Below, piece after piece: positions 1 through 64,000 of a stretch of DNA of 64,000 nt (positions are counted from its first letter, which is position 1; each line of letters starts with the position of its first letter). Made by a program: the position numbers and the translations under genes. The stretch comes from Aquisphaera giovannonii. GTDB taxonomy: Bacteria; Planctomycetota; Planctomycetia; Isosphaerales; Isosphaeraceae. The DNA lies in NCBI RefSeq assembly GCF_008087625.1, contig NZ_CP042997.1, positions 4,092,001 to 4,156,000 of the forward strand, in the 5' to 3' direction. The notes under the pieces were generated by a model. It was not told where the DNA came from, ran no database searches, and saw only the letters and a list, made by a program, of their open reading frames with translations.

Positions 1-2813
1 GACGGCCAGGCGACTTCCACGGCCTCGATCCGGGCATCCGCGCCGAGGCCGAAGTGGATGCGGGGGTCGGAGGCGGACTGGTAGCTGCCGCCTCCGGTGC
101 GCCAGGCGACTCGGTTCCCGCCGGGACGGATCAGCGTCACCTTCGCCCCGACGGCGTCTCGATTGGACTTCGAGCCTTCCAGGCGAAGCACCAGGAAGTG
201 GCCGCCGGCCGTCCGGTTGTGGAAGTAGGCCAGCGGCTGATCGTGCGAGAGGATCAGCACGTCCTGACGCCCGTCGTTGTCCAGGTCGCCCACCGCGAGT
301 CCCCGCCCCATCCGCGGCACTTGCCAGACGGCGCCGGCGTGTCCGGAGGCATCTAGCAATCGGCCATCATCCCCGTTCAGCAGGAGCTGGGCCGGCATCA
401 GGTACGGATAGTTGGGCCGCAGGTCGTTGACGTGCCCGTTGGCCGTGGCCATGTCCATTCGGCCGTCGTTGTTCGCGTCGAACAGGCCCAGCCCGAACCC
501 GAGGAGGCGGCGGCTCGCGACGTCCAGCCCGATCGAGGCGGTGGCGTCGGTGAAGAGGCCGCCGCCCAGGTTGCGGAAGAAGGAGGTCGACTCGCCGTAG
601 AAGTTGGTGACGGCCAGGTCGATGAGCCCGTCCGCATCGATGTCGCCGGCAGCGGCGCCCATGCCGGCCTGGTAGATCCCCGAGGCGTTGCTGGCCACGC
701 CGGCGAGGTGGCCGACCTCCTCGAACCGCATCCCGCCCAGGTTGCGGAACAGGAAGTTGGCCGAGGAGTCGTTGGCGACGAACAGGTCCACCAGGCCGTC
801 TCCGTCCAGGTCGGCCGCGACCACGCCCAGCCCGCGGCCGTCGCGGTCGATGATGCCGGACTCGGCCGACACGTCGACGAACTTGCCGCCGTCGTTGCGA
901 AAGAGGCGGTCGGGGAGCGACTCGGCGTCGAGCGGGTTGCAGTTGAGGTAGGCCCCGGTCTTGGCGTCGCGGCAGATCCGGGGATGGTCCAGGTCCCAGG
1001 CCGCGTAGTGGCAGACGTAGAGGTCCAGGTCGCCGTCGTTGTCCAGGTCGGCGAAGGCCGCGGACGTCGGCCAGTCGCGGCGTCCGCCGAGGCCCCAGCG
1101 ATCGGTGGCGTCCTGGAAGCGACAGCCGCCGAGGTTCCTGTACAGGGCGTAGGACCGCCATCGCGTGACGAGCAGGTCGGGCAGGCCGTCGTTGTCCACG
1201 TCTCCCACCGCAACGCCGTGCCCGTGGCCGCGGGGGGAGGGGCCGATCCCGGACCGTCCCGTGATGTCTTCGAAGCTCCCGTCTCCTCGATTGCGGAACA
1301 GCCGGTCCCCCGCGTCGGAGGGCGGGGTTGCCCCCGGATCGGCCGCGTAGGGGCCGCCCTGGACGCAGTAGACGTCGAGCCACCCGTCGCCGTCGACGTC
1401 GAGCACCGCCAGGCCGCCGCCGAAGGGCTCCGGGAGCTGGCGGAGGGGCGTCCCGGCATTGTCGTAGACGAAGCGGAGGCCTGCCGACTCGGCCTCATCG
1501 GCGAAGGCTGGCCGGCCGTCGGTCGCACGGCCGGGCCCGCTCGGCCGGCCAGGCGCGTGCGTGGCCTCGGGTTCCAGCGCGTGGGCCGCTAGCTCAAGGG
1601 CCCATCGCCGGGCCGAATCGTCGCGATCGAGCCGGGCGAGGCCCTCCCGGGCGGCCGGGGCGCCCGGCGAGGCCTTCAGGGCCCAGGCGAAGAGCGCGCG
1701 GGCCTCGTGCCGGAGGCCCGCCTCCTCCGCCAGCCGGGCGAGCGCGGCCCGCTCGGCCGGCGTGCGCGGGGGCTCCTCGCGCCAGAGGAGGAGGCGATAC
1801 GCCGCCATCGCCCGCTCGACGTCGCCCTGGCGCCGCCGTAGCTCCGCGACGCGTCCCGGGCGGCCGGCCCGGTGGGCCAGCTCGACCAGCCGCTCCATCG
1901 CCCGGATCGCCCCGGGCTCGAGCGCCAGCCAGGCTTCCGTCGCGGCGGCCTCCGCCTCGGCGTCGCCGCCCCGCCGGGCGAGCCAGGCGCGCAGCTCGAG
2001 CCTCGCGGCGGGCTCGAGCGCCCCCGCGCCGAGATGTCCGGCGGCCTCGATCGCATCGGCCGGTCGCGACGAGCCCCGCGCCCATTCCAGTTGGGCCCGC
2101 CAGACCGGGGCATCGGCCCCGGCGTGCCGGCACTTCCGCAGCCATCCGTCCGCCTCGTCCCAGCGGCCGGCCTCCAGGGCGAGGCGGGCCTTTCCCAGCC
2201 AGACCCGGGCGTCATCCGGCGCGGCCGCGCCGGCCGTCTCGAGCGCCCCCTTGAGGCCCTCGTACGGCAGGCGGCTCAGGTCGAGGTTGCTGAGGTCCCT
2301 CAGGTCCGACAGGGGGTCATCCGCGGCGGCCAGCCGGCCTCGGACGAGGGCCTTGACGTCGCCGAACCGGGCCTCCAGCTCGTAGACCCGCCGGAGGAGG
2401 TCCCGGATCTTCTCCCGGGCCGGGCCGTCTTGTTCGAGGGCCTCCTCGAGCCGACGCTCCGCGGGATGGAGCCGGCCCCGGGCCAGGTTCGCCTTCGCCT
2501 CGTGGTAGGCGCCGACCGCGTCGAACGCGAACCCCGGCGGCACGCGGTCGAACGCGCGGGCCGCGGCGTCCGGATGGCCGTCGAGCGACTCGCAGATCCC
2601 CAGCCAGTAATCGGCCGCGCCGTCGAGCGAGCCGGCTCGCGCCGAGAGGGTCGCGAGCCGCCGACGCGCCGCGTCGAATCGGCCTCGCCCGATCTCCCGC
2701 CGGGCGAGGTCGAGCTGCTCGCCAGATCGCCGGGCATCGAGCCGCGTGAAGGCGACCCAGGCGAGGGCCAGAAGCCCCGCCGCGATCGCGAGCCGTCGCC
2801 GTCGTCGCCGCAT
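1..2813 (-). CDS. TPR / FG-GAP (VCBS) / ASPIC-UnbV protein, CRTAC1-like, 3' end outside window
   Basis: The frame is open from an ATG at 2813 to the window edge, so the C-terminus is missing. The protein has an Arg-rich N-terminus and one membrane segment (residues about 8-20, LAIAAGLLALAWVAF), so it is probably exported and anchored. Residues about 25-420 are Ala/Leu/Arg-rich helical pairs typical of degenerate TPRs. From about 436 there are FG-GAP/VCBS repeats with calcium-loop cores such as DVDGDGWLDVY, DVDNDGLPDLL and DLDNDGDLDLY. From about 838 there is an ASPIC/UnbV domain (LRLEGSKSNRDAVGAKVTL, SGSYQS-like GGGSYQSASDPRIHFGLG). Proteins of this architecture are abundant in planctomycetes as secreted beta-propellers of unknown ligand. 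An in-frame ATG at 2825 is an alternative start; neither has a strong ribosome-binding site. It lies about 160 bp downstream of the DUF1559 gene on the same strand. Confidence 0.85.
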   Translation of the reverse strand, partial: MRRRRRRLAIAAGLLALAWVAFTRLDARRSGEQLDLARREIGRGRFDAARRRLATLSARAGSLDGAADYWLGICESLDGHPDAAARAFDRVPPGFAFDAVGAYHEAKANLARGRLHPAERRLEEALEQDGPAREKIRDLLRRVYELEARFGDVKALVRGRLAAADDPLSDLRDLSNLDLSRLPYEGLKGALETAGAAAPDDARVWLGKARLALEAGRWDEADGWLRKCRHAGADAPVWRAQLEWARGSSRPADAIEAAGHLGAGALEPAARLELRAWLARRGGDAEAEAAATEAWLALEPGAIRAMERLVELAHRAGRPGRVAELRRRQGDVERAMAAYRLLLWREEPPRTPAERAALARLAEEAGLRHEARALFAWALKASPGAPAAREGLARLDRDDSARRWALELAAHALEPEATHAPGRPSGPGRATDGRPAFADEAESAGLRFVYDNAGTPLRQLPEPFGGGLAVLDVDGDGWLDVYCVQGGPYAADPGATPPSDAGDRLFRNRGDGSFEDITGRSGIGPSPRGHGHGVAVGDVDNDGLPDLLVTRWRSYALYRNLGGCRFQDATDRWGLGGRRDWPTSAAFADLDNDGDLDLYVCHYAAWDLDHPRICRDAKTGAYLNCNPLDAESLPDRLFRNDGGKFVDVSAESGIIDRDGRGLGVVAADLDGDGLVDLFVANDSSANFLFRNLGGMRFEEVGHLAGVASNASGIYQAGMGAAAGDIDADGLIDLAVTNFYGESTSFFRNLGGGLFTDATASIGLDVASRRLLGFGLGLFDANNDGRMDMATANGHVNDLRPNYPYLMPAQLLLNGDDGRLLDASGHAGAVWQVPRMGRGLAVGDLDNDGRQDVLILSHDQPLAYFHNRTAGGHFLVLRLEGSKSNRDAVGAKVTLIRPGGNRVAWRTGGGSYQSASDPRIHFGLGADARIEAVEVAWP

Positions 2814-2977
2814 GCGGATCCCCATCGGCCCGGCGCACCAGACCTCGAGGGTGTCCCACGCCACCCGCGAAGACCCGAGGGGGTCGGGCTCGCGGGGTCG
2901 GGGCGTGTCGTCCGATCCGGCCTGGCCAGGGCCGGACCGGATCTCGGGGTCGTCAGGCGGCGATGTGCCGCGGGGCG

Positions 2978-4045
2978 TCAATAGCTGTCGGCGGAGATGA
3001 CCTCGCCGTTGGCCCTGGTGCCCAGGGCCCAGTAAGTCTGGATGGAGATCGACGACTTGAGGAAGCGGGCGCTGCCGTCCCCGAACAGGAAGTTGGCGCC
3101 CCCGGGATGGTTGCTGTTCGCGTTCTGGTACTGGCCGTCGGAGGCGTTGGAGTTGGGGGTGGTGCCGCGGAGGCCACACCAGCCGAACCGATAATTGGAC
3201 GGCGAAGGCGGGACGACCGTGTTGATGAGGGTAAAGCCGCCGAGGTTCTCGCACCACCGGAAGCCCTTCCCGTTGCCGGTGCTGCTGGTCTGGTCCACCC
3301 AGCCTTGCTCGCACGTCTGCAGGTCGGTGAGGACGGCGTTGTAGTTCGTGCCGACGTAGGTGACGCCGCACCAGCTGCCCGTGCAGAGGGCCGAGCCAGC
3401 CGACAGGACCGGGCCGCTCCTATACTTCACCTGGGGCCGGTCCCCGGAGCCGATCAGGGCCTCGCCGAAGGCGATCGTGTTCGAGCTGCCGTCGGTACAC
3501 GACTGGATGCCGTAGCATTTCTCCGCCTCGGCGAACAGGCCGGAGGGGTTGTAGAAGTCGGTCGAGGCCCCGACCGATGCATGGTAGTTGTTCGTCATCC
3601 CGGTCCACTGGTCATTCTGGGTGGGCACCGGAGACAGCCCGTCGGAGGGGCAGATGTACGTATTGACGATCGCATTGGAGACCGTGGAATTGATGTTCCA
3701 TCCGGCGCTCCAGCAGCAGACCCAGTTGAAGTTGATCGAGTTATACAGCGGCTGGCCTTCCATGTATCCCAGCAGCAGGGCCGGGGCGCTCCAGGTGCCC
3801 CACGAGGCCATGTAGCCGTACGAGGACCAGTTCCGCGTGCCGCCCAGCGGGAAGCTGTTGTGGGCGGTGTGATAATTGTGCAGTCCGATCCCGATCTGCT
3901 TGAGGTTGTTGATGCACTGGGCCCTGCGTGCCGCCTCGCGGGCCGACTGCACCGCGGGGAGCAGGAGTGCGATGAGGACGGCGATGATGGCGATCACCAC
4001 CAGCAGCTCGATCAGCGTGAACCCTCGGCGCGATTCCACTCTCAT
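2978..4045 (-). CDS. DUF1559 (SBP_bac_10) prepilin-like secreted protein
   Basis: A 355-residue type IV pilin-like protein of the DUF1559 family, one of the most expanded families in planctomycetes. The N-terminus MRVESRRG is followed by [19 protein letters not shown], a class III prepilin signal cut after Gly8, giving a hydrophobic helix that would embed in a pseudopilus or the inner membrane. The C-terminus carries the family hallmark [17 protein letters not shown]. Start choice: the frame extends 68 codons further upstream, but ATG 4045 directly precedes the prepilin signal and has a GAGGAGG ribosome-binding site 9 nt upstream. The gene sits between a small lipoprotein gene (upstream) and the ASPIC/UnbV gene (downstream). 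Molecular role is unknown; a pseudopilin-like structural or secretion function is inferred from the signal only. Confidence 0.95.
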
Positions 4046-4245
4046 TGGTCGATTCCTCCTCGAATGAGATGGGGACGAGGACTGAGGCCGGGCCACCCGG
4101 GGCAGGGCTGCGGCCGGGGAGGCGGCCTGCGAGCAGGATGGGCCGTGAAGGAGCGGCCGAATACGCATCCGTCGCGACGTCGCCGGGTGGCCCTCCGGAC
4201 ATGGGACAGGATCGCAATCGCTCGGGAGATGCCCTCCCATGGGCA

Positions 4246-4440
4246 TCAACGGCCGGCCCGGCCGCGCGCCTTCATGGCTTCCTTCATGGACGCCTTCGTC
4301 TCGGCCGCGATCTTCTTCGCGGTTTCCTTGTCGGGCGGGCTGGAGTTGATCGGCCCTTCACTCGAACAACCGACGACGGAGAAGAACAGGCCAAGAAATG
4401 CCGCAATCACGGGCGCGCGGGAAGGTCGCAATGCAGACAT
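4246..4440 (-). CDS. small predicted lipoprotein
   Basis: A 64-residue protein with a lipoprotein signal: [20 protein letters not shown] then SVVGC, so Cys27 or nearby would be lipidated after signal peptidase II cleavage. The mature part is only about 38 residues, charged and helical ([20 protein letters not shown]). Start choice: the frame is open further upstream, but ATG 4440 begins the signal peptide and has GAGGG about 8 nt upstream. It precedes the DUF1559 gene by 200 bp on the same strand. Small lipoproteins next to DUF1559 genes are common in this phylum, but their function is unknown. Confidence 0.8.
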
Positions 4441-4733
4441 AAACGGTCCCTCGGAACAACCTGCCGGGACGGAGAAACTCCGCGAAGGGGAAAGAACCCC
4501 GGGACATAGCAGCGCGATAGGGGAGGATTCGGAGAGGGTCAGTGTGGTCGAAGGTCTCTCGCGGGGCCGTGCGGCGAGCTTCATTTCCTCGGAGAAGGCC
4601 GAATCCCACGGCCCGAGCAAAGCTATTTGTCCGCCGGAGCAAGATCAAGAAAAAAACGCCTGATGTCGCGGATTTTTCGAGAACTCATTCTACGAGGTCG
4701 TCCCGTGTATCCTCCGCGCCGGCACAGGCTCGA
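4441..4733. other. intergenic region, no gene seen
   Basis: Spacer between the membrane protein gene and the lipoprotein gene, both on the minus strand. Apart from the T-run hairpin at 4652-4679, no coding frame with a ribosome-binding site was found. The promoter of the lipoprotein gene should lie here, but no convincing -35/-10 pair is visible. Confidence 0.5.
4652..4679 (-). terminator. possible intrinsic terminator
   Basis: Read on the minus strand, an A-run, a short CGC...GCG stem and a run of seven T follow the stop of the membrane protein gene (4734) by about 55 bp. The stem is short and has a bulge, so the call is tentative. The A/T runs on both sides would allow function in either direction. 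Confidence 0.35.
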
Positions 4734-5567
4734 TCAGGACAAGATCGGACGAGTCGGTCGTCGCAGGCTCAAGTGTTCCGAGGCCCAGAGTGCGCCGGCG
4801 GAGGAGAGGAGGGCCGTGGCGAGGCAGGCGAAGAGCCTCAGCTCGGGCCTGGGGCCGAGGGGCTGGAGGGTCCGCTCCTGCGGGAAGGGGACCGGGCCGC
4901 ACAGCTCATAGAGGGTCGCCGCGACCAGGGCCCCGAGCAGTCCGCCGATCAGGGAGGGGGCCGCCCGCCGGCCGCCCAGGCCGAGGCCGAGCGCCAGGCC
5001 CGCCGCGCCGCCGACCGCCGCCCACATGCCGCCGTGCGTCGCCATCGCGAGGAAGAACTCCTCCGTCGCGTTGTCGGGGGAGGGAGGGGCGTGGAGGGCA
5101 TTGTACAACGGCACGAGGAGCGAGGCGCCCATGGCCCCGGCCGCGCCGCCGAGCACCAGGCCGATCAGGCCCGCCCAGAGGGCCGCCCTCGCCGACCGTC
5201 GGGCCAGCCCGCCGGCCCCGCCCAGCGCCAGGCCCAGCAGCGCACCGAAGGTCCCGTTGCTCGCGATCGCGGTCCGGAACTCGGATTCGAGGAGCCGTCG
5301 GGCGTGCTCGGCGGGGGCCTTGTCGCGGTCGCCCCGGATCCCGGGCGGCAGCTCGAGCGAGGGGGCGAAGACCCTCGCGGCATACTCGCCGCAGCCGAAG
5401 CCCGCCGGGCCCGCGAGCAGGCCGGCCGCGACGACCAGGAGCCACGCGCGGCCGGACGGCCGCGCCGCCGGGGCGGCCGGCGTGGCATCGGCCCCCCCGC
5501 CCGCTTCGCCATTTGCGAGCGGGTGCCGCGAGGCGGGGGAGGGGGACGGTGTCTCGGCGTTCTGCAT
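4734..5567 (-). CDS. glycine-rich multi-pass membrane protein, unknown function
   Basis: A 277-residue protein with a cytoplasmic Pro/Ala-rich N-terminus (about 40 residues) and five or six hydrophobic, Gly/Ala-rich segments (for example AWLLVVAAGLLAGPAGFGCG, GTFGALLGLALGGAGGLA, ALWAGLIGLVLGGAAGAMGA, GMWAAVGGAAGLALGLGLGG and APSLIGGLLGALVAATLY). No catalytic motif is recognised. ATG 5567 has an AGGAGG ribosome-binding site about 7 nt upstream. It is divergent from the sulfatase-fold gene starting at 5803. Function unknown; planctomycete genomes hold many such proteins. Confidence 0.8.
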   Translation of the reverse strand: MQNAETPSPSPASRHPLANGEAGGGADATPAAPAARPSGRAWLLVVAAGLLAGPAGFGCGEYAARVFAPSLELPPGIRGDRDKAPAEHARRLLESEFRTAIASNGTFGALLGLALGGAGGLARRSARAALWAGLIGLVLGGAAGAMGASLLVPLYNALHAPPSPDNATEEFFLAMATHGGMWAAVGGAAGLALGLGLGGRRAAPSLIGGLLGALVAATLYELCGPVPFPQERTLQPLGPRPELRLFACLATALLSSAGALWASEHLSLRRPTRPILS

Positions 5568-5802
5568 GGATCGCGCCTCCTAAGGTCGAGGCGGACGCCG
5601 CCTCGCCACGCGGGGATGCCGCTCCACGATCTCGATAGGCGACTCGTCGCGACCCGCCGCGGCATGCCGGGCGGAGCAGACGGGCGACCGCGATAGGGTC
5701 CCCTCCCGATGTCGGCCCGTCAAGCAGCCGCCGCCTTGTATTCGCCGGCGCCTTCCGGTCTAGTAATCCCGATCCTCATACCGCCCCCCCGTGGGAATCG
5801 CG

Positions 5803-7749
5803 ATGGAATCCGGAGCCGGGACCAGCAAAGCCGCCGACGCGGGCCGGATCGCCGAGGCGGTGCGGGCGGATCCGCGGGCGGGCGGGATGTCGCCCGGCGC
5901 AACCCTCCTTGTGGCGGCGTGCATCGGCCTCGCGGCCGGCTGGATCGACCTCGGGCTGATGCTCCTCAACAGCCGCGTCATCCAGCGGGACTTCGATCGG
6001 CTCGGCGGGGACTTCCCCTGGCTGATCCCCTCGGGCGTGGCCGCCCTGCTGCTCTCCGTCGGGGCTGCCCTCGCCGGGCTCTACCTCGTCCGCCGCCGGC
6101 GGCCCTCCCCGCGGTGGGTCGTGGGCGTCCTCGCCTTCATCGCCTCCCTCGACGCGTGTGCCCGACTGCCGCTCGAGCTTTGGGCCTCGCTGCTCCTCTC
6201 GGCGGGGCTGGCGGTCCAGTCGGGCCGGTGGGCGGGCCGTCGCCCCGATGTCCCGCTCGCGTGGGCCCGCAGGGCGGTCCCGCTCCTCGCGGCGGCCTTG
6301 CTGGCGGCCGTGATGGTGACCCGGGGCGGGCGAGCCTGGGCGGAGCATCGGGCCGTCTCGAGCTTGCCGCCGGCCTCGGCCAACGCCCCGAACGTGCTCC
6401 TGATCGTGTGGGACACGGTCCGGGCCGCCAGCACAAGCCTGCACGGCTACGGGCGGCCGACGACCCCCAACCTCCAACGCCTCGCCGCCCGCGGGACGCG
6501 GTTCGACCTGGCCTTCTCCACCTCGTCGTGGACCCTGCCGGCGCACGCGAGCCTCTTCACCGGGCGCTGGCCGCACGAGCTGGGGGTCGACTGGAAGTCG
6601 CCGCTCCGCCGCGACGTCCCGACCGTCGCCGGCCACCTCCGCGATCGCGGCTACGACACGGCCGGCTTCGTGGCGAACCTCGACTACGCGAGCGTCGAGA
6701 CCGGCCTGTCGCGGGGATTCGCGCACTATGAGGACTATCCGGTCGACCTCCTCGACACGCTGGACCGCTACGTCGGGCTCGGCCACCGGATGGAGCTCTC
6801 CACCTGGGGCAGCGTCGTGTCGTCCCTCCTGGAGAAGGCCTCCGGACGCCCCATGGGACGGATCGGGCGTTCGCGGGAGCACGCGAAGCGCGCGACGGAC
6901 GTGGATCGGGGATTCCTCGACTGGCTCTCCTGGCAGCGCGGGCGGGCTCGCCCGTTCTTCGCCTTCCTGAATTACAACGACGCGCACTCGCCCTACGAGG
7001 TCCCGGACCCTTCGGCCCCCGGGTTCGGCCTCCGGCCGACGACCCTCCGGGACTACCTCACCCTCCAGCGCTGGAACCAGGTCCCCAAGGCGAGCCTGAG
7101 GCCCGAGGACGTCCAGATGGCCACGGCCGTCTACGACGAGTGCATCGCCCACCTCGACCGCCGCCTGGGGCTCCTCCTCGATGAGCTCGACCGCCGTGGC
7201 GTCCTGGGGAACACGATCGTCATCGTCACCGCGGACCACGGCGAGCACCTCGGCGATCACCTCCTGTTCTTCCACGGCTGCAGCCTGTACCGGCAGCTCG
7301 TGCATGTTCCCCTGGTCATCGTCGACCCGAGGGGGGCGGCGACCGGCCGGGTCGTGGCCGGCCCGGTCGGCCTGCGTGACCTCCCGGCCACCATCGCCGA
7401 GCTCGTCGGGGAGGTGGACGGCGCGCCCTTTCCCGGCCGGTCGCTGGCCCGCTCACTCCGCGATGCCGCCGGGCCCCCCGGGGACGCTCCCGGTCCGCTC
7501 CTGATGGAGACGACCCCGCCCCTGGTGATGATGAATGAGGGGCGGGAGCCGGTTGCGAAGGGCCCGATGAGGTCCCTGGTCGCCGGCGGGCTGCACTACA
7601 TCGAGTCCGGCGACGGCACCCAGGAGCTATTCTCCCTGGAGGGAGATCCCGAGGAGCGATTCAACCTGGCCAATGCCCCGACCGCCGGCGATGTCGTGAG
7701 GCGCTTCCGGTCGAGCCTCGAGAGCATGGCGAGCGGGAGGAAGCCGTAG
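5803..7749 (+). CDS. membrane-anchored sulfatase-fold hydrolase/transferase
   Basis: A 648-residue alkaline-phosphatase-superfamily enzyme. Residues about 30-180 hold four or five membrane helices; the catalytic domain follows on the outer face. Metal-site signatures are visible: NVLLIVWDTVR (Asp204) and VTADHGEHLGDH (Asp478/His479). The nucleophile region reads SSWTLPAHASLFTGRW. Aligned with the classical C/S-x-P-S-R motif of sulfatases, it has Thr244 in place of the Cys or Ser that becomes formylglycine. A Thr nucleophile is known from LtaS-type phosphoglycerol transferases, so the enzyme may act on phospho- rather than sulfo-esters. Start: ATG 5803 has a weak GGGA upstream; GTG 5791, in frame, is an alternative. 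Substrate unknown. Confidence 0.85.
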   Translation: MESGAGTSKAADAGRIAEAVRADPRAGGMSPGATLLVAACIGLAAGWIDLGLMLLNSRVIQRDFDRLGGDFPWLIPSGVAALLLSVGAALAGLYLVRRRRPSPRWVVGVLAFIASLDACARLPLELWASLLLSAGLAVQSGRWAGRRPDVPLAWARRAVPLLAAALLAAVMVTRGGRAWAEHRAVSSLPPASANAPNVLLIVWDTVRAASTSLHGYGRPTTPNLQRLAARGTRFDLAFSTSSWTLPAHASLFTGRWPHELGVDWKSPLRRDVPTVAGHLRDRGYDTAGFVANLDYASVETGLSRGFAHYEDYPVDLLDTLDRYVGLGHRMELSTWGSVVSSLLEKASGRPMGRIGRSREHAKRATDVDRGFLDWLSWQRGRARPFFAFLNYNDAHSPYEVPDPSAPGFGLRPTTLRDYLTLQRWNQVPKASLRPEDVQMATAVYDECIAHLDRRLGLLLDELDRRGVLGNTIVIVTADHGEHLGDHLLFFHGCSLYRQLVHVPLVIVDPRGAATGRVVAGPVGLRDLPATIAELVGEVDGAPFPGRSLARSLRDAAGPPGDAPGPLLMETTPPLVMMNEGREPVAKGPMRSLVAGGLHYIESGDGTQELFSLEGDPEERFNLANAPTAGDVVRRFRSSLESMASGRKP

Positions 7750-7845
7750 CGCCCGCGTCCGGCGAGCATCCGCGAGCCCCGCGAACCAGAGCTCGTCGCC
7801 GGCCCTCTTCAGGGGAGGACATCCGCGGCCCGGGGGACTTCGCCC

Positions 7846-8748
7846 ATGAGCACGCTGCAGCGTCTGACCGACCGAGGCCTGGTGAGGCCGCCGCGGTGGC
7901 TGCCGGGGAATGTCCAGTACGAGACGATCATGGGATCGGTCGCGTACGGCGTGTCCTCGGACACGAGCGACGTGGACGTCTACGGCTGGGCGATCCCGCC
8001 GAAGGACGACGCCTTCCCGCACCTCCGGGGCGAGGTCGCCGGCTTCGGCACGCCGCGGCCCCGGTTCGAGCAGTTCCAGGAGCATCACATCCGGGACGAC
8101 GACGCGCTCGGCGGCCGCGGGCGGACGTATGACGTGACGATCTACGGGATCGTCAAGTTCTTCAGCCTGGCGATGGAGAACAACCCGAACATCCTGGACA
8201 GCCTGTTCACGCCGGCCAACTGCGTCCTGCACAGCACGCAGGTCGGCAACCTCGTCCGCGAGAACCGCCGCATCTTCCTGCACCGGGGGGCCTGGCCGAA
8301 GTTCAAGGGCTACGCATATTCGCAGTTGCACAAGATTTCGATCAAGACGCCCCGGGGCAAGCGGGCCGGGCTCGTGGGGCGGCACGGCTACGACGTCAAA
8401 TTCGCGTACCACGTCGTCCGGCTGCTCGGCGAGGTCGAGATGATCCTGACCGAGGGGGACATCGACCTCCAGCGCAACAACGAGCCGCTCAAGGCCATCC
8501 GCCGGGGCGAGTGGACCGAGGAGCGGCTCCGCGCCTGGTGCGCGGAGAAGGAGTCGCACCTCGAGCGGGCGTACGCCGAGAGCACGCTCCCGGCGTCGCC
8601 CGACGAGCCGAGGATCCGCCGGCTCCTCCTCGATTGCCTGGAGCAGCACTACGGCAGCCTCGAGGGATGCGTCGTGGACCCCGACCGGGCCGTGGCCGCC
8701 CTGCGGGCCATCCAGGCGGAGCTGGAACGCGTGAGGGACCTGCTATGA
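7846..8748 (+). CDS. predicted nucleotidyltransferase (COG3541-like), first of pair
   Basis: A 300-residue protein of the DNA polymerase beta-like nucleotidyltransferase superfamily. The active-site hallmark is seen near the N-terminus: GSVAYG (residues 30-35), then SDVDVYG with the Asp42/Asp44 metal-binding pair. The rest is helical and lacks a recognised partner domain. The family has phage and bacterial members; its substrate is unknown. The downstream gene is a distant paralogue that overlaps by 4 nt (ATGA), so the two are translationally coupled and probably work together. The ATG follows the sulfatase-fold gene by 96 bp. Confidence 0.8.
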   Translation: MSTLQRLTDRGLVRPPRWLPGNVQYETIMGSVAYGVSSDTSDVDVYGWAIPPKDDAFPHLRGEVAGFGTPRPRFEQFQEHHIRDDDALGGRGRTYDVTIYGIVKFFSLAMENNPNILDSLFTPANCVLHSTQVGNLVRENRRIFLHRGAWPKFKGYAYSQLHKISIKTPRGKRAGLVGRHGYDVKFAYHVVRLLGEVEMILTEGDIDLQRNNEPLKAIRRGEWTEERLRAWCAEKESHLERAYAESTLPASPDEPRIRRLLLDCLEQHYGSLEGCVVDPDRAVAALRAIQAELERVRDLL

Positions 8749-9533
8749 CCGACATCGTGAACGCCGAGGCGATGCGGAGGCTCTGGGAGGTGGCGGATGG
8801 GCATCCGTATCCGCTCCTCTTCGCGACGATCAGCGGGGCCCACCTCTACGGCTTCCCCTCTCCCGACTCGGACTACGACCTGCGCGGCTGCCACCTCCTG
8901 CCGCTCCGCGAGGTCGTGGGCCTGGATGCCGGCCGGGAGACGATCGAGGTCGAGCGGAAGGAGGAGGGCTTCGAGCTCGACCTGGTCTCGCACGACGCCC
9001 TCAAGTTCTTCCGTCTCCTCCTCAGGAAGAACGGCTACGTGCTGGAGCAGGTCCTCTCGCCGCTGGTCGTCCTCTCGACGCCCGAGCATGAGGAGCTGAA
9101 GGCGATCGCCCGGGGCTGCGTCACGAGGCACCACAGCCACCACTACTTCGGCTTCGCCGAGACCCAGTGGAGGCTCTTCGAGAAGGAACGGCCCCGCCGC
9201 GTGAAGCCCCTGCTGTACGCCTACCGCGTCCTCCTGACTGGCATCCACCTGATGCGCACCGGCGAGGTGGAGGCGGACCTCGTGCGGCTCGCGGACGAGG
9301 CCCGCCTGGGTCACGTCGCCGACCTGATCGCGCAGAAACTCTCCGGGCCGGAGCGGGCGACGCTGGACGCGTCCGACGTGGATTTCCATCGCCGGGAGTA
9401 CGAGCGGCTCCGCGGCGAGCTGGAGTCGGCCCACCAGGCGAGCCGGTTGCCCGAGGGGCCGACGTCCAGGGCTGCGCTCAACGATCTGCTGGTGAGGCTC
9501 CGGCTGAAACCGGCCGGCGACGAACACGGATGA
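8745..9533 (+). CDS. predicted nucleotidyltransferase (COG3541-like), second of pair
   Basis: A 262-residue nucleotidyltransferase-fold protein, paralogous to the preceding gene. SGAHLYGFPSPDSDYDLRG shows the GS/SG box and the Asp43/Asp45 pair expected for metal-dependent nucleotide transfer. A His-rich stretch (TRHHSHHYFGFAE) lies in the central part. The start ATG 8745 overlaps the stop of the first gene (ATGA). The frame is open further upstream inside the neighbour, but that extension is the neighbour read out of frame. Substrate and biological role are unknown; a heteromeric enzyme with its neighbour is an inference from the overlap. Confidence 0.8.
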   Translation: MTDIVNAEAMRRLWEVADGHPYPLLFATISGAHLYGFPSPDSDYDLRGCHLLPLREVVGLDAGRETIEVERKEEGFELDLVSHDALKFFRLLLRKNGYVLEQVLSPLVVLSTPEHEELKAIARGCVTRHHSHHYFGFAETQWRLFEKERPRRVKPLLYAYRVLLTGIHLMRTGEVEADLVRLADEARLGHVADLIAQKLSGPERATLDASDVDFHRREYERLRGELESAHQASRLPEGPTSRAALNDLLVRLRLKPAGDEHG

Positions 9534-10006
9534 TGCGGGATAGGGGCGGGGTCGGCCCGCCGAGCCTCGCCGCGAGGCCATCGGAGCGGAAGGCCGGGCT
9601 CGCATCCCTGCCGCGCGGCAAACCCGTCCGTCGGGCTGAAACCGGCACGGATCTCGCGCGGATCATACAAGGATGAGCCGGGTGTTTCCCGAGACGACCC
9701 GCGAACGCTCCTTGACAACTCGGCAGCGGTGAATGCGAGGCGTGAGCGGGGACGGAGCTCCGCCCGCCAGCGGGCCACGGCGTACGCAGGGCGACAAATC
9801 TCCCGAGAGAAACAGGGGCGGCGAAGCCGTCCTTTTCTCGCCGCAAGTCGATCCCACAAAAGGATCAGAGCTTAACCCATCAAAGAAAATTAAAACGACA
9901 ACCAAAGCCACCGAAGTGGGCGACCCGGGCCGCCCGATGGTCCACAAGCTCGCCTCGAGGCTTCGGCATGTCGCGATCGGGAGGTGGCCGGTGCCGGCGA
10001 TCATTA
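9534..10006. other. intergenic region with an A-rich segment, no gene supported
   Basis: A 473-bp spacer between convergent genes. Around 9845-9920 the sequence is markedly A-rich for this genome (cacaaaagg, aaagaaaattaaaacg). A hairpin with G-U pairs followed by TTTT lies at 9815-9836. Several frames are open, but none combines a ribosome-binding site with a plausible protein. Confidence 0.4.
9815..9837 (+). terminator. possible intrinsic terminator
   Basis: GGGGCGGC, a GAA loop, then GCCGTCCT and a run of T on the plus strand form an 8-bp stem with two G-U pairs followed by TTTT. It lies 280 bp after the stop of the second nucleotidyltransferase gene, which is far for a simple terminator, so confidence is low. 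Confidence 0.35.
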
Positions 10007-10513
10007 TCATGGCACTGGGCTTTCCAGGCGGTCCGCAGCGTCGGGGCGTACCACCAGGTAGATCATGGCTCCTGGCCTTCGTGAGACGATACGGGGCAGG
10101 CTCACCAGGAACCCGAGCATCCAGAGGAACAGGATCCCTAGGAACTCCACCGCGAGGTGCCGCTCGATGAAGTGCATCACCGGCGGGACGAAGTAGGCCG
10201 CGACCGCGACCGGCATCGCGAGGAAGAGCATCTTGGCCTCGAAGAAGCGGAAGAATGGGTTCTGGATCAACGGCTTGAGTCCGCAGGTCAGGTGGACGAC
10301 CTCGCCGCCGGCCAGATCCAACTCGACCACGTCGGACCTGAGCCGACCGATTTGAAGGAAGACCTGATGCCGACCCTCCCACACGGGCACGGCGACCAGG
10401 CGTTCCTGGTTCACCCTCCCGACCGGCCGGCCGTCCACATGGACGTCATAGACGGCGAGATGACCGCGACGACCGGGTATCCATTCGATGAGGACTTCGG
10501 CCAGATCACCCAT
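10007..10513 (-). CDS. small membrane protein with PEGA-like N-terminal domain
   Basis: A 168-residue protein. Residues about 1-80 look like a small beta-sandwich of the PEGA type (YDVHVDGRPVGRV, VPVWEGRHQVFLQIG, then VHLTCG). Residues about 93-140 hold two hydrophobic segments (KMLFLAMPVAVAAYFVP and VEFLGILFLWMLGFLVSL). The start ATG 10513 has GAGGAAG about 7 nt upstream. It lies downstream of the frameshifted secreted protein gene on the same strand, with 156 bp between them. No enzymatic motif is visible and the function is unknown. Confidence 0.7.
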   Translation of the reverse strand: MGDLAEVLIEWIPGRRGHLAVYDVHVDGRPVGRVNQERLVAVPVWEGRHQVFLQIGRLRSDVVELDLAGGEVVHLTCGLKPLIQNPFFRFFEAKMLFLAMPVAVAAYFVPPVMHFIERHLAVEFLGILFLWMLGFLVSLPRIVSRRPGAMIYLVVRPDAADRLESPVP

Positions 10514-10669
10514 CGAGCTTCCTCACCCGGGTCCGACGTTCATGCCGAACGCATTTGGTTACTCATCATACCATGGCATACCGCGTCGCCGTGCCGTCCC
10601 CGATGTCTCCGAGCTAGACTCGTCACGATGTTCCGCGACCCCACCACGCAAATCGCTCGCGATGGCAGA

Positions 10670-11486
10670 TCATTCTTCCTTCCTCTTGGAGAACTCCTCG
10701 GCCCTGCCGGCGAAGGTGATGGAGCCATCTCGCTCGACCGAGTAGACGAATTTCGGGGTCACCACGAGCTCGGGAACATTCGGCTTGCGCGTCAGGACGT
10801 GGAAGACGTCGGTGTCCTCGGGGATGCTGTCCAGGACGTGCGTGTGGATGCCGCCGACCCGCTCGTTCCCGCCGTCCTTCGGGGGCTCGACCTCGATGAT
10901 CGACTTGTGGAGCTGCCGCGTGGCCTCGATCTTCGTGCCGTCGGCCGACACCCGGAACCGGAAGTCGCCGCCCAGCGGCCAGGCCCCCGCCCGCGTCGGC
11001 GCGGGGACCACGTAGACCCACCACTTGCCGCCGTCGGCGGGGAGGACCGCGACGTTGTACGCCCGCTTCGGCGGGTCGAAGTGCGCGGCGAGCTCCGCGA
11101 GCGCCGCGTCGATGGCCCTGGACGCGTCCCGGTAGTATCCGGCATCGCGCGTCGCCGGGAGGCGCTCCTCGACGGTGAACTCGTCGGGCTTCGCCCCCTG
11201 GGTGGCCTCGTAGGCGATCAGGAACGCCTTGCCCTGGCCGTCGAGCTTGCCGAAGGCGACGGTCCACCCCTTGCCGGTCTTGCGGGCGACGTAGCGCCCG
11301 ACGCTCCCCTCGCGCGGTTGCGCCCTCATTAGTGCATCCGACGCATGCCAGGCCGCGGCATCGTAGCCGGCCAGGTCGCGGCCCCTCCTCGTGATGGCGG
11401 CGAGCTCCTCCTTCCCCGCCGGCTCCTCCGATCGGGCGGCTCCTGGGCGACGGCGACGGTCGAGGCGAGGATCAGGCTCGCGATCA
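10670..11486 (-). pseudogene. secreted conserved protein of unknown function, broken by a frameshift near 11430
   Basis: Two frames together make one plausible protein. From ATG 11486 (GGGAGG ribosome-binding site 6 nt upstream) one frame gives a signal peptide, MIASLILASTVAVAQEPPD, then runs out of sense and stops at 11329. The next frame is clearly protein-like from EEPAGKEELAAITRRG (about 11433) through GYDAAAWHASDALMRAQP to the stop at 10670. One inserted base near 11430 would join them into a secreted protein of about 270 residues. The in-frame ATG at 11329 could still give a 219-residue product, but it would lack the signal and a conserved-looking helix. Either the gene is a recent pseudogene or the sequence has an error. 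Function unknown. Confidence 0.65.
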
Positions 11487-11579
11487 TGGGGACCTCCCGG
11501 AGTGCCGGCGGGCGGCGAATGGAGAGGGGGCCGCAGCCGGGGCCCCCCGGGCCGGGTTGCGTCACCGAGGGGCGGCCGG

Positions 11580-13505
11580 TTACCCGGGCGGCGGCGGCGG
11601 ATCGGGGGGGAGGCCGCGGGAGGCCGCGACGTCGTCGAGCAGGCCGCGGAGCACGTCCTGCTCGACGGGCTTGACGAGGTGGTGGTCGATGCCGGACTCG
11701 GCGGACCGCCGGATGTCCTGCTGCTGCCCGTAGCCGGTCAGGGCGATGAGGCGGGCGCGGTCGCCGTCCGGGCAGGCACGGAGCCTCGCGGCGACCTCGA
11801 ATCCGTCCATGCCGGGCAGGCCGATGTCCAGGACGACCGCGTCGCAGGGCCGCTCCGAGAAGCGCCGCAGCGCGGCCGGCCCGTCCGGGGCGACTCCGGC
11901 GTCGTGGCCCCAGGAGACGAGGAGCTGGGCCAGGCTGGTGGCCGAGTCGGAGTGGTCGTCCACGACCAGGATCCGGAGCCGCGTCGCGGCCGTCGCGGCG
12001 GGGGCCGGGGGCGCGACCGCGGCGGGAGCGGGCTCGGCGAGCGGGAAATGGACGGTGAACTCGCTGCCGCGGCCGGGGCCCTCGCTGCGGACCTCGATGC
12101 GCCCGCCGTGGAGCTCGACGAGGTTCCTCGCAAGCGTCAGCCCGATCCCCAGGCCCCCCTGGGACCTGTCGAGCGAGAGGTCGGCCTGCGCGAAGAGGTC
12201 GAAGACGCGGGCCATCATCTCGCCGCTCATGCCGATGCCGGTGTCGGCGACGCGGAGGGCCAGCTCGCCGCCCTCGCGGTCGACCGAGAGCCGGATGTCG
12301 CCGCCGGGGTTGGTGTACTTCGCCGCGTTGTTGAGGAGGTTCGCGACCACCTGCTCCAGCCGCGTGGGGTCCCCGTGGAGCGGCAGCGGGCCCTCGGGCA
12401 GGCGGACCGTCAGGCGATGCTGCTTCCCCTGGATGAGCGGCGTGGCGGTCTCGACGGCGTGGGCGACGACGGCCGAGAAGTCGACGTCCGCCTTCCGGAG
12501 CTGGATCTTCCCCTGGCTGAACCGGGAGACGTCCAGCAGGTCGTCGAGGAGGCGGGACATGTGCTTGACCTGCCTCTCCACGATCTCCAGCGACAGGCCG
12601 AGAACCTGGCCCGGCGGCGCCTCGCGGCGGATCAGCCCCAGGCAGTTCATGATCGGCGCCAGCGGGTTGCGGAGCTCGTGCGCGAGCATCGCGAGGAACT
12701 CGTCCTTGCGGCGGTCGGCCGTCGCGAGCTCCTCGGCCCGGCGGCGGAGCTCCTCCTCCATGAGCCGGCGCGCGGTGACGTCGGAGACGATGCCCAGCGC
12801 GCCCCGCGGCGTGCCCCGCGCGCTGCGGAGCGGGTCCACCGTGACGTGCAGCCAGCGCCCGCCGCGGGTGACCTCCGCCTCCTCGCGGGCCTGGCTGGAC
12901 GCCATCCGCGTGAAGGGCGAGGCGTCGGCGCCGGCGGGCAGGCCGAAGAGGTCGTGGAAGTCCCGGCCGTGCAGCTCGTCCCAGGGCGCCTCGAAGATCC
13001 GCTCCATGGCCTGGTTGACCTGGATGACGAGCCCCTCGCGGTCGAGCAGCACGACGCCGTCGTTGATGGCGTCGAAGGTGGCCTGCCACTGGCTGTTGGA
13101 GATCTGCGCCGCCTCCTCCGCCCGCCGGGCGCGGAGGAGCGCCTTGACGGTGGCGATCAGCTCCAGCGGCTCCAGGACGTCCGTCAGGTAGCCGTCGGCG
13201 CCCCCCTCCAGGCCCTGGAGCTTGTCCTCCAGGTCCACGAAGGTGGTGGACATGTGGAGGACCGGGATCTCCGAGGTGACCGGGTCGGCCTTGATCCTCC
13301 GGCAGACCTCGAAGCCGCTGACGTCCGGCAGCTTGACGTCCAGGACCACCAGGTCGGGCAGCTCCGCGACCATCCGCAGGGCCTCGCCGCCGGTCACGGC
13401 CTGGCGGATCCGGTAGCCCGCCTTCTGGAGGATCTTCGTGATGGAGTACCGCTTGGCCTCGTCATCGTCCACGACCAGGATGAGGGCCGCCGCTGGGTCC
13501 GCCAT
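11580..13505 (-). CDS. hybrid histidine kinase (REC-PAS-HisKA-HATPase-REC), last gene of stressosome operon
   Basis: A 641-residue cytosolic hybrid sensor kinase. Residues 1-125 form a receiver (VVDDDEAKRY, phospho-Asp in LVVLDVKLPD). A PAS domain follows (about 140-260, TFDAINDGVVLLDREG). HisKA has AHELRNP with His276. The ATPase shows the N box NLLNNAAKY and the G boxes VADTGIGMS and GGLGIGLTLA. A C-terminal receiver (about 520-635) has ILVVDDHSDS and VVLDIGLPGMDG. It lacks membrane segments, so input must come from inside the cell or by phosphotransfer to the N-terminal receiver. ATG 13505 lies 5 bp after the stop of the upstream kinase with GGAGG 10 nt before it; an in-frame GTG at 13514 overlapping that stop is an alternative. 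Context makes it a likely output of the stressosome module. Confidence 0.9.
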   Translation of the reverse strand: MADPAAALILVVDDDEAKRYSITKILQKAGYRIRQAVTGGEALRMVAELPDLVVLDVKLPDVSGFEVCRRIKADPVTSEIPVLHMSTTFVDLEDKLQGLEGGADGYLTDVLEPLELIATVKALLRARRAEEAAQISNSQWQATFDAINDGVVLLDREGLVIQVNQAMERIFEAPWDELHGRDFHDLFGLPAGADASPFTRMASSQAREEAEVTRGGRWLHVTVDPLRSARGTPRGALGIVSDVTARRLMEEELRRRAEELATADRRKDEFLAMLAHELRNPLAPIMNCLGLIRREAPPGQVLGLSLEIVERQVKHMSRLLDDLLDVSRFSQGKIQLRKADVDFSAVVAHAVETATPLIQGKQHRLTVRLPEGPLPLHGDPTRLEQVVANLLNNAAKYTNPGGDIRLSVDREGGELALRVADTGIGMSGEMMARVFDLFAQADLSLDRSQGGLGIGLTLARNLVELHGGRIEVRSEGPGRGSEFTVHFPLAEPAPAAVAPPAPAATAATRLRILVVDDHSDSATSLAQLLVSWGHDAGVAPDGPAALRRFSERPCDAVVLDIGLPGMDGFEVAARLRACPDGDRARLIALTGYGQQQDIRRSAESGIDHHLVKPVEQDVLRGLLDDVAASRGLPPDPPPPPG

Positions 13506-13510
13506 GTCGT

Positions 13511-15667
13511 TCACGCCTCCGACGGTGCCGTTGACGCGTGCTGGCCGATGCCCGCCCTGGCGAGCGCGGCCCGGATGCTCCCGGAGGCCGCCGGGCCCGT
13601 CTCGGCCGTCTTCTCGAGGATCGCGCTGGCGACGCCCCCCAGCCGCTTCCGCTCCCCCTCGTCGAGATATTTGGCCGTGTTGATGATGATCGGGATGCCC
13701 GAGGTGGCGGGGTCCTGGCCCAGCCGGTCCATGACCTCGAGGCCCGTCATGTCGGGCATGACCAGGTCCAGGAAGATGACGTCGGGACGCCCCGCGACGG
13801 CCGCGGCCAGCCCCCGCTCGCCGCCGTCGGCCTCGAGCGTCCGATAGGGCCCGCACGCCGCCAGGCACTCCCGGAGCCGGCGCCGGTCCGCCTCCGAGTC
13901 GTCGATGATGAGGACCGTCCGCACGTCCCGCTTCGCCCCCAGGGCCCCGAGCCTCTCGAGGAGCCACGCCTGGTCCACGGGCTTGAGCGCGAAGTCGGCC
14001 GCGCCCAGCGTCAGGGCCCGCTCCTGGCCGTCCACGTGGGTGAGGACGAGGACGGGGACGTCGCGGGTGGCCGGCTGGGACTTCAGCTCCGTCAGCAGGG
14101 TCCACCCCGACTCGGCCTCGAGGAGGATGTCCAGGATGATCGCCACCGGCCGCACGCGCCGCATGGCCTTCCGCGCCTCGTCCAGCGACCGGGCCGGAAG
14201 GACCTGGAATTCGGACCCCTTGAGGACCTTCTCGTAGAGCAGCATGTCCACCGGGTCGTCCTCGACGACGAGCAGAGGCAGGAGCCCGGGGTCGGGCTCC
14301 CAGCGGCCGTCGGGGCGGGCCGGCTCCTCGCCCGGCTCGCGGTAGACGCGCGGGATCACGGCGAAGAAGGTGGAGCCGACGCCCGGCTCGCTCTTCACGG
14401 AGATGTTCCCCCCCAGCAGCTCGGCCAGCTTGCGGGAGAGCGGGAGGCCGAGCCCGGTCCCCTTCACGCGCCCCTGCAGGGGATTCTCGACCTGCCCGAA
14501 CTCCTCGAAGATCCGCTCGCGGTCCGCCGGGGCGATGCCGACGCCGGTGTCGGCGACCGAGAAGAGGACCGTGTCCCCGGGCCCCGCCCGGGCGGCGACG
14601 CGGATCTCGCCCCGCTCGGTGAACTTGGCGGCGTTGGACAGGAAGTTCTGGAGGATCTGGGCGAGCTTCCCCTCGTCGGTCTGGAGCGGGCCCACGCCGA
14701 AGGGTGCCTCGAACACGAGGGCGACGTCGGGCCGCGAGAGCAGCGGCCGGATGACGCCCCGCAGGGACTCGAAGAGCGGGCCCACCTCGAAGGACCGGGG
14801 CCGGACGACCGCCTTGCCGGCCTCGACCTTCGCGAGGTCGAGGAGGTCGTTGACCAGGGCGTGGAGCCCGTCGGCCGCCTTGCGGATGTAGGTGACCTGC
14901 CGCGACTGCTCCTCGTTCAGCGCGCCGTCGCTCCCCTCCAGGAGGAAGGAGGTGAGCGTCAGGATCGTGTTCACGGGCGAGCGGAACTCGTGGCTCATGT
15001 TGGAGAGGAACCGCGACTTGAGGTCCGAGATCCTCCTCAGCACCTTGGCATTCTCGTCGAGCTCGGCGTAGAGCGCCACGACGCCGCGGTTGGTCTCCTC
15101 CAGCTCGTCGCGGTGCAGGGCCATGATCTCCGCCTGGCGGTCGCGGAGCTCCTGGAGGGCCTGGATCAGCTCCTGGTTCTGGTACTGAAGCTCGTCGAGC
15201 ATGCTCCGGGGGCTCCGCCCGGAGAGCTCCGCGGCGATGCGTTCCAGCTCCTGGGGCGAGAGCGGGCCGCGGCGGCCCGGCAGGGCCTTCGCCATCGCGA
15301 CGGTGGCCCCGCCGCCGGGGGAGGCCTCGACCTGGAAGCGGTCCATCAGCCGGCGGACCCCCGGCGCCTGCCCCTCCAGCTCGGAGGCCTCGCCGCCGAG
15401 CCCCGCCCGGGAGTCGGCCGGGCCCGGCGCCCGGGCGACGATCCGGACGACCAGGCTGGGGGGCTTCCCCTGCTCGACGAAGAACTCCGCCCGCCCGCCC
15501 CGGGAGAACTGGAAGGCGCTGCGGGCGACCTCCGACGTCGCCGTGCCGATGCGGGTCTGGTCGAGCAGCGGGAAGCCCAGCAGCTCGGAGACCTGCCGGG
15601 CGCGCTGCCGCGCCAGGACCACGTCGGCCTCCTGGCGGATCTCGATGGACAGGATCCGCATGTTCAC
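13511..15667 (-). CDS. hybrid histidine kinase with N-terminal RsbT-like pseudokinase domain (HATPase*-HisKA-HATPase-REC-REC)
   Basis: A 718-residue kinase. Residues about 8-130 resemble the RsbT encoded two genes upstream: ADVVLARQRA, ELLGFPLLDQTRIGTA and SEVARSAF match RsbT's [25 protein letters not shown] and SELARNAL. However, the metal-binding Asn is Ser50 and the DxGPG box has become ARAPGP, so this domain should not bind ATP normally. A coiled coil (about 175-215) leads to HisKA (MSHEFRSP, His226) and a canonical ATPase (FLSNAAKF, VADTGVGIA, GTGLGLPLS). Two receivers follow (LLVVEDDPVD with ILDILL; VLIIDDSEAD with FLDLVMPD); the second appears to lack the conserved Lys. GTG 15667 overlaps the upstream stop (GTGA) and has GGAGG 7 nt before it. 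Inferred role: partner released or captured by the stressosome. Confidence 0.88.
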   Translation of the reverse strand: MNMRILSIEIRQEADVVLARQRARQVSELLGFPLLDQTRIGTATSEVARSAFQFSRGGRAEFFVEQGKPPSLVVRIVARAPGPADSRAGLGGEASELEGQAPGVRRLMDRFQVEASPGGGATVAMAKALPGRRGPLSPQELERIAAELSGRSPRSMLDELQYQNQELIQALQELRDRQAEIMALHRDELEETNRGVVALYAELDENAKVLRRISDLKSRFLSNMSHEFRSPVNTILTLTSFLLEGSDGALNEEQSRQVTYIRKAADGLHALVNDLLDLAKVEAGKAVVRPRSFEVGPLFESLRGVIRPLLSRPDVALVFEAPFGVGPLQTDEGKLAQILQNFLSNAAKFTERGEIRVAARAGPGDTVLFSVADTGVGIAPADRERIFEEFGQVENPLQGRVKGTGLGLPLSRKLAELLGGNISVKSEPGVGSTFFAVIPRVYREPGEEPARPDGRWEPDPGLLPLLVVEDDPVDMLLYEKVLKGSEFQVLPARSLDEARKAMRRVRPVAIILDILLEAESGWTLLTELKSQPATRDVPVLVLTHVDGQERALTLGAADFALKPVDQAWLLERLGALGAKRDVRTVLIIDDSEADRRRLRECLAACGPYRTLEADGGERGLAAAVAGRPDVIFLDLVMPDMTGLEVMDRLGQDPATSGIPIIINTAKYLDEGERKRLGGVASAILEKTAETGPAASGSIRAALARAGIGQHASTAPSEA

Positions 15668-16692
15668 GCCGGGGCCTCCCCTTCGCGGGCGGCCAGCACC
15701 GTCACGTCGTCCCGCTCCCGCCGGAAATCCCGGTAGAGCACCCCGGCGATGAGCGAGGGGGAGCGCGAGGCCAGGCCCGCGTAGGCCCCGAGCCGCCACT
15801 GCGTGCCCAGGCCGTCGGAGTGCATCACCAGCAATGCCCCGGCGGGCCAGGGGTGGGCGAACTCCTGGATCTTGCGGACGGCGTGCCCGACGGTCCCGTT
15901 GTGGGAGACCAGCCCGGTCCCGCGGCACTCCGGCCCCGCCACGATGCTCCCGGAGATGTTGCCGACGCCCGCATAGCAGAGCCGCCCGCGCAGGTGATCG
16001 ATCTCGGCCACGGCCATCGCGGCGCCCCGGGTCTTGCGGAGGGCGTCGTGCGCGGCGGCGAGGACCGCCCCGGGGCCGTCGGCGGCGCGGTCGCGGAACG
16101 TCCGCACGGCCTCGCGGGCGGCCTCGGAGGCGGGCAACCCGTGCCCGAGCCCGTCGGCGACGGCGATCAGGGTCCGCCCCTCCCGCTCCTCCACGGCCCA
16201 GGCGTCGCCGCTGACCTCCTCGCCGTCCAGGGCCTGGTTGACGACGCCGAGCCCCGACCTGGGGTGCGTGCCGCGGGCCGCGGGCGGGCCCTCCACCAGC
16301 CGCGCCAACATCGCGGTGCCCGACGGGGAGGAGTGGATGTCGAACCCCGTGGACAGGCGGCGGATGGCGCCCAGCCCGTTGCCCGGGGAGCCCGCCGTCG
16401 AGAAGCCGTCGGCCAGGCAGCGGCCGACGTCCGCCATCCCCGGCCCGCGGTCCAGGGCCAGCACCTCCACGCCGGCGGCGCCCAGCTCGTCGATCGGCCG
16501 CAGCACCAGGCGGCCGCCGGTCGCGTGCTTCAGCAGGTTCGTCGCGGCCTCGGTCACGACGATCGCGAGGTCGCTCCGCGTGCCCCCGCCGAATCCCAGC
16601 CGCTCGGCCATCGACGCCGCGAGCCTGCGGGCCTCGCCGACCCGGGTCGCCTCGTCGACGGAGACGACCGCGGACTGGCCCGGGACGATCAT
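15664..16692 (-). CDS. SpoIIE-family protein phosphatase with N-terminal HATPase (RsbX-like position)
   Basis: A 342-residue fusion. Residues about 10-135 are an RsbW/RsbT-type ATPase: TEAATNLLKHA with Asn52, LALDRGPGMADV and GNGLGAIRRL. Residues about 150-342 are a PP2C/SpoIIE-type phosphatase with metal-binding motifs ADGLGHGLP, MHSDGLG and RDDVTVL. In Bacillus, RsbX dephosphorylates the stressosome proteins RsbR and RsbS and so resets the signal; this gene occupies the RsbX position. The start ATG 16692 overlaps the RsbT stop (ATGA) and its own stop overlaps the next start (GTGA), so translation is tightly coupled. The added ATPase domain could make it both kinase and phosphatase for STAS partners; that is inference. 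Confidence 0.88.
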   Translation of the reverse strand: MIVPGQSAVVSVDEATRVGEARRLAASMAERLGFGGGTRSDLAIVVTEAATNLLKHATGGRLVLRPIDELGAAGVEVLALDRGPGMADVGRCLADGFSTAGSPGNGLGAIRRLSTGFDIHSSPSGTAMLARLVEGPPAARGTHPRSGLGVVNQALDGEEVSGDAWAVEEREGRTLIAVADGLGHGLPASEAAREAVRTFRDRAADGPGAVLAAAHDALRKTRGAAMAVAEIDHLRGRLCYAGVGNISGSIVAGPECRGTGLVSHNGTVGHAVRKIQEFAHPWPAGALLVMHSDGLGTQWRLGAYAGLASRSPSLIAGVLYRDFRRERDDVTVLAAREGEAPA

Positions 16693-17096
16693 CGCCACCT
16701 CGATATCGTGACGCGCGTCCCCTCGCCGACCCTCGACTCGATGGCGAACTCGTTGACGAGCCGCCGCGATCCGCCCAGGCCCATGCCCATCCCCTTGCCG
16801 GAGGTGTAGCCGTCGGTGAGGGCCAGCTCGATGTCCGGGATGCCCGGGCCGCTGTCCTCGAATGTGAGGCGAAGCCCCTTCCTCGCCCCGTCCAGGAGCG
16901 ACTCCAATCGTACCGAGCCCCCCCCTCCGTAATCCAGCGCGTTGCGGGCCAGTTCGCTGGCGGCGGTGATCATCTTCGTCTGGTCGACGAGGCTGAAGCC
17001 CAGCTCGATGGCCCACCTGCGGACCGCCTGGCGGACCAGGACGACGTCGTCCGAGGAGCGGATCGGCAGGACTTCACTCTTCGAGACGATCATCAT
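16689..17096 (-). CDS. rsbT: RsbT-like serine/threonine kinase (stressosome switch kinase)
   Basis: A 135-residue GHKL-fold kinase. The intact ATP site is visible: SELARNAL with Asn52, EDSGPGIPD (Asp81) and [10 protein letters not shown]. In the known system RsbT is held by RsbR/RsbS, phosphorylates their STAS domains on stress, and is released to activate a downstream partner. The start at ATG 17096 (followed by a second ATG at 17093) overlaps the end of rsbS by about 20 nt and has GAGGG 5 nt upstream; the frame extends six codons further up, inside rsbS. Order R-S-T followed by an RsbX-like phosphatase matches stressosome modules of other phyla. Confidence 0.92.
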
Positions 17097-17469
17097 CCCC
17101 GCCCTCGGCGCCACCGCCCCTCCCGGCCCGGAGGAGGTCCATGCCCTTCTCGACGTCGAGGGCCGTGCGGACGCCCTCCAGCGACAGCCCCAGCTCGACG
17201 AGGGTGATGGCGACCGCCGGCTGCATCCCCACGACGACCGTGTCGGCGTCGAGGATCCGCGCCATGGCGGCGATGTTGCCGATCATCCGGCCGATGAAGG
17301 AGTCGACCATGTCCAGCGAGGAGATGTCGATCAGCACCCCGCGCGCCCCGAGGTCGGCGATCTTCGAGGTCAGCTCCTCCTGGAGCGTCGTCACCAGCCG
17401 ATCGTGCATGTCCACCTGGATCGTGACGACCAGGAATTCCCCCATCCGGAGGATCGGGATGCGTTCCAC
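17074..17469 (-). CDS. rsbS: RsbS-like STAS-domain stressosome scaffold protein
   Basis: A 131-residue single STAS domain. The phospho-acceptor region reads [17 protein letters not shown], where the Ser residues correspond to the RsbS Ser that RsbT phosphorylates. The next conserved block is [20 protein letters not shown]. The C-terminal tail (about 15 residues) is Gly-rich and acidic. Start choice: GTG 17469 ([14 protein letters not shown] follows) has AAGGAGG about 6 nt upstream and begins 11 nt after the rsbR stop; the frame is open further upstream only as a shadow of rsbR. With RsbR it should build the stressosome core that sequesters RsbT. Confidence 0.92.
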
Positions 17470-17480
17470 GGGCCCCTCCT

Positions 17481-18356
17481 TCACGACGCCCGGGGCCCGG
17501 CGACCGCGCGGACGCACCGCCCCGTCCGCTCCAGCGCCACGGCGAACGCGTCGGCCAGGCTCGCCTTCGTCGTGATCCCGCTGAGCGAGATCCCGAGGTG
17601 GACGATCGTCTGGGCGATCTGCGGGCGGATCCCGCTGATGATGCACTCCGCGCCCATGAGCCGGGCGGCCGTGACCGTCTTGAGCAGGTGCTGGGCCGTC
17701 AGCGTGTCCACCGTCGGGACGCCCGTGATGTCGATGATGGCGATGCCCGAGCCTGTCTCCACGATCTTCTGGAGCAGCGTCTCCATCACGACCTGCGTGC
17801 GGGCGCTGTCGAGCGTGCCGATCATGGGCAGGGCGAGGATGCCGTCCCAGAGCTTGACCACCGGGGTGGAGAGCTCCAGCATCTCCTGCTGCTGCCGGGC
17901 GATCACCTCCTCGCGGGCCTTCTGGTGGACCTCGGTGGTGTAGAGCCCGAGCCGGTCCAGCAGCTCGTTGACCGCCCACGTCTCGTCGGCCAGCGTCCGC
18001 GCGTCGTCCCCGGCCTCGCGGCGGATCGCGGCGAAGAGCGGCTTCTTGAGCGAGAAGACGAAGGACGCCGTCTGCGAGGGCGTGAAGCCGAGCAGGCTGC
18101 GCGACCTCGACAACTCACCGAGCAGGCCCTTGACGCCGTCCCAGCGGGGCGACCGGAAGTCATCCGACCGGCCGTCCTGGACCGCGTCCCTCAGCAGGGA
18201 CAGGAACTCCCCGCCCTGCGACCGCAGCTCCTGCTCCTTGATGCCCGTGTTGCGATCCCGGTAGAGCGGCGCCTGCTCGCCCAGCCATTCCGCCAGGAGT
18301 TCCGACTCGTGGCCCGCGAGGACGTCCGCGAGCCTGCTGGATCCCGTCATGCTCAT
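17481..18356 (-). CDS. rsbR: RsbR-like stressosome co-antagonist (RsbRD_N-type sensor domain plus STAS)
   Basis: A 291-residue protein and the first gene of the module. Residues about 5-155 are an all-helical N-terminal domain of the RsbRD_N kind ([35 protein letters not shown]) rather than the globin-like fold of Bacillus RsbRA; it would form the sensory turret. A linker helix ([19 protein letters not shown]) leads to a C-terminal STAS domain with [20 protein letters not shown] and [16 protein letters not shown]; both regions hold the conserved Thr phosphorylation positions. ATG 18356 has GGGAG 10 nt upstream; the upstream in-frame ATG 18380 lacks one. The 269-bp spacer before it is where the operon promoter should lie. 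Confidence 0.93.
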
Positions 18357-18625
18357 GTGCTGACCGCTCCCGATGCCCAATCGTCGTCCCGCAACTCGAC
18401 GCGCCGGGACCCGGCGAGCAAACGATCAGACAAGTGTACAGAGGCGTCCCAGGTCCTTGGAAGCGCGCAAGTCCGCGGGCCGCCGGTCCCCCCGCGAGGG
18501 CGCGGGGGCGGGGGCCGAGGGCGGCGACGCCCGGTCGGTATCCTATCACACGGGCCTCGACCATTGAAACCCGGCGGCCGCGGGCCCCGGGAGGACGCCA
18601 TGCACGGAGGGCGGTGCGCGCCGCC
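18357..18625. other. spacer upstream of the stressosome operon
   Basis: A 269-bp non-coding spacer between the hybrid kinase stop and rsbR, all genes reading on the minus strand. It contains a strongly G-rich stretch around 18495-18530. On the minus strand TTTCAA and TAGGAT with an 18-nt spacer (about 18540-18570) are a weak promoter candidate; nothing firmer is visible. Confidence 0.35.
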
Positions 18626-20827
18626 CTATCGCCGTGTCTTCCCGCGGGGCGCGGCGGCCCGGCCCGCGGCCTTCGCCGCCGGGGGTTCGCGGCGGGGGAG
18701 CCGGGAGAAGGCCTCCTCGATCTGGGGGAACTCGACGGGCTTGGTCAGGTGGAGGTCGATGCCCGCCTCCTTCGCCTGCCGCTTGTCCTCGTCCAGGCCG
18801 CCGCCGGTCAGCGCGACGATCAGGGCGTCGCCGGAGGCGGGATCCCGGCGGAGCCGGCGTGCGACCTCGTAGCCGCTCATCCCGGGGAGGCCGATGTCCA
18901 GGAAGACGACGTCGGCGCGGAAGGAGCGGGCCTCCTCCAGCGCCCCGGGGCCGTCCAGGGCGGTGCGGACCTCGTGGCCGGCGAGCCGCAGCACCCCGGC
19001 CAGGACCTCGGCCATGTCCTCGTTGTCGTCCACGACGAGGACGCGCCGGGCCGCCCGGCTGGTAGACGCCGGGGCGCCCGGGGGGGCGGCGGGGGACTCC
19101 CCGGCGCCGGCCGGCTCGGGGATCGGGATGCGGACGGTGAACGTGCTCCCCAGGCCCAGGCCGTCGCTCGCCGCGGCGATCGCGCCGCCGTGCAGCTCGA
19201 CCAGCCGCTTCACCAGCGCCAGGCCGATCCCGAGGCCCCCCTGGGCGCGGTCCAGGGTCCGGTTCACCTGGGTGAACATCTCGAAGACCTCCTCGAGCAT
19301 GGCCGGCGGGATCCCCATCCCGGTGTCGCGGACGCGGATGACGGCCTCCCGCCCCTCGCCCGCGGCGGAGAGCTCGATCCGCCCCCCCTCCGGCGTGTAC
19401 TTGGCGGCGTTGGTGAGCAGGTTGGTGATCACCTGCGCGAGCCTCGTCGGGTCGGCGGGCAGGGTCACCCGCTCGGCCGGGAGGTCCAGAGAGAGCGCGT
19501 GGCGGGCGGCCTCGATGGCCGGCCGGCTTGCCTCGACGGCCGCCTCCGCCACCGCCCGCAGCGAGACCTGCTCCTTCCGGAGCGTCACCTTCCCGCTGGT
19601 GATGCGCGAGATGTCCAGCAGGTCGTCGATCAGGCGGACCATGTGGGAGAGCTGGCGATTCATCATCTCCCGGGTCCGGGTCGCGAGGTCCGGATCCTGG
19701 GAGAGCCCCAGCAGGTGCAGGCCCGTCCGGATGGGGGCCAGCGGGTTGCGGAGCTCGTGGGCGAGGGTGGCCAGGAACTCGTCCTTCCGGCGGTCGGCGT
19801 GCTGGAGGGCCTCCTCGGTCCGCTTCAGCTCGGTGACGTCCTGGGTCACCGCGAGCACGGTCGCCACCTCGCCCGTCGGGCTCGCCTCCGGGATGAGCCG
19901 GGTGGCGTAGTGGCGCGTCTTGCCGCGGAGGGGGAAGTCGAACTCGATCGCGCGGGCCCTCCTCGAGGCGAAGACGGCGCGGAGGGCCTGCTGCCACTGG
20001 AGCCGCAGCGGCCCGGGGACCTCGGCCTCGCCGGCCGCGAGGCCGAGGATGGCCTCGCGCGGCCGGCCCAGGACCTTCTCCGCCGCCGCGTTGACGAAGA
20101 TGGGGCGGAGCGCGGCGTCGAAGCGGGCCAGGATGTCCGGCGAGTTCTCCGCCAGGCTGCGCAGCTCGGCCTCGCGCCGCGCCAGGGCCTCGTTGGCGCG
20201 GACGAGATCGGCGGTGCGGTCGGCGACCCGGCGCTCCAGCTCCTCGTTCAGCTGCCGGAGCTGCTCCTCGGCGTGCCGCCGCGCCGAGACCTCCTCGCGG
20301 AGGGCCTCGTTGGCCCGCGCCACCTCCCGGGACTTGCGGTGCAGGTCGGCGAACACCGCGACCTTGGACTTCAGGATCGAAGGCTCGATGGGCTTGTGCA
20401 GGTAGTCCACCCCGCCGGCGCCGTAGCCGTCCAGGACGTGGCGGTCCTCGCCGTAGTGGGCCGTCAGGAAGATGATCGGGATGCACGCCGTCTTCTTGCG
20501 CTGCTTGACCATGTGGGCCAGTTCCAGGCCGGACATGCCCGGCATCTGGATGTCCACGATGAGGACGGCGAACTCGTCGGCGACCAGGGCCAGGAGGGCC
20601 TGCTCGGCCGAGACGGCGCGGACCAGCCGATAGTCCGGGTGGTCGAGGACGGTCTCGAGGACGGTGAGGTTCCGGGGCTCGTCGTCGACCAGGAGGATGC
20701 CGATCGGCTCGTCGCCGGCGGGCGGCGCATCCGGCCCCGGAGGGCACTCCGGGGCGGCGGCCGGCCGGCCGGAGGCCGCGGGCGGCACGCCTTCGGGGAT
20801 TCCTTCGTTCCGCGTCGAGTCTCTCAT
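18626..20827 (-). CDS. hybrid histidine kinase (REC-coiled coil-PAS-HisKA-HATPase-REC)
   Basis: A 733-residue cytosolic kinase. A Pro/Ala-rich leader (about 40 residues) precedes a receiver (ILLVDDEPRN, LIVDIQMPGMSG, HKPIEP). A coiled coil (about 170-235) is followed by a PAS domain (LAENSPDILARFDAALRPIF). HisKA has AHELRNP with His357. The ATPase motifs are NLLTNAAKY, VRDTGMGIP and GGLGIGLALV. A C-terminal receiver (about 610-715) has VLVVDDNEDM, FLDIGLPGMSG and LTKPVE. ATG 20827 starts 41 nt after the stop of the giant poly-HAMP kinase, so the two are probably co-transcribed. The N-terminal receiver suggests that it accepts phosphate from another kinase, plausibly that upstream one. Its C-terminal half closely resembles the last kinase of the stressosome operon. 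Confidence 0.9.
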   Translation of the reverse strand: MRDSTRNEGIPEGVPPAASGRPAAAPECPPGPDAPPAGDEPIGILLVDDEPRNLTVLETVLDHPDYRLVRAVSAEQALLALVADEFAVLIVDIQMPGMSGLELAHMVKQRKKTACIPIIFLTAHYGEDRHVLDGYGAGGVDYLHKPIEPSILKSKVAVFADLHRKSREVARANEALREEVSARRHAEEQLRQLNEELERRVADRTADLVRANEALARREAELRSLAENSPDILARFDAALRPIFVNAAAEKVLGRPREAILGLAAGEAEVPGPLRLQWQQALRAVFASRRARAIEFDFPLRGKTRHYATRLIPEASPTGEVATVLAVTQDVTELKRTEEALQHADRRKDEFLATLAHELRNPLAPIRTGLHLLGLSQDPDLATRTREMMNRQLSHMVRLIDDLLDISRITSGKVTLRKEQVSLRAVAEAAVEASRPAIEAARHALSLDLPAERVTLPADPTRLAQVITNLLTNAAKYTPEGGRIELSAAGEGREAVIRVRDTGMGIPPAMLEEVFEMFTQVNRTLDRAQGGLGIGLALVKRLVELHGGAIAAASDGLGLGSTFTVRIPIPEPAGAGESPAAPPGAPASTSRAARRVLVVDDNEDMAEVLAGVLRLAGHEVRTALDGPGALEEARSFRADVVFLDIGLPGMSGYEVARRLRRDPASGDALIVALTGGGLDEDKRQAKEAGIDLHLTKPVEFPQIEEAFSRLPRREPPAAKAAGRAAAPRGKTRR

Positions 20828-20868
20828 GTCCTGGGGCTCCTGGAAGGGCGACGAGGCTCCGGGCCCGC

Positions 20869-28041
<7,173 letters not shown>

Positions 28042-28350
28042 AATCCCGGCTCGATGGGAAGAAGTTGGCGTCGTGGCGTCGAATCGATTAAGACACGCGG
28101 CCCCGCGGAAGGCAACATCGCCTCGGCCGGCTTTCCGGCCGCAGGCTCGTGGGACCGCGACGGGTGCTCACCTTCAATCCTTATCGTGAGGCGCACGCAT
28201 GCGCGTGCACACGGCATGCCACCGCCGGCATGGAGTGCGATCGTCGAGGTCGAGGGGCGGGAGGGGGCACGATGGGTGGCCCCCGCTGCGGGGCCCTGGC
28301 ATAATCGCCGCCGAGGCGGGGGGACGAGGATTGAGCGACGGGAGCGGCCG
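28042..28350. other. divergent intergenic region with two adjacent inverted repeats
   Basis: A 309-bp region between the divergently transcribed poly-HAMP kinase and thioesterase genes. It holds two short palindromes: GCACGC-ATGC-GCGTGC (28193-28208) and CATGCC-accgcc-GGCATG (28215-28232). They could be operators for either gene. No coding frame is supported. Confidence 0.5.
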
Positions 28351-28785
28351 GTGGGACGACCCTGGACCTTCGAACAGGAATTCGTGGTCCCCGCCGCCGA
28401 CATCGACCGGCAGGGGCACGTCAACAACGTGGTCTACCTGAGGTACGCCCAGGACGCCGCCGTGGCCCACTGGGAGGCGGCGGTCCCTCCCGAGGACAGG
28501 CAGGGGCTCGCCTGGGTCGTCCGGCGGCATGAGATCGACTATCTCCGGCCCGCGCACGAGGGCGACGCCCTGGTGGCGCGGACCTGGATCGGGGAGGTGG
28601 GCGCGGCCTCGATGGATCGCCTCGTCGAGATCCGGCGGGCCGCGGGGGGCGAGGTGCTGGCGCGCGTGCGGACCGTCTGGGTGGCCGTCGATGCCGGGAC
28701 GATGCGTCCGCGTCGCATCGCCCCGGGCATCCGCGACCGCTTCCTGGAGCCGGACGAGGCCCCGGGGGGCGCCGATCCGGCCTGA
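28351..28785 (+). CDS. acyl-CoA thioesterase, hotdog (4HBT/YbgC-like) family
   Basis: A 144-residue hotdog-fold thioesterase, the usual length for the family. The active-site helix motif is visible near the N-terminus: VVPAADIDRQGHVNNVVYLRYAQDAA, with the typical D-x-x-G-H-V-N-N block. Later blocks (DYLRPAHEGDALVARTWI, DRLVEIRRAAGGEVLARVRTVWV) fit the five-strand sheet. Such enzymes hydrolyse acyl-CoA thioesters in the cytosol; chain-length preference cannot be read. GTG 28351 is chosen because GGGAG lies 6-7 nt upstream and the protein homology begins there; the frame is open 107 codons further, but those residues are not protein-like. It converges with the next gene, 16 bp away. Confidence 0.85.
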   Translation: MGRPWTFEQEFVVPAADIDRQGHVNNVVYLRYAQDAAVAHWEAAVPPEDRQGLAWVVRRHEIDYLRPAHEGDALVARTWIGEVGAASMDRLVEIRRAAGGEVLARVRTVWVAVDAGTMRPRRIAPGIRDRFLEPDEAPGGADPA

Positions 28786-28801
28786 GCCCCAGGCCGTCGC
28801 G

Positions 28802-29260
28802 TCAGGACTTGGCCTTGTCGGCGGACTCCCGGGCCGCCGCGGCCTTCTTCGCGGCGGCGGCGTCCTTGCGCTGCTGCTCGAGCTCCTGGAGGTGCTTCTT
28901 CTGGGCCGGCTTCAGCACGGCCTCGCATTCCGCGTCGCGCTTCTCGCGCAGCTCGTCGGCCTGCTTCTCCAGCTTCTGGATCTGGGGATAGTACTTGGCC
29001 TGGATTTTGTATATCGCGTTCTTCTGCTCGTCGCTCAGGCTGAGCTTGGAGTATCCCGGCGGGACCCGGTGCGTCGGGTCCGGGGGTGCGACCCGCCCCT
29101 GCGCCTTCTCAGTCTTCGGCTCGGCCTTCGCATCGGCTTTCTTGGTCTGGGACTTCGAGGAGCCTTCCTGGGCCCCCAGGGGATAGCTTCCCGCCAGGAG
29201 CGACGTCATGATCGCGGCGCTGGCAATCGTTGCGAGCGGACGGTGGAAGGGGAGCATCAT
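28802..29260 (-). CDS. secreted charged helical protein, unknown function
   Basis: A 152-residue protein with a signal peptide (MMLPFHRPLATIASAAIMTS, then LLAGSYPLGAQ, cleavage likely after AQ). The mature part begins Lys/Ala-rich, then has a region like periplasmic Spy/CpxP-type helical proteins (LSLSDEQKNAIYKIQAKYYP, QKLEKQADELREKRDAECEAV, LKPAQKKHLQELEQ). The tail is Lys/Ala-rich. Two consecutive ATGs (29260, 29257) begin the signal; the ribosome-binding site is weak. Planctomycetes carry many such proteins with a 'LSDEQ...I' helix; their role is unknown. A chaperone-like periplasmic function is only a resemblance. Confidence 0.75.
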   Translation of the reverse strand: MMLPFHRPLATIASAAIMTSLLAGSYPLGAQEGSSKSQTKKADAKAEPKTEKAQGRVAPPDPTHRVPPGYSKLSLSDEQKNAIYKIQAKYYPQIQKLEKQADELREKRDAECEAVLKPAQKKHLQELEQQRKDAAAAKKAAAARESADKAKS

Positions 29261-29642
29261 CGGTCTAGGGCCTTTCGAGATCAGACGAGGGGAGAAACAG
29301 CCGACCAGACACGTACCATCAATCCACTCTATGTCCGGTTGGGCGGGGAAGCCAGCCCCCGCCGGCACCATCCGCCGATCGCCTCCGCGATGAGGCCCGG
29401 CGGCGACGAAGATGTTCCGGGCCGCGGGCCCGGACCGCCAGCGACGCCTCGAGGCGACGAGGCCCGACGGGCCCCCGGGAGGGGCCGATCCAAATCCTTT
29501 ACCGGGGCCCTCGGCGTGGTTACGATGGCCCCGTCGGCCCGGCAGCACCGCACGCTACGCCAAATCTCGTTTTGATTTGCGACCACCGACCCCGGTCCAA
29601 GAACCGACGCGAAACGCGTCCCTGCTCTGGAGACGTCCGGCC
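29261..29642. other. divergent intergenic region with a dyad
   Basis: A 382-bp region between two divergent genes. It includes CAAATC-tcgtttt-GATTTG (29561-29579), a 6-bp dyad in an otherwise GC-rich spacer, about 65 bp before the start of the membrane protein gene at 29643. This could be an operator. No coding frame is supported. Confidence 0.4.
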
Positions 29643-30485
29643 ATGGCGATGGACACGAAACCCCCCGAGACCTCGACGAATCCGCCCGCGAAGCACCGCG
29701 ACGAGGGCATCAAGATCTTCAGCTGGCCGAAGATGATCTACATCTTCCCCTCGATGTTCATCGCCCTGATCTGCTCGGTCGGCATGTTCGCGATCCGCGA
29801 GAAGTCCTACGACCCGAGCAAGCCGGGGCAGGCGGTCGTCACGACCGACCCCAGCGGCGAGGTCGTGACCACGACCCAGCCCGGCCTCACCCGGCTCGAA
29901 CGCTTCCGGACGACGCAGAACCTGCTCGGGGTCCTCTTCCTCGCGGTCCTGGCGTTCAACCTGCTCGTGATGGCGCTGGACTTCCCGCGATTCGAGCTGC
30001 TCGGGTGGATCCTGTTCGTGCTCTTCGTGGTCTTCTTCGTCCTCTGGCTGGGCGCCTACTTCGAGCTCGACCTGGTGAGGCCGATCCGCGCCCTGTTCGA
30101 ATCGATCTACGTCTTCGCCAACGCCGGCTTCTACCTCGCCTACGCGATCACGATCTTCTTCCTCATGGTGATCGTCTACGTGACGCGGTGGCTCGACTAC
30201 TGGGAGGTGCTCCCCAACGAGATCCTCCACCACCACGGCCCGCTGAGCGACCTGGAGCGGTTCTCCACCATGAACCTGAAGTTCGACAAGGAGATCCCGG
30301 ACGTCCTCGAGTACGCCCTCCTCGGCGCCGGCAGGCTCGTGCTGCACGTCCCCAACATGGAGCGGGCGGTCGTCATGGACAACGTGCTGTTCATCAACAC
30401 CAAGGAGGAGGCGCTGAAGCGGCTGATGAGCCGGCTGGAGGTCCGCGTCACGTCGGACAAGGAGGTCGACGACGCGACGGGCTGA
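29643..30485 (+). CDS. four-helix membrane protein, unknown function
   Basis: A 280-residue protein with membrane segments at about residues 30-52 (MIYIFPSMFIALICSVGMF), 95-113 (LLGVLFLAVLAFNLLVMAL), 120-142 (LLGWILFVLFVVFFVLWLG) and 165-187 (FYLAYAITIFFLMVIVYV). The first loop is Thr-rich and probably outside. The C-terminal about 90 residues form a soluble alpha/beta domain (FSTMNLKFDKEIPDVLEYAL, GRLVLHVPNMERAVVMDNVL). No known motif was recognised. ATG 29643 begins the homogeneous protein sequence; GGAG lies about 10 nt upstream. It is convergent with the acyltransferase gene, with a strong hairpin between them. Confidence 0.8.
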   Translation: MAMDTKPPETSTNPPAKHRDEGIKIFSWPKMIYIFPSMFIALICSVGMFAIREKSYDPSKPGQAVVTTDPSGEVVTTTQPGLTRLERFRTTQNLLGVLFLAVLAFNLLVMALDFPRFELLGWILFVLFVVFFVLWLGAYFELDLVRPIRALFESIYVFANAGFYLAYAITIFFLMVIVYVTRWLDYWEVLPNEILHHHGPLSDLERFSTMNLKFDKEIPDVLEYALLGAGRLVLHVPNMERAVVMDNVLFINTKEEALKRLMSRLEVRVTSDKEVDDATG

Positions 30486-30506
30486 CCGGGTAGGATCGAC
30501 GGATCG

Positions 30507-30537
30507 CGCGGGCCGGCCTCAGGCGAGCCGGCCCGCG
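30507..30537. terminator. bidirectional hairpin terminator
   Basis: An 11-bp perfect inverted repeat, CGCGGGCCGGC and GCCGGCCCGCG, with a 9-nt loop lies between convergent genes ending at 30485 (plus) and 30519 (minus). It overlaps the last codons of the minus-strand gene. There is no T-run, as is common in high-GC genomes. Confidence 0.6.
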
Positions 30538-31403
30538 TCGTCCCCCTCGTGCCGCGAGACGAGGTCCGTCGCCGGCAGCGAGAGGTGTGGCTTCAGCAGC
30601 GGCCCGACGTTGGGCGGCGGCCCGAGCGGCGAGGCCGCCTCGATCCCGTCCCGGTCCCGCTCCACCTCCTCGAGGATCGGGCCGCCGAGCGCCGCCTCGA
30701 TGTCCCCGAGGCGGCGGGCGATGTACGCCCCGTCGAGCACGCGATGGTCGTAGATCAGCTTCACCACGACCTTCCCCGTCGCGCGGTCGATCGGCCCGAA
30801 GGTGAGCGTCGTGGTGAGCGGGGAGATCGGGTGCATGTTCTCCGCCCCGAGGTTCCCGTACGTGGACAGGCCGAAGGTGCCGAACCGCTTGCAACGCTTG
30901 TAGCCGGACGCGTTGAGCGTGGCCCACCAGAAGGCCCGCCGCACCGGCGTGGGCACGCGGCTGAACCGCAGGGCCTGGCGGTAGAAGCCGATCTTCTCCA
31001 GGGACTCGTTCTTGTACCAGAGAAGCGCGTCCATGATCTGGACGAGGCTCTGCCGCTCCGGCGCCCGGAAGATGCCGACGAACACGCCCTCCTCCCCCTG
31101 GTACAGCCGCTCGATGGCGAGCGCGCAGTTCATCCAGGGGTGTTCATAGAGCCGCGGCCACGGGAACTCCAGGAGGCAGCGCCTCAGCGGCGGGTTCGCC
31201 GCGCCCACCAGCGCGTAGGCCTTCATGAAGAGGCAGGCCCAGGACGGCCGGCGAGGATGCCGGGCCCGCGGCCCCATCAGGGCCGAGACGTCGATGGTCC
31301 GGCTCACCGGCGCCGAGGGGACCTTGTGTGCGAAGTGCACCAGGTCGCCGATGAACCGGCGCGGCCCGGTGAGCGAAAGATAGCGCCCCTTCGGCTCTAG
31401 CAT
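30519..31403 (-). CDS. stand-alone E2-like acyltransferase (2-oxoacid dehydrogenase acyltransferase fold)
   Basis: A 294-residue protein with the CAT/E2 acyltransferase fold. The C-terminal signature YDHRVLDGAYIARRL (His220, Asp224) matches the H-x-x-x-D-G active site, and FGTFGLSTYGNLGAENMHPI resembles the FTISN-type block of E2 subunits. There is no lipoyl or E1-binding domain, and no dehydrogenase genes are nearby, so it is not an ordinary pyruvate dehydrogenase component. The family includes proteins that acylate small molecules or lipids from CoA donors. ATG 31403 is assigned from the start of protein-like sequence; the ribosome-binding site is unclear. It is divergent from the repeat-protein gene. 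Confidence 0.75.
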   Translation of the reverse strand: MLEPKGRYLSLTGPRRFIGDLVHFAHKVPSAPVSRTIDVSALMGPRARHPRRPSWACLFMKAYALVGAANPPLRRCLLEFPWPRLYEHPWMNCALAIERLYQGEEGVFVGIFRAPERQSLVQIMDALLWYKNESLEKIGFYRQALRFSRVPTPVRRAFWWATLNASGYKRCKRFGTFGLSTYGNLGAENMHPISPLTTTLTFGPIDRATGKVVVKLIYDHRVLDGAYIARRLGDIEAALGGPILEEVERDRDGIEAASPLGPPPNVGPLLKPHLSLPATDLVSRHEGDDAGRLA

Positions 31404-31743
31404 CCCTGCGCCTCGCGGTGGGACGGCCGTGGCCCGGGCGGGCCGTCCTGGCCCGCCGCCGGGAGCCCCGTGCCGTCGGCCGTGAGACTACTGCAAAGGC
31501 CGGGAAGAGGGAAGCCGAAGCTCCCCCGGCCAGCCCGCGCCTTTGGCACGACGGTTGCAATGAGGACCATCATTCCTACCCGGGATCGCCCGAAAGGGAC
31601 GCCCGGAAAGGCCATGCGTCCCCGGGATCCGCCCGGGGGAGTCACTTCGTCGGGAAAAATTCGACGGGATGGCGGTACTCTCTCCCTCCCCGGGATGTCA
31701 TGTGTGGGGGGAGACGAGCATCCTCGATATGGGAGGGATTCAC
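31404..31743. other. divergent intergenic region with a sigma-54 promoter
   Basis: A 340-bp region between divergent genes. It contains the sigma-54 promoter listed separately, followed by a leader of about 170 nt that includes a GC-rich palindromic stretch (ccccgggatccgcccggggg, 31620-31640). No small gene is supported. Confidence 0.5.
31544..31560 (+). promoter_or_regulatory. near-consensus sigma-54 (RpoN) promoter
   Basis: TGGCACG-ACGG-TTGCAA on the plus strand matches the sigma-54 consensus TGGCACG-N4-TTGCW, including the invariant GG and GC ten bases apart. It points toward the repeat-protein gene starting at 31744. Transcription would begin near 31570, leaving a long leader. Sigma-54 promoters need an AAA+ activator; none is encoded in the window. 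Confidence 0.75.
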
Positions 31744-32412
31744 GTGGCAGGCACCATCGCGACCAGCGGCTGCAATCTCCGAGATTCCTCGTACGTCGCC
31801 GAGCGTCGTGGCGAACGATCGGTCCGGAGTCGAGGCTTCCTCTCCTCGTTCTTCTCCTCCGACCAGGGCCGGAAGCGGCGCCACGTGACGGCCCCCGTCG
31901 TCGAGGCCTGCGAGGACCGGATCTCCCTCTCGGGCTTCCACGGCCATCACATCGTCGGGAACGCCGCGCTCCGCAGCAATAGCCTCGCGGTGACCGGGAA
32001 GGTCCAGAAGAATGCGGCCCGGCACCACAAGCAGGTCCCGGCCACCTCGGCGCTCAACGGCACGATGGTCGCCTTCGGCGGCGCCCCGGTCATCCAGACG
32101 GCCGCCGCCCCGGTGAAGCAGGTCCCGGCGACCTCCCAGCTCAACGGGACCATCATCGCCTACGGCGCAAGCCCGAACGTCCAGCCCGCCGTCGCAACGG
32201 CGCCCGCCAGCGATCCCGGCGCATCGTCCGCCCCGGTGAAGCAGGTCCCGGCGACCTCCCAGCTCAACGGCACGATCATCGCCTACTCGAACACCCCCAA
32301 CGGCCAGTCGGTCGCCCCGCCGACGACCGACCCGATCCAGGCCCCGGCGACGCAGCCCGTGCAGCAGACTCCCCCGCCCACGGTCCTGAACGGGACGATC
32401 ATCGCCTACTGA
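31744..32412 (+). CDS. protein with four C-terminal NGTIIAY repeats, unknown function
   Basis: A 222-residue protein with no recognised enzyme domain. The N-terminal half is basic and Ser-rich, with APVVEACEDRISLSGF, which resembles the planctomycete extracellular-protein motif LExRxxLS. From residue about 96 come four copies of a motif: KQVPATSALNGTMVAF, KQVPATSQLNGTIIAY (twice) and QQTPPPTVLNGTIIAY, separated by Pro/Ala/Thr-rich linkers; the last copy ends exactly at the stop. GTG 31744 is chosen because GGGAGGG lies 6 nt upstream; ATG 31729 is an alternative. A near-consensus sigma-54 promoter lies about 185 bp upstream. It may be a cell-surface or envelope protein; the repeat is not one I recognise. 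Confidence 0.7.
   Translation: MAGTIATSGCNLRDSSYVAERRGERSVRSRGFLSSFFSSDQGRKRRHVTAPVVEACEDRISLSGFHGHHIVGNAALRSNSLAVTGKVQKNAARHHKQVPATSALNGTMVAFGGAPVIQTAAAPVKQVPATSQLNGTIIAYGASPNVQPAVATAPASDPGASSAPVKQVPATSQLNGTIIAYSNTPNGQSVAPPTTDPIQAPATQPVQQTPPPTVLNGTIIAY
32029..32409 (+). repeat. four coding repeats (VPATSxLNGTIIAY)
   Basis: Copies begin at about 32029, 32116, 32239 and 32362, so spacing is 87, 123 and 123 bp. Copies two and three share nearly identical DNA over their 16 codons, differing only at third positions. The fourth is diverged and ends at the stop codon. Confidence 0.85.
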
Positions 32413-32440
32413 GCGAGGCCCCCTCGAACGGCCATGAGAC

Positions 32441-32484
32441 GGAGCCGGCCCCCTCGGCGTGACCTCGCCGGGTGCGCCGGCTCC
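32441..32484. terminator. nested hairpin between convergent genes
   Basis: Outer arms GGAGCCGGC (32441-32449) and GCCGGCTCC (32476-32484) are perfectly complementary, and inner arms CGGCG and CGCCG flank a 6-nt loop. It lies between the stop of the repeat-protein gene (32412) and the stop of the SGNH hydrolase gene (32491), so it could end transcription from both sides. Confidence 0.5.
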
Positions 32485-32490
32485 GGGCGT

Positions 32491-33185
32491 TCAGTCCGCC
32501 AGGAACGGCCGGACTCGATCGGCGAGCAGCCTGTATCCCTCCGGCGAGAAGTGCAGCCGATCCTCGACGAATAGCTCCGGCCGGGCCTGGCCATCGGGCC
32601 CGAGGGGGACGTCGAAGGCGTCCACGAAGGTGACGCGGGGCATCGACAGGGCCATCTCGCGGACCAGCCGGTTCAGCTCGCGGTTCTTGTCCGCCTGCCC
32701 CCATCGGACCGGGGCCGGGCTCGAGCCGATGAAGACGATCTCGGTTTTCGGCAGGCGCGACCGAATGACCCGGACGAAGTCGGCGAAGTCCCCGGCGACC
32801 AGCATCGGGATCTTGCCGGCGTTGATGTCATTGCCCCGGCCCGGAGGAAGATCTGCTTCGGCTCGTGGGGGAAGATCAGCCGATCGGCGAAGTGGGTCGC
32901 GTCCACGATCTCGGTGCCGCCGAAACCCCGGTTGATCACCTCGTGCCCGGGGAAGTCCTGCGCAAGCGTCTTCCAGAGTCGGATCGTGGACGACCCGATG
33001 AAGAGGCTCGCCCCCTTCGGCGGCGGGCTCTTGCGGTCGGCTTCTTCATAAGAGGCAACCTCCTTCTCCCACTTCGCGAAGTCGTGGGCGACGCCATGCT
33101 GCCCCGGCGGTTCCTGTCCCCGGACGCCGCCATGTGGCATGAGCCACGCAAGGACCGCGATCGCGGCCGTCAACCTTCTCGTCAT
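32491..33185 (-). pseudogene. secreted SGNH/GDSL-family hydrolase, broken by a frameshift near 32835
   Basis: From ATG 33185 the product starts with a signal peptide (MTRRLTAAIAVLAWLMPHGG) and the SGNH block I region ASLFIGSSTIRLW, where GSS carries the nucleophile. It continues through NRGFGGTEI to KQIFLRAG and then loses sense. The next frame continues with NDINAGKIPMLVAGDFADFV and ends DRLHFSPEGYRLLADRV, the C-terminal Asp/His block of the family. The expected junction is RAGDNDIN. The DNA reads GGGCCGGGGCAATGAC, so one missing base (probably A in GGGGACAAT) explains the break. If real, the gene is inactivated, because Ser and His/Asp are separated. Natural substrates of such lipases/esterases cannot be inferred. 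Confidence 0.75.
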
Positions 33186-33334
33186 CGGCGGTGATCCCAC
33201 CTGCCTCAAGCCGCGTCGCTCCCTGCGCCCTGATGCGCGGTCGCGGCCGGGGCTCGGAGGCGAGGCCCCATCCTACCGGGCCGCGGCCCAGCCTCAAAAG
33301 ACTTCGCGCGGGGCGCGAGCTACTGCCCTCCGGG

Positions 33335-34417
33335 TCATCCCCCGAACAGCCCCTTCCGCGCCGCCTTCTGGAGCGGGTTGGTGCCGTCGGGCATGCGGTC
33401 CCCGTGGACCTGCCAGAAGAAGACGCCGCGCAGCCCCTTCTCGCGGGCCCACTTCGCCTTGAGCTCGACGGACTCGGCGTCGTCGTAGCCGATCACGGCC
33501 TTGCGGTCGGGCGCGAGCAGCCACGGATTCTTGGTCTCGTCGTCCCAGACGCGCGTCCAGCCCTTCGCCGCCAGCTCGGCGAGGTTGCGGTACGAGCCGC
33601 CGGGCAGGCGGACTTTCGGCGCGCCCTTCGTGGAGGCGTAGGGCTCGGCGACCGGGAAGCCGCGGCCGTAGAGCGGGATGCCCAGCGCGATGCGGTCGGC
33701 CGGGACCTTGCGGTCGTTCAGCATGTACTCGACCGTCTGCGCGGTCGACCGCGGCCGGCCGGGCTGCTTCGACGAGGCGAACAGGGGGGACTGGTGGCCC
33801 GCGTACTCCGTCCAGTCGCCCGTGTAGTCGTAGGTCATGACGTTGATCCAGTCCATGGTCTCGACCAGGAACTCGGTCGAGAGCCACCGGATCGTCCCCG
33901 GATTGGAGGACATCGCCATGGTGATGAACATCCTCCGGCCCTTCTCCCTGCCGATGGCGTCCACCCCCGCGCGGAGCCTCCGCGTCAGCCGTTCGAAGCC
34001 CGGGACCTCCGCGTCGGCGTCCGGGTATTCCCAGTCGAGGTCGATGCCGTCATAGTCGTAGTCCCGGACCATCGCCAGGAGGTCCCCGACGTAGCGGTGC
34101 TCCGCCTCCTTGCTCGCGACGATCGCCGCGAACTGCTTGTCCCAGCCCCATCCGCCCGCGGAGACCAGGACCTTGACGCCGGCCGCGTGCGCCTGCGTCG
34201 TCAGCTCGCGACTGGGGACGTTCCGCGAGGGCCTCAGCTTGCCGTCGCCGTCGGCCGTCGCGAAGGCGTGGCAGAGGTGCGTGTAGAGCTTGTAGTCGAT
34301 GTCGCGCACCGGGCCGAACAGGTAGCCGACGAAGACCTTGTCGGATCCGCCGGCCTTCGGCGCGTCCCCGGATTGCGCCGGGAGCAGGGCCGCCATCATC
34401 ACGATTACAGATGTCAT
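33335..34417 (-). CDS. glycoside hydrolase family 18 (chitinase-like) secreted protein
   Basis: A 360-residue secreted enzyme. A short signal peptide (MTSVIVMMAALLPAQS) precedes one GH18 TIM barrel. The catalytic strand reads DYDGIDLDWEYP, the DxxDxDxE motif with Glu130 as proton donor. VKVLVSAGGWGWD is the SxGG strand, and MTYDYTGDW and FFWQVHGD match the later barrel strands. These enzymes hydrolyse chitin or other N-acetylglucosamine-containing polymers; no chitin-binding domain is present. ATG 34417 has GGAGG 8 nt upstream. It is divergent from crcB. The N-terminus is 80 residues longer in the open frame, but only the chosen start gives a signal peptide. Confidence 0.9.
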   Translation of the reverse strand: MTSVIVMMAALLPAQSGDAPKAGGSDKVFVGYLFGPVRDIDYKLYTHLCHAFATADGDGKLRPSRNVPSRELTTQAHAAGVKVLVSAGGWGWDKQFAAIVASKEAEHRYVGDLLAMVRDYDYDGIDLDWEYPDADAEVPGFERLTRRLRAGVDAIGREKGRRMFITMAMSSNPGTIRWLSTEFLVETMDWINVMTYDYTGDWTEYAGHQSPLFASSKQPGRPRSTAQTVEYMLNDRKVPADRIALGIPLYGRGFPVAEPYASTKGAPKVRLPGGSYRNLAELAAKGWTRVWDDETKNPWLLAPDRKAVIGYDDAESVELKAKWAREKGLRGVFFWQVHGDRMPDGTNPLQKAARKGLFGG

Positions 34418-34537
34418 GATACAATCCTCCAACCTCGCGACCGATCGGGCCAGGCGGCGATTGTAAGCTCGTCGCATCCCGGGCGACAGCCCGGCGCGGG
34501 CGGCTCGGCTGTTGACGGCGGCGCCCCGGGAGGAACA

Positions 34538-35128
34538 ATGGGTCGTCGAGACGTCGACGTCGGGAGGTGTTTCGTGGAGTTCCTGGTACGGGTCTCGGTG
34601 CTCTCGCTGGGCGGAATCCTGGGCGTCAACGCCCGCTATTGGCTGGGCGTCCTGATCAGCCGGTGGGCGGCCTCCCACTGGGCGACCATGGCCATCAACG
34701 TCAGCGGGTCGTTCGCCATCGGGTTCCTGTCGATGGCCCTGGCCCGGTGGCTGCCTCATCCCCACGCCAGGCTGGCGATCCTGACGGGGTTCCTGGGCGG
34801 CTACACGACGTTCTCCACGTTCGCGTTCGAATCGGTGACCCTCTGGGAGCGCGGCGAGCCCGCCACGGCGATGGCGAACGTCGCCGGCAGCGTGGTCCTG
34901 GGCGTCCTGGCCGCGTTCCTGGGCATCGTCCTGGCCCGGGACGTCCTGATCGCCGCGGCGGGCTCGCCCACGGCCGGGATGAGCCCGGCGAAGGTCACCA
35001 TCCCGACCGAGGAGCTTCGGCTCGCGATGCAGACCGAGGGCTCCCCCGATCTGGAGCTGCCGCCCGACATCCTCGCGAACGGGATGGGTGTCGACGCGGC
35101 CGAGGAGGCCGAGGGCCGCCGTGCCTAG
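34538..35128 (+). CDS. crcB: CrcB/Fluc fluoride channel with C-terminal extension
   Basis: A 196-residue protein. The four-helix Fluc core is clear: SLGGILGVNARYWLG, the pore Asn in MAINVSGSFAIGF, GFLGGYTTFSTFAFE with the TFSTF Phe-box, and a last helix GSVVLGVLAAFLGIVLA. As a dimer it exports fluoride. The core is followed by a hydrophilic tail of about 50 residues that is not part of the usual family length (about 125). Start: ATG 34538 has GGGAGG 4 nt upstream; GTG 34574 has GGGAGG 6 nt upstream and begins right at the channel domain. Both are plausible. The next gene encodes DUF190 domains, a common neighbour of crcB. No fluoride riboswitch was found upstream. Confidence 0.92.
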   Translation: MGRRDVDVGRCFVEFLVRVSVLSLGGILGVNARYWLGVLISRWAASHWATMAINVSGSFAIGFLSMALARWLPHPHARLAILTGFLGGYTTFSTFAFESVTLWERGEPATAMANVAGSVVLGVLAAFLGIVLARDVLIAAAGSPTAGMSPAKVTIPTEELRLAMQTEGSPDLELPPDILANGMGVDAAEEAEGRRA

Positions 35129-35144
35129 GAGGGAGGGATTCCCG

Positions 35145-35879
35145 ATGATCCCCTCGGATGCCGCCCGCCTGAGCCTGCACGTGAACGCGAGCCGCCGGTG
35201 GCGCGGCAAGCCCACCTATCGCGCCGTCGTCGAGGCCGCCCGGTCGCTCGAGCTCGCGGGGGCCTCGGTCTTCCTGGTCGACCTCAGCTTCGGGGCCGAG
35301 CGGACGCTCCGCGACGCCCTGAGCGAATATGCCTCCCTCGACATCCCCGTCGTCGTCGAGGTCGTCGACGGCCCCGGCCGCATCGACGCCCTCCTCCGCG
35401 AGCTCGACTCGATGGCGCCGGGCGGCCTGGCCGTCGTCGAGCCGGTCCGCGTCGTCGCCTATTCCCACCACGCGAACGCCGGAGGCCCCCGCCGGGCGGC
35501 GGCCCCTCCCGCGACCCAACGAGGGATCCCATCAATGTCGCTCGACGGCAAGGCGAGGCGCGTCACGGTCTACATCGGCAACGCGGACACCTGGAACGGC
35601 CGGAATCTGGCCGCGGCGATCGTCCTCCGCTGCCGCGAGCTCGGCCTGGCGGGCGCCACGGCCAGCCTGGGCGTGATGGGGTTCGGCCGCCACTCCATCA
35701 TCCATCGAGCCAGCTTCCTCGGGCTCTCCTCGGACGTGCCGGAGAAGGTGGAGATCGTGGACCGGCCGGAGCGGATCGCGGAGGTCCTGCCGGTCCTGGA
35801 GGAGATGGTCGACGGCGGCCTGATCGTCGTCCAGGACGTCCGGGTGGTCAAGCACGCGCACCATCCCGCGCCCGGCTGA
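35145..35879 (+). CDS. tandem DUF190 protein (fluoride-channel-associated)
   Basis: A 244-residue protein made of two DUF190 domains. Domain one (about residues 8-112) has LSLHVNASRRWRGKPTYRAV and VVVEVVDGPGRIDALL. Domain two (about 135-240) has VTVYIGNADTWNGRN, GVMGFGRHSIIHRASFLGL and VEIVDRPERIAEVLPVLEEM. Single DUF190 proteins of about 110 residues, often beside crcB, are small ferredoxin-like-fold proteins of unconfirmed function; the duplicated form is unusual. Domain one lacks the Gly-rich GxxGFG segment present in domain two. ATG 35145 has a strong AGGAGGGAGG upstream and lies 16 bp after crcB, so the two form an operon. A regulatory or accessory role in fluoride export is inferred. 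Confidence 0.85.
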   Translation: MIPSDAARLSLHVNASRRWRGKPTYRAVVEAARSLELAGASVFLVDLSFGAERTLRDALSEYASLDIPVVVEVVDGPGRIDALLRELDSMAPGGLAVVEPVRVVAYSHHANAGGPRRAAAPPATQRGIPSMSLDGKARRVTVYIGNADTWNGRNLAAAIVLRCRELGLAGATASLGVMGFGRHSIIHRASFLGLSSDVPEKVEIVDRPERIAEVLPVLEEMVDGGLIVVQDVRVVKHAHHPAPG

Positions 35880-35982
35880 CCCCTCCGCGAGAGTCGGGGC
35901 GGAGGCTTCCTCGCGGGCGCCGGGCTGTGCGATAATCGGGGGCGTAACCTGCGACAACCGGAGGACATTCGTCGGAGTGGCC

Positions 35983-36768
35983 ATGGTCTTCGTTCATTCG
36001 CTCCCGGGCCTGATCCCGCGGGGGGCCCTTCGCGGGGGGATCGCCGTGGTGATCGACGTCCTCCGCGCCTCGACGATGATCGTCCACGCCCTGGCCGCCG
36101 GGTGCCGGGAGGTCATCCCCTGCGGGGAGATCGAGGAGGCGAGGGCGGCGGCCGCGGCGATGCCGCCGGGGACGGCGATCCTGGCCGGGGAGCGCCACGG
36201 CGTGCCGATCCCGGGCTTCGACCTGGGGAACTCGCCCGGCCAGTGCACGGCGGAGGCCTGCGAAGGCCGGGCCATGATCATCACGACGACCAACGGCACG
36301 CGGGCGATCCTCGCCTCGCTGGAGGCCGAGCCGGTGGTCGTCGGCTCGTTCGTCAACTTCGCCGCCACGGCGCAGCGGCTGCTCCACGAGGAGAAGCCCA
36401 TCCACGTGGTCTGCGCCGGGACCGAGGGCTCCATCAGCTACGAGGATACCCTCCTGGCCGGCGCCTTCGCGCGGCACTTCAAGGACCTGGGCCACCCGAT
36501 GGGCAACGACGAGGCGGAGATCGCCGCGGGGCTCTGGGCCCGCGTCGAGGAGTCCATCTGGGCCGGCGGCGAGACGGACCGCTCCCGCCCCCGGCACGGC
36601 GGGGAGGAGCCCCTGGTCCGCTACCTGACCCGGGGACAGGGGGGCCGCCGCGTGGTAGAGTTGGGGCTCGCGGCGGACATCGCGGACGCGGCCCGCCTGA
36701 ACCGCCCCGGCTTCCAGGTCGTGGCCGAGCTGCGGCGCGACCCGCTGCGGATCGTCGCCAGGGCGTGA
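35983..36768 (+). CDS. comB: 2-phosphosulfolactate phosphatase family protein (ComB)
   Basis: A 261-residue protein of the ComB family, typical length. Conserved blocks are GIAVVIDVLRASTMIVHAL, ILAGERHGVPIPGFDLGNSP, TTTNGTRAIL and CAGTEGSISYEDTLLAG. In methanogens ComB removes phosphate from 2-phosphosulfolactate in coenzyme M synthesis; in bacteria it may serve sulfolactate metabolism. No other sulfolactate gene is nearby, so the actual substrate here is uncertain. ATG 35983 is preferred over the in-frame GTG 35977 because GGAG lies about 5 nt before it. It is followed by glycyl-tRNA synthetase after 105 bp. Confidence 0.88.
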   Translation: MVFVHSLPGLIPRGALRGGIAVVIDVLRASTMIVHALAAGCREVIPCGEIEEARAAAAAMPPGTAILAGERHGVPIPGFDLGNSPGQCTAEACEGRAMIITTTNGTRAILASLEAEPVVVGSFVNFAATAQRLLHEEKPIHVVCAGTEGSISYEDTLLAGAFARHFKDLGHPMGNDEAEIAAGLWARVEESIWAGGETDRSRPRHGGEEPLVRYLTRGQGGRRVVELGLAADIADAARLNRPGFQVVAELRRDPLRIVARA

Positions 36769-36873
36769 TCCGAACGGCGACGCGGCGACCGGCGTCGGCC
36801 CGCGGGGGCGGCCCCCGGAGCGTTCACGAGGCGGCGGGCAATCAGAGACGGTATCGGAAGGCAGGACGGTTCT

Positions 36874-38442
36874 ATGGACGTGGGAATGGACAAGCTGGTG
36901 TCGCTCTGCAAGCGGCGGGGCATCATCTTCCCGTCGAGCGAGATCTACGGCGGCATCAACGGCTTCTGGGACTACGGCCCGCTCGGCGTCGAGCTCAAGC
37001 GGAACATCAAGGAAGCCTGGTGGCGCGACAACGTCCAGATGCGCGACGACATGGTCGGCCTGGACTGCTCGATCATCATGAACCCCCGCGTCTGGGAGGC
37101 CTCCGGGCACGTCGGCGGCTTCAGCGACCCCATGGTCGACTGCCGCGTCACCAAGGAACGCTATCGGGCCGACCAGCTCTACGTCTTCGCCTACCTCTTC
37201 CCCGCCGTGAACCAGAAGGGGGAGCCGACCGAGGCCTGGCTCGCCGGGCTCGGCTCGTCGCCTGAGGAGGCCGGCGAGGGCCCGGAGAAGAAGGCCGCCA
37301 AGCTCGCCAAGAGGTTCGGCAAGCCCGCCGACCCGCCCACGGTGATCCCGTTCATGCAGGTCGCCGAGGCCGACCGCGCCAAGGTGATCGGCCCCTCGAC
37401 CGACGAGGCCGGGACGCTCACCGAGCCGCGGTCGTTCAACCTGATGTTCAAGACGTTCGTCGGGGCGCTGGAGAGCGACTCCAACGTGGCGTACCTCCGG
37501 CCGGAGACCGCCCAGGGGATCTTCGCCAACTTCAAGAACGTCGTGGACACCGGCCGCGTGAAGCTCCCCTTCGGCATCGCGCAGGTGGGCAAGAGCTTCC
37601 GCAACGAGATCAACCCCCGGAATTTCACGTTCCGCTCCCGCGAGTTCGAGCAGATGGAGATCGAGTTCTTCTGCCGGCCCGACGAGGCGAAGGAGTGGTA
37701 CGCCTACTGGCGGAAGGCCCGCTTCCAGTGGTACGTGGACCTCGGCCTGCGGTCCGACCGGCTCCGCCTCCGCGACCACGACGCGGAGGAGCTGGCGTTC
37801 TACTCGACGGCCACGGCGGACATCGAGTACTCGTTCCCGTTCGGCGTCAGCGAGCTGGAGGGCATCGCCCACCGCGGCGACTACGACCTCACCCAGCACC
37901 AGAAGTTCAGCGGCAAGGACCTCAGCTACTTCGACGAGGAGCGGAAGGAGCGGTTCCTGCCCCACGTGATCGAGCCCTCCGCCGGCGCCGACCGCGCGAC
38001 GCTGGCGTTCCTCTGCGAGGCCTACACCGAGGACCAGGTCGGCGGCGAGGCCCGCACCGTGCTGAAGTTCCACCCTCGGATCGCGCCGGTGAAGGCCGCC
38101 GTCTTCCCGCTGGTGAAGCGCGACGGCATGCCGGAGAAGGCCCGGGCCATCCACGACGACCTGCGCCGGCAGTTCGCCGTCTTCTACGACGAGAAGGGGG
38201 CCATCGGCCGCCGCTACCGCCGGCAGGACGAGGCCGGGACGCCGTACTGCATCACGGTGGACAGCCAGTCGCTGGCGGACGACACGGTGACCCTCCGCGA
38301 CCGCGACAGCTGCCGCCAGTGGCGCGTGCCGTCCGCGGGCATCACGTCGGCGATCCGCGACCTGCTCGACGGCAAGGCCATCCCCGCGGGGGACGCGGCT
38401 ACGGCGCCGGCGGGCGAGGCGGACGGGCAGCAGGCCGGCTGA
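36874..38442 (+). CDS. glyQS: glycyl-tRNA synthetase, single-chain (class II)
   Basis: A 522-residue class II synthetase of the homodimeric type, charging tRNA-Gly with glycine. Motifs in order: GIIFPSSEIYGGINGFWDYGPLG at the N-terminus, motif 1 region with YLRPETAQGIFANF, motif 2 FRNEINPRNFTFRSREFEQMEIEFF, and motif 3 region with EPSAGADRATLAFL. The C-terminal anticodon-binding domain covers about 400-500 (APVKAAVFPLVKRDGM). The last about 20 residues are Ala/Gly-rich and variable. ATG 36874 has AGGACGG upstream; ATG 36886 is an alternative. It is an essential housekeeping gene, which argues that this region is chromosomal. Confidence 0.96.
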   Translation: MDVGMDKLVSLCKRRGIIFPSSEIYGGINGFWDYGPLGVELKRNIKEAWWRDNVQMRDDMVGLDCSIIMNPRVWEASGHVGGFSDPMVDCRVTKERYRADQLYVFAYLFPAVNQKGEPTEAWLAGLGSSPEEAGEGPEKKAAKLAKRFGKPADPPTVIPFMQVAEADRAKVIGPSTDEAGTLTEPRSFNLMFKTFVGALESDSNVAYLRPETAQGIFANFKNVVDTGRVKLPFGIAQVGKSFRNEINPRNFTFRSREFEQMEIEFFCRPDEAKEWYAYWRKARFQWYVDLGLRSDRLRLRDHDAEELAFYSTATADIEYSFPFGVSELEGIAHRGDYDLTQHQKFSGKDLSYFDEERKERFLPHVIEPSAGADRATLAFLCEAYTEDQVGGEARTVLKFHPRIAPVKAAVFPLVKRDGMPEKARAIHDDLRRQFAVFYDEKGAIGRRYRRQDEAGTPYCITVDSQSLADDTVTLRDRDSCRQWRVPSAGITSAIRDLLDGKAIPAGDAATAPAGEADGQQAG

Positions 38443-38470
38443 TCACAACGGAAGGCGTCGGTCCGAACCC

Positions 38471-39313
38471 ATGAAGCCCTGCATCAGCCTGGCCACCACC
38501 CTGAGCACGCCGCTGGAGGACGACCTGCCTGCCATCGCCCGGTGCGGGTGGCGGTCCGTCGAGCTCTGGCTCACGAAGGTCGAGTCGTTCCTCGAGTCCC
38601 GCACCCCGGCCGACCTCCGCGCCCGGCTCGACGGCGAGGGCCTCCGGGCCGAGGCCGCGGCGGGGCAGGGGGGCCTGCTCCTCTCCCGCGGCGAAGAGCG
38701 GCGGGCGCACTGGGACCACTTCGCCCGCCGGCTGACGATCCTGAAGGAGTTGGAGGTCCCCCTCCTCATCGTCGCGGCGGACTTCGTCCGCGAGGTGGAC
38801 GCCGAGGATTACGGCCGCGCCGCCGCCTCGCTCGCCGAGGCGGCCGCACTGGCCGGGGCGGCCGGCATCCGCCTGGCCCTCGAGTTCCAGAAGTCCAGCG
38901 GCTTCTGCGCCAGCCTGGACACCGCCCTGGCGATCGTGGGCGAGGCCGGCGCCCCGAACGTCGGCGTCTGCCTGGACCTCTTCCACTACTACACCGGCCC
39001 GAGCAAGTTCGAGGACCTCGGCTACCTCTCCGCGGAGAACCTGGCGTGGGTCCAGGCGTGCGACGTCGGCGGCACGCCCCGCGAGCTCGCCGGCGACGGC
39101 GACCGCATCTTCCCCGGCGAGGGGGACTTCCAGATCGGCCCGATCATCGACCACCTGGGCGCGATCGGCTACGGCGGGCACGTCTCGCTGGAGCTGCTCA
39201 ACCCGCAGCTCTGGCAAATCCCGGCCGACCGCGTGGCCGACTTCGGCTACCAGGCCCTCACCCGCGTCCTCGGCCGATGGAACGACGAGCCGGCCCCGTG
39301 GGGAGGTGCCTGA
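38471..39313 (+). CDS. sugar phosphate isomerase/epimerase-like TIM-barrel protein
   Basis: A 280-residue protein of the xylose-isomerase-like (AP endonuclease 2) TIM-barrel superfamily. Recognisable strands are CISLATTLSTPLEDDLPAIA, WRSVELWLTKVE, IRLALEFQKSSGF (metal-binding Glu), VGVCLDLFHYYTG (Asp/His), and GGHVSLELLNPQLW (Glu). These residues usually coordinate a divalent metal. Substrate cannot be assigned. It begins 28 bp after glyQS and is followed within 2 bp by the next gene, so it probably forms an operon with the small membrane protein behind it. Confidence 0.8.
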   Translation: MKPCISLATTLSTPLEDDLPAIARCGWRSVELWLTKVESFLESRTPADLRARLDGEGLRAEAAAGQGGLLLSRGEERRAHWDHFARRLTILKELEVPLLIVAADFVREVDAEDYGRAAASLAEAAALAGAAGIRLALEFQKSSGFCASLDTALAIVGEAGAPNVGVCLDLFHYYTGPSKFEDLGYLSAENLAWVQACDVGGTPRELAGDGDRIFPGEGDFQIGPIIDHLGAIGYGGHVSLELLNPQLWQIPADRVADFGYQALTRVLGRWNDEPAPWGGA

Positions 39314-39315
39314 GC

Positions 39316-39858
39316 GTGTCCACCGTGGCGACGATGCGACCCGCTGCGACCGTCTTCCACGAGGAGCAGTACTTCGACTGGCGCGTCTACGCGTTCATCG
39401 CCCTGGTCGAGCTGGCCGCCGGCGTCGGCATGTTCTGGCTCACGCGGCAGTGGGGCCCGGTCGCCTCGCTGCTCTCCCGCAAGGGCTCCGTCGAGTTCGT
39501 CGTCGGCCTGATCCCGACGGTGGCCATGCCGTTCCTGCTGGTCTTCGGCCTGCTCCGGATGACGACCGTGGTCACGCCCACGGAGCTCCGCGTCTGGTTC
39601 GGCTGGGTGCCGGTGTACCGCAGGGCCGTCCAGGTCTCCGGCATCGTCCGCCACCAGGTCGTCGAGTACCGGCCGATCGCCGACTACGGCGGCTGGGGCG
39701 TCCGCGCCGGCCGCGACGGCGAGCGCGTGCTCAACGCCCGCGGCAACCGCGGCGTCCGCCTCGAGCTGGCCGACGGCACGAGGCTCCTGATCGGCAGCCA
39801 GCGCCCCGAGGAGCTGGCCGAGACCATCGAGGCGGCACGCCGCCCCGACGTGGTCTGA
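39316..39858 (+). CDS. small membrane protein with PH-like C-terminal domain
   Basis: A 180-residue protein. Two membrane segments lie at about residues 27-45 (YAFIALVELAAGVGMFWL) and 64-82 (VVGLIPTVAMPFLLVFGLL). The C-terminal half has the strand pattern of bacterial PH-like domains (VVTPTELRVWFGWVPVYRR, VRLELADGTRLLIGSQRPEE). GTG 39316 has GGAGG 9 nt upstream and starts just after the previous stop; ATG 39334 is an alternative. Function unknown. Confidence 0.75.
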   Translation: MSTVATMRPAATVFHEEQYFDWRVYAFIALVELAAGVGMFWLTRQWGPVASLLSRKGSVEFVVGLIPTVAMPFLLVFGLLRMTTVVTPTELRVWFGWVPVYRRAVQVSGIVRHQVVEYRPIADYGGWGVRAGRDGERVLNARGNRGVRLELADGTRLLIGSQRPEELAETIEAARRPDVV

Positions 39859-39921
39859 CTCCCGCATGCACGGCCCCGACGAACCGTTGCGATGACCCTC
39901 CCGATTTCGAAAGGCGAGACC

Positions 39922-40722
39922 ATGACGACGCGACGAGAGATCCTGGCTGCGGTCGGTGGCGCGGGCCTGGCAACGGCCTGGGGCGAGGCCTCGGCCGCCC
40001 CCGCGAGGCCTGCTCCCGAGGGCGAAGGCGACCGCGACCTCTACGAGCTCCGCCGCTACCTGATCGACGGCGACGAGCAGAAGCACGGCCTGGACGCCTA
40101 CCTCCGCGACGCGGCCATCCCGGCCCTCAACCGCCTGGGCGTGTCCCCGGTCGGCGTCTTCTACCCGGAGAAGGACCCCAAGGTCGTCTACGTCCTCTCC
40201 CGCCACAAGTCCGCGGACTCCCTCCTGGCCTGCGGCCAGAAGCTCCAGGCGGATCCCGAGTACCTGAAGGCCGGCGCCGCGTTCCTGGACGCCCCGGCCG
40301 AGAAGCCCGCCTACCGGCGGGTGGAGAGCAGCGTCCTCCACGCCTTCAAGGGGATGCCCACCATCGAGCCCCCCCCGAAGTCGGCCGGTCGGATCCTCCA
40401 GCTCCGGATCTACGAGAGCCCGAGCGTGAAGACCAACCTCAAGAAGATCGAGATGTTCAACGACGCCGGCGAGATCGCCCTCTTCCGCAAGGTGGGCCTC
40501 CACCCCGTCTGCTTCGGCCAGGCCATCTTCGGCGACAAGCTCCCCAACCTGACCTACATGCTCGCCTTCGAGAGCCACGCGGAGCTCGACGCGAACTGGA
40601 AGACCTTCATCACCTCCCCCGAATGGCAGGCCCTGAAGGGCCGCGCCGAGTACGCCGACAGGGCCATCCTCAGCGGCATCACCAACATCATCCTGACGCC
40701 GGCGGAGTACTCGCAGGTCTGA
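39922..40722 (+). CDS. NIPSNAP-family protein with Tat-like signal
   Basis: A 266-residue exported protein. The N-terminus MTTRREILAAVGGAGLATA has twin Arg and a hydrophobic core, and AAPA is a likely cleavage site, so the Tat route is probable. Two ferredoxin-like NIPSNAP domains follow: YELRRYLIDGDEQKHGLDAYL (about 45-140) and LQLRIYESPSVKTNLKKIEMF (about 165-262), ending PAEYSQV. Planctomycetes commonly encode exported NIPSNAP proteins; their biochemical role is unknown. ATG 39922 rather than 39892 is chosen because the twin-Arg signal starts there and GCGAG lies before it. A hairpin follows the stop. Confidence 0.85.
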   Translation: MTTRREILAAVGGAGLATAWGEASAAPARPAPEGEGDRDLYELRRYLIDGDEQKHGLDAYLRDAAIPALNRLGVSPVGVFYPEKDPKVVYVLSRHKSADSLLACGQKLQADPEYLKAGAAFLDAPAEKPAYRRVESSVLHAFKGMPTIEPPPKSAGRILQLRIYESPSVKTNLKKIEMFNDAGEIALFRKVGLHPVCFGQAIFGDKLPNLTYMLAFESHAELDANWKTFITSPEWQALKGRAEYADRAILSGITNIILTPAEYSQV

Positions 40723-40728
40723 GCCACT

Positions 40729-40751
40729 CCCGGGCTCGCCCCGAGTCCGGG
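40729..40751. terminator. hairpin between convergent genes
   Basis: CCCGGGCTCG and CGAGTCCGGG form a 10-bp stem with one G-T pair and a 3-nt loop, starting 7 bp after the NIPSNAP stop. It probably ends that transcript; the minus-strand Rieske gene stops 62 bp further on. Confidence 0.5.
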
Positions 40752-40812
40752 CCATCATGGCGGTGGACGCCCGCGCGGCCGTCGCCTGGATGACCCGCCG
40801 GTCGTCCTGGCC

Positions 40813-41607
40813 TCAGGCGAGCGTCAGGAGCACCTTCCCGCCCTTCTCTTCCACCCGGTGGACCGCGATCGGCTCCTTGGCGGGCCCGGCCTTCACGGCG
40901 CCGGTGCGGACGTCGAACGTGGAGCCGTGCCACGGGCAGACGACGTGGCCGCACGCGGCGACGCCGCCGGCCAGCGACCCGCCCTTGTGGCTGCAGCGGT
41001 CGTCGCACGCGGCATAGCCGTCCTCGGTCTTCACGAGCACGATGCGGCGGTCCCCGGCGTGCACGAGCTTCATCTGCCCGGGCTTCAGCTCGTCGGCGTT
41101 CGCCACCTCGACCGCAGTCCCGGGCGCCCCTTGCACCCAGACCTCCGACCACTTCCCCGCGCCGGCGTATCGGTGATCCACGCCGATCTGGTTGCGATAG
41201 ACGAGCGTGCCCCCCATCCACCCGCCCCACATGATGAGTCCGCACCCCACCGCCTCCAGAAGGATCGTCCCCGCGCCGGGCTCGAGGGATCCGCGGTCGC
41301 GGAAGATCCAACTCGCCGCGAAGATCGCCAGCGCCGTGAGGTTCACGGCCATATGCCAGGTCGCCCGCTTCTTGGCCGAGCTGTCCGGCGGCACGACCGA
41401 CACATAATCGACAAACCCCGGCACGCCGGCGACGAGTCCCGTGATCACGGCGGCGACGCTCATGTACGCCCCGGTCGACCAGGCCCCGGCGGAGCCGAGC
41501 AGCCACCCGAACAGGTCGAAGACGAGAGCGCCGGTCGTGAATGCCACCGGGAACGCGATCAAGATCGGGTGGATCGGATGGGATCGGAAGTGGGCGCGGC
41601 TTCGCAT
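40813..41607 (-). CDS. DUF2231 membrane domain fused to Rieske [2Fe-2S] domain
   Basis: A 264-residue protein. Residues about 10-140 hold four membrane helices of the DUF2231 type (HPIHPILIAFPVAFTTGALV, TGAYMSVAAVITGLVAGVPG). Residues about 155-264 are a Rieske domain with both iron ligands: CSHKGG (Cys205, His207) and CPWHGS (Cys224, His227). The Rieske part therefore should hold a [2Fe-2S] cluster on one side of the membrane. Similar fusions are found in actinobacteria and planctomycetes; the redox partner is unknown. The start ATG 41607 has only a weak GAG upstream. It is divergent from the rhomboid gene. Confidence 0.9.
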   Translation of the reverse strand: MRSRAHFRSHPIHPILIAFPVAFTTGALVFDLFGWLLGSAGAWSTGAYMSVAAVITGLVAGVPGFVDYVSVVPPDSSAKKRATWHMAVNLTALAIFAASWIFRDRGSLEPGAGTILLEAVGCGLIMWGGWMGGTLVYRNQIGVDHRYAGAGKWSEVWVQGAPGTAVEVANADELKPGQMKLVHAGDRRIVLVKTEDGYAACDDRCSHKGGSLAGGVAACGHVVCPWHGSTFDVRTGAVKAGPAKEPIAVHRVEEKGGKVLLTLA

Positions 41608-42003
41608 GTGAGGCTCGCAGACGGTTCGCTTTCAGTCACGACATCCCTCCGGAGAGAAGGCCACAGGTCGCCAAGCAACTCCCGCGCCCGCGAGCATATC
41701 CCGGCCAATCCTCTCACACCTTAGGGAGCTGGCGTGGCTGATCGGTGCCTCCGGAATCCGATCCCCGGCGATTCATACCCGGTCCGTCCGACCAGTCGCG
41801 GAAACTCGCGAGCCTTCGCTCGAGCCGAGGCGGCTGATGGCGTCGGTCGTCGATATCTCGTCAGCGGCGTTGCCCGCACCGAAATCGCATCCCGGCATGG
41901 CCCTTCGTAGCGTCCGAAGGGCTCGCCAAGAATTGTTGCGACCCTGCTATGATGGCGGTACGGCCGCAGAAGGCCCGGACTAACCTCCCCGCGGAGCGTT
42001 CCC
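41608..42003. other. divergent intergenic region, no gene supported
   Basis: A 396-bp region between the divergent Rieske-fusion and rhomboid genes. A TATGAT hexamer at about 41947-41952, some 50 bp before the rhomboid start, could be a -10 element, but no matching -35 at normal distance was found. Open frames lack ribosome-binding sites. Confidence 0.4.
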
Positions 42004-43338
42004 ATGCTCGTGATCCCGACCGGGACGGACGCCCCGATCTATCACTGGCCATATGCCACGGTCGGGATGATCGTCCTGAACGTCGCGCTCCTCTTCCTGG
42101 TGCCGCCGCCGTCGCAGTCGATCCTGGAGCTGGACCTGGACGACGAGCCGGCCGCGGAGAAGGTCGAGGAGATACCGACGTTCAACCGGTACGCCCTGGA
42201 GCTCGGCACGCGGCGGCTCGTCCCGGTCCAGTGGGTGACGCACAACTTCCTCCACTACGGCTTCCTCCACCTGGCGGGGAACATGCTGTTCCTCTGGGCG
42301 TTCGGGATCGTCGTCGAGGGGAAGCTGGGCCTGATCAAGTTCGTCCTGGCCTACCTGGCGATCGGCACGCTGCACGGGGCGGCGGTGCAGACCTTGCTGA
42401 TGCGATCGGGCGCGGAGGGTCACGCCGCGGGGGCCTCGGCGATCATCTACGGACTGCTCGCGGTCTGCATGATCTGGGCCCCGAGGAATGAGCTGAACTG
42501 CATCGCCATCTTCATGATCGGATTCCGCACCCTGGTCTTCCACTGGGACCTGTATTACACGACCGTGGCGCTCATCTACATCGGCGAGCAGGTGCTCAAC
42601 CTCGTCCTCAGGGGTGTGGTCAGCGGGGATGCCATCGTCAGCGAGATCGGCCACCTCTCCGGTGCGTTCTGGGGGACCGTCGTGGGCATCGTCCTCCTCA
42701 AAACGGGGCTCGTCGATTGCGAGGACTGGGACGTCTTCTCGATCTGGCGGCGCTACCAGAAGCTCGGTCGAGACTGGAAGAAGCGGGGGGAGATGCTGGA
42801 TCGACGGGACGAATCCCCCGCCCACATGCGGCAACGTTCCGGCGGAAAGAGGAAGCCGTGGACCGAGGCCGCCTCCCGGCATGACGCGCCGGCCGGGGCA
42901 TCCTCCGGCTCGTCGCAGGCCCCGGAGGAGCGCGCGGCCGTGGCCCTCCGCAAGGTCCGCCGGCTCATCGACGAGGCCGACTACGAGGCGGCCGTCGCCG
43001 CCTACGCCAAGGCGGCCTCCGGCCTGCGCGGCTGGCCCCCGCAGCCCGAGCTCTACGCCTTCATCAAGGCGATGCACGCTCGCCAGGCCGAAGTCGAGTC
43101 CGTCCCCCTGATGCGCGACCACTGCCGCAGGTATCCCGCGGAGTCCGCCAAGATGCGGCTCAAACTCGCCCAGGTCCTGATGCGGCAATGCCAACGCCCG
43201 GCGGCCGCGATCCGGATCCTGGACGAGGCGCCCGCCGGCACGATCCCCGCCGACCTGGAGCCCGTCCTGGCGAAGCTCCGCCGCCAGGCCGAGGCCCTCC
43301 GCGAGGAGGGGGTGCTCGAGCTGGAGGGGGACGATTGA
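42004..43338 (+). CDS. rhomboid-family intramembrane serine protease with helical C-terminal extension
   Basis: A 444-residue protein. The N-terminal about 250 residues are a rhomboid core: HNFLHYGFLHLAGNMLFLW (the HxxxN helix), GASAIIYG with Ser145, and EIGHLSGAFWG with His217, so the Ser-His dyad is present. The motif is GASA rather than the usual GxSG. The C-terminal part (about 270-444) is soluble: a basic linker then helical repeats (AVALRKVRRLIDEADYEAAVAAY, KMRLKLAQVLMRQCQRPAAAIRIL) like TPRs. Rhomboids cut substrate helices inside the membrane; the substrate is unknown. ATG 42004 has GGAG 7 nt upstream. Confidence 0.85.
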   Translation: MLVIPTGTDAPIYHWPYATVGMIVLNVALLFLVPPPSQSILELDLDDEPAAEKVEEIPTFNRYALELGTRRLVPVQWVTHNFLHYGFLHLAGNMLFLWAFGIVVEGKLGLIKFVLAYLAIGTLHGAAVQTLLMRSGAEGHAAGASAIIYGLLAVCMIWAPRNELNCIAIFMIGFRTLVFHWDLYYTTVALIYIGEQVLNLVLRGVVSGDAIVSEIGHLSGAFWGTVVGIVLLKTGLVDCEDWDVFSIWRRYQKLGRDWKKRGEMLDRRDESPAHMRQRSGGKRKPWTEAASRHDAPAGASSGSSQAPEERAAVALRKVRRLIDEADYEAAVAAYAKAASGLRGWPPQPELYAFIKAMHARQAEVESVPLMRDHCRRYPAESAKMRLKLAQVLMRQCQRPAAAIRILDEAPAGTIPADLEPVLAKLRRQAEALREEGVLELEGDD

Positions 43339-43451
43339 CGATCCCGCCCGGGGCGGCCGGCCCCCGCGCCGCTGCCCCGTTTGCGCGTCGGCACACCGCA
43401 TGCTGATCTAGGACGATGTGGCAAGCCGCGTCGTTCCGCCGAGGGCCCCTC

Positions 43452-46073
43452 ATGGCTTCGACGATCGCCGTCCCGACCGCCGACCGCCGGGTCCAGTCCT
43501 GGCCGATCCTCCTGATCGCCGTCATCCTGGCGACGACCACCGCCGTCGTCGCCCTGGAGCGGGGGCGGGTCGCCGCCATCGCCGCGCGCGGGGCGGAGCC
43601 GCCGGAGGACGCCTCGGTGACCCTGCTCCAGCACATGGCGTTCACCACGATGGTGGCGCTCTTCGCCTGGCACCAGCGGCGGGTCCTCCGCTTCCTGCTG
43701 GGGACGATGGCCCGCAACTGGCTCGTCGGCGCGGAGATCGTCCTGCTCGTGGCCATCGTCTACGGGGCCTTCTCCAGCTTCGGCGTCCCCGAATTATTCT
43801 GGGACGACCCGCGGCTGACGGTCGCCATCTCGGGATTCGGGGCCTCCGCCTTCCTGGCGCTCGCCTGGTATGCGATCTACCTGCTGGACGTCTCGCGGCC
43901 GTCGCGGAGCCGCCGGAGGCGGCTCGACTGGGACCAGCTCGAGCCGGTCATGATCGCGTCGGGGATCCCCTCCCTGCTGCGGATGAGCACGGCGGACATG
44001 TCCCCCCGGCGGCAGCTCGGCTGCTGCCTCGCGGCGGCGATGATGCCGGGGCTCTTCCTCCTGGCCCTGCCGGCGTTCCTGCCGGCGATCCGGCCCGGCG
44101 GGGAGCTCCGCGTCGTGGAATGGCCCTGGCTTGTCGGCCTGGCCGTCGGGGCGTTCTTGCCCTACGTCCTGCTGGCGACGCGGCCGGTGCGGTTCGTCGC
44201 GCTCCAGCTCCGCCGCCTCTGGGACCCGTCCGCGCCCCGGCCGGACGTCGGCGAGGTCATCCTCCGCCCGGGCGTCCTCCTCTGGGCGCTGGGGCTCGTC
44301 TACGTCGCCTCGCTCGTCGTGGACCGCCTGCAACCCCGCCTGATCGTCCCGGCCGCCTTGATCTGCCTCATGCTGTCGATGATCGCGGTCTCGGCGGCGT
44401 TCTTCTTCTCGATCCGCAGCCGGCAGACCCGGGCGCTCGTGCTCCTGCTCGTCCCGGCGGCCCTGGCGCTCAACGGCGTGCAGACCTACGACACCTGCTA
44501 CCGGGGCCTGGAGGATTACTACCCCCGCGACCCGCTCTGCATGGCGCTCGGGCTCCCTTCTTCGTTCTCCACCGGCGAGGGTTCGCCGGTGAACCTCGTG
44601 GAGTTCCAGGAGAAGCACGGGGGCCGCGAGCTCCGCGAGCAGGCCGTCGAGAGCCGGACGAGGATCCTCGACGCCTGGAAGGGCCGGCTCGCGACCGGTC
44701 GCCCGAACGCCGACGGGGGGGGCGATGCCCGGGGGACGACCGACAAGCCGATCCTCGTGGCGGTCGCCACCTGCGGCGGGGCGCTGCGGGCCGGCCTGTG
44801 GACGGCGGCCGTCCTCGACGCGATCTCCCGCGCGATCCCGGAGTTCCCCGAGCACGTCCGCTTCGTCACCGGCGCGTCCGGGGGCATGGTCGGCGCCGCG
44901 GCGTTCGTCACGGCCCTCCACGAGCGGCGGCTCGCGGCCGGCACGCCCGCGGCCGCGGACGCGGGCGTGCCGATCATGGAGTGCTTCGCCGGCGACTACC
45001 TCAGCCCGATCGCCCGCCAGCTCATCCTCCGCGACGTGCCGATGTTCATCTTCCCCTGGCGGCAGCGCTACGACCGCGGCCACGCGCTGGAGGACGCCCT
45101 CACCGGCGATGGCAGGCTCGCCTGCCTCGGCCGCACGTTCGGCGAGCTCCTCGGGGCCGAGCAGGAGGGCTCGATCCCCTCGATCGTCTTCTCCCCCATG
45201 CTCGTCGAGGACGGGAGGCGGTTGCTCATCAGCAACCTGGACCTCGCGGACGTGGCGGTGCTCGACGGCGGCAACGCCCTCTACGAGGATCCCAGGGAGA
45301 TCGTCGAGATCATCGAGGCGAAGACCTCCAGCGAGCTCGCCCGCCGCGACCGGCTGGAGTTCCGCCGCATCAGCGCGATCTCCGCGGTGGAGCTCTTCCG
45401 CCTCTTCCCCCGCGCCCGCGACCGATTCCGGGTCGTGACGGCGGTCCGGATGAATGCGACCTTCCCGTTCGTGACGCCGGCCGGCGTGCTGCCCACGGTC
45501 TCGCCCCGCCAGGTCGTGGACGCCGGCTACTACGACAACTACGGCGTGGACCTCGCCACGGCCCTGCTGTTCTCCCACCGGGATTGGATCGCGCGCAACA
45601 CCTCCGGCGTCCTCCTCGTGCAGATCCGCGCCTTCCGCAACGAGAAGCAGCTCAAGGTGCTGGACCAGCCGATCCTCCAGGAAGGGCTCGTGACGACGGC
45701 CACCAACGTGATGAACGTCCTCTGGCGGGGCCTCCGCTGGGTGACCTCGCCGGTGGCCGGGCTCGCCGAGGCCCGGTCGGCCGTCATGCGCTTCCGCAAC
45801 GACGGCCAGATCCACGTCCTGGGCCGCTACTTCCAGGACAAGGTCCCGGACGACCCCGAGTTCTTCAAGACGGTCATCTTCACCTGCGACACCGCCATCG
45901 GCAGCACCGACGAGCAGCAGCTCGAGACCCTGAACTGGCACCTCCCCGCCGAGGAAGTGGGCCAGATCAAATCCAACATGACCACCCGCGACCAGAACCG
46001 CCTCCGACTGGACCTGGTGGGCAAGTGGTGGCGCCAGCGATCCGGCGAATCCCGCAAGGCCGCCGCGCGGTGA
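43452..46073 (+). CDS. membrane patatin-like phospholipase
   Basis: An 873-residue protein. The first about 360 residues contain eight or so membrane helices. The C-terminal patatin domain has an oxyanion-hole stretch ATCGGALRAGLW, the nucleophile elbow VTGASGGMVG (Ser476) and the catalytic Asp in VVDAGYYDNYG (Asp690). Patatins are Ser/Asp-dyad lipid acyl hydrolases. Membrane-fused patatins with this length are seen in planctomycetes and some proteobacteria; lipid target unknown. ATG 43452 is chosen (GAGGG 6 nt upstream); ATG 43416 is in frame but its AGGA is too close. The lower-GC gene pair that follows is separated by 135 bp. Confidence 0.85.
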   Translation: MASTIAVPTADRRVQSWPILLIAVILATTTAVVALERGRVAAIAARGAEPPEDASVTLLQHMAFTTMVALFAWHQRRVLRFLLGTMARNWLVGAEIVLLVAIVYGAFSSFGVPELFWDDPRLTVAISGFGASAFLALAWYAIYLLDVSRPSRSRRRRLDWDQLEPVMIASGIPSLLRMSTADMSPRRQLGCCLAAAMMPGLFLLALPAFLPAIRPGGELRVVEWPWLVGLAVGAFLPYVLLATRPVRFVALQLRRLWDPSAPRPDVGEVILRPGVLLWALGLVYVASLVVDRLQPRLIVPAALICLMLSMIAVSAAFFFSIRSRQTRALVLLLVPAALALNGVQTYDTCYRGLEDYYPRDPLCMALGLPSSFSTGEGSPVNLVEFQEKHGGRELREQAVESRTRILDAWKGRLATGRPNADGGGDARGTTDKPILVAVATCGGALRAGLWTAAVLDAISRAIPEFPEHVRFVTGASGGMVGAAAFVTALHERRLAAGTPAAADAGVPIMECFAGDYLSPIARQLILRDVPMFIFPWRQRYDRGHALEDALTGDGRLACLGRTFGELLGAEQEGSIPSIVFSPMLVEDGRRLLISNLDLADVAVLDGGNALYEDPREIVEIIEAKTSSELARRDRLEFRRISAISAVELFRLFPRARDRFRVVTAVRMNATFPFVTPAGVLPTVSPRQVVDAGYYDNYGVDLATALLFSHRDWIARNTSGVLLVQIRAFRNEKQLKVLDQPILQEGLVTTATNVMNVLWRGLRWVTSPVAGLAEARSAVMRFRNDGQIHVLGRYFQDKVPDDPEFFKTVIFTCDTAIGSTDEQQLETLNWHLPAEEVGQIKSNMTTRDQNRLRLDLVGKWWRQRSGESRKAAAR

Positions 46074-46208
46074 GCTCCGCTCGGATCGCTGAAACTGATG
46101 GACACACAGCCGCGTCGGTCTCGTAAGATGAGGACAGTTACAAGAGAGTTATTGCCGCCGGCCACTCGTCCGGGCGGACGAGCCGACATGGGGAGTCCGG
46201 AGGTGAGG

Positions 46209-46910
46209 ATGCAATCGCACGAGCTGGACTACGAACGTCCTGAGGCCGGTGAGGTCCTCCGGGAACTGCATGCAGCCAAGAGCAATCCCGAACGCCTGCG
46301 TCGAGCGGTCATCGATGCCGAGTCGCTCGACTTCAGCCCCGACGAGGCTCGAGAGCTGATCGGCCTGCTCAGACATTTTATCTCGACATACCGACATTCG
46401 ACGGAGCCTATCGATATCACAGTTGTCGGTTCAGCGATTCGAACACTGATCGCGATCATACCGATTGATCAGCTTGACTGCATCGTGGCGGAGCTCCTCG
46501 ACGATGCCGCCCAGCCGTCCCTTCGCGTGGATATCACGGTTGCCAAGATGATCGTTCGCAAGCTCGTCGCGAATCCGACGGCTTGTCCGGACCCTTACGA
46601 CATATTGAAGCGATTCCTATGGGGCCTGGAAGCAAAGTACCTCGACGATCGTACGATCGAGACCAGGGGTCATGGGGCGGTGGCCATGGATACCGTCCTG
46701 GCGTTGGCCCTGGTCGGGACGCCGGACTTCTCGGTGATCCTGGACCGCCTCAGGTCCTTCGACGCTGCATGGTTCCGGCAGCTTGTCGCCAGGGAAGCCA
46801 CGAGGCTCGCGACGGATTTCAGCAGGAGTTCCTACCATGCCTCCTGCTCGAGGATCATACGATCGCTCAATGAACTCGCAGTGGCGGCGGTGCCCACGGC
46901 GGCGGTATAG
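46209..46910 (+). CDS. helical protein of unknown function, first gene of lower-GC cassette
   Basis: A 233-residue protein, nearly all helical, reminiscent of HEAT-like repeats (VLRELHAAKSNPERLRRAVI, ARELIGLLRHFISTYRHS, IDQLDCIVAELLDDAAQPSL, ILDRLRSFDAAWFRQLV). No family recognised. ATG 46209 has GGAGG 5 nt upstream; the frame is open back to 46098 with other ATGs (46188). Codon use is visibly less GC-biased than its neighbours (ataccgattgatcag, gatatcacagttgtcgg), suggesting acquisition by transfer. The next gene begins 11 bp later, so the two are probably co-transcribed and functionally linked. Confidence 0.7.
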   Translation: MQSHELDYERPEAGEVLRELHAAKSNPERLRRAVIDAESLDFSPDEARELIGLLRHFISTYRHSTEPIDITVVGSAIRTLIAIIPIDQLDCIVAELLDDAAQPSLRVDITVAKMIVRKLVANPTACPDPYDILKRFLWGLEAKYLDDRTIETRGHGAVAMDTVLALALVGTPDFSVILDRLRSFDAAWFRQLVAREATRLATDFSRSSYHASCSRIIRSLNELAVAAVPTAAV

Positions 46911-46921
46911 GTACAAGGCAC

Positions 46922-47614
46922 ATGCCTGCTCGACGATTCGGGTTGGTGCCGATCCGGGAACTCGACGTGATCGGCATCGATTCCGAGGAGGCCACGAATT
47001 TTGTTCGACACCTCGGCCTGGCGGACGAGGCGGGTGAATTGCCCGAGGACTCGGCGAGCCTCCGGATCATCCACATGGGGCCGCCGCTCGAGCGAGCCAT
47101 CACAAGGGCCCCCATCCGATGCGTCGGCACGCTCCCAGTTTCGAGGGTTGAGATCCTCCTCATTCGCGAGTTTGTTGCTCGCCTCGAGGACGAAATCGAG
47201 GCCGCCAACCTCAGGCGGCCCGTCGACCAGTATTGCATCGTCCCTCATGTCGAGCGTGATCAAATTGTCGGCGGCAGGACAGTCCGCTTCCGCCGCTTCA
47301 ATTGCGGCGGGTTCGTGCTCGAGGCTTACCGATCCGCCTCGATCCAGTTGCTCGATACGGACGAAGAGGCGCTCCCTCAGGTCAGCCTCGCCCTCCTGAA
47401 GAAGCAATACCCGGACCTCGCTACCGCATTGGATCGCCCCGCGATTCGCAAGCGGATGGGGCTCGTGGGCCAGGGTCCTTGGCCGGTGGTCCTTTGCGGC
47501 TACGTCCTCAATGCCCTGGACCGCACGGAGGCCGAGATTCGTGCTCGGCCCTACAAAGCCGAAGAGGGTGACGAGCTTTTTCCACCTCGTCGCACCCCCT
47601 CCACCTCTTATTGA
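46922..47614 (+). CDS. unknown protein with NlpC/P60-like Cys motif, second gene of lower-GC cassette
   Basis: A 230-residue protein. The only familiar element is RFNCGGFVLEAYRSASIQLLD (about 125-145), which resembles the active-site helix of NlpC/P60-type papain-fold peptidases (D/N-C-S/G-G-F-V...Y...G-I-x-L). A candidate His (CIVPHVERD) lies before the Cys, as in circularly permuted members of that superfamily. This would make it a Cys peptidase, amidase or acyltransferase, but the match is a short motif only. It starts 11 bp after the preceding helical protein. Its stop TGA abuts the stop of the convergent EamA gene. Codon use is less GC-rich than surrounding genes. Confidence 0.65.
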   Translation: MPARRFGLVPIRELDVIGIDSEEATNFVRHLGLADEAGELPEDSASLRIIHMGPPLERAITRAPIRCVGTLPVSRVEILLIREFVARLEDEIEAANLRRPVDQYCIVPHVERDQIVGGRTVRFRRFNCGGFVLEAYRSASIQLLDTDEEALPQVSLALLKKQYPDLATALDRPAIRKRMGLVGQGPWPVVLCGYVLNALDRTEAEIRARPYKAEEGDELFPPRRTPSTSY

Positions 47615-48061
47615 TCAGAACACCCGCCCGAGTGCCTCCTGCACGGCGGGGAGCGTCAGGAGGACCCCGCAGAGGATCAGCCCGGCGCCGGCGAGGGTCA
47701 GGGGCTTGACGGCCTCGCCCAGGACGAGGACGCCCAGGGCCATCGCGATGACGAAGCTCAGCTTGTCGATCGGCGCCACGCCGGAGATGGGCCCGGCCTT
47801 CAGGGCGGCGAAGTAGAAGAGCCACGAGCAGCCCGTGGCGACGCCGGAGAGGACCAGGGCCAGCCACGACCGGCCGGAGATCGACCGCAGCGCGGGCATC
47901 TGCCCGGTGGCCGCGACGATCCCCGCGGCGAAGGCCAGGATGACCACCGTCCTCACCAACGTCGCCACGTTCGAGGGGACCTGATCCACCCCGATCTTCG
48001 CCAGCACCGCCGTCAGCCCCGCGAAGAGGGCGGAGAGCCCCGCGTAGATCACCCAGCTCAC
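47615..48061 (-). CDS. EamA-family (DMT) small transporter
   Basis: A 148-residue protein with five predicted membrane helices, the size of single-EamA-domain transporters, which work as dimers. Typical blocks are WVIYAGLSALFAGLTAVLAK, LVRTVVILAFAAGIVA, SWLALVLSGVATGCSWLFYF, APIDKLSFVIAMALGVLVLGE and LAGAGLILCGVLLTL. The family exports or imports small metabolites; substrate unknown. GTG 48061 follows GGAGG by 10 nt; the frame is open much further upstream, but only as the antisense of the next gene. It shares a TGATCA junction with the convergent gene's stop. Confidence 0.88.
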   Translation of the reverse strand: MSWVIYAGLSALFAGLTAVLAKIGVDQVPSNVATLVRTVVILAFAAGIVAATGQMPALRSISGRSWLALVLSGVATGCSWLFYFAALKAGPISGVAPIDKLSFVIAMALGVLVLGEAVKPLTLAGAGLILCGVLLTLPAVQEALGRVF

Positions 48062-48244
48062 GTCGATGTCTCCTCCATCCAGGGCCGGGACGGGCTCGCC
48101 CCCGCGGTTTGTGCCCGCGCGATCGGGCGAGTAGAATCCTCGGGCCACGCGCCGGGCCCTGGGCACGGGACGAGGATACCGGGTTCCGGTCCGTAACGCG
48201 CCGCCGACCTCCCGCCACCCCCCTCGCACCCCGAGACACCGACC

Positions 48245-49958
<1,714 letters not shown>

Positions 49959-49984
<26 letters not shown>

Positions 49985-50642
49985 CCGCCCGATCCCCGAG
50001 CTGGCGCCGCCAGCTCGCCGCGAGCGGCGGCAAGGCGGCGAGCTCGGCGGCGAGGCGATGGTCGTCCCGGTCGATGTGCATGACCCGGTTGGCCCGCTCG
50101 ACGGTCCACTCGGGGCAGGGGCGATCCGCCAGCCGCATGGGCTGTCCGGCCTCCACGACCCCCTCGGCCAGCAAGCGGAAGTACCAGCCGATGAAGCCGG
50201 TCTGCTGGACCTGGGCCGCGAGCGTCTTGACCCGCCAACGCCGCGCCAGCTTCCAGCAGGGTTGGCGAGGCTGGGAGACCTGGAAGACCGCCGAGCCGAC
50301 TTCCCAGACGTCCCCGATGCAGACCTGCGGCTCGGCCAGGCCGCGCAGGGAGAAATTCTCGCCGAACGCGCCGAAGGGCATCGCCGGCAGGCCGAGACGC
50401 CCGATCCAGTAATCCAGATGGTCCGCCGAGTAGACGCACACGGCCTTGTCCGGGCCGCCGTGGTTCTCGAGGTCGGCCTGGCCGTCTCCGTCGAGGTTGG
50501 TCGCCCTCGCGAGGACCGGCCCGGCGGCCGGCGACTTGAGGAAGCCGGAGGTCCACGGCCCTTGCCCGGGCCCTCGCGGGAGATCGGCGTCCAGTTCGCG
50601 GGGGCGGCCGACCTGGATGGAGACGAGCATCGGGGCCGTCAT
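49959..50642 (-). CDS. MOSC-domain protein (YiiM-like)
   Basis: A 227-residue protein with a MOSC domain over most of its length. Key block: VSQPRQPCWKLARR, with Cys129 in the conserved QPRxPC position; also NHGGPDKAVCVYSADHLDYW and FGENFSLRGL. The YiiM type transfers electrons for reduction of N-hydroxylated compounds using molybdenum cofactor with a sulfur ligand. A molybdopterin-fold oxidoreductase gene lies just upstream on the same strand (7 bp), supporting a molybdenum-linked role. Its stop lies inside the convergent esterase-SMP30 gene. Confidence 0.9.
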
Positions 50643-50649
50643 CGGCGGT

Positions 50650-51207
50650 TCACCTCGAGGTGGGCGGGGCGTCCGCCTTGCGACGCAGGTCCGCCTGGCT
50701 GTGGCGGACCTCGAGGCTCGCCACCCGGCGGACCCATCGCGCCTGCCGCTTCTCCCCGGGCGCGACGATCCGGAACGGCCCCTCGCGATCGTCCAGCGCC
50801 TTGCCGTCGCGACGATCGGCCAGGAGCACGACCTCGTCCGTGAACTCCGGGTCGAGCTCCGGCAGCGCGAAGACGGCGCGGTATCCGTCGTCCGCCTGGA
50901 CGAGCAGGTAGTAGGAAAGCATCTCCCCGCGGAGGGCGACGCCCCCCGCGACGCCGGCCTTCCGGAGGACGTCGCCGAGGAGCACCCCCTCGAAGACCGC
51001 CTCCCTCCCGTCGTGGTCCTTCGCCCTGACTGCTTTGCGGGGCATCCCGGCCAGGTCCGCCGTCCTCAATTGCAGCGGGCGGGCGACCTCGCCCTTCACG
51101 GCCAGGACCGGCTCCGCCCTGGCCTTCGATGGCTCCTGGCCGTCCGCCGCGGCGGCGCGGAACACCAGGGCGAGAGCCAGGGAGGAAAGAAACGGGCGAA
51201 GTTGCAT
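50650..51207 (-). CDS. exported molybdopterin-binding-fold oxidoreductase-like protein
   Basis: A 185-residue protein with a signal peptide (MQLRPFLSSLALALVFRAAA). The rest resembles the small oxidoreductase molybdopterin-binding domain (SUOX/YedY-type), as in LRTADLAGMPRKAVRAKDHD, YYLLVQADDGYRAVFALPEL and GPFRIVAPGEKRQARWVRRV. The usual cofactor Cys is not obvious, so it may bind a ligand without a Mo centre. The MOSC gene follows 7 bp downstream, so the two form an operon. ATG 51207 begins the signal peptide. Confidence 0.78.
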   Translation of the reverse strand: MQLRPFLSSLALALVFRAAAADGQEPSKARAEPVLAVKGEVARPLQLRTADLAGMPRKAVRAKDHDGREAVFEGVLLGDVLRKAGVAGGVALRGEMLSYYLLVQADDGYRAVFALPELDPEFTDEVVLLADRRDGKALDDREGPFRIVAPGEKRQARWVRRVASLEVRHSQADLRRKADAPPTSR

Positions 51208-51427
51208 CGGGACGAGATCCCTCGGGTCGCGCCGAGGCGGCCTCGGCCCCGTCGCGATGGGGCCATTATCCTTCGAGGAATCACGCGATGCAATCCGCCC
51301 AGGCGGACTGCGACGACAACCCGGAAGGGAAGGCTCACCGGGGACGGCCCGGCCGCCGGGGCCGGGGATCGGGTCGCGCGGCCGGCGGATGCCGCCGGCG
51401 GGCGGGCCGGGGCCGGCCTCCCGGCGG

Positions 51428-53428
51428 TCAGCCGCACAGGCTGTGGCCGTCGCGGCCTAGCTCCAGGTCCGGCCTCGCGGCCCGCTCCACCGCGACGTAG
51501 ACCGACTGGCCCAGCCCCCTCTGGCAGACCTCGTGGAGGGACGGGCGGCACGACAGGAGGTGCTCCACGATGGCGGGATCCCACTGGAGGCCGGCCCCCG
51601 CCCGGAACTCCGCCTCGATCCGCTGCGGGGAGAGGGCCGGCCGGTACCGCCTCAGGGACATCATGGCGTCGAAGGAGTCGGCCGCCGTGATGATCCTCGC
51701 CATCAGCGGGATCGCCTCGCCCGCCAGGCCGTCCGGGTAGCCCTGCCCGTCGTAGCGCTCGTGGTGGTTCCTGACCCCGGGGCGGAGGTAGGACAGGCGC
51801 TTGATGTTGGAGATGATCCTGTCCCCCGTGACCGGATGCTCCTTGATGTGGAGGTACTCCTCGCGGAGCAGCGGGCCGCTCTTGAGGAGGACCGAGTCCC
51901 GGATCCCGATCTTGCCGACGTCGTGCAGCAGGCCCGCCAGGTACAGGTCGCTCAGCTCGCCCCGCGAGAGCCCCATCTCCTCGCCGATTCGCACGCTGAT
52001 GCGGGCGACTCGCTCGCTGTGGCCGCAGGTGTAGGGATCCTTCGCGTCGATGGCGGTGGTCAGGCAGCGGATGACGCCGAAGAGCGTCTGCTTCAGGTGG
52101 TCGTGGACGCTGACGTGCCGGGCGTGCTCGTGCTGGAGCCTCCAGATGACCGAGATGACCTTCAGGTCGGCGGGCTGGAGCGGGCGGGCGACGTTGTAGT
52201 TGAGGGCGAAGACCCAGCGGTTCCGCCTGGGATCGACGGGCGCCACGGCGATGGTATCCGGGATCGGCCCCTCCATGCGGCGCCGCCGCCAGACGACGTC
52301 GGAGCGGCGGGCGATCCCGCCCCCGGGATAGTCCGCGAGCAGCCGCCGGGCGACGTCGCGGCACCACAGCGGGGAGACCTCCAGGCCGCTGAGGATCTGG
52401 GTCACCTCGCCGGAGTCCGACGCGTAGACGAAGGCGACGTCGGCCCCGGTGCCATCGCAGATCGCGCCCAGCGCCACGTCGACGGGCTCCTCGGCGACCC
52501 GGTCCTCCCGGAGCTCGTGGAGGAGGCGGTCCACGACGTCCCAGGCGGTCTCGCGGCACGTCCCCGGCTCGACCGGCAACTCGACGGCCGCCTGGCTTTG
52601 GTCCGCCGGGGCCGAGCCGGGCGGGACGGCCCCGCCGTCCGGCCGCGACGGCCCGGGCCCGGCGGCCGGGCCGGCCGCGTCGTCGCCCTCGGCGGCCTCG
52701 AGGTCGTGGTAGTGGATCACCCGGTTCCGCCCGTCGCGCTTGGCCCGGTAGAGGGCCCGGTCGGACTCGTCCACCAGCTCGTCGGCATCCCGCGTGTCCG
52801 CATCCAGCGTGGCCACGCCGAGGCTGGCGCTGACGGGCCTCAGGGTCCACGGGTATGACTCCAGCGAGGCCCGGACCCGCTCCGCGAACGTGCGGGCCGC
52901 CGGGGCATCGGTGCCCGGCAGAAGGACCGCGAATTCCTCGCCGCCGTAGCGCGCCACCATGTCGCCGGGGCGCGTGGCCTTGACCAGGATCTCGCCGACG
53001 ACGCGCAGGACCAGGTCGCCGGCCGCGTGCCCGAAGACGTCGTTGTACGACTTGAAGTGGTCCACGTCCAGCATCACGGTCGAGAGGGGCCGCCGCCCGA
53101 GCACCGCGGCCTCGAAGGCCAGCTCGATCTCGGTGCAGAAATGGCGGCGGTTGCAGAGTCCGGTCAGCTCGTCGGTGGAGGCGAGCCTGGTCAGCTCGAT
53201 GATGGTCCGCTCCTTCTCGTCCTGCGCCTTCATGAGGCCCGCGATCCGCTCGCGGGCCTGCCGGAGCTCCTCCTGGGCCGAATCCCGATCGGCGGCGGGG
53301 GCCGCGCCCTCGAGGCACGGCGACGCCGATCCCGCCCCCCCCAGGAGCCCCCTGAAATGCTCCCCGCCGCCCCAGCGCGGATTCCCGTCATGGACCAACG
53401 GACCGCCGATCACGCCCTTCGATCGCAT
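51428..53428 (-). CDS. GGDEF and HD-GYP domain cyclic-di-GMP regulator
   Basis: A 666-residue cytosolic protein. A short coiled coil (about 50-85) precedes a GGDEF domain with the active motif RYGGEEF (162-166), the signature of a diguanylate cyclase. A middle GAF-like region (about 290-440) follows. The C-terminal HD-GYP domain has HSERV, LLHDVGKIGI (His502/Asp503) and HHERYDGQGYP, the full signature of a c-di-GMP phosphodiesterase. It may both make and break the messenger. ATG 53428 follows an AGGGGGG sequence by 5 nt; ATG 53452 is an alternative. It is divergent from the kinase gene, with a 534-bp spacer. Confidence 0.93.
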   Translation of the reverse strand: MRSKGVIGGPLVHDGNPRWGGGEHFRGLLGGAGSASPCLEGAAPAADRDSAQEELRQARERIAGLMKAQDEKERTIIELTRLASTDELTGLCNRRHFCTEIELAFEAAVLGRRPLSTVMLDVDHFKSYNDVFGHAAGDLVLRVVGEILVKATRPGDMVARYGGEEFAVLLPGTDAPAARTFAERVRASLESYPWTLRPVSASLGVATLDADTRDADELVDESDRALYRAKRDGRNRVIHYHDLEAAEGDDAAGPAAGPGPSRPDGGAVPPGSAPADQSQAAVELPVEPGTCRETAWDVVDRLLHELREDRVAEEPVDVALGAICDGTGADVAFVYASDSGEVTQILSGLEVSPLWCRDVARRLLADYPGGGIARRSDVVWRRRRMEGPIPDTIAVAPVDPRRNRWVFALNYNVARPLQPADLKVISVIWRLQHEHARHVSVHDHLKQTLFGVIRCLTTAIDAKDPYTCGHSERVARISVRIGEEMGLSRGELSDLYLAGLLHDVGKIGIRDSVLLKSGPLLREEYLHIKEHPVTGDRIISNIKRLSYLRPGVRNHHERYDGQGYPDGLAGEAIPLMARIITAADSFDAMMSLRRYRPALSPQRIEAEFRAGAGLQWDPAIVEHLLSCRPSLHEVCQRGLGQSVYVAVERAARPDLELGRDGHSLCG

Positions 53429-53962
53429 CGCATCCCCCCTGACTCGGACCATCCCGAGAGCGGACCGGCCGGTGCCACGGCAGCCATCGCCCCGGCCCGG
53501 ACGCCGCCGTCCGGCCCCGCGACCCGAGCGGCGGGGATGCCGCCGCGCGAGCCGATCGGGATCCCGATGCCTCGCCCGTGGGTATCCCGCCCCGGCGGAC
53601 GGGCCCGCAGATTCGACGTGCTGCTCTATCTGGAGCTTAGCTCAGCGATCTCGCGCGTCGCGGCGAGGCAACGCCGCCGGGTCGTCGCACGCGGCCCCCT
53701 CCCGGCGTCCGGGTTTCGTGCGTCGCGCGGCCGATCCGCGCACTAGGATTGCGACGGGAAGCCATCCCGCCGCTGCGCAACGCGAAGTCGCGGGGGGGGG
53801 CGGGTCCGCGCGGTCACAGGCGGAGCGAGGCCCGCCCGCGGCACCGGCCCGGGCGAACTCCAGGAAGCACCCGATGCGATCCCGGCGCCGCGACCCATCC
53901 CCCGCGCCGGGCCGCGATCGTGCGCGGGAGCAGGAAGGCCGTCCTAGCCGGATATCGAGCCG
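53429..53962. other. divergent intergenic region, no gene supported
   Basis: A 534-bp spacer between the GGDEF/HD-GYP and Ser/Thr kinase genes. Open frames exist on both strands, but none has a ribosome-binding site and protein-like sequence. It holds a run of nine G (53792-53800), about 160 bp before the kinase start. Promoters of both genes must lie here, but no convincing elements are visible. Confidence 0.45.
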
Positions 53963-56900
53963 ATGGCGGAGAAGACACCGAGAAGACGCTGGTCGATCCA
54001 CCCGCGGGTCGGGTCGCCCGGCGGCTACGCGAGCGCGCCCGACGACGACCTGTCCCAGGCCTTCGAGGTCGACCCGCCGGCACCCGCCGCGCAGCTCACG
54101 CCGCCGGTCGTGACGTCGCCGGACGAGTGCCTCCTCGAGGCGAGCCTGCACGCGGACTTCCGCGTCAGCTCCGGCAGCGGGGCCGACTCCTCCCCGGGCG
54201 GCCGGCCGGCCGCGCCGTCCCGCCGCATGCCGGGGCTGCCGGGGTACGAGCTCCTCTCCGAGCTGGGGAGGGGGGGCATGGGGGTCGTCTACAAGGCCCG
54301 CGAGGTCCGGCTCAACCGGCTCGTGGCGGTCAAGATGATCCTCGCCGGCCACTACTCGGGGGCCGACTCGGTGGCCCGGCTCCTGGCCGAGGCGGAGACG
54401 GTCGCGCGGCTCGACCACCCGAACGTCGTGCAGATCTACGCGATCGGCGACCACGAGGGGCGGCCCTTCGTCGCGCTCGAGTACGTCGGCGGCGGCAGCC
54501 TCGGCTCGATCCTGGGCGGGACGCCCTGGCCCGCGGGGCGGTCGGCGGAGCTGACCGAGACGCTGGCCCGCGCGATCCAGGCGGCCCACGACCGCGCGAT
54601 CGTCCATCGCGACCTGAAGCCGGCCAACATCCTGATGACCCCCGAGGGCATCCCCAAGATCTCCGACTTCGGCCTGGCGAAGACGCTGGACGGGCCCAGC
54701 GACCTGACGGCCGCCGAGTCGATCGTGGGCTCGCCCAGCTACATGGCCCCCGAGCAGGCCGACGGCCGGGCGCGCGAGGCCGGGCCGGCGGCCGACGTGT
54801 ACAGCCTGGGCGCGATCCTCTACGAATTGCTGACCGGCCGGCCCCCCTTCCGCGGCGCGAGCGTCCTCGAGACGCTGGAGATGGTCAAGGGTTCCGACCC
54901 GGTCCCGCCGTCCCGCCTGGTCCCCGGGCTCCCGCGAGACGTCGAGACGATCTGCCTGAAATGCCTCCAGAAGGAGCCGTCCCGGCGGTATGCGACGGCC
55001 GGCGAGCTGGCCGACGACCTGGGCCGCTATCGCCGCGACGAGCCGATCCGAGCTCGCCCCGCCGGCGCCTGGGAGCGGGCCTGGAAGTGGACCCGCCGCA
55101 AGCCGGCCATGGCCGCCCTGGCCCTGGTCAGCGTCGTCGCCGTCGCCGCCGCCGCGGCCGGGGGCCTGGCGTATCGCGAGGAGATCCGCGGGCGTGCGGA
55201 GGCCGCCCGGCACCGCGCCCAGCGGCTCCGGGGCCGGGCGGAGTCCCACCTGGCCCTCGGCCGCGCGGCGAGGGACCGCGGGGACTGGCCGGCCGCGAGG
55301 GCCCAGCTCTCCAGCGCGCTGGCCCTCGTCCAGTCCGAGCCGTCGCTGGCCGAGCTGCTGCCCCCGGCCCAGCGCCTCTTCGACGAGGCCGGCGAGAGGA
55401 TCGCCGAGGCCGGCGACCGCGAGGCCGCGCAGGCCCGGGGCCGGGCGTTGCGCCGCCTGCACGACGAGGCCGTCTTCTACCAGTCCCAGTACACGGGGCT
55501 GGACCCCGACGCGAACCTCGAGTCGGTGCGGAGGGCCGCCCGCCAGGCCCTGGCGCAGCTCTGGCCCCAGGGGCCGCCGTACCTCCCCTCGGCCCTGGAC
55601 TCCTGGCGCGTCGGCGACGACGAGCGGGCGCGGCTCCTCGCGGAGGCCTACGAGGTCCTCCTGCTCCTCGCCGAGGCACTCGGGCAGCCGGCGAGCGGGG
55701 AGGGCCCGGCGGAGCAGGCGAGGCTCGGCCTCGCGGCGCTCGACCAGGCGGCGAGGCTGCGGACGCCCACCCGCGCCTATCACGCCCTCCGGGCCGCCTC
55801 GCTGGAGCGGCTGGGCCTGCGCGACGCCGCCCGCGTCGAGCATCGGCTCGCCCGCGACTCCGGGGCGCCGGCCAGCGCGCAGGACGAGTTCCTCCTGGGC
55901 GAGCAGTCCTACCGGCGGGGGGACTTCCTCCCGGCCGTCGACCACTTCAAGAAGGTCCTCTCCATGGACCCGGGGCACTTCTGGGCCGGCTACCTCATGG
56001 CCCTCTGCTTCCTGAAGACCCACCGCCCCGCCGAGGCCCAGGCCGCCCTGATCGCCTGCCAGGCCCGGCGGCCGGACTTCGTCTGGATCTACCTGCTCAA
56101 GGGCTTCGCCGAGGGGGAGATGCGGGAGTTCGAGCTCGCCGAGGCGGACTTCCGCCGCGCCCAGGAGATCCGCGGCGGCGACGACGCGCGCTATGTCCTC
56201 CTCGTGAACCGGGGGGTCATGCGGCTGCGCAAGAAGGAGGCCGCGGCCGCCATCGAGGACCTCCAGGCCGCCATCGCGCTGAAGCCCGGCGGCTACCAGG
56301 CGTACCTCGACCTGGCCCAGGCCCAGGCCAGGATCGGGCGGGCCGACCAGGCCCTCGCGACGCTCGACCGCGCCATCCGGGCCACGCCCGACGGCGCGGT
56401 GCTCTACCGGGTCCGGGGCCAGATCGAGGGGCAGCTCGGGCGCGACGACGACGCCATGGCCGACTTCGACCGAGCGATCCGCCACACCCCGCCGGATGAC
56501 CCCCAGCTCGCCGAGCCCCTCCTGGAGCGCGGCCGCGTCGCCCATCGGCGAAGGCGGCCGGAGGCGGCGCTCGCCGACTTCGACCGCGCGCTGGCGATCC
56601 GGCCCGACCTGGCGACGGCGCAGCGACTCCGCGGCGCCGTGCTGATGGAGCTGAGGCGATACGACGAGGCGGTCCGCAGCTTCGACGCCTGCCTGGCCAG
56701 GGGCGGGCCCACGGCGAGCCTCTACGAGGCGCGAGGGCTGGCGCAGACCTGGCGAGGGCGATACGACGAAGCGCTCGCCGACTTCTCGCTGGCCGCCCGG
56801 GCCGGCGGCAGGACGGCCTCGCTCTGCGTGAACCGCGGCTGGGCGCACCTGTTCTCGGGCGAGCCCAGGCTGGCGGAGGCGGACTTCGACGAGGCGATCC

Positions 56901-57331
56901 GGCTCGACGCGGGGCACGCCGACGCCCGCTGCGGACGGGGGCTGGCCCGGGCCCAGCTCCGCCGCGGCGGCGAGGCGATCGCCGACGCCCGGGCGGTGCT
57001 CGACTCGGGCCCCGCCGACCCGCGGCTCATCTACAACGCCGTGCGGATCTATTGCCTGGTCGCCGCCGACATCCAGTCCACGCCCGCCCGCATCAGCGAC
57101 CGCGAGTTCCGGATGATGAAGCGATGCCGGGACGAGGCGCTGGCGTGGATGCTCAAGGCGATGGGCCTGATCCCGGCCGGCGAGCGGGGGAGGTTCTGGC
57201 GCGACGTGGTGTCGCGCGACCCCACGCTCGACGCCATCCGCTCCCGTCCCGCCTTCCGGGAGCTCCAGGGGCGCTACGCCCCTCGCGACGGCGAAGCGCC
57301 CCCGGCCGGGGGCGGAGGGCCCCCTCCGTGA
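53963..57331 (+). CDS. Ser/Thr protein kinase (Hanks type) with TM helix and TPR extracellular or periplasmic domain
   Basis: A 1122-residue protein. A disordered leader of about 90 residues precedes the kinase domain (about 95-350): GRGGMGVVY, VAVKMIL with Lys124, HRDLKPANIL with Asp217, DFG with Asp235, and SPSYMAPEQA. A membrane helix lies at about 375-397 (MAALALVSVVAVAAAAAGGL). About 700 residues of TPR follow, strongest in the second half (YLDLAQAQARIGRADQALAT, ADFDRAIRHTPPDDPQ, ADFDRALAIRPDLATAQRL). Such kinases phosphorylate cytosolic proteins under control of the external repeat domain. The stop shares a base with the start of the next gene (TGATG), so the two are translationally coupled. 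The ATG has no strong ribosome-binding site. Confidence 0.92.
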   Translation: MAEKTPRRRWSIHPRVGSPGGYASAPDDDLSQAFEVDPPAPAAQLTPPVVTSPDECLLEASLHADFRVSSGSGADSSPGGRPAAPSRRMPGLPGYELLSELGRGGMGVVYKAREVRLNRLVAVKMILAGHYSGADSVARLLAEAETVARLDHPNVVQIYAIGDHEGRPFVALEYVGGGSLGSILGGTPWPAGRSAELTETLARAIQAAHDRAIVHRDLKPANILMTPEGIPKISDFGLAKTLDGPSDLTAAESIVGSPSYMAPEQADGRAREAGPAADVYSLGAILYELLTGRPPFRGASVLETLEMVKGSDPVPPSRLVPGLPRDVETICLKCLQKEPSRRYATAGELADDLGRYRRDEPIRARPAGAWERAWKWTRRKPAMAALALVSVVAVAAAAAGGLAYREEIRGRAEAARHRAQRLRGRAESHLALGRAARDRGDWPAARAQLSSALALVQSEPSLAELLPPAQRLFDEAGERIAEAGDREAAQARGRALRRLHDEAVFYQSQYTGLDPDANLESVRRAARQALAQLWPQGPPYLPSALDSWRVGDDERARLLAEAYEVLLLLAEALGQPASGEGPAEQARLGLAALDQAARLRTPTRAYHALRAASLERLGLRDAARVEHRLARDSGAPASAQDEFLLGEQSYRRGDFLPAVDHFKKVLSMDPGHFWAGYLMALCFLKTHRPAEAQAALIACQARRPDFVWIYLLKGFAEGEMREFELAEADFRRAQEIRGGDDARYVLLVNRGVMRLRKKEAAAAIEDLQAAIALKPGGYQAYLDLAQAQARIGRADQALATLDRAIRATPDGAVLYRVRGQIEGQLGRDDDAMADFDRAIRHTPPDDPQLAEPLLERGRVAHRRRRPEAALADFDRALAIRPDLATAQRLRGAVLMELRRYDEAVRSFDACLARGGPTASLYEARGLAQTWRGRYDEALADFSLAARAGGRTASLCVNRGWAHLFSGEPRLAEADFDEAIRLDAGHADARCGRGLARAQLRRGGEAIADARAVLDSGPADPRLIYNAVRIYCLVAADIQSTPARISDREFRMMKRCRDEALAWMLKAMGLIPAGERGRFWRDVVSRDPTLDAIRSRPAFRELQGRYAPRDGEAPPAGGGGPPP

Positions 57332-60300
57332 TGCCCGCAACCCCGCCCCCGCCTCAGTCTCAGCCTCCGCCTCCGCCGGGCCGGCCCGATCGGGCCCGGC
57401 CTCGCCCCGCACCCGGACCCGGCCCGGCCCCGCGCCGGCCGCGCCGGAGCCGTCGTCGGCGGCCCTCGCTCGATTACCTGGAGCCGCGCGTGGCCCTCTC
57501 GTGGGGGCCCTGGGCCCCCGGGGCCCCGGACCCGCTGCCGACGGACCCGACGGTCCAGGTGGCCGGCTCCCTGGACCGGGCCCGCGACGCCCAGGCCTAC
57601 CTGTTCACGGTGAGCCAGGACGGGCTCCTCACGGCCGACGTCCATGCGGAGGGGATGGACACGCAGCTCTCCCTGCTCGACCGGGACCGGAACCCGATCA
57701 TCCAGAGCCAGGCCGCGTCGCCTTCGAACCGGGACGACCGGATCAGCCAGCACCTGCCGGCCGGGACCTACTACCTGGACGTCCGCACCACGGACGGCGG
57801 CGCGGGGAACTACACGCTGTCCACGCGCTTCATCGCGACGACGTCCTCCCTCACCTCGCTGCCGGCCGGCTCGGGCCCGGTCGCGATCGAATCCCGCGAC
57901 CTCGACGGCGACGGGTATCCCGACCTGGCCGTGGCCGACAACTACGGCAATGCGGTCCTGGTCTACCTCAACGCGGGGGACGGGAGCTTCCGCCCCGCCG
58001 CGAGCCTCCCGGTCGGGTTCGGCCCGGGGGCCATCGCATCGGCCGACCTGAACCGCGACGGGATCCCCGACCTGGTGACCGCCAACCAGTTCTCGGACGA
58101 CCTGTCGGTGCTGCTGGGCCGGGGGGACGGCACGTTCCAGGACGCGAGGGAGGTCCCCGCGGGCTCCTTCCCCACGGCGATCGCCGCGGCGGACTTCAAC
58201 GGCGATGGCATCCCGGACCTCGCGGTCGCCAACATGGCCGACGACGACGCGTCGATCTTCCTGGGGACGGGGGACGGGGGCTTCCGGCCCGGCCCGACGC
58301 TGGCGACGGGCCGGGCCCCGGACGCGCTCGCGGCCGTCGACTTCGACCGCGACGGCCGCATGGACCTGGTCGTCGCGAACCACGACGGCGGGTACCTCTC
58401 GATCTTCCTCGGCCGCGGCGACGGGACGTTCGCGCCGGGGCGGTCCTGGGCCGCCCCGGGGGCGATCAGCTCGCTGGCGGCGGGGGACTTCAACCGCGAC
58501 GGCATCCCCGACCTCGCCGCGGCCTGCGACGGCTCGGACGGGGTGGCGGTGCTCCTGGGCCGGGGGGACGGCACGTTCCGGGCATCGGACCGGCAGTCGA
58601 CCGGGAGCATCCCCTATGATGTCGTCCCGGCCGACCTGGACCGCGACGGGATCCTCGACCTCTGCACCGCGAATTGCGGCGACGGCACGGTCAGCGTCTT
58701 CCGGGGCCGCGGCGACGGCACCTTCGTCGCGATGGGGAACCTCCGCGTCGGCAACGGCGCCCAGGGCCTGGCGGCGGCGGACCTCTCCGGCGACGGGCGC
58801 GTCGACCTCGCGACCGCCGACCTGATTTCCCGGACGGCCACGGTCCTCGCGGGGAATGGGGACGGGACGTTCCAGGCGGGGGGCCACCCGCCGCGGCCGG
58901 TCAATCCCAGCGCGGTGGTGCGGGCGGATTTCAACGGCGACGGCGTCCCGGACCTGGCCCTCGCCGACGGGTCCCGCGACGCCGTCGAGGTGATGCTCGG
59001 CCGCGGGGACGGCTCGTTCCGCGCCCCGATCTCCGTGGACTGCGGGCGGGGGCCCTTCGACCTGGCCGCGGGAGACCTCGACGGCGACGGCATCCCCGAC
59101 CTCGCGGTCGCGACCTACCTCTCGAACCAGGTCGCGATCCTCCGCGGCCGGGGCGACGGCACGTTCTCCCCGATCGGCCGGATGGCCGCGGGCGACTGGC
59201 CGTGCTACCTGGCCATCGCGGACCTCGACGGGGACGGACGGCCCGACGTGATCGCGGCCAACTGGGCGTCGAACGACCTCTCGGTCTTCCTGGGCCGCGG
59301 CGACGGCACCTTCCGGGACCAGGTCGTCTACGCGACCGGCGCGACGCCCGACGGCGTGCTGGTTGCCGACGTCAACGGCGACGGCCGCCCCGACGTCGTG
59401 ACGCCGAACACAGGCTCCGACGACGTCTCGGTCCTCCTCGGCCGGGGCGACGGGTCGCTCGCGGGCCAGGTCCGCTGGGCCGCGGGGCCGGGCCCCTGGT
59501 CCGTCGCCGCCGGGGATTTCAACGAGGACGGGCGCGTCGACCTCGCCGTCTCCGATTACACGTCCGCGGCGCCGTCGCGCGTCTCGGTCCTCCTCGGCCG
59601 GGGCGACGGGGGCTTCCTGCCCCCGTCCGCCGTCCCCGCCGGGTCGTCGCCCTACCCGATCGCGGTCGGCGACTTCAACCGCGACGGCCACCAGGACCTC
59701 CTGGTGGGCAACGACGGGTCCAACGACCTCTCGCTGCTGCTCGGGCGGGGCGACGGCACCTTCCGGCCCGGGGCCAGGCTCGCCGCCGGCGACGGCCCGG
59801 ACGCGATGGCCACGGGCGACTTCAACGGCGACGGCCTGCTCGACGCGGTCGTCGCGAATTACCGCTCGGGAGACGTCGCGTTCCTGGCGGGCAACGGGGA
59901 CGGCACCTTCCGGAGCCCCACGGTGCAGGGGGTCGGACCCGAGAGGATGCTCATGGCCTCCGCCGACTTCAACGGCGACGGCCTCCTCGACGTGGCCGTC
60001 CTCGACTCCGGCGCCGGGACCGTGACCATCCGCCTGAACCAGGGCGAGGGGGTCTTCCGGGACCTCCCGGCGACGCCGGCGGGCGACGAGCCGTCCGCCA
60101 TCCTGGTCGCGGACCTCAACCGGGACGGGCGGCCCGACCTGGTCGTGGCCGACGCGGGCTCCGGCAATCTGTCGATCCTCCTGGGCCTGGGCGACGGCAC
60201 GTTCGCCTCGGAGCGCCGCGTGGCCGTGGGCCCCCGCCCCACTTCGCTCGTCACCGGCGACTTCGACGGCGCCGGGAGGGTCGAGATCGCCGTCGCCCAC

Positions 60301-63300
60301 GCCGGCACCGACCGCATCACGCTGCTGGGGAGCAACGGCGACGGCACGTTCTTCCCCTGGCGCGAGCTCGTCGTCGGCGCCGAGCCGGTCGCCCTGGTCG
60401 CCGCCGACCTCAACGGGGACGGGGTCCTCGACCTGGCGACCGCGAACCGGTCCTCGGCCGACCTGTCGGTCCTGCTCGGCGACGGCCGGGGCGGGTTCGT
60501 CCAGACCCGGATCGGGCTCCCCGGCGCCGGCCCCACCGGCCTGGTCGCGTTCGGCCAGGGGCCGGGCCGACCCCCGCTGCTCGTGGTCCAGGACGATCCG
60601 GGGCGGCGGGCCTGGACGGTGCAGCTCGCGTTCCAGGGGGGCGGCGTGGTCGGCGACCCCCACTGGTACCCAACGCCGGGCGAGCCCGGCGCCTACGCCC
60701 AGGCGGACTTCAACGGCGACGGCCTGCCGGACCTGATCGGCGGGACGCGGGGCTCCTCGCTGCTGCAACGCTACATCGCGCGGCCGGACGGCCAGACCGT
60801 GACCGAGGAGCCGTTCGACGCCGGGCAGAGCGTCGACGGCCTGCTGGCGGGCGACTTCAACAACGACGGCATCCTGGACCTCGCCGTCGGCTCGCTGGCG
60901 GACGGCACGGTGCGCGTCTGGCTCGGCGTCGGCGACGCGCAATTCGTCGCCCCGGTCTCCGCCTCGCCCACGCAGGGCCGCAAGCTCTGGCTCGGCGACC
61001 TGAACGGGGACGGGGCGGTCGACGCCCTGGAGCTCGACGGCACCGGGCACGCCGCCATGAGACTGGGGCGTGCGGGCTCCCCGGGCCAGTTCGGCGCGCC
61101 CCAGCCGATCACCCCGATCTATCCCGGCGCCGTCCGGGATTTCACGGTGCTCGCCTCGTCGCGGGGGGTCCGGACGGCCATCCTCCCGGTGCAGGGTCCG
61201 GGCCTCGTCGTCGTCACGTGGAACATGGACGGCACCTCGTCGTACGACCTGGTCCCGCTCGACCCCGCGCTGATGGCGTCCCGGGTCATCGCCGGCGACC
61301 TGGATGGGGACGGCCGCGAGGACCTGGTCGTCCTGGCCCGGGCCACCGGGCAGGCGCTGGTGCTCTTCCAGGGGGCGGACGGCCACTTCACCCGCGTCCA
61401 GTGGACGATCGACGTGGGGGCGAGCCCGTCGGACGCCGTCATCGTCCGGGCGCCGGGGGCCGCCTTCCCCGAGATCGTGGTCGCGGACGAGGGGTCCGGC
61501 GACGTGACCGTCGTGAGGTGCCTCGCGCTCCGCGCGTTCGCCCCGCCGGTCCGCCTCTCGGCCGGGCTGAGCCCGGCCGGCCTGTCCTGGGACGGCGGGC
61601 GCTACCAGCGGAGCAGCCCCGACCAGCCGACGACGCTCGTGGCCGGGGACTTCAACGGCGACGGCATCCCCGGGCTGGTCGTCCTCGATCGCGGCTCCAA
61701 CCGGATCTGCATCCTCCCGGGCCTGGACGGGGGGCGGTTCGCCGACCCCACGCTCGAGCAGAGCTACCAGGCCGGATTCGACCCGATCAAGCTCGTCGCC
61801 GGGGCCTTCGACGCCGACGGCGACTCCGACCTCGCGATCCTGAATCGAGGGAGCCGGGACCTGCTCATCCTGCTGAACGACGGCTCGGGCCGCTTCGTGA
61901 CGGGCCAGCGCATCCCCGTGGGCAACCGGCCCAACGACGTGGTCTCCCGGGACATCAACGGCGACGGGAAGCCCGACCTCCTCGTCTCCAACGACTCCGG
62001 CGACCTCCTCATCCTCCTGGGCCGGGGCGACGGGACGTTCGCGCCCTACCAGCGGGCCGACCAGGTGGTCAAGCTCGCGGTCGGCGACATCGACGGCAAC
62101 GGCCGGCCGACCTTCGTCCTGACCAACGAGGCCCGGGACGAGCTGGTCGTCACCACGCCGCAGGCGGGCCAGACCTTCCTCCAGGGGCGCGGCGAGGGCC
62201 TTCTCGCCCCCAGCGACGTCAAGATCGCGGACCTGAACGGGGACGGCCTCTCCGACCTGCTCGTGGCCAACAGCGGCGGCAACGAGCTGCTCATCTACCT
62301 CGGGATCGGCGGGGGCGCCTTCGCGTCGCCGCTGCGCGTCTTCGCGGGGACGAACCCCGTGGAGATCCAGGTCGGCGGCGTGGACGCGCACGGGCGGCGC
62401 GACCTGTTCGTCACCAATTCGGGCTCCAACGACGTCAGCGTCTTCATCACCTACGTCGACGAGGCGGGATTCCAGGTCGAGCAGGGGCCGCGCCTGGCCG
62501 CCGGGCTCTCCCCGGTCTCCACCACCGTGGCCGAGGTCGAGGGCGACGACCGGCCGGACCTCCTGGTCGTCAACCAGGGCGGCGACGCGGTGAGCCTGCT
62601 GCTCGGGGAGGGGGGCGGTTTCTTCACCGACAAGGCGGCCCGCGTGTACCCCAGCGGCGAGGGGCCGATCCGCGCCTACGTGGGGCAGTTCGTCGGCGGC
62701 CCCGGGAACGACCTGGTGATCGTGAACTCCGTCTCCAGCACCCTGACGGTCTACTCGGACTTCCTGAGTCCCGGGGCCGAGCCCATCACCGTCCCCACCG
62801 GAGGGCTCGATCCGATCGCGGCCGTCGCGGGCGATTACAACGGGGACGGCTTCCTGGACCTGGTGGTCGCGAACAACGGGGACTCCCGGATCTCGCTCCT
62901 GAACGGCGGTGCGTCCGGCATCGCCCTCGCCGACTCGTTCGTCCTGGGGGCTTCCGGGCGTCCCACCGGCGTCGTGGTCGGCGGGAAGGGCGGGGACTTC
63001 CGGTTCTACGTGAGCACCGAGGGGAGCAACTCGGTGCTGGACGTGACGTACCTGCTGGAGCTGCACGCGCCGGCCCCCTCGCAGAGCGCCTGGGCGGCGG
63101 TGCAGGCCCCGGGCGGGGAACGGCCGGTCGCCTCCATCGAATCCGCGCCGGCCGTCTGGTCGATCGGGTCCGGGGCCAATCCCGCGAGCCCCTCGACGTC
63201 GCAGTCCCTGGCGGCCATCATCCTGGCCGGCACGCCCGGGCCCTCGTGGGCGGCCGGCTCGTTCCTCGCCGGCCTCATCGGGACGCTCCAGGTGCTACCG

Positions 63301-63945
63301 CCGATGGCGGGGAACTCCCTCGCGTCCACGGTCACCGGCCTCCTCGCCGTGAACTGGGAGGAGACCTCCAGCGTGCTCCCCCTGCAGGACCAGTCCATGC
63401 CGGCGGTGGCCGTGCTGCTGTCCTCGGCCGCCGAGCCGGAGGCCCCGGCCGTCGCCGAGCCGGGCCGCCACGTCGGGCCCGCCGCGGAACCGCCGGCGGG
63501 CGGGGCCGGGGCAGAATCCGGGGCGGACCGGGTCGGCGAAGGGCCGTCCCCGGAGACGATCCTCAATCGGTACGTCTCGGGGGTCGACGACAGCCTGGAT
63601 CGGGCCGGCCGGCGGCTCAACGAGGAAGCCTTGACCGCCCCCGATGTCGTCGGGCCGGAGCGAGGCGAGCAGCCGGCCCCCGCGCCCGCCGGGGACGAGT
63701 CGGGATGGCTGCCGCCCGGCTGCCCGACGCTCCCGATGCCCGCCAGGCTGCTCCCCGCCGAGCCCTCCGACGACCCGGGAGAGGCCGGGCGGTTGTCCGA
63801 TGCGGGACGCCGGGAACCGAGGCCCGCGACCCCTCTCCTCGGCGCCGCCGCGGCCGTGCTCGCGGGCATCGGAGCGTTCCGGGTCCGGGCCCCGGCCGCC
63901 TGGGCCCGGCGAACAAATCGCCGGGGCCGCCGCCCCGTGGCCTGA
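57331..63945 (+). CDS. giant FG-GAP/VCBS beta-propeller surface protein with PPC domain
   Basis: A 2204-residue protein. The Pro/Arg-rich N-terminus ends LDYLEPRVALSWGP, the planctomycete LExRxxLS motif. A pre-peptidase C-terminal (PPC) domain follows (about 70-170, GSLDRARDAQAYLFTVSQDG, GTYYLDVRTTDGGAGNYTL). About 33 FG-GAP/VCBS repeats of about 49 residues cover 180-1905 (core D-x-N-x-D-G-x-x-D-L, then LLGRGDGTF), which would fold into several calcium-binding propellers. After this comes a Pro/Glu-rich tail and a weak hydrophobic segment (LLGAAAAVLAGIGAF) near the end. ATG 57331 overlaps the kinase stop (TGATG); GTG 57328 is an alternative. The coupled kinase suggests that it is a partner or regulated surface protein. 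Ligand unknown. Confidence 0.9.
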   Translation: MPATPPPPQSQPPPPPGRPDRARPRPAPGPGPAPRRPRRSRRRRPSLDYLEPRVALSWGPWAPGAPDPLPTDPTVQVAGSLDRARDAQAYLFTVSQDGLLTADVHAEGMDTQLSLLDRDRNPIIQSQAASPSNRDDRISQHLPAGTYYLDVRTTDGGAGNYTLSTRFIATTSSLTSLPAGSGPVAIESRDLDGDGYPDLAVADNYGNAVLVYLNAGDGSFRPAASLPVGFGPGAIASADLNRDGIPDLVTANQFSDDLSVLLGRGDGTFQDAREVPAGSFPTAIAAADFNGDGIPDLAVANMADDDASIFLGTGDGGFRPGPTLATGRAPDALAAVDFDRDGRMDLVVANHDGGYLSIFLGRGDGTFAPGRSWAAPGAISSLAAGDFNRDGIPDLAAACDGSDGVAVLLGRGDGTFRASDRQSTGSIPYDVVPADLDRDGILDLCTANCGDGTVSVFRGRGDGTFVAMGNLRVGNGAQGLAAADLSGDGRVDLATADLISRTATVLAGNGDGTFQAGGHPPRPVNPSAVVRADFNGDGVPDLALADGSRDAVEVMLGRGDGSFRAPISVDCGRGPFDLAAGDLDGDGIPDLAVATYLSNQVAILRGRGDGTFSPIGRMAAGDWPCYLAIADLDGDGRPDVIAANWASNDLSVFLGRGDGTFRDQVVYATGATPDGVLVADVNGDGRPDVVTPNTGSDDVSVLLGRGDGSLAGQVRWAAGPGPWSVAAGDFNEDGRVDLAVSDYTSAAPSRVSVLLGRGDGGFLPPSAVPAGSSPYPIAVGDFNRDGHQDLLVGNDGSNDLSLLLGRGDGTFRPGARLAAGDGPDAMATGDFNGDGLLDAVVANYRSGDVAFLAGNGDGTFRSPTVQGVGPERMLMASADFNGDGLLDVAVLDSGAGTVTIRLNQGEGVFRDLPATPAGDEPSAILVADLNRDGRPDLVVADAGSGNLSILLGLGDGTFASERRVAVGPRPTSLVTGDFDGAGRVEIAVAHAGTDRITLLGSNGDGTFFPWRELVVGAEPVALVAADLNGDGVLDLATANRSSADLSVLLGDGRGGFVQTRIGLPGAGPTGLVAFGQGPGRPPLLVVQDDPGRRAWTVQLAFQGGGVVGDPHWYPTPGEPGAYAQADFNGDGLPDLIGGTRGSSLLQRYIARPDGQTVTEEPFDAGQSVDGLLAGDFNNDGILDLAVGSLADGTVRVWLGVGDAQFVAPVSASPTQGRKLWLGDLNGDGAVDALELDGTGHAAMRLGRAGSPGQFGAPQPITPIYPGAVRDFTVLASSRGVRTAILPVQGPGLVVVTWNMDGTSSYDLVPLDPALMASRVIAGDLDGDGREDLVVLARATGQALVLFQGADGHFTRVQWTIDVGASPSDAVIVRAPGAAFPEIVVADEGSGDVTVVRCLALRAFAPPVRLSAGLSPAGLSWDGGRYQRSSPDQPTTLVAGDFNGDGIPGLVVLDRGSNRICILPGLDGGRFADPTLEQSYQAGFDPIKLVAGAFDADGDSDLAILNRGSRDLLILLNDGSGRFVTGQRIPVGNRPNDVVSRDINGDGKPDLLVSNDSGDLLILLGRGDGTFAPYQRADQVVKLAVGDIDGNGRPTFVLTNEARDELVVTTPQAGQTFLQGRGEGLLAPSDVKIADLNGDGLSDLLVANSGGNELLIYLGIGGGAFASPLRVFAGTNPVEIQVGGVDAHGRRDLFVTNSGSNDVSVFITYVDEAGFQVEQGPRLAAGLSPVSTTVAEVEGDDRPDLLVVNQGGDAVSLLLGEGGGFFTDKAARVYPSGEGPIRAYVGQFVGGPGNDLVIVNSVSSTLTVYSDFLSPGAEPITVPTGGLDPIAAVAGDYNGDGFLDLVVANNGDSRISLLNGGASGIALADSFVLGASGRPTGVVVGGKGGDFRFYVSTEGSNSVLDVTYLLELHAPAPSQSAWAAVQAPGGERPVASIESAPAVWSIGSGANPASPSTSQSLAAIILAGTPGPSWAAGSFLAGLIGTLQVLPPMAGNSLASTVTGLLAVNWEETSSVLPLQDQSMPAVAVLLSSAAEPEAPAVAEPGRHVGPAAEPPAGGAGAESGADRVGEGPSPETILNRYVSGVDDSLDRAGRRLNEEALTAPDVVGPERGEQPAPAPAGDESGWLPPGCPTLPMPARLLPAEPSDDPGEAGRLSDAGRREPRPATPLLGAAAAVLAGIGAFRVRAPAAWARRTNRRGRRPVA
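57880..63060 (+). repeat. about 33 tandem FG-GAP/VCBS coding repeats
   Basis: The repeat core is about 147 bp per unit. Units 1-18 are regular and similar (for example FNGDGIPDLAVAN and LGRGDGTF); later units diverge and lose some calcium-loop residues (units 29-33). Counted by eye from the protein, so the total may be off by one or two. Confidence 0.85.
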
Positions 63946-64000
63946 CCGGGCCCGCCACGCCCCTCCGCCGCGACGCTGCCCCGGGTCGTCCGCCTCGAAG

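Follow-up and report, generated by a model that had tools for sequence, protein, structure and literature searches.

An exact-consensus sigma-54 promoter site predicted before an orphan repeat-protein gene of Aquisphaera giovannonii

In the stretch of DNA analysed here (64 kb, hereafter the window), two divergent genes, one on the minus strand with its start at 31403 and one on the plus strand with GTG at 31744, flank a gap that harbors a predicted sigma-54 promoter (Table 1). The plus-strand sequence TGGCACGACGGTTGCAA at 31544-31560, which includes the A following TTGCA, shows zero mismatches to the pattern TGGCACG-N4-TTGCW, with the GG at -24, the GC at -12, the correct spacing and the extended consensus all present. 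It is the sole match in the window even when one mismatch is allowed, against 0.19 expected from shuffled sequences, and no sigma-70-like promoter was found in the intergenic gap at 31404-31743. The preliminary description of this DNA had claimed a consensus match at all informative positions and a divergent intergenic placement aimed at the gene at 31744; both statements are borne out, by the exact TGGCACG-ACGG-TTGCA(A) sequence and by the starts of the two flanking genes.

Table 1. Coordinates of the predicted features at the repeat-protein locus and at the CAP locus used for comparison
Feature	Position	Strand	Remarks
Divergent neighbour, 2-oxoacid dehydrogenase acyltransferase-like	30519..31403	-	conserved in family
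Dyad GGCGGGCC-N5-GGCCCGCC	31437..31457	+	87 bp upstream of the sigma-54 site (dyad centre 98 bp)
Predicted sigma-54 promoter TGGCACGACGGTTGCA	31544..31559	+	exact consensus; exact-site class mostly intergenic and gene-directed (45 family genomes)
-24 element TGGCACG	31544-31550	+	exact match
Spacer ACGG			4 bp, between the -24 and -12 elements
-12 element TTGCA	31555-31559	+	exact match
Predicted 5' leader, ~174 nt	31570..31743	+	start inferred near 31570
Shine-Dalgarno GGGAGG	31731..31736	+	7 bases before GTG 31744, read from sequence
Orphan repeat-protein gene, 222 aa	31744..32412	+	Arg-rich N-terminal part, degenerate leader, four NGTIIAY-type repeats, Pro/Ala-rich linkers
CEDRISLS codons	31909..31932	+	degenerate LExRxLLS / Planc_extracel leader motif
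Repeat 1 KQVPATSALNGTMVAF	32029..32076	+	
Repeat 2 KQVPATSQLNGTIIAY	32116..32163	+	
Repeat 3 KQVPATSQLNGTIIAY	32239..32286	+	
Repeat 4 QQTPPPTVLNGTIIAY	32362..32409	+	C-terminus of the protein
CAP locus L210	sigma-54 site 1208-1223; CAP gene 1387-2499		orthologues L246, L248-L277

The Shine-Dalgarno sequence favours GTG 31744 as the best-supported start of the downstream gene. Since codon usage becomes gene-like only from about 31849, being weak before this point, GTG 31885 is kept as a less likely alternative. The encoded protein lacks a clean LExRxxLS motif, which corrects one detail of the preliminary description; its leader region reads VVEACEDRISLSG, in which C replaces the first L, giving CEDRISLS. 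This resembles the ...LEDRxLLSG form of the Planc_extracel leader (PF07595), presented as a planctomycete-specific cell-surface signal (Studholme et al. 2004, as cited in PMC8567305), but differs from it by the Cys in place of the first Leu and is not matched by the PF07595 profile even at E 10. A weak match to the same leader profile occurs elsewhere in the window, at 41816-41842, in a 123-aa frame. The four repeats of the protein are units of 16 residues that end in NGTIIAY or a close variant, and the protein itself ends in LNGTIIAY, with no match to the PEP-CTERM model TIGR02595 at E 10. Searches of Pfam and NCBIfam gave no meaningful match; a protein search found no relative in 39 other genomes, the NGTIIAY repeat was absent from the 44 other family genomes, and peptide patterns and tblastn detected the protein in none of 84,980 species genomes. 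Single-sequence structure prediction, of low confidence (pLDDT 41), placed one strand in each repeat. The protein is possibly located at the cell surface, and it may be exported, adhere or self-assemble.

The repeat gene and its promoter occupy a lineage-specific insert some 4.5 kb long, because in relatives the flanking blocks nearly abut and homology to the sister species (G002) reaches 31499 and then diverges. Genomes of other genera join the block that ends at 31416 almost directly to the one that starts at 35985-36001 (325 bp apart in genome G048). The G+C content of the insert (0.70) is like that of its surroundings, and a plasmid origin was considered and gave no match. The region 31420-35985 is a variable insertion spot, where the sister species has a different gene, and within it a minus-strand SGNH-hydrolase-like gene (32491-33209) is split over two frames near 32830, by a frameshift or a sequencing error. 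The window also carries, at 20869-28041 on the minus strand, a very long hybrid sensor kinase of 2390 aa with many near-identical HAMP-like repeats. The position of gene and site in this insert leaves the sigma-54 site with no phylogenetic footprint. Upstream of the orthologue of the divergent neighbour, no near-consensus sigma-54 site was detected in 29 other genomes, within the first 650 bp available (less upstream DNA in a few genomes). Support for the site comes from the class to which it belongs.

In the genome as a whole (10.53 Mb, three contigs), TGGCACG-N4-TTGCW occurs at six exact sites, compared with none for the reversed control pattern; with R instead of G the counts are six and one. 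All six exact sites are intergenic and are followed by a gene on the same strand. Besides the 222-aa repeat-protein gene at 31744, these genes encode a PEP-CTERM-like secreted protein (a weak, sub-threshold TIGR02595 match), a PtsP-like GAF/PEP-utiliser, a small lipoprotein-like protein, a CsbD-like protein and a glycosyltransferase. For three of the six (csbD, ptsP and the small lipoprotein gene), the corresponding gene of the sister genome G002 is likewise preceded by an exact site, and looser sigma-54 sites precede two Hsp20-like genes and one DnaK-like gene, named from sequence. The class was then surveyed in 45 genomes of the family, with most sites retrieved and genes called with codon models; the gene caller is simple and the intergenic statistics derive from the retrieved stretches, which makes the following figures approximate. 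Among 113 distinct exact sites, 103 lie outside called genes, compared with 28% of control positions, and 10 lie inside them, compared with 72% of nearby control positions; a same-strand start follows within 350 bp for 73 of the 113, against 10% of control positions. Assuming that chance sites behave like control positions, the 10 genic sites imply about 4 chance sites among the 103 intergenic ones (10 x 0.28/0.72), from which it is estimated that some 96% of the intergenic exact sites in the family are not due to chance, giving a site of this kind odds of about 96% of being under selection. An exact TGGCACG-N4-TTGCW lying between genes may thus be trusted as a likely sigma-54 promoter in Isosphaeraceae.

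The machinery that such promoters depend on is encoded in the genome. The preliminary description had proposed that lack of an rpoN gene would count against the promoter; a single, full-length rpoN was found, encoding 504 aa and including the RpoN box ARRTVTKYR, so this earlier test was passed. The gene was also found in 21 of the 21 genomes included in a search of relatives. Fifteen strong PF00158 proteins, the bEBP activators, are encoded as well. The GC-rich dyad upstream of the site was considered as an activator site: it has three copies in the genome (31437-31457, G000:C1:5355752 and G000:C1:6286015), two of them located upstream of exact sigma-54 sites. The candidate was rejected, as the sister species lacks the dyad at its sigma-54-linked ptsP and has, in its orthologous gap, an imperfect form that no sigma-54 site accompanies; the dyad may instead be a hairpin or a terminator-type element.

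The strong enrichment of the exact, intergenic, gene-directed class, together with the presence of rpoN and bEBP genes, argues with high confidence for a genuine, functional -24/-12 promoter at 31544-31559. Against this interpretation stand the missing phylogenetic footprint, the lack of the gene in every other genome searched, the failure to find an activator site, with the upstream element of the CAP gene (described below) also absent, the long leader and the slight uncertainty of the start codon. The first and third of these would suit a chance match, whose 12 specified bases would be a product of drift within the gap, left unused by the sigma-54 polymerase, and the control patterns do give about one match per genome. 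Nevertheless, with only 0-1 chance matches expected per 10.5 Mb, a site correctly oriented and at the correct distance from a gene, and the estimated non-chance share of its intergenic class, such an origin is improbable. It is more improbable still, to the point of being hardly credible, that the promoter is real and serves mainly a small RNA or leader transcript instead of the repeat-protein mRNA: the ~174 nt that separate the inferred start from the start codon and the weak codon usage at the 5' end of the gene would suit such a product, whereas no terminator precedes the gene in the leader (31570-31743), the leader folds no better than shuffled sequences (z -0.08) and matches no Rfam family, a good Shine-Dalgarno stands at 31731, and the CAP gene of the family, described below, routinely has its sigma-54 site about 178 bp before the start. 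The same folding and Rfam results rule out a riboswitch or structured leader.

The preliminary description had also proposed a scan for such sites upstream of other LExRxxLS genes. A general link between these genes and sigma-54 is not supported, except at one gene, where it is conserved across the family. The PF07595 profile yields 44 weak-to-strong leader matches in the genome, 28 of them readable, and only 1 of these 28 has, no more than 500 bp from the motif, a site with one mismatch or none, compared with about 0.4 expected by chance; general sigma-54 control of LExRxLLS genes is accordingly rejected. The single gene with a site encodes a CAP-domain (PF00188) protein bearing an LExRxLLS leader, with TGGCACGTCGGTTGCC 179 bp before its ATG. 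Orthologues were found in 41 of the 45 family genomes, and the sigma-54 site (GG and GC fixed, at most two mismatches) is present in all 28 that have readable upstream DNA, the genome under study included; in 24 of the 28 there is at most one mismatch, and the position is mostly about 178 bp before the ATG. The CAP gene of the sister genome shares both its leader and its upstream sigma-54 site with that of Aquisphaera insulae. In 21 of the 28 regions, two TTGTAA hexamers spaced by about 11 bases were detected, located about 178 bp upstream of the sigma-54 site. This TTGTAA-N11-TTGTAA element is a candidate activator site but could alternatively be an element of the divergent gene. In its 5' leader, the CAP gene has in addition a conserved element of the form TTTYNYTNAAGT, which lies about 63 bp past the first base of the sigma-54 site (loci L086, L087, L088, L186, L199, L203, L205 and L210).

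Like the LExRxLLS-CAP gene, the repeat gene is preceded by a sigma-54 site and a long leader and encodes a leader-like motif; it differs from the CAP gene in having no TTGTAA-N11-TTGTAA element, the TTGTAA pair being absent from the whole window. A derivation of the window promoter from that of the CAP gene was rejected, homology between the two being limited to the consensus. The pairing of sigma-54 with the repeat protein is nonetheless plausible, because sigma-54 appears to drive a conserved, secreted-type CAP protein with a similar leader. According to the proposed mechanism, sigma-54 RNA polymerase would bind 31544-31559 as a closed complex, and initiation would occur only once a bEBP, bound somewhere upstream and presumably answering a signal, hydrolyses ATP. 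Transcription is expected from about 31570, 12 bases past the -12 GC, yielding a transcript with a leader of about 174 nt from which the small repeat protein would be translated at 31744. This protein, which has a degenerate planctomycete leader motif, would probably be exported or surface-associated, and its gene would join a putative envelope and stress sigma-54 network that includes, in this family, the conserved LExRxLLS-leader CAP protein, DnaK, Hsp20, CsbD and PtsP.

The predicted promoter is a standard member of the sigma-54 class, a type already known. Like canonical -24/-12 promoters it has an exact TGGCACG-N4-TTGCW, lies between genes, points at a gene and occurs in a genome with rpoN and bEBP genes. 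Exterior proteins are well established as targets of sigma-54 (PMC3162934), examples being the PEP-CTERM genes linked to it in proteobacteria (Haft et al. 2006, PMC1569441) and an RpoN-dependent PEP-CTERM gene (PMC9850573). As in those systems, the site precedes a gene for a protein with a sorting or surface signal; here, however, a degenerate planctomycete leader at the N-terminus takes the place of a C-terminal PEP-CTERM, and the partner activator motif was not found. We put forward, tentatively and as a rather doubtful generalization, that Isosphaeraceae use sigma-54 to switch on exterior proteins that bear a leader. Almost all genomes would have an ancestral LExRxLLS-CAP protein of this kind, and in the present species the same sigma factor would have captured a beta-repeat surface protein of recent origin that possibly self-associates. 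If true, this would be the planctomycete equivalent of the sigma-54/PEP-CTERM surface circuit. What was a raw motif match has in any case become a testable promoter, and the repeat gene illustrates how an orphan gene may come under sigma-54. With its fixed promoter architecture and candidate activator site, the LExRxLLS-CAP gene offers an entry point to the sigma-54 signal of the phylum.

In the literature covered, which was incomplete, no report was found of the orphan gene or of an LExRxLLS leader tied to the CAP promoter. The view that sigma-54 is little studied in this phylum is not borne out as stated, since a 2025 comparative survey in PLoS One predicts, in the parts consulted, a Planctomycetia sigma-54 regulon of chaperones (DnaK, small Hsp), SCP/PR1 (CAP, COG2340) proteins, glycosyltransferases and lipoproteins (PMC12316311). 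The same kinds of genes are among the targets found here; the difference is that those parts of the survey mention neither Isosphaeraceae nor the orphan gene nor the LExRxLLS leader. CAP proteins form the largest class among the targets of exact sites in the family (13 of 83), followed by Hsp20 (7) and DnaK (6). Sigma-54 sites precede Hsp20 and DnaK genes at loci L017, L021, L022, L074, L075, L081, L145, L148, L159, L171, L178 and L179, in agreement with the published predictions for Planctomycetia chaperones. One relative has an exact sigma-54 site in front of an RpoN-like gene (L176), which suggests self-regulation.
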